A stretch of DNA of 36,221 nucleotides from a virus. The DNA lies in IMG/VR virus record IMGVR_UViG_3300031612_000025, positions 1-36,221 of that record; one strand, 5' to 3'. Position numbers and translations under genes: made by a program. This document shows, piece after piece, positions 1 to 36,221 of the stretch (the stretch's first letter is position 1; every line of letters begins with the position of its first letter). The notes under the pieces are model-generated. The model saw only the letters and a list, made by a program, of their open reading frames with translations, made no database searches and was not told where the DNA came from.

Positions 1-108
1 GTTGACTCATTGAAAGTTGGCGGCGTTGCTGCTTTAATGTGTATAGGAAAAGCTTTCGCTGCATCTAAGGTAGGAGATCCTGAGTCTGCGTCTATTGGTA
101 AGGGTTAA
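1..108 (+). CDS. C-terminal end of an unknown protein (5' truncated)
   Basis: An open frame enters from the left edge and ends at TAA 106-108, giving 35 residues (ending GDPESASIGKG). The stretch VGGVAALMCIGKAFA is alanine- and glycine-rich and mildly hydrophobic. It could be a helix of a virion or membrane protein, but nothing identifies the family. It is followed after 21 bases by the next rightward gene, so it is probably the preceding gene of the same late operon. No function is assigned. Confidence 0.55.
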   Translation, partial: VDSLKVGGVAALMCIGKAFAASKVGDPESASIGKG

Positions 109-129
109 CCCCTAGCGGGATGGGATCTT

Positions 130-999
130 ATGAGTTATCGGCAGTCGGGAATTGCTTATAGAGAATCAGACTTTGTTTACAATAGGTCTGATGCGACCCT
201 ACACGTAGGTGTTATTAACGTAGTTTGTGGTACTCCTACGCTGTTCGAGTTCCCTTACCGTAAGTCTGGGACAGCATACCGGAACAGTTTCCTGTACCGT
301 GAGCCAGCTTCAAACAATAATACTTATGTAGTTAAAGCTTTCCCAGCTACGTTGGCTGTGACTACAGCGTTCTCTGCTGTGGCAGGCAAACCTATAGATG
401 TGGCTGCCGCTACGATCAATGTCGTTGCGGGTGTAGCTACAAACATTAACGTTGACGCTAACTTCATTGTCCTTCTTGAGGGCAACAATTATTCTGTGGT
501 TATGGACGCACCGAGTCTTGTGGTGGGCAACGTTCTGAACATGGCGACTATTCCTGTCACTACAGCGATGGACTCCACACAAGAAGTCATTATCGATGTG
601 GATACTATAGCGGCTACGGTTGCTGTGCCTACCCCTGCTGACATCAGCGGAGATTTCAGTATCACTACTGGAACAATAAAAGTGGTGGCTACTACCCCGG
701 ATGTGCTGCTGCATCGTATCTTGACTGTCCCTGAGAGTAATACTTTACCTCCGGTGCTGCGTCCTCAAGACGCTACTAAAGCTGCGTTCGCTTTACGTCA
801 ACACTACAAGCCTACAGCTAGAGGCATTAACCTAGTGATTGTGAACAACGCTTCAGTGCAAACGTTTATGCCATCAGATTTCTCTTCGGTAACACGAGTC
901 ATTTATGGTGGTCACGCGAGTCCCAACGATTTGACAGGGACAGAGCAAGCCATACTTATAGCCGCCGGTTATCAGTTTAGAGTAGGGGAGCCAGTCTAA
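130..999 (+). CDS. Probable virion structural protein with duplicated YRxSGxAYR motif
   Basis: 289 residues. The N-terminus carries two copies of a short Tyr/Arg/Ser motif, YRQSGIAYRES near residues 3-13 and YRKSGTAYRNS near 43-53. The middle (about 65-200) is rich in Val, Thr, Ala and Ile, as in beta-sandwich virion proteins. The C-terminal part (about 200-289) is a separate mixed region. I do not recognise a named family. The gene opens the tail-side rightward run, and its TAA overlaps the ATG of the next gene by one base (TAATG). Tail, neck or head-decoration protein are all possible; the structural role is inferred from composition and neighbours. Confidence 0.6.
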   Translation: MSYRQSGIAYRESDFVYNRSDATLHVGVINVVCGTPTLFEFPYRKSGTAYRNSFLYREPASNNNTYVVKAFPATLAVTTAFSAVAGKPIDVAAATINVVAGVATNINVDANFIVLLEGNNYSVVMDAPSLVVGNVLNMATIPVTTAMDSTQEVIIDVDTIAATVAVPTPADISGDFSITTGTIKVVATTPDVLLHRILTVPESNTLPPVLRPQDATKAAFALRQHYKPTARGINLVIVNNASVQTFMPSDFSSVTRVIYGGHASPNDLTGTEQAILIAAGYQFRVGEPV

Positions 1000-1382
1000 T
1001 GCCAATGTATTCATACAGGTGCGGTCATTGCCACACAATCTGGGACGTGATCCATAAGATGAAAGAGTCTTACGACGAGAGTTGTGAGAACTGTGGCGGG
1101 GAGCTAAACAAATACTATGGGAACGTTCAGATAGCCCCGTCGGTTATGCCTAGCAGATCCAACATTGATTTGGCTAAGACCAAAGCTAATGACGCTGCTA
1201 AAGATGTTGACATGGCAGCTTACAAACGGTTAAGGAAAGACGGGTTACAGCCTCCTAGCATTAACGGTTCAGCGAAACTGGAGGCCCGTGCCGGTACTAA
1301 GTGGGAAGTTAACGCAGGACATACTCTATCTCATGAAACTCGTAAGCAAGGGGAGAAAAGTCTACAGGAGCATTTAGGATGA
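999..1382 (+). CDS. FmdB-type zinc-ribbon protein
   Basis: 127 residues. The N-terminus matches the FmdB/CxxC regulatory family: MPMYSYRC-GHC, then W, then CENCGG. The four zinc ligands are Cys8, Cys11, Cys29 and Cys32. The rest is hydrophilic and charged with no further domain seen. Small FmdB ribbons are common in actinobacteriophage virion operons, but their function is unproven; DNA or protein binding through the zinc ribbon is the usual guess. The gene is coupled by one-base overlap to the gene before it and by an ATGA overlap to the head-tail adaptor-like gene after it, so it is co-translated with tail genes. Confidence 0.8.
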   Translation: MPMYSYRCGHCHTIWDVIHKMKESYDESCENCGGELNKYYGNVQIAPSVMPSRSNIDLAKTKANDAAKDVDMAAYKRLRKDGLQPPSINGSAKLEARAGTKWEVNAGHTLSHETRKQGEKSLQEHLG

Positions 1383-2320
1383 CTACCGCCCAGGTGTGGA
1401 TTGATTCCACTAGAGACATGTTGTTGTCTAGTTATGTGGAGGAGTTAGATGTTCTGACTGCTGCTATAACTGACACGACTGTTCAAACGTTGCAGATCCA
1501 AGGAACGTCTAGCAGCATAGCTAAGGGTGTGGTGTTCGAGGTTGGCACGGAAATGTTTTATTGCACTTCTGTAGCTGGTAACACAATCAACGTGTTCAGA
1601 GCGTATGCAGGTTCAACTGCTACCACTCACGCTATCGGGGATTTCCTTAGGGTCTCTCCGAAGTTCCCGACCTACCGTATCATCAACAGTATCAACGACG
1701 ATCTGTCAGATTTGAGTTCACCAGATAACGGTTTGTTCCAAATGAAAACTACGAGCTTCACCTACAATGGTGGGGTCGATGGATACAATTTAGCTGGATT
1801 AACTTCTGCCGAAATTAACTCTATCTACTTGGTCACTTACGCTGATGTAGGTTCCGAAGCTACAGAACCTCAAGTCCTTTCCTGGACGTTGCGTCGTAAC
1901 CGTGACACCACAGCGTTCTCTAGTGGTTTAGCTTTGATACTTTACACTGGGGTCTGGCCGGGTCAGAAAGTTACGGTCATGTACAAGTCGCCGTTGACTC
2001 CTATCGTGAATGGCAGCACACTACTTTCTTCTGTAGGTTTAGACACTACAGCTTACGATCTACCGTCGTTGGGTGCAGGTATGGCTCTGATGACTACTAC
2101 ACCTATACGTCGCGAGTTCTTGGACGCTGAGGGAACTTCTCGTTTGGCTGAGGAAGTACCTGCTGGTGCTATCTCTGCGTCGTTCCGTGATCTGATGGGT
2201 CGCCGTCGGGCTAGGGTGCAAGCAGAGTCGGCTCGTCTGATCTCTCGTTACCCACAAATTTGGAGCCGTAATGCTGCTGTAAGACCTACATCACAATGGA
2301 GCGGATACTCCGATGCCTAA
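1379..2320 (+). CDS. Head-tail adaptor/connector-like virion protein
   Basis: 313 residues. Residues about 40-110 hold a pattern typical of phage neck adaptors: a small beta domain (VFEVGTEMFYCTSV...NVFRAYAGSTATTHAIGDFLRV) followed by an amphipathic helix (YRIINSINDDLSDL). The V-x-R-x-x-x-GT-A-x-x-H-x-x-G type motif is what I rely on. The centre is beta-rich and the C-terminus is a basic helix (DLMGRRRARVQAESARLI). It starts on the ATGA overlap with the FmdB gene and ends 8 bases inside the next gene. Assignment to the head-tail joining complex is inference from this motif and position. Confidence 0.55.
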   Translation: MTTAQVWIDSTRDMLLSSYVEELDVLTAAITDTTVQTLQIQGTSSSIAKGVVFEVGTEMFYCTSVAGNTINVFRAYAGSTATTHAIGDFLRVSPKFPTYRIINSINDDLSDLSSPDNGLFQMKTTSFTYNGGVDGYNLAGLTSAEINSIYLVTYADVGSEATEPQVLSWTLRRNRDTTAFSSGLALILYTGVWPGQKVTVMYKSPLTPIVNGSTLLSSVGLDTTAYDLPSLGAGMALMTTTPIRREFLDAEGTSRLAEEVPAGAISASFRDLMGRRRARVQAESARLISRYPQIWSRNAAVRPTSQWSGYSDA

Positions 2321-4184
2321 CTCTCAAAGTCTGCCAGTCAACCTAAATGGGATATCTTACCTAGTTGACACTAGGCAGTACTCACGGACGACTGTGCCAG
2401 CTTTGCGTGAACAGCGCGATAACAGTGCTGAGCCTGGCGAGAACGCTTTGGACACGTCGGGTGCTTGGACACGTTCCCAAACAGATTGGTCTTATGGTGC
2501 TGGGCAAAATAGTTTTGACATTAGCGACAGCGACCGTCGTAGGTTTAACACTTCTTCTGGTATTGATATTTGGACGAAAGGGCAGATCACGCTTCTGCCC
2601 ATTACCGAAGAGAAACTGAACGCTGTTGAAACGAATTTAGATATCCAACGTATGGGTGTGTACGTGTACGCTGCTCATGGCGCTAACGCAGTCTTCTCTA
2701 CAGACCTTGTGCCTGCTGCACCGACGTGGACTCCGTTTGTTCCTCGCTCAGGTAAAGACGTTAAGGACATGACTTCCGATGGTGCGAACGCTTACTTCGC
2801 TTTTGGTTCTGCTGATACTATAGCTAAAGCTACGTTAGGTACAGCAGCTATTGACGGTAGCTGGCCTACTTCTGGTACCCAATCGGCAGACGTGTTGCAG
2901 GTAGCTGCGGGTCGTCTTATTGGTGCGTTAGGTGCAAACATTTTTGAGTTGGATGCTAACGGTGTGAAGCTTGGCAGTTCTTTGGATTACACTGCGCCGT
3001 TGGCTGCGACTACGTGGGTTTCTGTTAGCGGTGGCCCGTCGGGGATCTTCGCTGCGGCGAACACAGATAACACCGGGTCGGTATATCATATCAATGTGTC
3101 AGCTACTGACGGCACTTTGCAAACACCTATAGTTGGTGGGCAGTTACCTCACGGTGAGGAGATCAATAAGATCCTTGCGTACGGTGAGATACTATTGATA
3201 GCTACTACCGCCGGGTTACGTACTGCTCTTATCGACACACAATCTAACGCTGTGACTATCGGTCCAGTGATTGAAGAGGGTGGGGCTGCGTATGCGTTGG
3301 AGATTGATTCTAAGTTCGTGTGGTGGGGTGGAAGCGACGGCAAGATTTACAGAGCTAACCTTGCTGTGTTTACTTCTACGTTAGTTCCTGCTTGGGCACC
3401 AGATCTGGTGTCTACAGCGGGTTCAGGTAACGTTACTTCGGTTGCGCGTTTCTTAGGTAAAACATATTTCGGTGCTGTTGGTGATGGGGTTTATGGTGAG
3501 TCCGGCACTAACATAAAAGTTGCTACTGGGATACTCAACACTGGTGAAGTGTCGTGGTCAACTGTTGCCCCTAAACTTTTGCGTTCGGTGACAGTACGCC
3601 AAGACAGATCTCAATATACTTTCGGTGACACGGAATACAATCAGGCGTCAACGACATATCAGGACGCTGCTTTACAGTACCGTGGTAACCCTACTTCTGT
3701 GATGCCTGGTTCAGTGTTCTTCTCAGCGACGAACGATAATAACGTCCTCGATGAGGTAGGACCTCTACTCACTCAAGACCCTTTGCCTTTCAACTTCGTC
3801 ACACAATCCTCTGTGTCCTACAAATTCGTGCTAACAATCAACCGGGATGCTGTAGATACAACAGTAGCTCCGATCATTCAGGACTGGTTGACAAGCTGTA
3901 TCGTCACCCCCAGCCGAGTGGACGAGATCATTGCACCAATCATTATGCAACGCCAAGTCTTAACGTCCCGTAACGCTGGAGCCCCAGCAACGTTTGACTC
4001 TGCCACGATCTTCACGTCTCTTAGGAACGTTATGGAGACTGGCATCACAGTAGATTACATTGAAGGAACACGAGCCGAGAAAGTCACCATAGAGAGAATT
4101 TCAATGCAACCTAACCGTCTATCCGACAACGGAGACTGGTGGGAAGGTACCCTCATAGTGAGGTTGCTAACTGTACCAAAATAA
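2313..4184 (+). CDS. Large propeller-like tail protein (possible tail nozzle or baseplate protein)
   Basis: 623 residues, low in Cys and rich in Thr, Ser, Ala and Gly. From about residue 110 to 420 there are recurrent blade-like segments such as VYVYAAHGANAVFST, GANAYFAFGSADTIAKAT, ILLIATTAGLRTALI and SKFVWWGGSDGKIYRANL, the pattern of a beta-propeller. The C-terminal 200 residues are beta-rich (ISMQPNRLSDNGDWWEGTL near the end). In podoviruses the tail nozzle is a large propeller protein, so nozzle is an attractive guess; a siphovirus-type baseplate protein is the alternative. It follows the adaptor-like gene with an 8-base overlap and is followed after 9 bases by an exonuclease gene. Confidence 0.6.
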   Translation: MPNSQSLPVNLNGISYLVDTRQYSRTTVPALREQRDNSAEPGENALDTSGAWTRSQTDWSYGAGQNSFDISDSDRRRFNTSSGIDIWTKGQITLLPITEEKLNAVETNLDIQRMGVYVYAAHGANAVFSTDLVPAAPTWTPFVPRSGKDVKDMTSDGANAYFAFGSADTIAKATLGTAAIDGSWPTSGTQSADVLQVAAGRLIGALGANIFELDANGVKLGSSLDYTAPLAATTWVSVSGGPSGIFAAANTDNTGSVYHINVSATDGTLQTPIVGGQLPHGEEINKILAYGEILLIATTAGLRTALIDTQSNAVTIGPVIEEGGAAYALEIDSKFVWWGGSDGKIYRANLAVFTSTLVPAWAPDLVSTAGSGNVTSVARFLGKTYFGAVGDGVYGESGTNIKVATGILNTGEVSWSTVAPKLLRSVTVRQDRSQYTFGDTEYNQASTTYQDAALQYRGNPTSVMPGSVFFSATNDNNVLDEVGPLLTQDPLPFNFVTQSSVSYKFVLTINRDAVDTTVAPIIQDWLTSCIVTPSRVDEIIAPIIMQRQVLTSRNAGAPATFDSATIFTSLRNVMETGITVDYIEGTRAEKVTIERISMQPNRLSDNGDWWEGTLIVRLLTVPK

Positions 4185-4193
4185 GGGAGCTTC

Positions 4194-4949
4194 ATGGCTA
4201 AGGTATTATTCTACGATATAGAAACTGCGCCTAACCTCGCATATGTGTGGGGCCAGTACGAGCAGAACGTTGTGCAGCAGTATCGCGAGTGGTACCTAAT
4301 GTGCTTTGCTTACCGTTGGGAGCATCAAAAGAAAACTAAAGTAATTTCTTTAACGGACTTTGAACTGTACAACGAAGACCCAGAAAATGACAGAGAAGTA
4401 GCTCAAGCTTTATGGGATCTGTTTGATGAGGCAGACATTGTAGTAGCGCATAACGGTGACCGGTTCGACATGCGTAAAGCTAACGCACGGTTTATTGTTC
4501 ATGGCTTGTCAGCACCTAGCCCAGTGCAACAGATAGATACTCTTAAAGTAGCTCGTAGGTACTTTATGTTTAACAGCAACAAACTTGGCGACCTTGGTCA
4601 ACACCTTAAGCTCGGTAAGAAAGAATCTACTGGCGGCTTCGAGCTATGGGTAGGTTGCATGAAGGGCGAAGTTCAAGCTTGGAAACGTATGATCAAGTAC
4701 GCACGTCAGGACGTAAACCTTCTGATGGATGTTTACTATAAGCTCCGTCCGTTCATGACTACTCATCCTAACAAAAACATTATTGATGACACTTCAAGGA
4801 ATTGCCCTACTTGTTCAGGGACTAAGTTGATGAGGCGTGGATATAAACGTAACCGCACTACTTCATACGTCGCTTTGCAGTGTATGCAATGTGGTTCTTA
4901 TTGTCGCGAGAGATTAAAGTCTAATGAAGTTAGTCCGGGAGTAGCGTAA
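4194..4949 (+). CDS. DnaQ/YprB-like DEDDy 3'-5' exonuclease with C-terminal zinc ribbon
   Basis: 251 residues. Exo I is FYDIET (Asp8, Glu10), Exo II is AHNGDRFD (His86, Asn87, Asp92) and Exo III is YARQD (Tyr169, Asp173), so it is a DEDDy RNase H-fold exonuclease like those of proofreading domains and the YprB group. Residues 204-237 form a zinc ribbon (CPTC and CMQC, Cys204, 207, 230, 233). No polymerase domain follows, so it is a stand-alone nuclease. GGGAG lies 5 bases before the ATG. It sits at the end of a virion operon, away from the leftward recombination genes. A role in DNA processing, proofreading in trans or host DNA degradation is possible but not shown. Confidence 0.85.
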   Translation: MAKVLFYDIETAPNLAYVWGQYEQNVVQQYREWYLMCFAYRWEHQKKTKVISLTDFELYNEDPENDREVAQALWDLFDEADIVVAHNGDRFDMRKANARFIVHGLSAPSPVQQIDTLKVARRYFMFNSNKLGDLGQHLKLGKKESTGGFELWVGCMKGEVQAWKRMIKYARQDVNLLMDVYYKLRPFMTTHPNKNIIDDTSRNCPTCSGTKLMRRGYKRNRTTSYVALQCMQCGSYCRERLKSNEVSPGVA

Positions 4950-4970
4950 CTAAGGTAGTATCATCTCTAA

Positions 4971-5013
4971 GAGGGGGAGAGTAGACCCGGAGGGTCGCGA
5001 TACTTTCCCCTTC
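4971..5013. other. Nested hairpin (cruciform-like) after the exonuclease gene
   Basis: GAGGGGGAGAGTA (4971-4983) pairs with TACTTTCCCCTTC (5001-5013) over 13 bp with two G-U pairs. A second perfect hairpin, GACCC-GGA-GGGTC (4984-4996), fills the loop. There is no T-run directly after it, so a simple intrinsic terminator is less likely than an RNA end-protecting structure or protein site. It lies 22 bases after the exonuclease stop. Confidence 0.55.
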
Positions 5014-5035
5014 TACAAGTAGTACAAAAAAGAAA

Positions 5036-5071
5036 CATCCCCCCAGGAAAGAATCAGAAACCGGGGGGATG
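5036..5071. terminator. Bidirectional transcription terminator between convergent operons
   Basis: CATCCCCCC (5036-5044) pairs perfectly with GGGGGGATG (5063-5071) around an 18-base loop. On the left side the plus strand reads ACAAAAAAGAAA, which gives a U-rich tail for leftward transcripts of the early operon ending at 5097. It lies exactly between the rightward exonuclease gene and the leftward operon. Rightward transcripts would lack a clean U-run. Confidence 0.7.
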
Positions 5072-5096
5072 CTAACGGGTAGCAACTCGCGACAAA

Positions 5097-5444
5097 TTAT
5101 TTACCCGCCGGGCCGTGGCCCACTTTTTTAAGCATACCACGTAACTCAGCGAAACGTTTAAGGTTCTCTTCTTTCGACAGGTACTTGACACCTGGGAGAA
5201 CGCCAGTGGCTTTCCAATCAGAAGACTCTTGCCTAAGAGTAGCCTGATAGTGAATCCAGAACTGGCTGATACTCGGCCAGTAGTCTGAGTCTGTAGATAG
5301 GTTCGCTACTGTTGTTTGACAACTGTTAAACTTTTTGTCTACTAAGAACAGGTGCCACGCTTTGAGCGTTGGGTCTGGTGGTTTCGCATTCCACCAGACT
5401 GCGGACATCTGTAACATTATTTGGTCTGCTTCTGTCTCAGTCAT
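5097..5444 (-). CDS. Putative replicative-helicase loader (G39P-like)
   Basis: 115 residues. It is helical, with the pattern seen in phage loader/inhibitor proteins of the G39P type and DnaB-loader-like actinophage proteins: W-x(n)-DPTLKAWHLFL, then CQTTVANL, then WPSISQFWIHYQA. These proteins deliver a DnaB-type helicase to the origin; the helicase itself is not in this window. Its start overlaps the end of the WhiB gene by 8 bases and it is the last gene of the leftward operon, just before a strong terminator. The family call is by pattern only, so a generic early protein remains possible. Confidence 0.45.
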   Translation of the reverse strand: MTETEADQIMLQMSAVWWNAKPPDPTLKAWHLFLVDKKFNSCQTTVANLSTDSDYWPSISQFWIHYQATLRQESSDWKATGVLPGVKYLSKEENLKRFAELRGMLKKVGHGPAGK

Positions 5445-5721
5445 TTTGTTCTTTCTTCTTTCTGGCTTCTCCCCGCTTGTAAAGATTGAATGCTTTAACA
5501 GGGTCGAAACCTGCTTGCCCCATCAAATTCTTACGTGCGTTAGCTGTCTTGCCTCCCCATGTGCAGGCAGGTGTGTACGATATGCGTCGGTGCCAGTCCA
5601 CATCAGAGATAGCTTCCCAGAAGCATTCCTCTTTGACGGGGCATGGTAAGCAATGACTTGGGACAACTTCCCCTGCGTCCAGCCCCCGGCATACGGCGCT
5701 GTCGCGCCAATCAGCTTTCAC
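5437..5721 (-). CDS. WhiB-like Fe-S regulator, divergent
   Basis: 94 residues. DWRDSAVC (Cys11) is followed by CLPCPVKEEC (Cys24, Cys27, Cys33), the Cys-x2-Cys-x5-Cys spacing that binds a 4Fe-4S cluster in WhiB proteins. TWGGKTANAR at 54-63 stands in for the family's G[VI]WGG turn and the basic C-terminal DNA-contact segment. An extra Cys53 lies next to the turn. WhiB proteins bind the principal sigma factor and DNA to control transcription. Phage copies are known to interfere with host WhiB function. It overlaps both neighbours by 8-11 bases in the leftward operon. Confidence 0.85.
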   Translation of the reverse strand: MKADWRDSAVCRGLDAGEVVPSHCLPCPVKEECFWEAISDVDWHRRISYTPACTWGGKTANARKNLMGQAGFDPVKAFNLYKRGEARKKKEQND

Positions 5722-6019
5722 GCTGGTTACGCATCATCAGGATTCGTTCCATCGTCCCACCCAGATGGGAGCGTGCCGTTCTTCGAGACGAACGCAGGGT
5801 GTATTCTATAGCTGATATCGTGTAAGCATCTGTATGGTGTAAAGCGTTTATGATTTCTTCTTGCTGGTATCCGGCTTCTATACATTTCCTAACGATCCCT
5901 CTCACTTGGTTGTATGGGGCAATAGGCTTTGGGTGTGCCTCGTTCCAGAACCTGTCTATGACTAGTGTGGCATCTTCTGTGGTTACAGTGGTGGTTGTTA
6001 GACGTAAGTTGCTGCTCAC
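5711..6019 (-). CDS. Hypothetical early helical protein
   Basis: 102 residues. A Thr-rich N-terminus (LTTTTVTTEDATLVIDRFW) leads into a helical segment (NQVRGIVRKCIEAGYQQEEIINALHHTDAYTISAIEYTLR) that resembles small three-helix replication or DNA-binding proteins. The C-terminus is basic (RSSRRTARSHLGG). No family is recognised. Its ATG overlaps the resolvase stop by 4 bases and it overlaps WhiB downstream by 11 bases, so it is clearly translated as part of the operon. Confidence 0.65.
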   Translation of the reverse strand: MSSNLRLTTTTVTTEDATLVIDRFWNEAHPKPIAPYNQVRGIVRKCIEAGYQQEEIINALHHTDAYTISAIEYTLRSSRRTARSHLGGTMERILMMRNQRES

Positions 6020-6345
6020 AACAACTCGTTCATAAGCTCAGCATATTTAGATAGAGGCATCACTACATAAGATTCGGAAACGTTTTTGCCTCGTCTCTTA
6101 ACGATAACAGACCACCAGCGAGCGCCAGCGTTCCGTGCTTCTTGCTCCCCTTCGGACATCCACCCACTGAAGTTTAACTGTTTATGATTCTTGCATTCTA
6201 AGACTGTGTTGGGCATCCCGATGAGATCCCCTTTGTCTAGGTTCCCTGCCAGAGCGCGTCGTTCTACCCAGAACTTGGTGTGCTCACTTAGGTACACCGC
6301 ACATTCCCTCTCAAACGTCGTTCCTTTAGCCTTGTTTATACTCAT
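6016..6345 (-). CDS. Holliday-junction-resolvase-like PD-(D/E)XK nuclease
   Basis: 109 residues from the chosen ATG. GTTFERECAVYL supplies the conserved Glu12, GNLDKGDLIG supplies Asp40 and VLECKNHK supplies Glu50 and Lys52, the order E...D...ExK of archaeal Hjc-type and phage resolvases. NFSGWMSEGEQEARNAGARWWSVIVKRRG follows as in many actinophage homologues. I chose the ATG at 6345 because it forms an ATGA overlap with the gene before it and has GGAGGGAAGAG just upstream; a GTG at 6360 lacks this. It likely resolves recombination intermediates made by the annealing protein encoded upstream. Confidence 0.75.
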   Translation of the reverse strand: MSINKAKGTTFERECAVYLSEHTKFWVERRALAGNLDKGDLIGMPNTVLECKNHKQLNFSGWMSEGEQEARNAGARWWSVIVKRRGKNVSESYVVMPLSKYAELMNELL

Positions 6346-6665
6346 AACTCTTCCCTCCACATTTCATTTAATTCTTGTACTTCAAACCGGTATTCGATTG
6401 ACTCAATTATGAAGTTAGATCTCAAAGCCCATAGAGGTAATCCTTTAAGTGATTCAGGGTACTCGGGGTTCTCTTGGACGGTGAACAAGTAATGATCTAG
6501 GCGACCTAACAAATCGTCTGTTAAAGCTATCGCTATCAAGTCGGTGTAGCTTGGAAGAGTTAATCCGGTTTGTTCGTTCTCTTCGTCGTCGTATTCTTCC
6601 ATGATCTCCAACAAAATAGGGAAGGGGAGCGGCCTCGTCCAAGAGCCACTCCCCCATTCTGCCAC
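6342..6665 (-). CDS. Hypothetical acidic early protein
   Basis: 107 residues from GTG at 6665. It has an aromatic, basic N-terminal segment (WGSGSWTRPLPFPILLEI), then a very acidic one (MEEYDDEENEQTG), then a helical C-terminus ending FEVQELNEMWREEL. An ATG at 6602 with GGAG only 3 bases upstream is an alternative start and would drop the first 21 residues; compact spacing to the gene before favours GTG. No family is recognised. The resolvase start overlaps its stop by 4 bases. Confidence 0.6.
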   Translation of the reverse strand: MAEWGSGSWTRPLPFPILLEIMEEYDDEENEQTGLTLPSYTDLIAIALTDDLLGRLDHYLFTVQENPEYPESLKGLPLWALRSNFIIESIEYRFEVQELNEMWREEL

Positions 6666-6675
6666 AAATACCAGC

Positions 6676-6843
6676 CTATAGGTACTTGTCTTGCATCATT
6701 CTGATCCCGTTACGGATTACTTGGGCTTGAGGAATGCCGTTATCTTCGGCATGTTGCCTCACCCAAATAAGCTGTTCGGCGCTCAGGTTCAAGTTAAAAT
6801 GTTCTGATAGTCGTTCACCGACTCGTCCTTTTGGCATTCCCAT
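6676..6843 (-). CDS. Ribbon-helix-helix (Arc/MetJ/CopG-like) small protein
   Basis: 55 residues. The sequence reads MGMPKGRVGERLSEHFNLNL, then SAEQLIWVRQHAEDNGIPQ, then AQVIRNGIRMMQDKYL. A short beta strand (HFNLNLS) is followed by helix A, a turn at NGIPQ, and helix B with the typical AQVIRNGIR. This is the layout of dimeric RHH repressors. Its ATG overlaps the TAA of SSB (TAATG), which proves coupling by position; an ATG at 6837 is also possible. RHH proteins bind short dyads through the beta ribbon, so it is a candidate for the repeated dyads near 10.2 and 12.5 kb, though nothing shows this directly. Confidence 0.7.
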   Translation of the reverse strand: MGMPKGRVGERLSEHFNLNLSAEQLIWVRQHAEDNGIPQAQVIRNGIRMMQDKYL

Positions 6844-7256
6844 TAGAACGGTTCCTCCCCTACTGCAAATGCAGCCTGAACTATAGCGACTGCTTTGCCA
6901 TCTTCCACTTTAGCTGGAGATGGGCCAGATTTTACTGCGTTGAACCTTACGGATGGTCCTCCGTCGTTAGCGATGAAGACGTGCTTAGAACGGTTCTTGC
7001 CTGTCTCCTTGTCCTCCCATTTGTCTTGCTGCATGTACCCTGCTAGGACTACGCGAGTGCCTTTAGGTAGTTCCGCCATGTTCTCAGCGAAATCTCCGAA
7101 GCAAGTAGCGTCGAAGAAATGACTGGTCCTGTTGCCTTTCTCCTCGGAGCCTTTGTTCACTGCGATAGAGAACTTGGTTACTGCGACTCCTTTGGGTGAG
7201 AACCTTAGCTCAGGTTCTCTGGTTAGGTTTCCGATTAATGTCATGTCACTGCTCAT
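6843..7256 (-). CDS. ssb: Single-stranded DNA-binding protein (SSB)
   Basis: 137 residues. The OB-fold is clear: MTLIGNLTREPELRFSPKG, then VTKFSIAVNKG, then FFDATCFGDFAENMAELPKGTRVVLAGYMQQDKWEDKETG. The C-terminus ends GEEPF, a reduced form of the acidic DDDIPF-like tip that recruits partner proteins. It is shorter than host SSB (about 160-180 residues) because the flexible linker is short. It lies directly after the annealing protein gene (no gap) in the recombination block and would coat ssDNA during replication and annealing. Confidence 0.92.
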   Translation of the reverse strand: MSSDMTLIGNLTREPELRFSPKGVAVTKFSIAVNKGSEEKGNRTSHFFDATCFGDFAENMAELPKGTRVVLAGYMQQDKWEDKETGKNRSKHVFIANDGGPSVRFNAVKSGPSPAKVEDGKAVAIVQAAFAVGEEPF

Positions 7257-7658
7257 TTATTTCTCCTTCTTATCTAGAGCGTTGTAAAGGTAATAGCTGT
7301 CCCCGGCCCACAAATGCAAAGCAAGCCCACATCTCATGGCCCCACGCTTTATAGCGTCTGAGATGCAGTCCTTCAGCGCTTCGCCCTGGTTGTTCACACG
7401 GCGTTCTGTCGCTCCTGCTTCCTCGATAGTAACTTCCTTACCGTCTATCGTCACGGTAAGCGCTAAGACAATCCCCTCGACTTTGCCTTCAGGACTGTAA
7501 AGCACCTGCTTGACTTCTGTCGAGTACGGTCCGAGGATACCCAGCAACGACTGAGTGACCTCACTATGGCTCACGTAAGCCGCTGCAAAAGATCCCGGTT
7601 TCTGCTTGACAACAGAAGCAGGGAAAGGTTTAGCGAGCTTCTTTAACTGCTCAGACAT
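7257..7658 (-). CDS. Putative single-strand annealing protein (Rad52/ERF-like)
   Basis: 133 residues. The pattern GSFAAAYVSHSEVTQSLLGI, then VEGIVLALTVTIDGKEVTIEEAG, then NNQGEALKDCISDAIKRGAMRCGLALHLWAG is that of short actinophage annealing proteins: a beta-hairpin core followed by the helix with the SDAIKRAAMR-like motif shared with ERF and Rad52-type proteins. Such proteins bind ssDNA as rings and anneal complementary strands. It is flanked by a Cas4-like nuclease two genes upstream and by SSB immediately downstream, the usual recombination trio. The family level (ERF, Sak or Rad52) cannot be settled by eye. Confidence 0.65.
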   Translation of the reverse strand: MSEQLKKLAKPFPASVVKQKPGSFAAAYVSHSEVTQSLLGILGPYSTEVKQVLYSPEGKVEGIVLALTVTIDGKEVTIEEAGATERRVNNQGEALKDCISDAIKRGAMRCGLALHLWAGDSYYLYNALDKKEK

Positions 7659-7898
7659 CTATTTCCCTTTCGTCGTTATTATGCCTGGTTTGTCAGGCAC
7701 CCCACGCAGAGTTGGTAGTCGCGGAGGTTTGCCTTCCGCTACATCTTGTTTCCTTTGGTAATGTAAAACAAGATCGTTTGCGTGCTGTTTAGCAAGAACC
7801 CAATGTTCAAACGACCTACCATCGGCAGTCATCCACACCGGCTTATAAACAGGTACTTGTGTCTCTTCTACTTTGGACCAATCTGTTTCATCTATCAT
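7659..7898 (-). CDS. Hypothetical protein in recombination block
   Basis: 79 residues from ATG at 7898 (MIDETDWSKVEE). I chose this over the ATG at 7913 because GGGAAG lies just upstream and the overlap with the nuclease gene drops to 11 bases. It contains VPVYKPVWMTADGRSFEHWVLAKQHAND, where the ADGRSFEHWVLAKQHA stretch recalls small phage proteins that read like a zinc-less DNA-binding helix. The C-terminus is basic and Pro-rich. It abuts the annealing protein gene. Function unknown. Confidence 0.6.
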   Translation of the reverse strand: MIDETDWSKVEETQVPVYKPVWMTADGRSFEHWVLAKQHANDLVLHYQRKQDVAEGKPPRLPTLRGVPDKPGIITTKGK

Positions 7899-8751
7899 TG
7901 ACTTCCCTTTCATCTAACATAAGTTGAACTGATGTTTCTTTAATATTTGTAACCCCTGTAGGCAAAGTCGCACACAAAGCGTTGTATCGACAGAACCGAC
8001 ACCGCCACGGCTGAGTCTTAGAATCAGGATACGGAACATTCTCCACCAGACCATAATCCGGCACGTACCGTTCAGGTATCTGCTCCTGCTCTAACACCAT
8101 CGTAGCTATATCGGTGATGCGTTTAGCCTCCTCGTGTGCAAGCTCCCTAGCTGTGGCCCCGTTCTGACCCGGCGCATGCTGATCTAAGTCCAGCACCCAC
8201 TCAATAGTTTGCCCCATCTGAGTCGCGTCCTTGCCGTAGCTACTATCTTTACACAAGTACACAAGATGGATAGAACGTGCATTAATGTTTGGGTCAAGCG
8301 CATACATGGCTGCTTGGGCAAGCTCGTGTTTCTCCGGCACGTTATCTTTGCGAGCCAGTTTGAAACCGAAACTAGTTTTGCTTTTAAGCTCCCAAATAAC
8401 GCCATACCCCCACTCATCCTTGTAAACCCCATCAGCATTGCCGCTAATGTTGTAGCCAAGTGGGCGTAAGTCGATAGGCACTTCGCTGTCCATCTTCCAC
8501 ACAGACTCCATAGCCGTCTGAGTCAACTCGTGTAACGCTGTGCCAATATGGAAAGCAAGCAGAGTCTTAGAGTCCAGAGGGTCAGACTCAGGAAGGTCCA
8601 ACATAGTTAAACCTATTTGGCGTGAGCATGAACCAGACATTGAGCCACGACCAGCAGTCCCGAACGCAGTAAGCTTCGGCCCTTCTTCTACCCGCTTGTC
8701 ATGCAGGTACGTGAAGTAGGCGTTAAGTGTCCTGTTAGAGCTAACCATCAA
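7888..8751 (-). CDS. Cas4/RecB-like PD-(D/E)XK exonuclease with Fe-S cysteines
   Basis: 287 residues. GTALHE (His74), GNADGV (Asp107), IWELKSKT (Glu121, Lys123) and QAAMY (Gln146, Tyr150) are RecB-family nuclease motifs I-IV plus the QxxxY motif. Cys42 in SGSCSRQIG and the C-terminal cluster Cys251, Cys254 and Cys260 match the four cysteines that hold the 4Fe-4S cluster in Cas4 and AddB nucleases. No CRISPR array or cas1/cas2 is present, so this is the phage recombination exonuclease type. It probably resects ends for the annealing protein. It overlaps the gene upstream by 11 bases. Confidence 0.85.
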   Translation of the reverse strand: MMVSSNRTLNAYFTYLHDKRVEEGPKLTAFGTAGRGSMSGSCSRQIGLTMLDLPESDPLDSKTLLAFHIGTALHELTQTAMESVWKMDSEVPIDLRPLGYNISGNADGVYKDEWGYGVIWELKSKTSFGFKLARKDNVPEKHELAQAAMYALDPNINARSIHLVYLCKDSSYGKDATQMGQTIEWVLDLDQHAPGQNGATARELAHEEAKRITDIATMVLEQEQIPERYVPDYGLVENVPYPDSKTQPWRCRFCRYNALCATLPTGVTNIKETSVQLMLDEREVNDR

Positions 8752-9082
8752 AAGCCACGTAACTATCTACGTCCCCTTCGATGGTGTGATTGTTGGCTGC
8801 TGCTGAAAGCGCCGCCGCAGCTTTATGTAGAGTCTCTGGACTCATGTAAATCTTTGTGTGTGAGACCGGCCACATGGCAGCGTCGTCAATCTCAATGATA
8901 AATGCGTATGTCATAGCCCGTCTATCCATTTTGATTTCTGGTGGTGTCACTTCGACACGGGCTTTACATGTCCCCTCGTCTGGTTCCGACACTATGATCT
9001 TATCCATGTTCAGCGCATTCATCGTCGAATTCAACGACATGGCATTCAGTGTGAAGTGTTGTTTGTTGTATCCTAGTCGCAT
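8741..9082 (-). CDS. Hypothetical early protein, first gene after an internal promoter
   Basis: 113 residues. The protein has a beta-rich centre (DKIIVSEPDEGTCKARVEVTPPEIKMDRRAMTYAFIIEIDD) and an alanine-rich C-terminal helix (LHKAAAALSAAAN). No family is recognised. AAGGGTAAGGG precedes the ATG and gives a strong ribosome site. A TATAAT box lies about 43 bases upstream of the start codon, so this gene probably begins a separate leftward transcript carrying the nuclease-annealing-SSB block. It overlaps the nuclease start by 11 bases. Confidence 0.65.
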   Translation of the reverse strand: MRLGYNKQHFTLNAMSLNSTMNALNMDKIIVSEPDEGTCKARVEVTPPEIKMDRRAMTYAFIIEIDDAAMWPVSHTKIYMSPETLHKAAAALSAAANNHTIEGDVDSYVAFDG

Positions 9083-9124
9083 TCCCTTACCCTTCGTTCG
9101 TTTAGTTAATTACATTACCTACCT

Positions 9125-9130
9125 ATTATA
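9125..9130 (-). promoter_or_regulatory. -10 box (TATAAT) for the leftward recombination block
   Basis: Read on the minus strand, TATAAT occupies 9130-9125 in the 60-base gap between the lysozyme-like gene and the gene starting at 9082. It lies in an AT-rich tract with a ribosome site and ATG downstream. No good TTGACA is seen at 16-18 bases upstream, so an activator such as a WhiB protein may be needed. Confidence 0.5.
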
Positions 9131-9142
9131 TACACATAATGT

Positions 9143-9475
9143 TCACTTTGGGGAGCATACCCAAGGACTCCACCCTCCCATTCTCTCGTAAATCAGATAA
9201 GCCATCTCAATGTTTGAGTCAACTTCGTATCTGTCTTCCCACAATTCTGGGTACTCAGCCGCCCAGTAGAAATCGTTAATCTGGAAGATCCCAACGTCTA
9301 CTGAACCACTAGTGTTCACATTGTAGGCAGTGGGAAGCAAGCGAGATTCACACCATGCCACCTCAACAGCTTCCGATATAGGCCACGGCTGCTGTTCTAT
9401 GCGGTGTATCACAAGCTCTTGTTGATTTCCACCCATAGATAGCAGATCAACGAGAAGCCACACAAGGTACTTCAT
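9143..9475 (-). CDS. Lysozyme/lytic-transglycosylase-like protein with N-terminal hydrophobic segment
   Basis: 110 residues. AWCESRLLPTAYN, then SVDVGIFQINDFYW, then NIEMAYLIYERMGGWSPWVC is the lysozyme/SLT-like fold signature. Glu43 in CESR is the expected catalytic acid, GIFQIN is the conserved core, and Cys42 and Cys107 could form a disulfide. The N-terminus (MKYLVWLLVDLLSMGG) is hydrophobic and may be a signal or signal-arrest sequence. It cleaves, or binds, peptidoglycan glycan chains. It is unusual in an early regulatory operon; an amidase endolysin lies elsewhere (36115). It starts on an ATGA overlap with the gene before it. Confidence 0.75.
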   Translation of the reverse strand: MKYLVWLLVDLLSMGGNQQELVIHRIEQQPWPISEAVEVAWCESRLLPTAYNVNTSGSVDVGIFQINDFYWAAEYPELWEDRYEVDSNIEMAYLIYERMGGWSPWVCSPK

Positions 9476-9690
9476 TTATACCCTCGCGCACGCATGATCT
9501 CCTGCTTAGTGAAAGCGTAACCCATGTCATAACCGCCTCTACTCGCAGAGCCAGACCCTTTACGACGTTTCTTGTCAGAAGAGATTCTCTTCTCTGCCCG
9601 GAGGTCCCACGCAGCAAGACACCCATCACACCTGCAACCCAGAGAATACTGATTCGCATTGGGTACCCCTCCACACCTACTATTCTTCAT
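9472..9690 (-). CDS. Small Cys-rich basic protein
   Basis: 72 residues. The N-terminal half has Cys6 and the cluster GCRCDGC within YSLGCRCDGCLAAWDLRAEKR, a short motif often seen in small actinophage proteins and beside HNH or zinc-binding domains. The C-terminal half is basic (SDKKRRKGSGSASRGG). It could bind a metal, but a full zinc finger is not complete in view. AGAAGGGACGAC precedes the ATG. It overlaps the acidic gene upstream by 11 bases and the lysozyme-like gene by 4. Confidence 0.6.
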   Translation of the reverse strand: MKNSRCGGVPNANQYSLGCRCDGCLAAWDLRAEKRISSDKKRRKGSGSASRGGYDMGYAFTKQEIMRARGYK

Positions 9691-9817
9691 TGTCGTCCCT
9701 TCTTCGTGTGTACTCTTCGTCCGCTTTCATAGCTTCATAATCATCCCGGTCGAACTCCAACAAGTCTTCGTCGCAGTCCCACACATCGTCTGGCTCTAGC
9801 CACGCATCATAACTCAT
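9680..9817 (-). CDS. 45-residue highly acidic protein
   Basis: Reads MSYDAWLEPDDVWDCDEDLL, then EFDRDDYEAMKADEEYTRRRDDNEE. About 20 of 45 residues are Asp or Glu. It starts on an ATGA overlap with the WhiB stop and ends 11 bases inside the next gene, so the spacing strongly supports translation. No domain is recognised. Short acidic phage proteins often act as inhibitors or DNA mimics, but that is only a possibility here. Confidence 0.6.
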   Translation of the reverse strand: MSYDAWLEPDDVWDCDEDLLEFDRDDYEAMKADEEYTRRRDDNEE

Positions 9818-10083
9818 AGCCAGTAATCCAATGTCAGTTCCTTCTTGTTCTGATACTTAGGATTAGCAGAGATAATCACACGTCGCTTACGATGTGACAG
9901 CCCGCCCCACACGCCAAGCACACGATTCTCTACCGCATAGTCCAAGCATTCCGCAGTGATGGCGCATCTACCACACATACGTTCGATATACTTACGCTCT
10001 CCTGGCCCGTAATGCCCACGGGCAGGAAAGAACAATTCAGTGTCTTCATCTTTGCACTCAGCAAGATGCCAATTAGTTCCCAT
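9814..10083 (-). CDS. WhiB-like Fe-S transcription regulator
   Basis: 89 residues from ATG at 10083. NWHLAEC (Cys10), then MCGRCAITAEC (Cys37, Cys40, Cys46), then GVWGGLSHRKRRVI is a full WhiB signature: four cluster ligands, the GVWGG turn and the basic DNA-contact tail. I chose 10083 over an ATG at 10119 because GAGAGGGG lies 7 bases upstream, while 10119 has none. It is the first gene of the leftward operon and probably regulates early transcription with the host sigma factor. The second, more divergent WhiB is near the operon end. Confidence 0.92.
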   Translation of the reverse strand: MGTNWHLAECKDEDTELFFPARGHYGPGERKYIERMCGRCAITAECLDYAVENRVLGVWGGLSHRKRRVIISANPKYQNKKELTLDYWL

Positions 10084-10109
10084 AAGGGTACCCCTCTCTT
10101 TCACACTAG

Positions 10110-10138
10110 AACATACCATTAACCAGTAGGTTCAGCAA
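10110..10138 (-). promoter_or_regulatory. Probable leftward promoter for the whiB operon
   Basis: On the minus strand TTGCTG (10138-10133) and TATGTT (10115-10110) are separated by exactly 17 bases, followed by the ribosome site and ATG at 10083. The -35 box is weak and lies inside a repeated element, which suggests control by a bound protein. Confidence 0.45.
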
Positions 10139-10154
10139 ACCAGTTCAGCCAAAC
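10129..10154. repeat. Tandem operator-like repeat over the whiB -35 region
   Basis: On the minus strand two near copies lie side by side: GTTTGGCTGAACT and GTTTGCTGAACC. GGTTTGCTGAAC differs by one base from GGTTTGCTTAAC in the dyads at 12489-12504, so this may be a further binding site of the same regulator. Confidence 0.5.
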
Positions 10155-10172
10155 AAAAAATAAAACCTTCCC

Positions 10173-10191
10173 TCACGACCGGGTGTCGTGA
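10173..10191 (-). terminator. Hairpin upstream of the whiB operon with leftward U-rich tail
   Basis: TCACGAC (10173-10179) pairs perfectly with GTCGTGA (10185-10191) around CGGGT. Read leftward it is followed by GGTTTTATTTTTT, so it could end leftward transcripts coming from the right before the whiB promoter. Confidence 0.5.
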
Positions 10192-10192
10192 T

Positions 10193-10231
10193 AGTGAACT
10201 CCGGGGGCGAGCCCCCCTTCGTTCACTTTTT
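10193..10231 (+). terminator. Strong hairpin with T-run
   Basis: AGTGAAC pairs with GTTCACT and, inside it, GGGGG pairs with CCCCC around CGAG. TTTTT follows at 10227-10231, so it works as a rightward intrinsic terminator. With the neighbouring hairpin it insulates the leftward early operon from the module to the right. Confidence 0.65.
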
Positions 10232-10232
10232 C

Positions 10233-10316
10233 GTTAGGCCAGCTTAACTCAAAGTGTAAGCTCCCTTAACACGACTTGTTAGGTAGGGTTAACACGATCT
10301 GTTAGGGTTGCTTAAC
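10233..10316. repeat. Left cluster of GTTAGG/CTTAAC dyad repeats (putative operators)
   Basis: GTTAGGCCAGCTTAAC (10233-10248) and GTTAGGGTTGCTTAAC (10301-10316) are 16-base imperfect palindromes: GTTAGG and the complement of CTTAAC differ at one base. Between them lie two 19-base direct repeats, CTTAACACGACTTGTTAGG (10265-10283) and GTTAACACGATCTGTTAGG (10288-10306), 23 bases apart. Matching dyads lie at 12489-12573. A dimeric repressor or replication initiator site is the likely meaning. Confidence 0.65.
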
Positions 10317-10532
10317 ATCTGATCCTGCATAATCATACATTGACCTCTGCATAAAACATTTTTTTGTGAGCTGTTCAGCTGGCGCGAGCTCTCATTGATC
10401 TTCACCACTTTAAGCGTTTAGAGGTTTTGCACTGGTTCCCGGTATTAAAAGGAATGGGACGCGTGACTTTTACCGTGGCTAGATATGTGGCAGAATTAGA
10501 GAGCGACATTCAACTACCAGAAAGAATCAACA
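10317..10532. other. Non-coding leader between repeats and acidic coiled-coil gene
   Basis: About 216 bases without a convincing gene. It contains two CTGCATAA copies (10325-10332 and 10347-10354), a run of seven T at 10361-10367, and the inverted arms GAGCT/AGCT around 10368-10391. CATCTGAT plus CTGCATAA also occurs at 12459-12484. A rightward promoter for the gene at 10533 should lie here but no clear -35/-10 pair is seen. A short open frame (10454-10594) overlaps the next gene and was not called. Confidence 0.4.
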
Positions 10533-10949
10533 ATGCAAACTTACACGAACATAGAAATAGACGACGACGAGATCTGGGAGGCGGTAAGCGTTAACGTTAA
10601 CGACTCAATTAGTGAGCAAGTGCCGGAACACTTGACCGAGATCGAGAACCGGGCAGAATGGCTAGAGGAGAAATATTCGGAACTTAACTATCGGACCGAT
10701 GAACTCGAAGACCACGAAACGGAGGACCACGAAATCCGGATAACCGATTCTGAGTCTCAGATCGAGGAGCTTAGCGAGAAAGTCGAGGAACTAACCATGA
10801 CTTTACAACCTTGGGAAATAATCGAGGAGCTTAACCAGAAAGTTGAGGAGCTATCAGAGCAACTGCAACGAATAAAGCAGCTAATCCCCCGCGACATAAT
10901 TGAGACCATTCTTCGGGATCTATTGGCCGAAGCAAGAATCACATTATGA
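10533..10949 (+). CDS. Acidic coiled-coil early protein
   Basis: 138 residues, with a Glu/Asp share above one quarter. After an N-terminal segment (MQTYTNIEIDDDEIWEAV) the protein is nearly continuous helix with heptad-like Leu/Val/Ile, including a duplicated block EELSEKVEEL and EELNQKVEELSEQL (about 88-112). The C-terminus (DIIETILRDLLAEARITL) is amphipathic. The start IEIDDDEIWE resembles small proteins of aquatic phages, but no function is known. Its stop overlaps a microprotein start by 4 bases (ATGA). It heads the rightward accessory module. Confidence 0.7.
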   Translation: MQTYTNIEIDDDEIWEAVSVNVNDSISEQVPEHLTEIENRAEWLEEKYSELNYRTDELEDHETEDHEIRITDSESQIEELSEKVEELTMTLQPWEIIEELNQKVEELSEQLQRIKQLIPRDIIETILRDLLAEARITL

Positions 10950-11062
10950 GCGGGTGCGAAGACTTCGCGGCTTACTCGTGCTCAGTTGATAGCCCGATAG
11001 CTACTGAGTGGGCGGTTGGAATAGTGGCACTAGCTATTTGCCTAGTGTGGGTTCTGTCATGA
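10946..11062 (+). CDS. 38-residue single-pass membrane microprotein
   Basis: Reads MSGCEDFAAYSCSVDSPIAT, then EWAVGIVALAICLVWVLS. The N-terminal half has two Cys; the C-terminal half is one transmembrane helix. The start is on an ATGA overlap with the coiled-coil gene and its own TGA overlaps the next ATG by 4 bases, so both ends are coupled. No family is recognised. Superinfection exclusion, holin-like or membrane-signalling roles are possible, none shown. Confidence 0.6.
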   Translation: MSGCEDFAAYSCSVDSPIATEWAVGIVALAICLVWVLS

Positions 11063-11214
11063 TTCTAATGGCTTTAATTATTGCCGGGTTTTGCGGAGCC
11101 ATTCACTTCGACGACTATCGCGATAAGCGACACGCTGAGAAGTGGCAACGTTTACTAGATACAGAACACAACGGAAATCTAAACCCTTACGACTATGAAC
11201 TGGAGAGTAACTAG
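11059..11214 (+). CDS. 51-residue membrane-anchored microprotein
   Basis: Starts at ATG 11059 on the ATGA overlap. An N-terminal hydrophobic helix (MILMALIIAGFCGAIHF) is followed by a charged tail (DDYRDKRHAEKWQRLLDTEH...YDYELESN). A GTG at 11008 would extend it but overlaps the neighbour by 55 bases. It pairs with the microprotein just before it: two adjacent single-helix membrane proteins with coupled starts. Function unknown. Confidence 0.6.
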   Translation: MILMALIIAGFCGAIHFDDYRDKRHAEKWQRLLDTEHNGNLNPYDYELESN

Positions 11215-11616
11215 ATGGCAATAATGACAGATCAGGAGATGAACCGAGCGGACCTTATCGCTACTCATGAAATGCTTAAACGGTGGGAGGACTTGCCGAC
11301 TTACAGTGAAGAGGAGGACGACGAGAACACACTCCAACATCAGATAGAGAACGTATTGGAGATTAAGATATTCGCGGAGCTATCGTTAGTTAATGTTGAT
11401 AGCTGGATCATGAAAGGTGCCGAGCTTCTGACAACGTTCGGCGGTCCTACTATCCGTGTCGAGGTTCCGTTCTTTTTCGACTACATAGAGATAAGCGTTG
11501 CGTCGTGGGGATCTCGCGCAGTCGATACTTTTCCGGGACTCGACAATCTCAAGCACTACCTCATCGAGCTAGCTGACAACTGGCACACTGACGAAATCGA
11601 GGGACCACTCCATTAA
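11215..11616 (+). CDS. Hypothetical early protein
   Basis: 133 residues. The N-terminal half is acidic and helical (HEMLKRWEDLPTYSEEEDDENTLQHQIENVLEIKIFAELSL); the second half is beta-rich (PTIRVEVPFFFDYIEISVASWGSRAVDTF). It starts directly after the TAG of the previous gene; an ATG at 11224 is an alternative. GGAG lies 9 bases upstream. No family is recognised. It ends the rightward module just before a terminator. Confidence 0.65.
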   Translation: MAIMTDQEMNRADLIATHEMLKRWEDLPTYSEEEDDENTLQHQIENVLEIKIFAELSLVNVDSWIMKGAELLTTFGGPTIRVEVPFFFDYIEISVASWGSRAVDTFPGLDNLKHYLIELADNWHTDEIEGPLH

Positions 11617-11647
11617 CCAACTAGATATAGATAACTAAGCAAGTGGA

Positions 11648-11682
11648 AGAGTCCCGGCCTAACGTCGGGACTCTCTCGTTTT
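11648..11682 (+). terminator. Intrinsic terminator of the rightward accessory module
   Basis: AGAGTCCCG (11648-11656) pairs perfectly with CGGGACTCT (11666-11674) around a 9-base loop, followed by CTCGTTTT. It lies 31 bases after the stop at 11616. Confidence 0.8.
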
Positions 11683-11696
11683 GCTCCGGCTGTATG

Positions 11697-11805
11697 GCAT
11701 CCTAAGCGAAACGCGTTTCCCTAGCTCGATCTAGCTCGACCAACAAAAGCACGCCGAGCCGGAAGAATTGAGCCGATACGCTCCGCTCCTAAAGCATCCT
11801 AAGCG
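11697..11805. repeat. 12-base direct repeat and palindrome in an intergenic stretch
   Basis: GCATCCTAAGCG occurs at 11697-11708 and again at 11794-11805. The first copy runs into a perfect 12-base palindrome GAAACGCGTTTC and is followed by TAGCTCGA twice; the second runs into AAGCGCTT. This 11683-11840 stretch between two terminators holds no gene that I can see. It could be a protein-binding region. Confidence 0.5.
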
Positions 11806-11840
11806 CTTTGCAAGACCCAACGGTATGAAGACACCACCCC

Positions 11841-11876
11841 AAAAATAGGAAAGGACCAGCCCCGGAGGACTGGCCC
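11841..11876 (-). terminator. Intrinsic terminator of the leftward pair 11895-12369
   Basis: On the minus strand GGGCCAGTCC pairs with the following GGGCTGGTCC around TCCG with mismatches, then TTTCCTATTTTTGG follows. It lies 19 bases after the stop of the leftward gene ending at 11895. Confidence 0.65.
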
Positions 11877-11894
11877 AATTTGAAACCTAATTAG

Positions 11895-12152
11895 CTAGGC
11901 AGGCAGAACACAAGCCTCGAACGACTTCGAGCCGTGACGATCCATGACGTTGTTAAGAGTTCTAATCTGCTCAAGGATCTCGTCGCGTTTCTTACCCTCA
12001 TTAATCACAGCATCCTCTAGAACCAGTAACCAGTCCCACACCTCACCCTCTAAAGCGAGTGGCCCATCTTCGATCTCTGCTTTTAGATAGTCAGCAATAC
12101 TCTCGAACTGGTTAATTCTCCAGTTGTAACTATTGGCTATGTGTTCGCTCAT
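11895..12152 (-). CDS. Hypothetical helical protein of the leftward pair
   Basis: 85 residues, mostly helical and acidic (IADYLKAEIEDGPLALEGEVWDWLLVLEDAV, then KKRDEILEQIRTLNNVMDRHG). GGAGAG lies 6 bases before the ATG, so the start is well supported. It overlaps the preceding leftward gene by 23 bases and ends before a terminator. No family is recognised. Confidence 0.6.
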   Translation of the reverse strand: MSEHIANSYNWRINQFESIADYLKAEIEDGPLALEGEVWDWLLVLEDAVINEGKKRDEILEQIRTLNNVMDRHGSKSFEACVLPA

Positions 12153-12369
12153 TGATCTCTCCGTCGCTAGTTGATAACCGAACCTTAGCAGTAACTAGCT
12201 CAGAACGCGAAACATTAAACAATGACGGACAAACACTAAGCAAGTCGAATAGCTCCTCACTAAGCAAGGGGAGCCCTAACCGGTCGCAAACAATCGCTCT
12301 AGAACTTTCGAATATGTCGGGTAGATAAGTCATGACAAGAACGGTAACGACACCACTACCCAAGAACAA
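12130..12369 (-). CDS. Hypothetical small protein of the leftward pair
   Basis: 79 residues from TTG at 12369, which has AAGG 7 bases upstream; an ATG at 12333 (MTYLPDIFESS) is possible but has no ribosome site. The longer form has a hydrophobic N-terminus (MFLGSGVVTVLVMTYLP). The body contains LGLPLLSEELFDLLSVCPSLF, a helical segment. A TAATAT box near 12390 on the minus strand could be the promoter. No family is recognised, and the gene is only moderately supported. Confidence 0.45.
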   Translation of the reverse strand: MFLGSGVVTVLVMTYLPDIFESSRAIVCDRLGLPLLSEELFDLLSVCPSLFNVSRSELVTAKVRLSTSDGEINERTHSQ

Positions 12370-12458
12370 TGGGCAACCTTACCCACCACATATTACTAGT
12401 CTCGTCTCTCCATGTTGGGTTCACTCTGTGTGGTTGTTCAGATCCGGTACCCGGTATG

Positions 12459-12573
12459 CATCTGATTGTATAAATACTGCATAAAGATGTTAGGTTTGCT
12501 TAACAGGGTACGGTAGGCTTGCTTAACAAAAGGCGTACGGCACCCCATACAACAAGTGTTAGGCAACCTTTAC
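12459..12573. repeat. Right cluster of GTTAGG/CTTAAC dyad repeats (putative operators)
   Basis: CATCTGAT (12459-12466) and CTGCATAA (12477-12484), both also present at 10316-10354, are followed by GTTAGGTTTGCTTAAC (12489-12504), GGTAGGCTTGCTTAAC (12512-12527) and a weaker copy GTTAGGCAACCTTTAC (12558-12573). These bracket the 10.5-12.4 kb module together with the left cluster. The spacing of the first two copies is 23 bases, the same as for the two 19-base repeats on the left. Confidence 0.65.
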
Positions 12574-12599
12574 AGAACCCGGTCATGTGCCTTGCCCCC

Positions 12600-13063
12600 G
12601 CCCCAATAGATAATGTCTATCGGTGGGTTGGCTACTTTGGTTCAGGTGTTTGTTGGTTGTTTGGGTTAGTGTACTGGTTGTGCGGATGGTTTGTTGGTGT
12701 TCGGGCGGATTGTTTTGGGAGGATGTTCACCGATTTGGTGAATGTTTGAGAGTGTTAGCCCCCCATGAGGGAGGTTCTAACGTTGGGTTGGTCCGATTGT
12801 GGAGCCATGCCGTCGTTGTTAGCCAACAAGGTATTAGTTTGTTGGAAGGCCGGGTTACAAGTACAGGTTCTTTCTTTGTGGCTGCCCAGGCTTCCCATTA
12901 CCAGCCGTCCGTACTTTTGGGGTATTTGTTTAACGCCTATGCAAGATATTGTTCGTAGGCGTTCGTTACTGATGCCCGTTTGACGGTCTACTCCCCCTAC
13001 CGTCGATAGGTTCGGGGGGCGGTTTCTCACCGTGCAACCCTAGTTTCCCTCGGGTCGGGGCCG
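12600..13063 (+). other. Structured GT-rich non-coding region upstream of late genes
   Basis: No convincing gene is seen on either strand. Perfect stems recur: ATAGA/TCTAT (12606-12620), TTCACC/GGTGAA (12726-12742), GTTAG/CTAAC enclosing C-run/GGGAGG (12754-12781), CCAACAA/TTGTTGG (12823-12845, competing with TTGTT/AACAA at 12816-12829), AACGCCTA/TAGGCGTT (12932-12963) and GACGGT/ACCGTC (12982-13004). The stretch 12615-12722 is almost all G and T. A phage non-coding RNA, a leader or a replication origin are the options; tRNA and tmRNA were looked for and not found. Confidence 0.45.
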
Positions 13064-13111
13064 ATCTTTCTCGGTGTCGTAAGTTGTTCTGTGCTTACTG
13101 TAGCAGATCTT

Positions 13112-13120
13112 TGCTATGCT
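13112..13120 (+). promoter_or_regulatory. Extended -10 promoter (TGC TATGCT) for a leaderless late gene
   Basis: TGCTATGCT ends 7 bases before ATG 13128, so the start point should fall at or next to the ATG. There is no ribosome site before this ATG. The same layout recurs at 13772-13780 and, leftward, at 13742-13734. Confidence 0.5.
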
Positions 13121-13127
13121 TGTGGGT

Positions 13128-13391
13128 ATGGCACCTTCTAATTCTTCGGCACCCAAAGAGAGTTCTCGTTATTATAACGATAATCCCGATGCGAAGAAAA
13201 AGAAGGATGCCTACAATACTGCGTTTAATAAGAAGCCTGGTCAGATGGCTAAGCGCCGTCAGTTAGCGAAAGGCCGTCGGGATCGGGGTATTATGGGTAA
13301 GGGCGGTAAGGACTTGTCTCATACTAAGGGTGGCGGTCTTGTTCGTGAGAAGGTTTCTGTGAACCGGGGCCGTAATAGAGGCAAAAAGTAG
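13128..13391 (+). CDS. Conserved small basic phage protein (GGKDLSH motif)
   Basis: 87 residues from ATG at 13128; an ATG at 13116 would lie inside the -10 box. SSRYYNDNPDAKKKKDAYN, then GQMAKRRQLAKGRRDRGIMGKGGKDLSHTKGG, then SVNRGRNRGKK follows a pattern I know from small basic proteins of marine and freshwater phages (YY-x-x-NP-x-AKxKK ... GKDxSH ... NRxRNR). Their function is unknown; a nucleic-acid-binding role in late development is plausible from the charge. It is the first rightward gene after the structured region and faces a leftward gene that begins directly after its stop. Confidence 0.7.
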   Translation: MAPSNSSAPKESSRYYNDNPDAKKKKDAYNTAFNKKPGQMAKRRQLAKGRRDRGIMGKGGKDLSHTKGGGLVREKVSVNRGRNRGKK

Positions 13392-13727
13392 TTAGCACCT
13401 CATGTTTCTTTTTAGGTCTTCCCATACTGACCATTGTTGTTCAGTCCAGGTGTGGTCGAGTGCGTTGTATAGTTGGGAGCATTCTACAGATACGGTTTCG
13501 GTTGTTCCGCTTATGAGGCTATAAGATCCGCCGGGGTGTCCACTGTTTTCAATAACGCCATTGCTGGGGGGTAAAAGTGGCGGTGTTGGATCTGATGAAG
13601 GCCACCACATTATCATTGCTGTTATTGCTCCTCCTACTGCTACAGCGACAGCAGTTAAAGCTTTAACGATTTTTTTGATAGCGTCAGCCCAAGCATCCGC
13701 TCGTTGTCCTACCTCTTCTGCTTGCAT
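13392..13727 (-). CDS. Lone leftward single-pass membrane protein
   Basis: 111 residues. Residues 20-42 (IVKALTAVAVAVGGAITAMIMWW) form one transmembrane helix after a charged N-terminus, followed by a Pro-rich linker (SSDPTPPLLPPSNG) and a C-terminal domain with two Cys (TVSVECSQLYNALDHTWTEQQW...NMRC). It is the only leftward gene in the late region, tail-to-tail with the preceding gene and divergent from the next. Holin-like, antiholin or superinfection-exclusion roles are possible. A TGATATTCT box ends 6 bases before its ATG, suggesting a leaderless transcript. Confidence 0.65.
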   Translation of the reverse strand: MQAEEVGQRADAWADAIKKIVKALTAVAVAVGGAITAMIMWWPSSDPTPPLLPPSNGVIENSGHPGGSYSLISGTTETVSVECSQLYNALDHTWTEQQWSVWEDLKRNMRC

Positions 13728-13733
13728 TATCCT

Positions 13734-13742
13734 AGAATATCA
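13734..13742 (-). promoter_or_regulatory. Extended -10 promoter (TGA TATTCT) for the leftward membrane gene
   Basis: On the minus strand TGATATTCT is followed by six bases (AGGATA) and then the ATG at 13727. The gap matches the leaderless layout of the two rightward promoters nearby and makes a divergent pair with the site at 13772. Confidence 0.5.
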
Positions 13743-13771
13743 CACCTTTCCACACACTAAAATTTTTTTTC

Positions 13772-13780
13772 TGCTATCTT
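13772..13780 (+). promoter_or_regulatory. Extended -10 promoter (TGC TATCTT) for a leaderless late gene
   Basis: TGCTATCTT is followed by eight bases and ATG 13789. There is no ribosome site in those eight bases. Upstream lies a run of eight T (13763-13770). Confidence 0.5.
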
Positions 13781-13788
13781 ATTCTCTT

Positions 13789-14157
13789 ATGGCTGGTTCA
13801 CAAAATTCTCATAATTTTCATTACAACAATGATCGAACTAAATTTGCGGCTGATGCAGATGCTTCTTCAAGTAACGGCACGTTGAACGACACAAACAACG
13901 GTGAAATTAAACGGGCAGAACATTGGCGTCCACCTAGCGGCCCTAATGCTAAGAAAAGAACTTCTAAAGCTCCAAGCAAAAAAACGTCTGAAGCTATTGA
14001 CAGTGGCAGTCTTGATCCTATGAATAAAAAAAAGTCTACAAAAAAATCTGGCAGTGTAGCACAAGTATTTAATTCAAAAGGACATAACCGGGGCGCCCAT
14101 TTACATGGGACTTCGCTTGAACGTTACCATTACAAAGACCGTCCTCAAACTACTTAA
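13789..14157 (+). CDS. Hypothetical hydrophilic late protein
   Basis: 122 residues from ATG at 13789, chosen because a promoter-like box lies just upstream and a longer frame to 13561 would run across the leftward gene and its promoter. The protein is rich in Asn, Ser, Lys and His (GSQNSHNFHYNNDRTKF, KKRTSKAPSKKTSEA, GHNRGAHLHGTSLERYHYKD) and looks disordered. It lies in the position before terminase genes where a small terminase subunit is often found, but no helix-turn-helix is visible. Its TAA overlaps the next ATG (TAATG). Confidence 0.6.
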   Translation: MAGSQNSHNFHYNNDRTKFAADADASSSNGTLNDTNNGEIKRAEHWRPPSGPNAKKRTSKAPSKKTSEAIDSGSLDPMNKKKSTKKSGSVAQVFNSKGHNRGAHLHGTSLERYHYKDRPQTT

Positions 14158-14633
14158 TGGCTGAAGACGATATAAGTAACGACTTTAAACAAGTCCGCAT
14201 TAGCCGGTTGACTCTTGGCCTTATTATGACGGTGGCTTCAGTGAGCGCCGTTATTGTGTGGAATGCCGCAGCGGTATCAAATAAAATCAATACGTTGTCT
14301 ACAGATATTGTGCAGCTACAAGAAGATATGGAAGATGTTGGGGAACCTACTGTAGTTCTTAGCCGTCTCGATTCAATAGAGCGGGCATTAGAAGGTATAG
14401 ATTTTGAAAGTCTTGAAACTAGGTTAGAGACAATAGAAACGTGGGCTTATGTAGAACTTACCCACCGTGTTGAAGAGCTTGAACAGCAGTGGGATGATCT
14501 AGATCGTGACGGGGAACAGTTACACCACGAGTTAAATGATATCCACCACCATAAAGATGCGTTCCGAGATATCCTCAGCCAAGACCCCCGCGATTTTGTT
14601 GAAGAGATTATGGATCAAAGGTTTAGTTGGTAA
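14157..14633 (+). CDS. Membrane-anchored coiled-coil protein
   Basis: 158 residues. A charged N-terminus (MAEDDISNDFKQVRISR) precedes one transmembrane helix (about 18-40, LTLGLIMTVASVSAVIVWNAAAV) and then a long acidic coiled coil (about 45-140) with regular Leu/Ile/Val. It ends DFVEEIMDQRFSW. The shape recalls phage membrane proteins with a spanin-like layout or host-takeover coiled coils, but no family is recognised. It is coupled by TAATG overlaps at both ends. Confidence 0.65.
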   Translation: MAEDDISNDFKQVRISRLTLGLIMTVASVSAVIVWNAAAVSNKINTLSTDIVQLQEDMEDVGEPTVVLSRLDSIERALEGIDFESLETRLETIETWAYVELTHRVEELEQQWDDLDRDGEQLHHELNDIHHHKDAFRDILSQDPRDFVEEIMDQRFSW

Positions 14634-14752
14634 TGGAAGAAGCTGAAGAACTACCCACAGAAATGATGGGTGAACGTTATGATCCTTTTGAAGATGACGC
14701 TCCTATAGAGTGTGGGCTAGAGAATCCTGAAATTTGTGAATCTTGCCAGTAA
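14633..14752 (+). CDS. 39-residue acidic microprotein with CxxC
   Basis: Reads MEEAEELPTEMMGERYDPFE, then DDAPIECGLENPEICESCQ. The C-terminus has Cys27, Cys35 and Cys38, the last two as CESC, so it may bind a metal. It starts on a TAATG overlap with the coiled-coil gene. No family is recognised. The coupling and the lack of any other frame here support it. Confidence 0.55.
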   Translation: MEEAEELPTEMMGERYDPFEDDAPIECGLENPEICESCQ

Positions 14753-14785
14753 GGTTAGTTGCATCTACTACAGAAATGGAAGACT

Positions 14786-14974
14786 ATGAGCCAAGATAGA
14801 ACTAGTGGGCGGGTTCCACCGCACGCAGGACCATCCCATCACCGTCAAGGTTACAACGATCGTCTTGATGAGTCTTTAGCTGCGGCTCATGGCAAAAAAA
14901 GTCAATCGTTAAAATCACGTCGAGATGAATCACGAGGCGCTCGCAAAGGATCATTTGGTTTTGGCAAGCGCTAA
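14786..14974 (+). CDS. Small basic late protein
   Basis: 62 residues from ATG at 14786 (MSQDRTSGRVPPHAGPSHHR), with GGAAG just upstream; a TTG at 14759 with AAGG upstream would add 9 residues. The protein is basic and disordered-looking (HGKKSQSLKSRRDESRGARKGSFGFGKR) with no hydrophobic core. It precedes the terminase gene by 13 bases. A DNA- or RNA-binding role is suggested by the charge only. Confidence 0.55.
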   Translation: MSQDRTSGRVPPHAGPSHHRQGYNDRLDESLAAAHGKKSQSLKSRRDESRGARKGSFGFGKR

Positions 14975-14987
14975 TTAAGGGGAATGT

Positions 14988-16931
14988 ATGCCTTCGGGCA
15001 AAGCGATAACTGTAGAAAAATGGACACAGTTCTTGGCGCTGCGTCGTGCTGGTAACTCTATGTACGGCGCAGCTAAAGAATGCGGTATCTCATATCATGC
15101 TTGTCGGGATGCAGAAAACGGGAAAGCTCCTCGAAATTACTTAGCTGCAAAAGAAACGTTAGGGAACCAGCCAGTTGGCGGTGTTCCTTCTTACGAAGAT
15201 CTTATCCCTGAAGCCAAAGCAGCATATGACAATATAGAAATTTTTGCTAGACGCTATTTTGGTATCGTGTTGCAACCCTGGCAAATAGAAGCCACGGAAC
15301 GCATTATGGGGTTAATGGAAACAGAGTACGAAGAGTACGCTGTTATCAATGCCCCCCCTGGTTGCGGTAAATCGACGTTCTTTGCGAAGGTTTTACCTGC
15401 CTGGGCTACAGTAAGAAATAGGGCTATACGTGGAATGATTGGTTCTTCGTCACAACGCCTAGCCGAATGGTACTCTCGTAGGTTAAGATCAGAGTTGGAT
15501 CGTGCTCATCCTGTGCGTGCTGAACTAAACGATGTTCGTTTAGGTTTAGCTGTAGATGCTGAAGCCACAATCCAAGAAGACTTCGGTATGTTTAAACCAG
15601 ATTCGTCTGAAATTTGGCGTTCCGAAGCCTTCACTGTGCTACAACAAGGTGACGTTCCTCTTTCTCAGAAAGAGCCAACGTGGTCAGCGTTCGGAATGGA
15701 CTCCGGTTTCCTCGGTGGTCGTTTTGACCTGGTTATCTGGGACGATGTTTATGACCCTCGCAAGATGAGGTCCGCTGAAGCTCGTTCCGACATGCAACGT
15801 TGGTGGGATGAAGTGGCAGAAACTCGGTTAGAGCCGGGCGGATTGCTCATCCTCCAAGGTCAACGTATGTCAGCGGATGACATTTACCGTTACGCCTTAG
15901 ACAAAGTAGCTCCCCCTGACGATCTAGAACTTGAGGAGTTTGACCCCGAAGATGCCCCAGAAGAATGGCGAAAATACCATCATCTCAAATATCCAGTCCA
16001 TTATGAAGACCGCTGTAAAGGCGATCACAAACCTGACGCCACACCCTGGCCCGAAGGGTGCCTACTTTACCCTCGTCGATTGCCGTGGCGACGACTTAGA
16101 CACATTAAAGCGCAAACTCCAGACAGATTTGAAGTCCTGTATCAGCAATCGGACATAAACCCGGCCAGTGTGCTAGTTGACCCCTTGTGGGTAAGTGGCG
16201 GTGTTGGAAAAGACGGCGTTGATTATGTTGGCTGCTGGGATAATGATAGAGACTTGTGGGAATTACCTGCCGGTGTTTCTGGGGATTTGTTTGTTGTAGC
16301 GACTGCTGATCCTTCACCTTCCCAATTTTGGGCTTTGCAATGCTGGGCTTATAACCCGGAAACTCAATTCCGTTATTTGTTAGAATCGTACCGTCGCAAG
16401 ATGGACGCTCCATCCTTTTTGGATTGGAATCATAGTGAGCAAAGGTTCACTGGGGTGGCTGAAGATTGGTGGCAAATCACTAACGATATGGGTCGCCCTT
16501 TGACTCATTGGATTATTGAAGCTAACGCTGCACAGAAATTTATTTTGCAATATGACCATTTCAAACGGTGGGCTGCTATGCGTGGAGTGCAACTTGTTCC
16601 ACATTATACACATAGCCGAAATAAGGGTGATCCGAAATATGGTGTGCAAATGTTGGCTCCATTGTGGCGGGTAGGTCGTATTCGTTTGCCTGGAAAACAA
16701 GGCACAGATGCCCGTCCGCACTCACTCTTATTGATAAACGAAGTTACTCGTTGGAACCCTGAAGGCACCGGTTCTCGCACAGATGACTGTGTTATGGCAC
16801 AATGGTTCTTAGAACACAATTTAGAGAAATTGTATGTACCACAAAATGATGGGGCTAAACAGTGGCGCCCGTCATGGATTTCAGGGCAAGATATAGGAGG
16901 GGATCAATCTTATGCGAGGTCGCTTACGTGA
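14988..16931 (+). CDS. terL: Terminase large subunit with N-terminal helix-turn-helix
   Basis: 647 residues. Walker A is NAPPGCGKST (121-130), Walker B is DLVIWDD (247-253) and a coupling motif LILQGQR lies near 287-293. The RNase H-fold nuclease domain follows: VATADPSPS (Asp441), WIIEANA (Glu511) and TDDCVMAQW near the C-terminus. The protein cuts and pumps DNA into proheads through the portal. Residues about 12-45 (FLALRRAGNSMYGAAKECGISYHACRDAENG) read as a helix-turn-helix, an extra DNA-binding part. AAGGGGA lies 5 bases before the ATG. The portal start overlaps its stop by 4 bases. Confidence 0.93.
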   Translation: MPSGKAITVEKWTQFLALRRAGNSMYGAAKECGISYHACRDAENGKAPRNYLAAKETLGNQPVGGVPSYEDLIPEAKAAYDNIEIFARRYFGIVLQPWQIEATERIMGLMETEYEEYAVINAPPGCGKSTFFAKVLPAWATVRNRAIRGMIGSSSQRLAEWYSRRLRSELDRAHPVRAELNDVRLGLAVDAEATIQEDFGMFKPDSSEIWRSEAFTVLQQGDVPLSQKEPTWSAFGMDSGFLGGRFDLVIWDDVYDPRKMRSAEARSDMQRWWDEVAETRLEPGGLLILQGQRMSADDIYRYALDKVAPPDDLELEEFDPEDAPEEWRKYHHLKYPVHYEDRCKGDHKPDATPWPEGCLLYPRRLPWRRLRHIKAQTPDRFEVLYQQSDINPASVLVDPLWVSGGVGKDGVDYVGCWDNDRDLWELPAGVSGDLFVVATADPSPSQFWALQCWAYNPETQFRYLLESYRRKMDAPSFLDWNHSEQRFTGVAEDWWQITNDMGRPLTHWIIEANAAQKFILQYDHFKRWAAMRGVQLVPHYTHSRNKGDPKYGVQMLAPLWRVGRIRLPGKQGTDARPHSLLLINEVTRWNPEGTGSRTDDCVMAQWFLEHNLEKLYVPQNDGAKQWRPSWISGQDIGGDQSYARSLT

Positions 16932-18691
16932 AAACCGTTACTGAGATAGTATCAATTTATGGTGCGAGAGCACAAGCTTCTGATCAGCTTAAAGGTCGGA
17001 TGCGAAACGTTAGAGATTACTATAACGGAGATGTTATAGTTCCTTTGCCTGAGATTAACTCTGATGAACAATCAGCAGTAGCTAACTTGTTGGCTCAAGG
17101 TTTAGATCAGATAGCGATGAGGATTGCTTCAACTCGGCCAGATATTTATTGTCCTCCAACAGATGTGGCTCGTAAACGTTCGCGCGATAATGCGGATGTT
17201 ACTCGTAAAGCTTTGTTTGGTTGGTGGGAAAACAGTCAAATGGATTTGCAGTTGGCTAAGCGTGCTCGTCAGCTTATTGGTTATTCTACTACTATCTGCC
17301 AAATTAGATGGAACGACAGAACAGGATGCCCTGAATGGCATTTGCGTGATCCGTTAACTGCATACCCTTCTACTCTTTTGGGTGTGGATGATATGTTGCC
17401 ACGGGATTGCATTTTTGCGTACGAACGTCCTCTCGGCTATTTACATCAAATGTATCCGCAAGTTGCTTCTGTGTTTCAGTCAGATAGCGACGCTGGACCT
17501 GATCAAGCTATTGAGATGGTTGAGTATGTTGACGCAGACGAAACTGTTCTTATAGCTATGCGTGGCCCAGTTAAAACTGGGTTGTTTGGAACGGCATCTA
17601 CTTTAGATGACAACATCGTTGTAGAACTCGAACGTGTTCCTAACCGTACAGGAATGACTCCTGTTGTTTGTGCCCAGCGGATTTCTTTAGATCAGTCACA
17701 AGGCCAATTTGATGGCATTCTCGGAATGTATCAGATGCAAGCTCGCCTTATGGCTCTTGAAGTTATAGCTGTGCAGAAAGGTGTGTTCCCTGACACTTGG
17801 CTTGTTGGCCGTGCTGGGGAAACTCCACAGATAGTTAACCCGGCTGATGGGATGACTGGCGAAGTCGGTGTTATCCGTGGCGGTGACTTGAAAGATATGT
17901 CGCTACAACCTGGGTACATGACTAATCCAGCTATTGACCGGTTAGAACGAGCGCAACGTTTAACTGCTGGTATTCCTCCAGAGTTTGGTGGAGAGTCTTC
18001 TACTAACATCCGTACCGGGCGGCGAGGCGATTCAGTTCTCTCGGCAGCAGTAGACTTTCCTGTCCAAGAAGCTCAACGAATTATGGCTAGGTCTTTGCAA
18101 GAAGAAAACAAGATAGCTATTGAAATGTCTAAAGCCTATGGCGGTAACCGGGGGCGCACTTTTTATGTTACTTCTAAAAATGCTAAAGGCCCAGTTCAAT
18201 ACACACCTAATACTAACTTTGAAACGACAGACAACGTTGTGACTTACAGTCAAGCTGGCTCTGACATCAATAATCTTGTTATTGGTGGAGGGCAAAGGCT
18301 TGGTATGGGCACTATGTCCAAGATGTCGTTTATGGCGATTGATCCTTTAGTGGAAGATCCAGAGTTTGAACATGACGCAGTTATTGCTGAACAGTTAGAA
18401 GCAGCTTTGCTTTCTTCTATCCAGCAGCAAGCTTCAGAAGGTGCTATCCCTCCAGCAGATTTAGCTCGTATAATGAGTCTTGTTGCTAACAACCAGAAAG
18501 AGTTAGCTGAAGCTGTTGAGCAAGTTCAGAAAGAAGCGCAAGAACGTCAAGCTAAACAAGTTGAAGCTATGTCAGCAGAAGCTCAGCCTGGGTTAGCGCA
18601 ACCTGGAATGGGTGCTGAAGCTATGTCAATGGGGGCCGATGCTGAAGCGGCAGCAGCACCTGATCTAGGTGCGTTATTAGGAGCGTTGTAA
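16928..18691 (+). CDS. Portal protein
   Basis: 587 residues from GTG at 16928, which forms a GTGA overlap with the terminase stop and has GAGG upstream; earlier starts would run inside terminase. The order is that of podovirus-type portals: N-terminal helical part (DQLKGRMRNVRDYYNGD), then GLDQIAMRIASTRPDIY, WHLRDPLTAYPS, MQARLMALEVIAVQKGVF, and PPEFGGESSTNIRTGRRGD before the crown helices. The C-terminus is Ala/Gln/Met-rich. It forms the dodecameric vertex channel for packaging and ejection. It follows terminase and precedes the ejection cassette. Confidence 0.88.
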   Translation: MKTVTEIVSIYGARAQASDQLKGRMRNVRDYYNGDVIVPLPEINSDEQSAVANLLAQGLDQIAMRIASTRPDIYCPPTDVARKRSRDNADVTRKALFGWWENSQMDLQLAKRARQLIGYSTTICQIRWNDRTGCPEWHLRDPLTAYPSTLLGVDDMLPRDCIFAYERPLGYLHQMYPQVASVFQSDSDAGPDQAIEMVEYVDADETVLIAMRGPVKTGLFGTASTLDDNIVVELERVPNRTGMTPVVCAQRISLDQSQGQFDGILGMYQMQARLMALEVIAVQKGVFPDTWLVGRAGETPQIVNPADGMTGEVGVIRGGDLKDMSLQPGYMTNPAIDRLERAQRLTAGIPPEFGGESSTNIRTGRRGDSVLSAAVDFPVQEAQRIMARSLQEENKIAIEMSKAYGGNRGRTFYVTSKNAKGPVQYTPNTNFETTDNVVTYSQAGSDINNLVIGGGQRLGMGTMSKMSFMAIDPLVEDPEFEHDAVIAEQLEAALLSSIQQQASEGAIPPADLARIMSLVANNQKELAEAVEQVQKEAQERQAKQVEAMSAEAQPGLAQPGMGAEAMSMGADAEAAAAPDLGALLGAL

Positions 18692-19048
18692 ATGCCACGT
18701 AAAGGTTCAGGCCAAAAAATTCAGACAGCTAAAGGACAAGCTTATGGTGAAGCTCAAGCACAAGAAGAAGCTCAACGACAAATGCCGTTGCCTCAGATGC
18801 CTAGTGCAGCTAAAGCTTCGCCGGGGCAATCAAGTCTAAACCGTTCCACAGAACGTCCTAATGAAGCGTTGGCTGCTGCTGCCGGTCCTCCTCCTCAGCG
18901 AACGTTTGAAGGAGTGAACAATGAAACTCTAGCTGCCCAACTACCTATCCTTGAAAGCATTGCTTCTCAACCAAACGCTACGGCTCAAACGAAAGCTTTT
19001 GTCCGCCAACTTCGTATGGTGGCTCAACGCAACGGAGCTATGCAATGA
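18692..19048 (+). CDS. Small hydrophilic virion-cassette protein
   Basis: 118 residues. The N-terminal two thirds are disordered-looking and Gln/Ala/Pro-rich (GEAQAQEEAQRQMPLPQMP). The C-terminal third is helical (NETLAAQLPILESIASQPNATAQTKAFVRQLRMVAQ). It starts directly after the portal stop with TAGGAG upstream and overlaps the giant gene by 4 bases. No family is recognised; a small head or internal protein that assembles on the portal is plausible. Confidence 0.6.
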   Translation: MPRKGSGQKIQTAKGQAYGEAQAQEEAQRQMPLPQMPSAAKASPGQSSLNRSTERPNEALAAAAGPPPQRTFEGVNNETLAAQLPILESIASQPNATAQTKAFVRQLRMVAQRNGAMQ

Positions 19049-22000
19049 GTTTTACTAGCAGGATAATAGGAATCGGTGGAGGGTTTATAAACCTTGGCGA
19101 AGAAATTGTAGAGACAGCGTTTGATACCGTTCGGTCTTTAACTACTGATGACGACTATGAAGGAGTCGGAGATACTATCGTCGGTATTATCCAAGACAAT
19201 TTAATAAGTGGGGTTATGGGCGCAGCGTTTGGGCAAGGCAGCGCTTTAGAACAAACAGTAGGCGCAATTCCTGAAGCAGTTAGGGCACCTATTTCAACGT
19301 TCACTGACGAAGCTCTAGGTCGAGTAGATGCTTTCCAAGATGCTTACATTGAACGGCCTTTGTCTGCTGCTGTAATGGGATATCATCTTGCAACTCAATC
19401 CGGTTTAACTGGTTGGGCTGACACAGACACATACAGAACTGCATGGAAAATAGCTTCTGACGGAGTGCCTCTTGAAGATTACGATCTTAGTTTAATCCCA
19501 GAAAACCAACAAGAACTATTTACAAAAGGTTTAAGTCTTGGGCGAGCGGTAGCGTTCGCTACTTTAGGCACAGATGTTTTGAATCCTCAAGTCGCTGCTG
19601 AAGCGGCACAGTCATCGGCTTTTACTTTAATTTCTGGAGCAGTTGATTTTGGCGAAACTATTCTTTTAGATCCTTTACTCTTAGTAGGTAAACCATTTCA
19701 AGCTGCCCGTGCGGGAAAGCTGACAGTAACCGCCGGTAAGGGCGTTAATGCCGCTGATAAAGGAACTGATGTTGCTGCAATGTTGCGTCGTAAACGACGT
19801 GGAAACATTAGCCCTACAAGATCTTTAACTGTTCGTAAAGGTGGCAAATATGGTCTTACTAATAAGTTAGAACCAGGAGACATTGCAAACTTTACAACTC
19901 GTCGAGCAGAGCAAGTTGTTACAAGCTCAAACTGGACTAAGTTAAACGCTGCTATTGACGCTTTGCCAAGTAGCTCATTTGTTGCTGAAACAGCTTTTAG
20001 AAGCGCTAAAGAAATAGATCGGTTAACTAGCCAACGAGCTACAGAAATCAAAAAGTTAACTAACGGAAAGATTGATGACAGTACTGCTTATGCTTTAGCT
20101 CAAGCAAAAAATCAGACTATGAGAACTAATCATTATCGTTATATGATGGGGGACCAGACAGCGTTAGGCGAAGCGATGCAAGCTGCTCAACGTCAAGCTG
20201 ATCGAGCAGCTAATCTTCCTGAGTGGAGACTTAATAAACTGAAAAAGAATGAAGAAGAACTTGCGTCAATTACTGCAAGAGTCCAAGCAAAACTTAAAGC
20301 CGCAAAAGAAAAAGAAGACGGCGGTGTGTCGTTTAGCGAAGTAGAAGCGCAAGACATAAAGTTGTTAGACGCAAAAAGGCAAGAAGTAGATAACCAAAGA
20401 TTCGGTTTGAAAGAAGCAGTGCAAGGGCAAGAAGAGTGGGACTTCGGATTTGTTTTAGATCTTAAACTTAAATTTGATTTCAATCAGATAGACAATCTTG
20501 CTCCTACGAGTTTGATAGGCACAAGCGATAATGCGTTGTCCCGTTTTTTTGCTCTTAACGATCCTCGAACAGCAGCGCTTCTTAACGAAGCGTTAGATAG
20601 TTGGACGTTTGACGCTATCGACTTTGGTGACATAGGTCGTATAGCTGATGATCCTATCGAGCTTGCTATGAGACAAAAAAGCGAAATAGATCGCCAGATT
20701 ATGGCTCCACTGTCTATCCGGGCTGCGTCAAGTCCAGTAGGTGTGGCTGCTAAAGTCTTTGAGTCTGCCGCAAAAGGGGTAACAGGCACTCGTATAGTCC
20801 AAATGTTTGTGGAGAACACTGCTCAACGTTTTATGTTAGCAGACGACATTAAGCAGTCTACTAATCAGTTTGATCGAGTGATCCGTGATGCTCAACGAAT
20901 GGAGTGGAACGGCAAAAGTGTGTTAAGTGAAGCTGAGGCTGATCGTTTGTTGGGGGACTGGACGATGTTAAAAGATGCTGATGCTCGTCTTGCTATGTTC
21001 CAAAAGGTCACGGAAAGAATTAATAAAAACATTGCTGATGCTGTGTTCCCTGATTCGGTTGATGCTGCTAAAGCATTACAAGAAGTGTTAAGCAAAAATT
21101 TAACAGCAGCACAAAGTACTTTACAAAATGGTAAGCCTTTAGGTGGACTGTTTGGTAGCAACGATAGAACTCGTCTTAACATTGTAGACGAGGCTGGTGG
21201 GACTACTGATGTTTTTTCGTTGCCTATGAATCAAAAACAATTAGCTTCTAGTTTGATTGTTCCTCGATACGATTTAATTCAAGACGCTTTGCGTAAACAT
21301 TCTAAAAGTGTGAAGCGCCCAAATCTTGACAAAGCTTTAGATATTCCTCGGGCAGTCACAGGTTTAGGCAGCGATGTTTCTACTGCTTTAATGTCAGCTT
21401 GGAGGCCAGCAGTTTTGTTGCGGCCTGCATGGCCTTTAAGAGTAGTTGGGGATGAAGCTTTGCGTGTTGCTTCAGTGGTTGGCGCAATTCCTCAGCTAGG
21501 TGCAATGATTAGAGGCTCAGCCGATTTCCGTGTGGCGTTGCTGAAACGTCGAGGGGTAGATACTGAAGCAAAATCTCTTGCAAAGATGAGAGAGAAGTTA
21601 AAAGAAAGTGATCCTGATTTCCCTGACAAGCTTAGTGACTTTGAAGTCTATGAAAGATATTTAGAAAAGTATGATGAAAAAAGTATTGAAAAGCTTTTTA
21701 AGAAAACAATAGATGAAGAGTATTCGAGAAGCCGAAAAGTAGTAGGTATTGCTGCTAGAGGATTCTTAGGTATGGGTTTGTTAGGTCCTGCGGGGGCAGT
21801 CGGTGCAGCGTTGGGTGGTATGGCAACTCAAAGCCGTACTGCAAGAAGGTTAGCTCAACGTAACATAGGTGAAGCTTTTGCTCAAGATCTTAAGACTCGT
21901 GCAGGTAACGCATTAGCTGAAGCTCAAGAAGAAATAGCTAAAAATTTAGGTCCGGCTGGAACAGCAAAAATTCTGGAGTTAGAACACACTGCTAAACTTT

Positions 22001-24633
22001 TGTATGCCCGAGAAGTGCATATTAAAAAAGTGTTAAAAAAATATGGGTACACAAAAGACAGTCTTGAAGCTAAAGCTTTAACAACTGCTGATGCTGCTGG
22101 CCGTAAGCTAGAGCAAGCCGGTCGTCAACCTACAATGATCGCTGGGGTTCTTGTCCGGGAAGCTTTGGGGGAAGATGATATCCCGCGAGAAGTGTTAAAT
22201 GCTCGGGTAAGCGCCGACAGAAGTTCAAGTGCTTTGTTGAAAGGTTCTGCGACTAAGACCCGTACAAGCATGAAAACGGAAGCGGAATGGAGAAGTTTCC
22301 AAGAACGTGAACCTGATTTTGCTAACAAATGGGGCACTACTACTAATAGGCAATGGAAAGTCGAAGGAGATCCTCAATCGGCTAACAACCAGTATTTAGA
22401 AAAGTTGTGGTCCAACGAGCACCTTAATGAAGGCGCTCACACACAAAGTCTTTTAGAGTTTTTTGATACAAGTGCAGGTAGGCAAGTTTTAGATGCTTTG
22501 CAAAACGGTACAAGCCCTGACGATATTAACTCTTTAGTCCAAGCAGCTTTAGGTACAGTCAACGGCATACTTCCTCGCTATTTAGATGACGGCAAAAAAG
22601 CTATCAATAACTTTGATGGACTACGCGCACGCATGGCTACACCTGATGGTTCTTCGGCTGGAAAAAATGTTACGTGGGATGAAGCTGCTGCCGCCCGAAG
22701 CACTTTAAGTAAAGTAGACCAGGGAAAAGTAAATGCTCCAGATATAGATATGGGAACTACAGTCGGCCAAACTCAAGGGCTTTCTACTAAACCTTCATCG
22801 ACAGGAAGACTCCAAGAGTTCACTCAAGGAGCTTTCAACGTTTTAGCTACATTGCCTACAGATCATTTAAGCCGGTTGCCTTATTTCCGTGCGTCTTTCG
22901 AAACAGAAATGGCACGCACCCTTACCCAATATTTGATACCTGGAACAAACGATTACAGAGTCCAAGGCAAAGATTTACAAAAGATTGTTAACAAACTAGA
23001 ATCTAATGCTAGAGACAAAGCTTTAGCAGACGTTAGATATCTTCTTTACGATCTTACTGAATCTACTCGTATGCAAGAAGTCCTTTCTAACTTCATGCCT
23101 TTCCTTGGAGCCTGGCAAGAAGTTATTTCTCGATGGGGAAACATAGCTCGCGAAAACCCTGCCTATGTTGCCCGAGTGTTAGACAACTTTAACTCTATCC
23201 CAATCACTGAAGACGAAGAAACCGGTGCTCGCTGGATGGTACTGCGTGTTCCCGAAATGGAAGGTTTCTCAGGTTTCCTTAGCAAACCGTTCATTGGGAA
23301 ACAACTAAAATTTAGTCAAGACGCAATGTCTATGTTATCTTCTGGCGGTCCCGGATTCGGGCCTCTCGTAACTATTCCTATTACCGAGATAGCGGTAGTC
23401 GAACCTACTTTAGAAGAGGCAATGGAATTTATGTGGCCTTACGGGCTACCTCAAGGAGATAGCGCTGCTAAACGAATAGCTGGTCAACTAGGTCCTGCCT
23501 GGATGAAAAGAGCTAAAGGCGCAGCGATAGGGAGCGATGAGCAAGAGCGTATAGTTCTTAACTTAGCCCGAGATCATATGGTCAGGTTAAGAGACGAGCC
23601 TGCTGTAAACGACGGAGATATGCAATACCCTAATCGTTACGCAGAAATGCTTGGTACTCCTCTTCTCCAAAACCAGATGATGCAAAATATTAGAGACGAA
23701 GCTCGTTCACTTCTTGCCGCTCGTGCGTTTGCCTCAATGGTTATGCCTACATCAATGCTGGTAGAGTCTCCTTACCAATTCTACATTGATCAATATCGTG
23801 CTTTAAGAGAGGCAGATTATTCGACTGCTGACGATCTTTTTGTAGAAGCTAACGGCGCAGAAATGTTTGCGGTAATGCAACGTACAACTAGCAACGGCAA
23901 CGGAGTAGCTCCAACTATTGAAAGTTGGGAAACGTTTCAACAGTACCGCCCTTTAATCGAATCTTACCCTATGATCGGCCGTTTAATTACTGGCTCTGTC
24001 GGAAGTCTCGAAGTTCAACGGTTTAACGAAGCGGTTTATCGTCGTCAACAATCTGAAGCAATTTCTCCAGGGTCGGCTACTAAGCAACGTCAACGAGTCC
24101 CGTTAGAAGATTTTGTTGAAGGGCCTGACATCAAAGAAGGCTGGGCTAAATACAGAACGTTGATTGATGTTCGCAATACAGAACTTATGGCACGTAGAGA
24201 ACAAGGAGCTTCTCCTTCTATAAACGCTAAATCTAATCAGAAGCTTAAAAGTTTATATCAGTGGGAATTGTCTCAATTAGAAACTTCGCATCCTGCGTGG
24301 TGGCGTGAGTTTAATGTTAGAGATAATCTGAAAGATAAAACAAAGTTTGAAGCTTTAGAAGCAGTCGCTTCAGACGAAACTCTTCTTCAGCGAGAAGATA
24401 TAAAAACGCTTAAATCTTATTTGCAAGATCGACAAATCATATCTGAAGAGCTTGAGGCTCGTCGGCGCATCGGGGGATCTGCTTCTCTTAGCTCAACGAA
24501 AAATCAAGATCTGGCCGAGATGTGGGAGTTTATAAGAATGGATTACAGAGAAAACATTCCTGAATTCCAAGACATTTTTGATCATTATTTAAACCAAGAC
24601 GCAGTAGACGAAACTACTTGGAGAACAAACTAA
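19045..24633 (+). CDS. Giant putative internal virion/DNA-ejection protein
   Basis: 1862 residues, the largest gene here. The N-terminus is Gly/Ala-rich (MSFTSRIIGIGGGFINLGEE). A coiled coil lies around 390-420. A glycine-rich hydrophobic segment at about 902-929 (GIAARGFLGMGLLGPAGAVG then AALGG) could insert in a membrane. From about 1272 a helical region follows (HLSRLPYFRASFETEMARTL, then NFMPFLGAWQEVISRWGN, then FLSKPFIGKQL and FMWPYGLPQGD). Its size and place between portal and capsid fit podovirus core/ejection proteins such as T7 gp16; a polyvalent phage protein is the alternative. No catalytic motif was found. It is coupled to both neighbours by short overlaps. Confidence 0.65.
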   Translation: MSFTSRIIGIGGGFINLGEEIVETAFDTVRSLTTDDDYEGVGDTIVGIIQDNLISGVMGAAFGQGSALEQTVGAIPEAVRAPISTFTDEALGRVDAFQDAYIERPLSAAVMGYHLATQSGLTGWADTDTYRTAWKIASDGVPLEDYDLSLIPENQQELFTKGLSLGRAVAFATLGTDVLNPQVAAEAAQSSAFTLISGAVDFGETILLDPLLLVGKPFQAARAGKLTVTAGKGVNAADKGTDVAAMLRRKRRGNISPTRSLTVRKGGKYGLTNKLEPGDIANFTTRRAEQVVTSSNWTKLNAAIDALPSSSFVAETAFRSAKEIDRLTSQRATEIKKLTNGKIDDSTAYALAQAKNQTMRTNHYRYMMGDQTALGEAMQAAQRQADRAANLPEWRLNKLKKNEEELASITARVQAKLKAAKEKEDGGVSFSEVEAQDIKLLDAKRQEVDNQRFGLKEAVQGQEEWDFGFVLDLKLKFDFNQIDNLAPTSLIGTSDNALSRFFALNDPRTAALLNEALDSWTFDAIDFGDIGRIADDPIELAMRQKSEIDRQIMAPLSIRAASSPVGVAAKVFESAAKGVTGTRIVQMFVENTAQRFMLADDIKQSTNQFDRVIRDAQRMEWNGKSVLSEAEADRLLGDWTMLKDADARLAMFQKVTERINKNIADAVFPDSVDAAKALQEVLSKNLTAAQSTLQNGKPLGGLFGSNDRTRLNIVDEAGGTTDVFSLPMNQKQLASSLIVPRYDLIQDALRKHSKSVKRPNLDKALDIPRAVTGLGSDVSTALMSAWRPAVLLRPAWPLRVVGDEALRVASVVGAIPQLGAMIRGSADFRVALLKRRGVDTEAKSLAKMREKLKESDPDFPDKLSDFEVYERYLEKYDEKSIEKLFKKTIDEEYSRSRKVVGIAARGFLGMGLLGPAGAVGAALGGMATQSRTARRLAQRNIGEAFAQDLKTRAGNALAEAQEEIAKNLGPAGTAKILELEHTAKLLYAREVHIKKVLKKYGYTKDSLEAKALTTADAAGRKLEQAGRQPTMIAGVLVREALGEDDIPREVLNARVSADRSSSALLKGSATKTRTSMKTEAEWRSFQEREPDFANKWGTTTNRQWKVEGDPQSANNQYLEKLWSNEHLNEGAHTQSLLEFFDTSAGRQVLDALQNGTSPDDINSLVQAALGTVNGILPRYLDDGKKAINNFDGLRARMATPDGSSAGKNVTWDEAAAARSTLSKVDQGKVNAPDIDMGTTVGQTQGLSTKPSSTGRLQEFTQGAFNVLATLPTDHLSRLPYFRASFETEMARTLTQYLIPGTNDYRVQGKDLQKIVNKLESNARDKALADVRYLLYDLTESTRMQEVLSNFMPFLGAWQEVISRWGNIARENPAYVARVLDNFNSIPITEDEETGARWMVLRVPEMEGFSGFLSKPFIGKQLKFSQDAMSMLSSGGPGFGPLVTIPITEIAVVEPTLEEAMEFMWPYGLPQGDSAAKRIAGQLGPAWMKRAKGAAIGSDEQERIVLNLARDHMVRLRDEPAVNDGDMQYPNRYAEMLGTPLLQNQMMQNIRDEARSLLAARAFASMVMPTSMLVESPYQFYIDQYRALREADYSTADDLFVEANGAEMFAVMQRTTSNGNGVAPTIESWETFQQYRPLIESYPMIGRLITGSVGSLEVQRFNEAVYRRQQSEAISPGSATKQRQRVPLEDFVEGPDIKEGWAKYRTLIDVRNTELMARREQGASPSINAKSNQKLKSLYQWELSQLETSHPAWWREFNVRDNLKDKTKFEALEAVASDETLLQREDIKTLKSYLQDRQIISEELEARRRIGGSASLSSTKNQDLAEMWEFIRMDYRENIPEFQDIFDHYLNQDAVDETTWRTN

Positions 24634-25421
24634 TGTCACAAGAAAAAGAAAAAACTTTAACTGAAAACGCTACTGCATTAGATGATAGAGCTATAGCTAG
24701 TGGGTGGTCTCCTTCAGGATACGGAGCTTTTTCTCAAACAAACAATCCGACAGTAGGGTTCCGCACAAACATTTTGAAAGAAGAAGAAGTCTATCGAGGC
24801 GAAGATCCTTCAGATCAGTTTGTGAACCGTGAGATTTCTAAAACTGACCCAATCTTGCAATCTGAATATATTGACGAGTTTGCTGCTATGGGACAAACTG
24901 AACAAGAGTCTTATGCTTTGGCTATGTATTTAGAAGGATGGGGCGACAGGTTTGGTATAGAAAGCATTGACGATATTTATGAGCCTTACGTTATCCAAGG
25001 GATGCTTGAAATAGGGTTAGGCCGTGCTGCGGACTCTGCCTTGATTGGTCGTCGTGATCAACTGCCTAGCTTCGATCAAGGCTTAGCGGATCAGGCAAAC
25101 CCAACTGTCTCAGATGTGTTAGCTAAACTGAATAGTGACAAACCTGAAGTCAGATATATGGACAGGGCTGGCTTAGAACTATCGGCAGATACTTATTTCC
25201 AAAGAACGTTAGGTCGAGACGCTAGAGCGGAAGAACTTAATAGTTTCGTTAGCGGGATCTATGCGGCGCAGGCTAGCGGGTTAGCTGGTCAAGAAATCAA
25301 TGTTGCGGGGCGAGCAGCCCAAGCAGCAGAAGCAGCAGACCCTAGAAGGGCTGAAGGTATACAGTATTCTCAAGCAGCGACAAGGGTAATGAACTCTCTT
25401 AAAGGTATGGCTCCACGATGA
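24633..25421 (+). CDS. Ejection-cassette virion protein
   Basis: 262 residues from ATG at 24633 on the TAATG overlap; an upstream ATG at 24618 overlaps more. The centre is acidic and helical (IDEFAAMGQTEQESYALAMYLEGWGDRFG). The C-terminal half has MDRAGLELSADTYFQRTLGRDARAEELNSFVSGIYAAQ, a lGRxxxxxE-x-x-x-F motif that I associate with phage virion proteins found beside large internal proteins. The end is Ala/Gln-rich. It overlaps the next gene by 4 bases. It is probably part of the internal virion complex; this is inferred from context. Confidence 0.55.
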   Translation: MSQEKEKTLTENATALDDRAIASGWSPSGYGAFSQTNNPTVGFRTNILKEEEVYRGEDPSDQFVNREISKTDPILQSEYIDEFAAMGQTEQESYALAMYLEGWGDRFGIESIDDIYEPYVIQGMLEIGLGRAADSALIGRRDQLPSFDQGLADQANPTVSDVLAKLNSDKPEVRYMDRAGLELSADTYFQRTLGRDARAEELNSFVSGIYAAQASGLAGQEINVAGRAAQAAEAADPRRAEGIQYSQAATRVMNSLKGMAPR

Positions 25422-28126
25422 CCGATTATCAACCACCGATGTCTGATGCTGATCCTGACTATGTTCCTTCAGGGGAAGGGTTTAAGGAAACGTTTGAAGG
25501 TGCAGGAGAGATAATTTCAGCAGTTGTGTCTGTTGTCGCTCAGACTGTTCCTTTGACAGATAGCCAATTAGATAGTCTGCAAGAAGGCTTGTACGAAGAT
25601 TTTGTAGCTACTACTGATAGTTCAAAAGCTCCAGGTAGTCTTCGAACAAATCCGTTAGATATTTTTGAGATGACAAAAAGGGAAATCAATGAAGTCGCTA
25701 AAAGTATAGGTAACTTTTTTGCTCAAATTAAAGACATCGATATTGCTGCGGCGGCACCTAGCTTGCCTGACTTTGATACTTTATTAAATGCCAAAGTCCC
25801 GGGTAGGATGGGGGAAGGTGGCGGTATTGCAAGGTTGTTTAGTTCTGTTACAGATTTTTTTAAGGTTAAAGAAAGAGATGATAATCTTTCTTCTGGTAAT
25901 CCACAAGTCAGCGCTCTTTACAATGAGTCTTTGGTTGCGTTAGAAAAAAATAAAGAAAGGCTTGACACCGAACTCAACGTTGTAACTAATACAGAACGGC
26001 TTAGAGGAGGGGGAAAGTTTGGAAAGCAAGCACGTAAAAGAAATGAAAGAATTATTGAAGAAAGCCAAAACGATTTAGATCTAAAGGATGTGTTTGAAGC
26101 AAACATTCCTGTACTTGAAGAAATTTTAGAAAGAGCGTTAAGCCGGGCTTCTTCAGTCGATAATCGAAATCCAGAAAGTGTCAGAAATGAGAATGAACAG
26201 TTCGAAGAAGACATTAAACAGTCATCTTTGTCTGATGACGCTAAAAAAACAATATTATCAAATACACTTAATAGAACCCCTAATCAAAACGTACAAGCTC
26301 TTCGTTCATTTATTGAAGATGAAGAAGAAGCTTTTAACGACCTTGATTCTGTAGAACTTAAAAACGCTCTTGCTGATAGTAAAGCCAAGTTAGCAGAGCT
26401 AGACGTTGATAGCGATGCCAAGATCCAATTTGTTAAAGATCAGATCTTGAACGCCGAGGAACGTTTAGAGTCGTCGCCTGACCCTAGCTCAGCTACTGAT
26501 TCTGAAATCCTTTCTTGGTTGGTTGGCTCCCCCAGCGATGACGATGAAAACATTTTTGTTAATGAAGCAGTAGCTTTAGGAGAAACTAATAAGCTTATTG
26601 GACGCAAAGTCGCGAACGCTATTAACGCACCATCGGTAGCTGAACAAGCCGACATTGTGTCTAGATACAAGAACTCGGCTGCGGAGCCAAAATCTAATCC
26701 TGCTGGTTTGCAGCGTTTCCAAAATTCAAACCGAGGGTTGGCTGAAGTAGACGAAGAAGCCGCTGTTGATGCTTCTGGTTTAGGTTCAGCTACTTATAGC
26801 GAACCAGTTATCCCAGGGTTTGAGAATCCCCCATCAGGTGCTCTTCCGGAAGTAAACGTTCCGACGAACGCTTTTGATGCGGCTGATGCTTCCATGCTTC
26901 CCGAAACGCAAAACGTTGACCTAACCAATGAAGAAAAAATTAGACAATTAAGAGAGATCGGTCTTACCGAAGAGCAAATCAACATTTTGATTACTCCTGA
27001 CACAAACATGGAGCAAGGGCAGGTTGATCAGCTTACGAAGTTAGGTTACACCCCTCAACAAATTGCGTCAGTCTTAGACTCTTCAACTGGTAGCGCTACA
27101 CCTTCTACATCTCCTCCGGCTTCTCAGACCTCTACAATCCCTGCTTCTCCAAGCACGAACGATTCAGGCTTAGCTGCCCAATTCGGTTACAAGTATTTGA
27201 TGTTTGAGCCAGGCACACAAAACAAACGCCAAGACATGATGGTGATAGACCCAGAGACGCAACAAGAAATTCATGCTTTAGATCTAATCCAAAAAAACAA
27301 TTTAACAGACCCAAACGAAATTGACTACATTTTAGCTCAAACCGAATACATGGAGCTAGAAGGAGCAGCGAACATAGATTGGGATGTTGCCTGGGATAAA
27401 GCTGCCCCTGACGGAGCAGCATGGGACGATATCACCCCTAATCGTGAAGCTATCCTTAAAGCAAAGAAAGATTATATTATTGACCAGCTAGAGTTGTTAG
27501 AACTGACTAGCGAAGTCACTGAAGAAGAAATAAACGATTTAGCAATAACCTCTTCAAGAGGCGCTTTCGACGCTGAAGATATCCGAGCAACTTTGACAGA
27601 TGTCAAGAATGAGTTTTTAGATTTCAGCAGTTTCGCAGGGGAAAAAGATACAGGTCTTTTGGGAGCTTACAAATCTAATGTAGCAACAAGTGCTGGGCAG
27701 TACATGCTGAATCTAAGCGATGCAGAAATAGATACTTATGTGACTGGGTTGTATAACTCTCCTAATGCTGAGAACCAAATGCTTCTTTATGAGCAAGTAT
27801 GGAAACAGAAAGCTAAAGAAGAGTTCCCTACTTTGATTGGGCTTATAGATCAGGGTATGACTCCTGCCGAATATTTTGCTCCTTATCAAAACAAAGCTTC
27901 TACTTTGTTGGAACGCCAAGTTGACTTTATGGGCAGTGACAGGAATTTGTTTAATACTGTTTCTCGTTCTACGCCTGCTGACGGGACGGGAAGTCGGCCT
28001 ATGACTTATACAGAGATGGAAAAAACTGTGCGTTCAGGCGCTGAATGGTGGGGGACTCAGAATGCAGAAGATGAGGCTCGAACTATAGCTGACGACGTTG
28101 GTCGGCGGATGGGATTTGTATCGTAA
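25418..28126 (+). CDS. Large acidic ejection-cassette protein with tandem UBA-like motifs
   Basis: 902 residues. Residues about 150-420 are largely coiled coil and acidic. Near 502-555 two short helical motifs follow each other, KIRQLREIGLTEEQINILI and QVDQLTKLGYTPQQIASVLD, each like a UBA/CUE-type three-helix unit. A Ser/Thr/Pro-rich linker (about 556-582) separates them from a C-terminal helical domain (ILKAKKDYIIDQLELLELTS, then GAYKSNVATSAGQYMLNLSD, then WWGTQNAEDEARTIADDVG). No enzyme motif was found. Probably an internal virion protein. It starts on an ATGA overlap and ends on TAATG. Confidence 0.6.
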   Translation: MTDYQPPMSDADPDYVPSGEGFKETFEGAGEIISAVVSVVAQTVPLTDSQLDSLQEGLYEDFVATTDSSKAPGSLRTNPLDIFEMTKREINEVAKSIGNFFAQIKDIDIAAAAPSLPDFDTLLNAKVPGRMGEGGGIARLFSSVTDFFKVKERDDNLSSGNPQVSALYNESLVALEKNKERLDTELNVVTNTERLRGGGKFGKQARKRNERIIEESQNDLDLKDVFEANIPVLEEILERALSRASSVDNRNPESVRNENEQFEEDIKQSSLSDDAKKTILSNTLNRTPNQNVQALRSFIEDEEEAFNDLDSVELKNALADSKAKLAELDVDSDAKIQFVKDQILNAEERLESSPDPSSATDSEILSWLVGSPSDDDENIFVNEAVALGETNKLIGRKVANAINAPSVAEQADIVSRYKNSAAEPKSNPAGLQRFQNSNRGLAEVDEEAAVDASGLGSATYSEPVIPGFENPPSGALPEVNVPTNAFDAADASMLPETQNVDLTNEEKIRQLREIGLTEEQINILITPDTNMEQGQVDQLTKLGYTPQQIASVLDSSTGSATPSTSPPASQTSTIPASPSTNDSGLAAQFGYKYLMFEPGTQNKRQDMMVIDPETQQEIHALDLIQKNNLTDPNEIDYILAQTEYMELEGAANIDWDVAWDKAAPDGAAWDDITPNREAILKAKKDYIIDQLELLELTSEVTEEEINDLAITSSRGAFDAEDIRATLTDVKNEFLDFSSFAGEKDTGLLGAYKSNVATSAGQYMLNLSDAEIDTYVTGLYNSPNAENQMLLYEQVWKQKAKEEFPTLIGLIDQGMTPAEYFAPYQNKASTLLERQVDFMGSDRNLFNTVSRSTPADGTGSRPMTYTEMEKTVRSGAEWWGTQNAEDEARTIADDVGRRMGFVS

Positions 28127-29484
28127 TGGCAGTTGATAATCCTGATTTTAAACTAGGTGACAAGTATACTGGACCGGCTAAAGGTTCACGAGGCGAAGTC
28201 ATCAATATGAAAGATGGCACTTTTGTTGAAGGCACAGATGCTCAAGGCAACGGTATCAGATATGTTTGGACTGGGGTAGGTGACAACTTTGCTCCTGAAG
28301 GTGGCTGGGGTGCAACCACCGAGGCACAAGCAGCCGAAGACGCCAGAGTCAAAGAATTAGCTAAAGATCAATTCGGCGTCTCTCCACTTAAGGGGGTTGA
28401 AAGAGCGGACGGGAGCTTCGCTCCAGGTGTTTACAGCACTAACGATGAATATTATGGTGGCGCTCAAGTAGAACCTGTCGGGGGAACAGACACTCAAGGC
28501 AGGCCAGAATATATTGATGGACCGTTAGACAAAGCTAATAACCCTACATGGGTCATTAACCCAGATTACGGTAAAGCTAAAGGCGTCAACACAGCCAACC
28601 CAAACAAAAACCCTTACGCAAGTAACAGTAACTTGTCTGGGACATCAGCTAAAACTATTTTGAGTAAGTTGATTCGTAACATGTTTGGGAACAGCCCTAA
28701 GTATTCTTCTGAAATTGCTGGAGTCACTACCCAGTTACAAGCTTTAATGGTTGATGGGGCTTCTGAATTAGAAGTCACTCAGACTATCCGAGAATCAGAT
28801 TTTTATAAGAAACGTTTCCCTGGGATGGGAGCAAGAGCAACGGCTGGGATGTCTGCGATTAGTGAAGCTGACTATATAGGTTTAGAGGATAGTTATCGTA
28901 GCGCTATGCGGATCTCTGGTTTAAGTGAAGAATTTGCAGACAACGATGCTCTTTACGGGGATCTGATAGCTGGAGATGTTTCTGCGGCTGAGCTTCAAAC
29001 GCGGGTGGCGTTAGCAGAAACGGCAGCTAATGGTTCTGATCCAGCAATACTTGCACAAATTGAAGAGTTTTATCCTGAGATGCTGGAAGGGAACCGTCTA
29101 GTCGAGTATTATCTTGACCCCGAAGGGGCAGTGAATCTTTATGAAGAGCAGCGTAAGCAGCGAGCGGCAGGGTTGTCGGTTTCTACTTTGCGTGCTGTTG
29201 GTCAAGGCTTGAATTTGGGGATGGCTGAAGCTTTGGAAAGAGAGAATATTCAAAGCCGGGAGATCCAATCTCGTTTAGGTCAGCGTAAAGGTTTGACAGA
29301 TCGTCTCCTTGGAGAAGAAGCAGCGTTGACTGCAAGCGAAATAGCTTCAGGCGAATTCGGTTTAGAAGCAGAACAAGCAACTAAACTGCGTCGTCGTCGT
29401 GAAGAACGAGTCGCTGGGTTCACCGGCCAAACAGGGGTTCTCACAACAAATTCAGGGATTAAAGGATTAGGTGCTGCTACTTAG
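28126..29484 (+). CDS. Ejection-cassette/virion protein
   Basis: 452 residues. The N-terminal 160 residues are Gly/Asn/Asp-rich beta-like and probably flexible (AKGSRGEVINMKDGTFVEG). From about 175 on it is helical: AKTILSKLIRNMFGNS, then IRESDFYKKRFPGMGARATA, then long helices ending RRRREERVAGFTGQTG. The FYKKRFPGM stretch resembles segments repeated in virion proteins of aquatic phages. It starts on a TAATG overlap and ends the four-gene cassette before the scaffold. The family is not recognised. Confidence 0.55.
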   Translation: MAVDNPDFKLGDKYTGPAKGSRGEVINMKDGTFVEGTDAQGNGIRYVWTGVGDNFAPEGGWGATTEAQAAEDARVKELAKDQFGVSPLKGVERADGSFAPGVYSTNDEYYGGAQVEPVGGTDTQGRPEYIDGPLDKANNPTWVINPDYGKAKGVNTANPNKNPYASNSNLSGTSAKTILSKLIRNMFGNSPKYSSEIAGVTTQLQALMVDGASELEVTQTIRESDFYKKRFPGMGARATAGMSAISEADYIGLEDSYRSAMRISGLSEEFADNDALYGDLIAGDVSAAELQTRVALAETAANGSDPAILAQIEEFYPEMLEGNRLVEYYLDPEGAVNLYEEQRKQRAAGLSVSTLRAVGQGLNLGMAEALERENIQSREIQSRLGQRKGLTDRLLGEEAALTASEIASGEFGLEAEQATKLRRRREERVAGFTGQTGVLTTNSGIKGLGAAT

Positions 29485-29560
29485 TGGAATTGTAGTACCT
29501 ACACAGTGTATTTTAAAGGTTGTTGATTGGCCCCGTATGGGAGAGCTACCAACAAACCTC

Positions 29561-29584
29561 CATCAAAGTACCACCGCTTTGATG
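29561..29584 (+). other. Hairpin in the leader of the scaffold gene
   Basis: CATCAAAG (29561-29568) pairs perfectly with CTTTGATG (29577-29584) around an 8-base loop, in the 122-base gap before the scaffold ATG at 29607. No T-run follows, so it is more likely an RNA-processing or translation-control stem than a terminator. Confidence 0.45.
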
Positions 29585-29606
29585 CGTACAGGACAGGTGA
29601 GCACAA

Positions 29607-30059
29607 ATGGCAAGCAGCAACTCCGTCAGTATTGACGAATCAGAAGCTGAGGCCCAGACCGAATCGAAACCGAATTGGCGTAGGGAACTCGAAGGTCGAG
29701 CAACTAGCGCTGAGACAGAACTCGCTTCTTACAAGAGGCGTGATGCTTTCCGATCAGCAGGACTAGATCCTGATGATGCTAAGGTTAGCTACTTTGTTAA
29801 AGGATACGAAGGCGAACTTGATGCCCAATCTATTGCAGCGGAAGCTACAGCAGCAGGGTTTCTTGGCAGTAATGCTTCTCCTAGTAATCCTCGGCAAGAT
29901 GCAGAGCTAGCAGCAGAGCAACGAATTGCTTTGGCTGGCGAAGGCGGAGATCCGGTTAGCAACCCTGACCTAGACGCTAAAATTAAAGCTACTAGTTCCC
30001 CAGAGGAACTAAGAGCATTGATGGAAGCAAACGGTTATTTGTGGAACGCCACTACCTGA
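29607..30059 (+). CDS. Putative capsid scaffolding protein
   Basis: 150 residues, hydrophilic, acidic and helical. WRRELEGRATSAETELASYKRRDAFRSAGLDPDDAKVSYFVKG is the typical scaffold layout: a short coiled coil (often T-E-L-A-x-x-K/R-R) followed by AGLDP and a small domain. EELRALMEANGYLW closes the protein as a capsid-binding end would. AGGTGAG lies 7 bases before the ATG. It is directly upstream of the major capsid gene, as scaffold genes usually are. It would guide prohead assembly and then leave. Confidence 0.75.
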   Translation: MASSNSVSIDESEAEAQTESKPNWRRELEGRATSAETELASYKRRDAFRSAGLDPDDAKVSYFVKGYEGELDAQSIAAEATAAGFLGSNASPSNPRQDAELAAEQRIALAGEGGDPVSNPDLDAKIKATSSPEELRALMEANGYLWNATT

Positions 30060-30074
30060 TTTAGTCATTAAAGC

Positions 30075-30100
30075 GGAGTCCCTCTCTCTTTAAGGACTTC
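30075..30100 (+). promoter_or_regulatory. Stem that includes the capsid gene ribosome site
   Basis: GGAGTCC (30075-30081) pairs with GGACTTC (30094-30100) over 7 bp with one G-U pair. The right arm contains the GGA of AAGGA, the ribosome site 4-11 bases before the capsid ATG at 30104. Folding would mask the site; ribosomes finishing the scaffold gene at 30059 stop 16 bases before the stem. Confidence 0.45.
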
Positions 30101-30103
30101 ATA

Positions 30104-31042
30104 ATGGCCGTAGGTTTTACGGGTACCGGACAGGTAGATTCTTCTACCGGAGCGTTTGAGCAACTCGCTTACTTCGCTTTACGATCCAATCCTCTTTACG
30201 AAATGATCGCTGATGTTCGATCTACAGCGCAAACCCACAATGGTGCGTCTGTAACATTCGACATCTATGACAACATGGCTACCGCTACTACAGCGTTAGC
30301 GCAAGCAACAGACGTTGCAGCTATCCAGTTGACTGATACGGTAGTTACCGTAGCGTTGGCTGAGTATGGTAACGCTGTTACTACAACCGCTAAACTGCGT
30401 GGAACTTCATTCTTGAACGTTGACGCAGACGCAGCAAACATTATCGGTTACAACATGGTCGATTCTATTGACACCATTGTTGCTGGTATCGCTTCAGGTG
30501 GAACAAATGAAATTCTGCCTCTTGGTCGTGCCGGTACCGTTAACATTATTGGTGCTGACATAATCACTCCTAAACAAACTCGTACTGCTGCTGCGAAACT
30601 TCGTACAGCTTCAGCACCTGGTTTCGAGAACGGTAACTATGTTGGGATGATTCATCCTGATGTGGCTTTCGATCTTCGTAGCGCAGCAGACGTGACTGAT
30701 GTTATCGCATACCAGATCCGTCAAGATGGCGCTGCTGTCCGTAACGGTTCTATCGGCACATGGGGTGGTGTGGAGTTCATTGAGAACCCTCGCGCTCACA
30801 TCCAGGCCGGTGCTGGTGCTGCTGGTATCAACGTGTATGACACTGTTATCGCAGGGCGTCAAGCTCTCGCTAAAGCGTTCTCACGGGCACCAGGTTTCGG
30901 TGAAATGCCTTCTATCGTTTATGGGCCAGTAACTGATAACCTTCGCCGTTTCATGACTGTCGGCTGGTACCAACTTGTTGGCTACGGCATCTTCCGTCAA
31001 GCTTGCATACAGCGTGTAGAATCTGCTTCTAGCCTCGCCTAG
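30104..31042 (+). CDS. Major capsid protein (N4-gp56 type)
   Basis: 312 residues. The sequence follows the N4-gp56 major capsid family: N-terminal YFALRSNPLYEMIADVRST, then GNAVTTTAKLRGTSF, GYNMVDSIDTIVAG, NYVGMIHPDVAFDLRSA, GTWGGVEFIENPRA, and the C-terminal LVGYGIFRQACIQRVESASS. These are HK97-fold capsid subunits. The small size fits a compact icosahedral head. It lies directly after the scaffold gene and is followed by a strong hairpin, as expected for a highly expressed gene. Confidence 0.88.
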   Translation: MAVGFTGTGQVDSSTGAFEQLAYFALRSNPLYEMIADVRSTAQTHNGASVTFDIYDNMATATTALAQATDVAAIQLTDTVVTVALAEYGNAVTTTAKLRGTSFLNVDADAANIIGYNMVDSIDTIVAGIASGGTNEILPLGRAGTVNIIGADIITPKQTRTAAAKLRTASAPGFENGNYVGMIHPDVAFDLRSAADVTDVIAYQIRQDGAAVRNGSIGTWGGVEFIENPRAHIQAGAGAAGINVYDTVIAGRQALAKAFSRAPGFGEMPSIVYGPVTDNLRRFMTVGWYQLVGYGIFRQACIQRVESASSLA

Positions 31043-31054
31043 TAGCTGAGGTTT

Positions 31055-31102
31055 GGGAGGGTCAGGGTTCCCCCTTTCCCTTGGCCCTTCCATCCCCCCC
31101 CC
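31055..31102 (+). terminator. GC-rich hairpin and C-run after the capsid gene
   Basis: GGGAGGGTCAGGG pairs with CCCTTGGCCCTTCC (31055-31091) with small mismatches. A run of nine C follows (31094-31102), then TTGTTCTTT. It probably reduces read-through after the capsid gene. A TATGTT box at 31117-31122 could restart transcription for the genes that follow. Confidence 0.55.
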
Positions 31103-31139
31103 TTGTTCTTTGTTAGTATGTTGTTAAGCGGAGGTCGAT

Positions 31140-31259
31140 ATGCCTAAAGTTGGTAATAAACATTACAGTTACACTGCCGGTGGTAGGAAAGCTGCTGCGG
31201 CGCAAGCTAAGAGAACTGGGAAAAAAGTTACGAATACCAGAAAAAGAGGAAAACGATAA
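31140..31259 (+). CDS. 39-residue basic protein (MPKVGNKHYSYT type)
   Basis: Reads MPKVGNKHYSYTAGGRKAA, then AAQAKRTGKKVTNTRKRGKR. About one third of the residues are Lys or Arg. MPKVG-x-K-x-(F/Y)-x-YT followed by an Ala/Lys-rich tail is a pattern I know from very small proteins beside capsid genes in aquatic phages. GGAGG lies upstream. Its TAA overlaps the next small ATG (TAATG). DNA or capsid binding is suggested by charge only. Confidence 0.65.
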   Translation: MPKVGNKHYSYTAGGRKAAAAQAKRTGKKVTNTRKRGKR

Positions 31260-31330
31260 TGGCCGGATCAGGCAATGTGACTATCCGACCTAAGCCGATC
31301 ACAGGTACCGGAGGAGTTAACCGTGGCTGA
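31259..31330 (+). CDS. 23-residue microprotein
   Basis: Reads MAGSGNVTIRPKPITGTGG, then VNRG. It starts on the TAATG of the preceding gene and overlaps the next gene by 8 bases. The GGAGGAG within its end is the ribosome site of the following GTG, so it may be a coupling leader rather than a functional protein. Confidence 0.4.
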   Translation: MAGSGNVTIRPKPITGTGGVNRG

Positions 31331-31781
31331 CAGTGGCCTTTATACCTTGCCGTTCAAGAATAACTTGACGCAGGTTACGAATTTCCAAATAGATTTTGAT
31401 GATACAACCGCAGGCCGTTTCAAGTGTATGCTTGTTAAAGCTGCATATGTCCCTAACTTTGCTACTGATTCAGTGTATGGCGATGTGACTAACCAGGTTA
31501 CAGGTACGGGTTACACCGATGGCGGTGAAGCTCTCACTGGTGTGACGTTCGCTATAACGGGGGGCGCAGCCAATGCGATTGTTACGTGGGATGCGGGGGA
31601 TGTGACGTGGACTGGTTCTACGATTACTGACGCCCGTGCCGCTGTGATCTACAATACCAGTGAGGCCAATAAGCCTCTTATTGCTTACGTCGATTTTGGT
31701 GGAAACTTTTCCACTACATCGGGTACATTCCAGATTGTTTGGAATGCGTCTGGCATCTTTACTCTCGATACGACTCCATAG
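31323..31781 (+). CDS. Small beta-rich virion protein (decoration or fibre-like)
   Basis: 152 residues from GTG at 31323 with GGAGGAG 7 bases upstream. The sequence is beta-rich: RFKCMLVKAAYVPNF, GYTDGGEALTGVTFAITGG, DVTWTGSTITDARAAVIYN, KPLIAYVDFGGNFSTTSGTF and IVWNASGIFTL. This layout (GY-x-x-GG-x-ALTG ... DVxWxxSTxTxARAAVxY ... DFGG ... GTFxIxWNxxGI) is shared by small virion proteins of many phages. The exact position in the particle is unknown. Confidence 0.6.
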   Translation: MADSGLYTLPFKNNLTQVTNFQIDFDDTTAGRFKCMLVKAAYVPNFATDSVYGDVTNQVTGTGYTDGGEALTGVTFAITGGAANAIVTWDAGDVTWTGSTITDARAAVIYNTSEANKPLIAYVDFGGNFSTTSGTFQIVWNASGIFTLDTTP

Positions 31782-31790
31782 GAGATTTGA

Positions 31791-32069
31791 ATGGCTATTC
31801 CGTCACCCAGTAATTTTCCTGGAGCGTTAGACACAACTGCTGAGCAGCCGTCTCCGCTTTCGGATACTGAGCTAGATGCAACAAATTTTTTGCATGATAA
31901 AGTTCATACGAATCATTCGACCGCTTTGATTGCTTTGCAAACCAAAATGGGGATTAGTGCTTCTGTGCCTACGACTGTGGGTCATGTGCTTACTGTTTCG
32001 GCTGCGGGTACTAGTGGCTGGGCGGCGGTTGAGTCAGACCCGATCCCTCTAATTTTAGCATTGTCATAG
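31791..32069 (+). CDS. Small fibre-like virion protein
   Basis: 92 residues. LSDTELDATNFLHDKVHTNHSTALIALQTKMGI is a helical trimerisation-type segment as found in short phage fibres, followed by a Gly/Ser/Ala-rich beta end (GHVLTVSAAGTSGWAAVESDP). AGGAG lies 6 bases before the ATG. No named family is recognised. A head or tail fibre part is likely from composition and neighbours. Confidence 0.55.
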   Translation: MAIPSPSNFPGALDTTAEQPSPLSDTELDATNFLHDKVHTNHSTALIALQTKMGISASVPTTVGHVLTVSAAGTSGWAAVESDPIPLILALS

Positions 32070-32080
32070 GAGTATAGAAT

Positions 32081-32407
32081 ATGGCTAATACATTCAATAA
32101 TGAGTTCACACATTTAACACTTGCAACACAAGCTGTTTACACTGCGCCAGCAGCAACTGGCAATATAGCTATCGTGTTGTTGGCTCAGGCTACTAACATA
32201 GCTAGTGGCGCTCAGGCTGTCACCCTTTGTGTCTATACTAGTGGCGCTAAAGAGACTGAGTTAGTCTTAAATCTGAGTGTCCCTGAGAAAGCTGCTGTAG
32301 GTCTTATTGCAGGCAAATTGGTCCTTAAAGCGGGTCAGTCTTTGTACGCCAACAGCTCTGCGGGGTCTTTAATAGACATGAACATTTCTGTATTAGAAAT
32401 TACCTGA
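32081..32407 (+). CDS. Small beta-rich virion protein
   Basis: 108 residues, with alternating hydrophobic strands (IAIVLLAQATNIASGAQAV, ETELVLNLSVPEKAAVGLI, KLVLKAGQSLYANSSAGSL). The second half has the look of a single jelly-roll-like domain, as in small tail or head accessory proteins. AGGAG lies 9 bases before the ATG. No family is recognised. It directly precedes the first large fibre gene. Confidence 0.55.
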   Translation: MANTFNNEFTHLTLATQAVYTAPAATGNIAIVLLAQATNIASGAQAVTLCVYTSGAKETELVLNLSVPEKAAVGLIAGKLVLKAGQSLYANSSAGSLIDMNISVLEIT

Positions 32408-32410
32408 TCT

Positions 32411-34057
32411 GTGACGGGTATAGAAGCGGGTAAAACGTGGAGTAGGATTGGGCCAGAAGTGGCACCAACTGCTATTGCTGCGTCTGGAGTGTGGACTCTT
32501 CAAGAGAATGCAGAGAACCAGGGGGCTGGTACTTGGCCTAACCCCCCTTCAGGTTACTATTTGATGACTACCGTTTATGGTTATACAACTGATCAAGTCT
32601 GCAAATCAGATGTTAAGACTGATCCGGTTACAGGCAAACTTCATCAGTGGCGGTCAGGAAACCCATCAGCCATTATTTCAACCTTGAATGTTATTGACAG
32701 TTACAAGCAGCTTTCTGATTTTGATGGTTCCGAGGCAGTCAATACGACACAAGGTGCAGCCTACGGTGCGTCGAACTGGCAAGACATGGCTACTAACGGT
32801 ATCTATATTCGTCCGAGTGGGGCAGGCGCTGTTTATTTTGGCGGCGGATCAACTGATGCCTCCTCGACCCTCTCGGGTAATCTCGCCGGTAACTCAGCAT
32901 CGTTTGTGCAGTGGGCATCAAACGATGGTTTTACCGCAGGCAACGAAGGTATCATTTACGGGGCGTCATCTAACGCCAACTTTAGTCAGGACTCCCGCAG
33001 CCAGTCGGGCGGAGTCGTTGACAGTTCAAACAATTTTTATATGCAGGGTGAAACGTATCCCGGGAAAGTTGAAAGTGTCCTTGGTAAGTTCAGTTGGAGT
33101 GGTACGCCTTGGGCTGCTTCTAGCACTGTAAGCCTTGATTGGTCACTGGAGTTTAAAGCTAGTAGCCACGTTCAAATGTTTGGGATGCGTCTTTGCCACG
33201 GGAAAATCTGGAGTTGGGGAGCTACTAATCCTTTCGGTGTTTACTACTATGGTGTAGCTCAAGCAGTTACTACTGCTCAAGGTTTTAACACGCCAAAGTA
33301 TTTGACGACGAACTACTCCGGTACTGATACTGCTATGTGTGTAGGCGTCGTTCCTAAAGACGACAACTACAATGTTTACGCTTTGATTACTTCTATGGGA
33401 GTAGGCGGGGGCGGGATGTGGATTGCGATTGCTGAACTTGATGATGCTTGTGCAGTTCAGTCAACCATCGGCCTTCGACTCGCCACAAGCAACACTCGGA
33501 ACCAATACGAACCTAGTTATCCTCGTTTAGAGATCGACAGTTCCGGCAACTTTTACGTCATAGTTACAACGGTACAAGCAGGCGTCACTAGCAACCGTTC
33601 GCTTAACATCATCAAAATAAGTCCGGCAGGAGTCAAACTGTGGGAGCGCTCAATCTTCGGAACAATAGGTGCCGGTATTCGGCTACAAGCAGCCGGTATT
33701 ACGATTGACGACGACGACGTTCTGATAATCAACGGAATTACCGATCCCACAACTTCTTACGGAAAAGCCACCGCTTTCTTGGCGAGAATCCCTCCAAATG
33801 GTGGAACTGATTGGAGCGCACAATCTGCTTGGACAACATCGGCTGGTACTTACGGCCTTAACTATCAGACAACAAACGATTGGACTATCGAGTCCGGTCT
33901 AACAGCTATTTCCACGACAGGCGGGACAGTAGCCACGAGCGCTTCGGGTTACACTTTTGCAACGATGGCTTTCGGATCTGGGGGAAGCGCAAACGTAATG
34001 AACCTTGAGGGCGCACAATCGGGTAACACGATGTACGGACAGGAGACAGTAGGATGA
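32411..34057 (+). CDS. Tail fibre/receptor-binding protein, copy 1
   Basis: 548 residues from GTG at 32411, with a weak ribosome site, so re-initiation after the preceding TGA is likely. The N-terminus holds SGVWTLQENAENQGAGTWPN, a motif common at the start of aquatic-phage fibre proteins. Recurrent blades such as VDSSNNFYMQGET and IDSSGNFYVIVTT indicate a propeller-like body. The late part uses more G and C than copy 2. It is paralogous to the protein at 34374, with which it shares the N-terminal motif. It is coupled by ATGA to the small gene after it. Host attachment is inferred. Confidence 0.7.
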   Translation: MTGIEAGKTWSRIGPEVAPTAIAASGVWTLQENAENQGAGTWPNPPSGYYLMTTVYGYTTDQVCKSDVKTDPVTGKLHQWRSGNPSAIISTLNVIDSYKQLSDFDGSEAVNTTQGAAYGASNWQDMATNGIYIRPSGAGAVYFGGGSTDASSTLSGNLAGNSASFVQWASNDGFTAGNEGIIYGASSNANFSQDSRSQSGGVVDSSNNFYMQGETYPGKVESVLGKFSWSGTPWAASSTVSLDWSLEFKASSHVQMFGMRLCHGKIWSWGATNPFGVYYYGVAQAVTTAQGFNTPKYLTTNYSGTDTAMCVGVVPKDDNYNVYALITSMGVGGGGMWIAIAELDDACAVQSTIGLRLATSNTRNQYEPSYPRLEIDSSGNFYVIVTTVQAGVTSNRSLNIIKISPAGVKLWERSIFGTIGAGIRLQAAGITIDDDDVLIINGITDPTTSYGKATAFLARIPPNGGTDWSAQSAWTTSAGTYGLNYQTTNDWTIESGLTAISTTGGTVATSASGYTFATMAFGSGGSANVMNLEGAQSGNTMYGQETVG

Positions 34058-34374
34058 GTAATTACATTCACCCTGACGGTTACATCATTGGACCTGGAGA
34101 CATTAAAAAAATTCAAGAAGGATGGGTTGAAAGCGATCCGTTACCTGACAGCTACTACCAACTTTTTAGAGATGAAAAACCTGATGGGATTCTTGTCTTT
34201 GCTGACGATGCAGCAGAAGGTGATGATCCTATAAAAGTTACTGAATATGTTTGTGCTGAACCTTTTTATAATGAAGCGGCTGGTCGTTGGGAACAACTTT
34301 GGGTGCCTGTTGTGATTGATCCTTGGGTGCCTATAACTGGTATTTTACCTAAATGGTTGGAAGAGGTTAGCTAA
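34054..34374 (+). CDS. Small fibre-linked protein, copy 1 (possible fibre chaperone)
   Basis: 106 residues, acidic. MSNYIHPDGYIIGPGD is followed by DDAAEGDDPIKVTEYVCAEPF, then YNEAAGRWEQLWVPVVIDPWVPI. The end resembles the small protein at 35990 (RPYQHDPLTNTWVPIDLW). Each lies directly after a large fibre gene with overlapping stop and start. That layout is like a fibre followed by its assembly chaperone, although neither matches a known chaperone by eye. Confidence 0.55.
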   Translation: MSNYIHPDGYIIGPGDIKKIQEGWVESDPLPDSYYQLFRDEKPDGILVFADDAAEGDDPIKVTEYVCAEPFYNEAAGRWEQLWVPVVIDPWVPITGILPKWLEEVS

Positions 34375-35990
34375 TGGTTGGATACGGTGAGAATGGGTCT
34401 GTCGTAGGCCCCCAAAATACGCCAACTACTAGCGCAGCTAATGGTATCTGGACGCTTGGAGAGCTTACAGAAAGCATGCGTGATGGTACTTGGCCTAAGC
34501 CTTTTGCAGGTTGGATGGCAGAGTACAATCCGAATATTACTAGAAGTGGTACTCCTGCTCCTGCGTATTACGGCATTTCATTTGATTTAGACACAAATAA
34601 TGGTGTTGTTCTTTGTGGAATAGCTCAGCATTCTAGTGCAAATGGTGGGTTCTTTGGAAAAATTACTTCAAGCGGAACTCTTACTTCAACTCATGACTAT
34701 TTACTTGGTCCTACTAGTAACGCTTTTACTATGTGGAGTCTTACTGTTGACACAAGCAACAACATTTATACTGGTGGCGATTGGAGTGTTGGTGCCCCTT
34801 ACCCTGGTCTATGGCGTACAAAACTTGATTCTTCGTTAAGCGAAATTTGGTTTAATGATGTAAGCGATGAAGCTATGCGTATTGCAGCTAACGCTACTAC
34901 GTATAGTAATTCAAATTATGGATTACGTGCTAGCCCTAACGGTAACGCTTGTATTGATACAGGTTATGGTCTTTTTCAAAGTGGCTATAACCAGTTTTAT
35001 GAACCTGTAAGAGCATCAGACGGTTATTCTTTGCGAAGGTGGTCTGGTCATAAAGCGTTCCAGAATGCTAGTAGTTCTACGAGCATGGGTTCTAGTACTC
35101 AGGCAATGGATCTGAACAATACTAACATGTTGGTAATGGGCAGAGTTTATAACAGCAGCTACGGTGGCTATATAAACTTTCTTAATGCAGGCGGTAACAC
35201 TCTTAGTAATCAGCCAAACAAATGTTATGTAAAGCCTAGTAATGGCTCTAGTAGCTCTTTCTATTTTGGTCAATCAACATCAAAAATGTATAAGACTGCT
35301 GCTAACAATAACAGGTACCCTTGGCTTTCTCATGCAGAATCTGCTGCTACTGTTGGTGCTGTTAACTTCACAAATTGTATGACTTTACAACAGTGGAATT
35401 ATGCAGCAGGTTGGAATCTGATTGATTTGCAGGCACAATTTTTTGTTAATGCTGCTGATAGTCCTGCTTCGCCAGCTCCAACTCAATTACTTCCACAGGC
35501 TATGGAGTGGGACTCTACTGATACAACACTTTACATATTATGTAAAGATAATGGGAATAAGCCACAGCAAAATTATTTGATGGCTTATACGCCAGGAACT
35601 CAAACTATTGAATGGCAAAGAAAAGTTTATATATCTAAAACTGGTCAAGGGAGTGGCACTTTTCAAAGCGCTGATACACATGATTTAGTTATTGATTCAA
35701 ACGACGAGTTTTTAACATTGGTTTTTAATACAACTAATAGCGGTGTTAGCTCAAACAAAATAGTTGTAATGAAATTACCAGTTGATGGAGATGGTACTGG
35801 GACTTGGACTGTTGGCGACTACACAGTTGTTTATGAAGCTTCTAACATTACTAAAACACATGAAACAAATTTAACAGCTTTTACTAATGCTGGTATGATG
35901 AATGATCATACGCAAGTTAACTATGCTAATGACCCTGGTACACCAACTTCAACTTCTATGTCTGGGTCAGTAATAGAAGGAAGTAAATAA
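34374..35990 (+). CDS. Tail fibre/receptor-binding protein, copy 2
   Basis: 538 residues starting on the TAATG overlap. The N-terminus NGIWTLGELTESMRDGTWPK corresponds to the motif in copy 1 (32411). VDTSNNIYTGGDW, NNGVVLCGIAQHSSANGG and IDSNDEFLTLVFN are propeller-like blades. Codon use is visibly more A/T-rich at third positions than in copy 1 and most virion genes, consistent with separate acquisition. It is coupled by TAATG to the small gene at 35990. Role in attachment is inferred. Confidence 0.7.
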   Translation: MVGYGENGSVVGPQNTPTTSAANGIWTLGELTESMRDGTWPKPFAGWMAEYNPNITRSGTPAPAYYGISFDLDTNNGVVLCGIAQHSSANGGFFGKITSSGTLTSTHDYLLGPTSNAFTMWSLTVDTSNNIYTGGDWSVGAPYPGLWRTKLDSSLSEIWFNDVSDEAMRIAANATTYSNSNYGLRASPNGNACIDTGYGLFQSGYNQFYEPVRASDGYSLRRWSGHKAFQNASSSTSMGSSTQAMDLNNTNMLVMGRVYNSSYGGYINFLNAGGNTLSNQPNKCYVKPSNGSSSSFYFGQSTSKMYKTAANNNRYPWLSHAESAATVGAVNFTNCMTLQQWNYAAGWNLIDLQAQFFVNAADSPASPAPTQLLPQAMEWDSTDTTLYILCKDNGNKPQQNYLMAYTPGTQTIEWQRKVYISKTGQGSGTFQSADTHDLVIDSNDEFLTLVFNTTNSGVSSNKIVVMKLPVDGDGTGTWTVGDYTVVYEASNITKTHETNLTAFTNAGMMNDHTQVNYANDPGTPTSTSMSGSVIEGSK

Positions 35991-36115
35991 TGGATGAAGA
36001 ATTTGTTGATGATCTTCCTGAAGGTATTGCTGCTCAACCTGATGATTTTGAATTAAGACCGTATCAACATGACCCATTAACTAATACGTGGGTTCCTATA
36101 GATCTATGGCGTTAA
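35990..36115 (+). CDS. Small fibre-linked protein, copy 2 (short)
   Basis: 41 residues: MDEEFVDDLPEGIAAQPDD, then FELRPYQHDPLTNTWVPIDLWR. The last 20 residues align with the C-terminal part of the 106-residue protein at 34054 (PFYNEAAGRWEQLWVPVVID), so it is a short relative. It has TAATG overlaps at both ends. Either a minimal chaperone or a reduced remnant of one. Confidence 0.6.
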   Translation: MDEEFVDDLPEGIAAQPDDFELRPYQHDPLTNTWVPIDLWR

Positions 36116-36221
36116 TGGATGTTGTTGACGCACCGAGGAAAGTAACCACCGGACGACCTATGTCGCCGGTAGGTATCGTCGTGCATCACACAGCCTCATA
36201 CAGTAAAGCAGACCCTGACGC
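36115..36221 (+). CDS. N-acetylmuramoyl-L-alanine amidase endolysin (3' truncated)
   Basis: The window holds 35 residues. MDVVDAPRKVTTGRPMSPVG is followed by IVVHHTASYSKADPD. GIVVHHTA is the first zinc-ligand motif of the amidase_2 (PGRP-like) fold, where the first His binds zinc. It would cut the amide bond between muramic acid and the stem peptide at lysis. It starts on a TAATG overlap and continues beyond the right edge. The short region limits certainty. Confidence 0.75.
   Translation, partial: MDVVDAPRKVTTGRPMSPVGIVVHHTASYSKADPD

Follow-up and report, generated by a model that had tools for sequence, protein, structure and literature searches.

In a 36,221-bp viral contig from IMG/VR (the window, i.e., the whole stretch of DNA that we analysed), two arrays of a 16-bp dyad bracket a module of small convergent operons, and on balance we favour the reading that these arrays are operators for a regulator that is dimeric, probably encoded by the host, and distinct from LexA, and that controls the module from both ends. 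The dyads themselves are real. An earlier note on this DNA had named five of them, beginning at 10233, 10301, 12489, 12512, and 12558, all of which we found at these coordinates together with a good copy at 10278 that was absent from its list. Measured against GTTARG-N4-CYTAAC (as a search pattern, GTTARGYNNRCYTAAC), three sites score 12/12 (10233, 10301, and 12489) and three score 11/12 (12512, 12558, and 10278), and weak copies in register at 10255 (9/12) and 12535 (7/12) make each side a four-site array (Table 1). The spacings are 22, 23, and 23 bp on the left and 23, 23, and 23 bp on the right, matching the 23-base spacing that had been described for both sides, and 2.26 kb separate the two arrays. 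What had been listed as a pair of 19-base repeats lying between the left copies is a 23-bp-periodic block around 10264-10307, and the words said to be common to both flanks are likewise present (CATCTGAT at 10316-10323 and 12459-12466; CTGCATAA at 10325-10332, 10347-10354, and 12477-12484).

All six sites that score at least 11/12 lie within the two arrays and none elsewhere in the 36.2-kb contig, whereas 200 whole-window dinucleotide shuffles yielded 0.40 such sites on average and never more than 3, so that the motif does not occur at the chance level that the earlier note had said would refute it. Pairs of sites spaced by 22-24 bp occur twice in the window and not once in any of 200 dinucleotide shuffles. 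With up to three mismatches allowed, there is no enrichment of the motif in the window (42 matches vs 33 expected), meaning that the signal lies only in the strong, clustered sites, and these loose counts were dropped as uninformative.

Table 1. Coordinates of the arrays, the module between them, and neighbouring features in the window.
Feature	Position	Strand	Details
Left putative operator array	10233..10316	.	dyads 10233-10248, 10255-10270 (weak), 10278-10293, 10301-10316
Right putative operator array	12489..12573	.	dyads 12489-12504, 12512-12527, 12535-12550 (degenerate), 12558-12573
Inward promoter-like site, left	10312..10341	+	-35 TTAACA (10312-10317), 18 bp, -10 TACATT
Inward promoter-like site, right	12465..12493	-	-35 CTAACA, 17 bp, -10 TACAAT
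Rightward operon	10533..11616	+	138-aa coiled-coil, 68-aa (or shorter) membrane-like, and 133-aa proteins
Terminator-like hairpin 3' of rightward operon	11648..11674	+	
Terminator-like hairpin 3' of leftward operon	11853..11876	-	
Leftward operon	11895..12369	-	66- to 79-aa and 85-aa proteins; no family
Two hairpins between WhiB gene and left array	10178..10232	.	
WhiB-family protein	9814..10119	-	first gene of leftward replication/recombination operon
Ribbon-helix-helix (RHH) protein	6676..6843	-	candidate binder, not supported

The window and its relatives L007, L008, and L054 (36.5 to 36.8 kb) are of similar size. Left of the module lies the leftward replication/recombination operon (helicase loader, RusA, SSB, annealing protein, and Cas4-like exonuclease), and the late genes run rightward from ca. 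13.1 kb. The window encodes two WhiB-type proteins, which suggests that its host is an actinobacterium; Corynebacterium was the only one of the control genomes with WhiB. The region had no nucleotide match in INPHARED, the terminase had distant matches only in this collection and no cultivated relative, and nothing was found in Rfam. A genome scan for the host returned a single match, a phage contig in a gammaproteobacterial MAG that is probably misbinned.

The two operons between the arrays converge, each with its own terminator-like hairpin. No family could be assigned to the proteins of the rightward operon in Pfam or PHROGs, no relatives of the 133-aa protein were found, and the structure model of the 85-aa protein is of low confidence. 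At each end, a promoter-like site faces inward whose -35 element is the edge of the innermost dyad (TTAACA on the left, CTAACA on the right); the two sites resemble each other (TAACATCT...TGCA...ATACA), and a second, overlapping candidate begins at 10289 on the left. As a group, the promoter-like sites of the region are near background (8 vs 3.7 expected from shuffles, about twofold), so that each call is weak by itself and the argument lies in placement, not score. The second of the hairpins next to the WhiB gene is followed by TTTTTCG and resembles a rightward terminator, a layout with similar counterparts in L103 and L007. Beyond it, we read from the sequence a leftward promoter-like site of the WhiB operon (10138-10110, minus strand, TTGCTG-17-TATGTT) that has no dyads over it, and similar sequences stand at the same place in L007, L088, and L103. 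Given the absence of dyads there and the position behind the hairpin, the module rather than the replication operon is the likely target of the arrays.

The same positions in related genomes are occupied by a variety of sites. Of the relatives with a full-length contig, L007 is the closest (terminase 96%; 87% DNA identity over 1-4930 and 12610-13394). It ceases to resemble the window between ca. 9.5 and 12.6 kb, leaving the inter-array region unconserved between conserved flanks, and carries four GTTAC-N6-GTAAC-like dyads with a period of ca. 24 bp at the position of the left array. We note that this different dyad is not predicted by a single host regulator unless the phage switched regulators. 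L103, a syntenic relative in the early region, has the window's dyad four times to the right of its WhiB gene, at the place of the left array, though with no clear case of a -35 element overlapped by a dyad, and L104, L098, and L106 have dyad arrays upstream of their late genes. The expectation that relatives share the motif at corresponding positions is thus borne out on the left by L103 and on the right by the latter three but not by L007. Some relatives have GTTACY-N4-RGTAAC dyads at these places and L053 has TGTGAC-N4-GTCACA arrays, while in L054 and L074, which are related by terminase, both places have SOS boxes (CGAACN4GTTCG) that bracket a module of other genes, and L047, L048, L049, L052, and L058 carry them at one or the other. 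In 38 terminase relatives taken together, the upstream region contains 23 exact SOS boxes and the late genes 0. A lexA gene was found in 0 of 14 records, so the simplest reading of these boxes is as targets of host LexA. The window itself has no CGAACN4GTTCG upstream of its late genes and no SOS, CRP-like, GTTACY, or DnaA box near its dyads. Dyad pairs are strongly overrepresented upstream of the terminase (69 vs 5.8 expected at 47 loci) but absent there in more than half of the relatives, so that the arrays are not universal in this group. Since operators of other regulators sit at the same positions, control of the module appears to have been swapped between host signals among close relatives.

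These observations also bear on a lambda-like immunity system, in which a repressor of the phage's own would bind both arrays, perhaps looping the DNA between them, and relatives would be heteroimmune. Three to four 16-bp dyads per array with a 23-bp period at a distance of ca. 2.3 kb have the geometry of OL/OR, and both the different dyad at the same place in L007 and the loss of conservation confined to the inter-array region would fit. We nevertheless consider such a system unlikely, because no HTH or repressor family and no recognisable DNA-binding domain was found among the module proteins with Pfam and PHROGs (by which small divergent repressors could be missed), and the first leftward protein (66 aa, model mean pLDDT 72) showed neither a repressor match nor a DNA-binding fold. 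Furthermore, no homologues of the module proteins were found in eight other dyad-bearing contigs, the dyad also occurs in unrelated phages, and a tyrosine integrase (PF00589) was detected in 0 of 19 records (the window plus 18 others that are related to it or bear the dyad). Several contigs are fragments, however, and the absence of any gene from these is weak evidence.

The wider distribution of the dyad points, though indirectly, to a host regulator instead. Scanning 2.9 million viral contigs for dyad pairs separated by 4-12 bp turned up 13 stretches in 11 other contigs. Among these, the 128-kb phage G001 with two WhiB genes has 31 sites, ten of them in tandem at exactly 23 bp and 29 in a small-ORF control region, and the sites are nearly all intergenic. 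Intergenic clusters number nine in G001 and four in G010, and most dyad-bearing phages have only two to four sites per place. The outer G of the dyad is invariant and its centre is free. An SOS box lies within 30 bp of a dyad in 30 stretches compared to 0 for a permuted-dyad control of equal composition, and WhiB is encoded in 17 of 21 tested records with this arrangement; a large part of the 30 are closely related to one another, and together with the tandem-scan set they amount to 33 distinct contexts. An SOS box is near the dyad in 18 of these 33, a count that includes contigs chosen for their SOS boxes, so that the tandem-scan set alone is a fair test. Contigs not chosen in this way contain 16 SOS boxes, 8 of which have a dyad within 250 bp (ca. 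0.8 expected), as do four of the five DnaA boxes of G010 (0.29 expected), and some composite arrays stand directly upstream of a TTGACA promoter.

Ten tandem sites in G001 are more than one promoter needs, and clustering is likewise seen for SOS boxes, DnaA boxes, and others of host type, as would suit a sponge that titrates a host regulator off host genes and affects the module only secondarily. For the window this seems quite improbable, given that its good sites are only six and lie on inward promoter-like sites and that two to four sites per place are the rule in most phages. Still less probable are iterons of a replication origin, which the earlier note had also offered: the direct repetition at 22-23 bp and the adjoining A+T-rich words would be compatible with this, and the cumulative GC skew does have its minimum at ca. 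10-12.5 kb, but gene direction diverges at the same point and the minimum is therefore not independent evidence. Instead of a single cluster beside an initiator gene, the window has two arrays and no such gene adjacent, the sites of other phages are spread over many separate intergenic regions (as in G001 and G010), and SOS boxes take their place in relatives.

As to the protein that binds the dyads, LexA was rejected because canonical SOS boxes stand beside the dyad in the same phages, marking it as a second, separate site and not that of the CGAAC-box LexA. The earlier note had put forward the RHH protein and both WhiB proteins. The DNA-contact strand of the former does not track the motif, reading FNLNLS in the window and FNLKIS in L103 (both with the motif) and FNLKLS in L007 (without it), and the protein is common to the window and L103 only, with no homologue in most motif-bearing contigs. 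WhiB proteins are scarcely credible as binders, for although, of the regulators in the window, only the WhiB encoded next to the left array (as also in L103) has homologues in the dyad-bearing G001, G002, and G010, WhiB is found both with and without the motif, including near SOS-type arrays that lack the dyad in L054 and L074, and no WhiB protein is known to bind a palindromic array on its own. The DtxR/IdeR iron box was likewise rejected, the full 19-bp TTAGGTTAGSCTAACCTAA being missing from a logo of 72 sites; DtxR-type and ROK-type sites have a half-site but not the full site in common with the dyad, which may be a single-dimer DtxR-family site. From the sequences at hand, a host regulator appears to be the simplest remaining reading.

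In the mechanism that we propose, one dimeric regulator would recognise GTTARG-YNNR-CYTAAC in both arrays, with dimers occupying neighbouring dyads at 23-bp spacing. The innermost site at each end would cover the -35 element of a promoter firing into the module, and occupancy would most likely repress both convergent operons together. The suggestion that one protein acts from both ends is thus partly supported, in that it fits this anatomy and the recurrence of the dyad in intergenic control regions of actinophages; the DNA between the arrays may also loop, by analogy with lambda. We infer that the regulator is more likely encoded by the host than by the phage, because unrelated actinophages use the same site beside boxes for host LexA and DnaA and because WhiB is the only regulatory gene that unrelated site-bearing phages have in common with the window. 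This suggests that the phages read host state through the host's own regulators. A broader reading, which we offer tentatively, is that uncultured actinophages without a detected integrase assemble composite control regions from the operators of several host global regulators and swap them between close relatives. LexA, DnaA, CRP/Rex-like proteins, and at least one regulator of GTTAGG-N4-CCTAAC would then make module expression follow host damage, replication, and metabolism. Should binding be confirmed, gene expression in abundant uncultured phages of Actinobacteria would be timed by their reading of host state, and the recurring 16-bp dyad would lead to an actinobacterial regulator.

Among known systems, OL and OR of phage lambda are two tandem-dyad arrays with a period of ca. 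23 bp that lie ca. 2.3 kb apart over promoters. The window shares this geometry, but its promoter-like sites face inward, no repressor gene was found between its arrays, and no tyrosine integrase was detected. The stoperators of mycobacteriophages similarly are one short site repeated in actinophage genomes, though they lack symmetry, are dispersed across the genome, and are targets of a phage repressor that binds as a monomer (PMC9283540), whereas the sites in the window are palindromic, intergenic, and found at two places only. A half-site of TTAGG or GTTAGG is shared with the 19-bp DtxR box, some sites of which contain TTAGG-N4-CCTAA (PMC1382209), and with the CsnR operator GTTAGG-N7-CCTAAC (PMC3048496); the dyad differs from the former by its invariant outer G and free centre and from the latter by its N4 spacing. 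Phage GIL01 is temperate and has SOS boxes in its promoters under control of host LexA (PMC4551915, PMC6182141). The SOS arrays of L054, L074, and L049 appear to use host LexA in the same way, and SOS boxes lie over promoters in several relatives, unlike in the window, which has none, and no tyrosine integrase was found in these contigs. In site distribution, our phages resemble those of Alphaproteobacteria with clusters of CtrA sites, for which "lytic deferment" has been described and CtrA binding shown by experiment (PMC9437464). There as here, dense sites are confined to intergenic regions, turn over fast between relatives, and have several independent origins, and those of CtrA are operators of a host regulator. 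The host phylum and the site (TTAA-N7-TTAA for CtrA) are different, our candidate operators are known from sequence, and our phages combine several site types and have a module enclosed between two arrays. Host-regulator operators in phages are thus already known for CtrA in Alphaproteobacteria and for LexA in a Bacillus phage. Here, a group of phages carries candidate sites of this kind at two fixed places with the regulator apparently exchanged, and other actinophages stack several types side by side.

Consecutive hairpins stand beside the left array in the window, in its closest relative (L007) and in an early-region relative carrying the window's dyad (L103); these hairpins, in which GGTGTCGT..GATAGTGAA occurs, have altered stems with pairing kept, and the second hairpin looks like a rightward terminator or the 3' end of a small RNA. 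Just downstream of the right array, relatives L052 and L104 share another conserved sequence, ATGTGCCNNGGCACAT, of which the window holds a degenerate copy; it may belong to a late promoter or act in packaging. The G/T-rich stretch that begins directly after the window's right array is 87% identical to L007, and many relatives are also G/T-rich at the matching place. One contig of this phage group (L094) was found within a MAG labelled Gammaproteobacteria (PARV01000048.1), probably through a binning error.

Features beside the dyad arrays and other repeats
Feature	Sequence	Position
Hairpins	window	10178-10232
Hairpins	L007	5920-6000
Hairpins	L103	11955-12030
ATGTGCCNNGGCACAT	L052	8700-8730
ATGTGCCNNGGCACAT	L104	right of its array
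ATGTGCCNNGGCACAT, degenerate	window	12584-12595
G/T-rich	window	12610-13080
AGACA-N4-TGTCT x3	L054	975-1035
AGACA-N4-TGTCT x3	L074	708-768
TGTGGAAATTCCACA-like	L106	2300-9500
TGTTTCACGTGGAACA	L007	6141-6156
TTTGTGAAAACTTTCACAAA x2	L101	6500-6540 (G001 about 40,850)

Other repeats occur among the relatives. In L106, a short TGTGGAAATTCCACA-like repeat ahead of many genes, accompanied by recurring VEIPQ or VEFPR ORF starts, is a second intergenic repeat system. In L054 and L074, three copies of AGACA-N4-TGTCT at 23-24 bp fall within a helix-turn-helix gene that looks like one for a replication initiator; the copies may be iterons of an origin or may reflect a repeat in the encoded protein.

Two further kinds of site resemble known ones. 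Right of the L007 dyad array, TGTTTCACGTGGAACA is a putative ParB site, near-perfectly matching bacterial parS; the window has no such site. Immediately ahead of the ten-site array of the 128-kb phage G001, two TTTGTGAAAACTTTCACAAA sites match the consensus of the Rex redox repressor.
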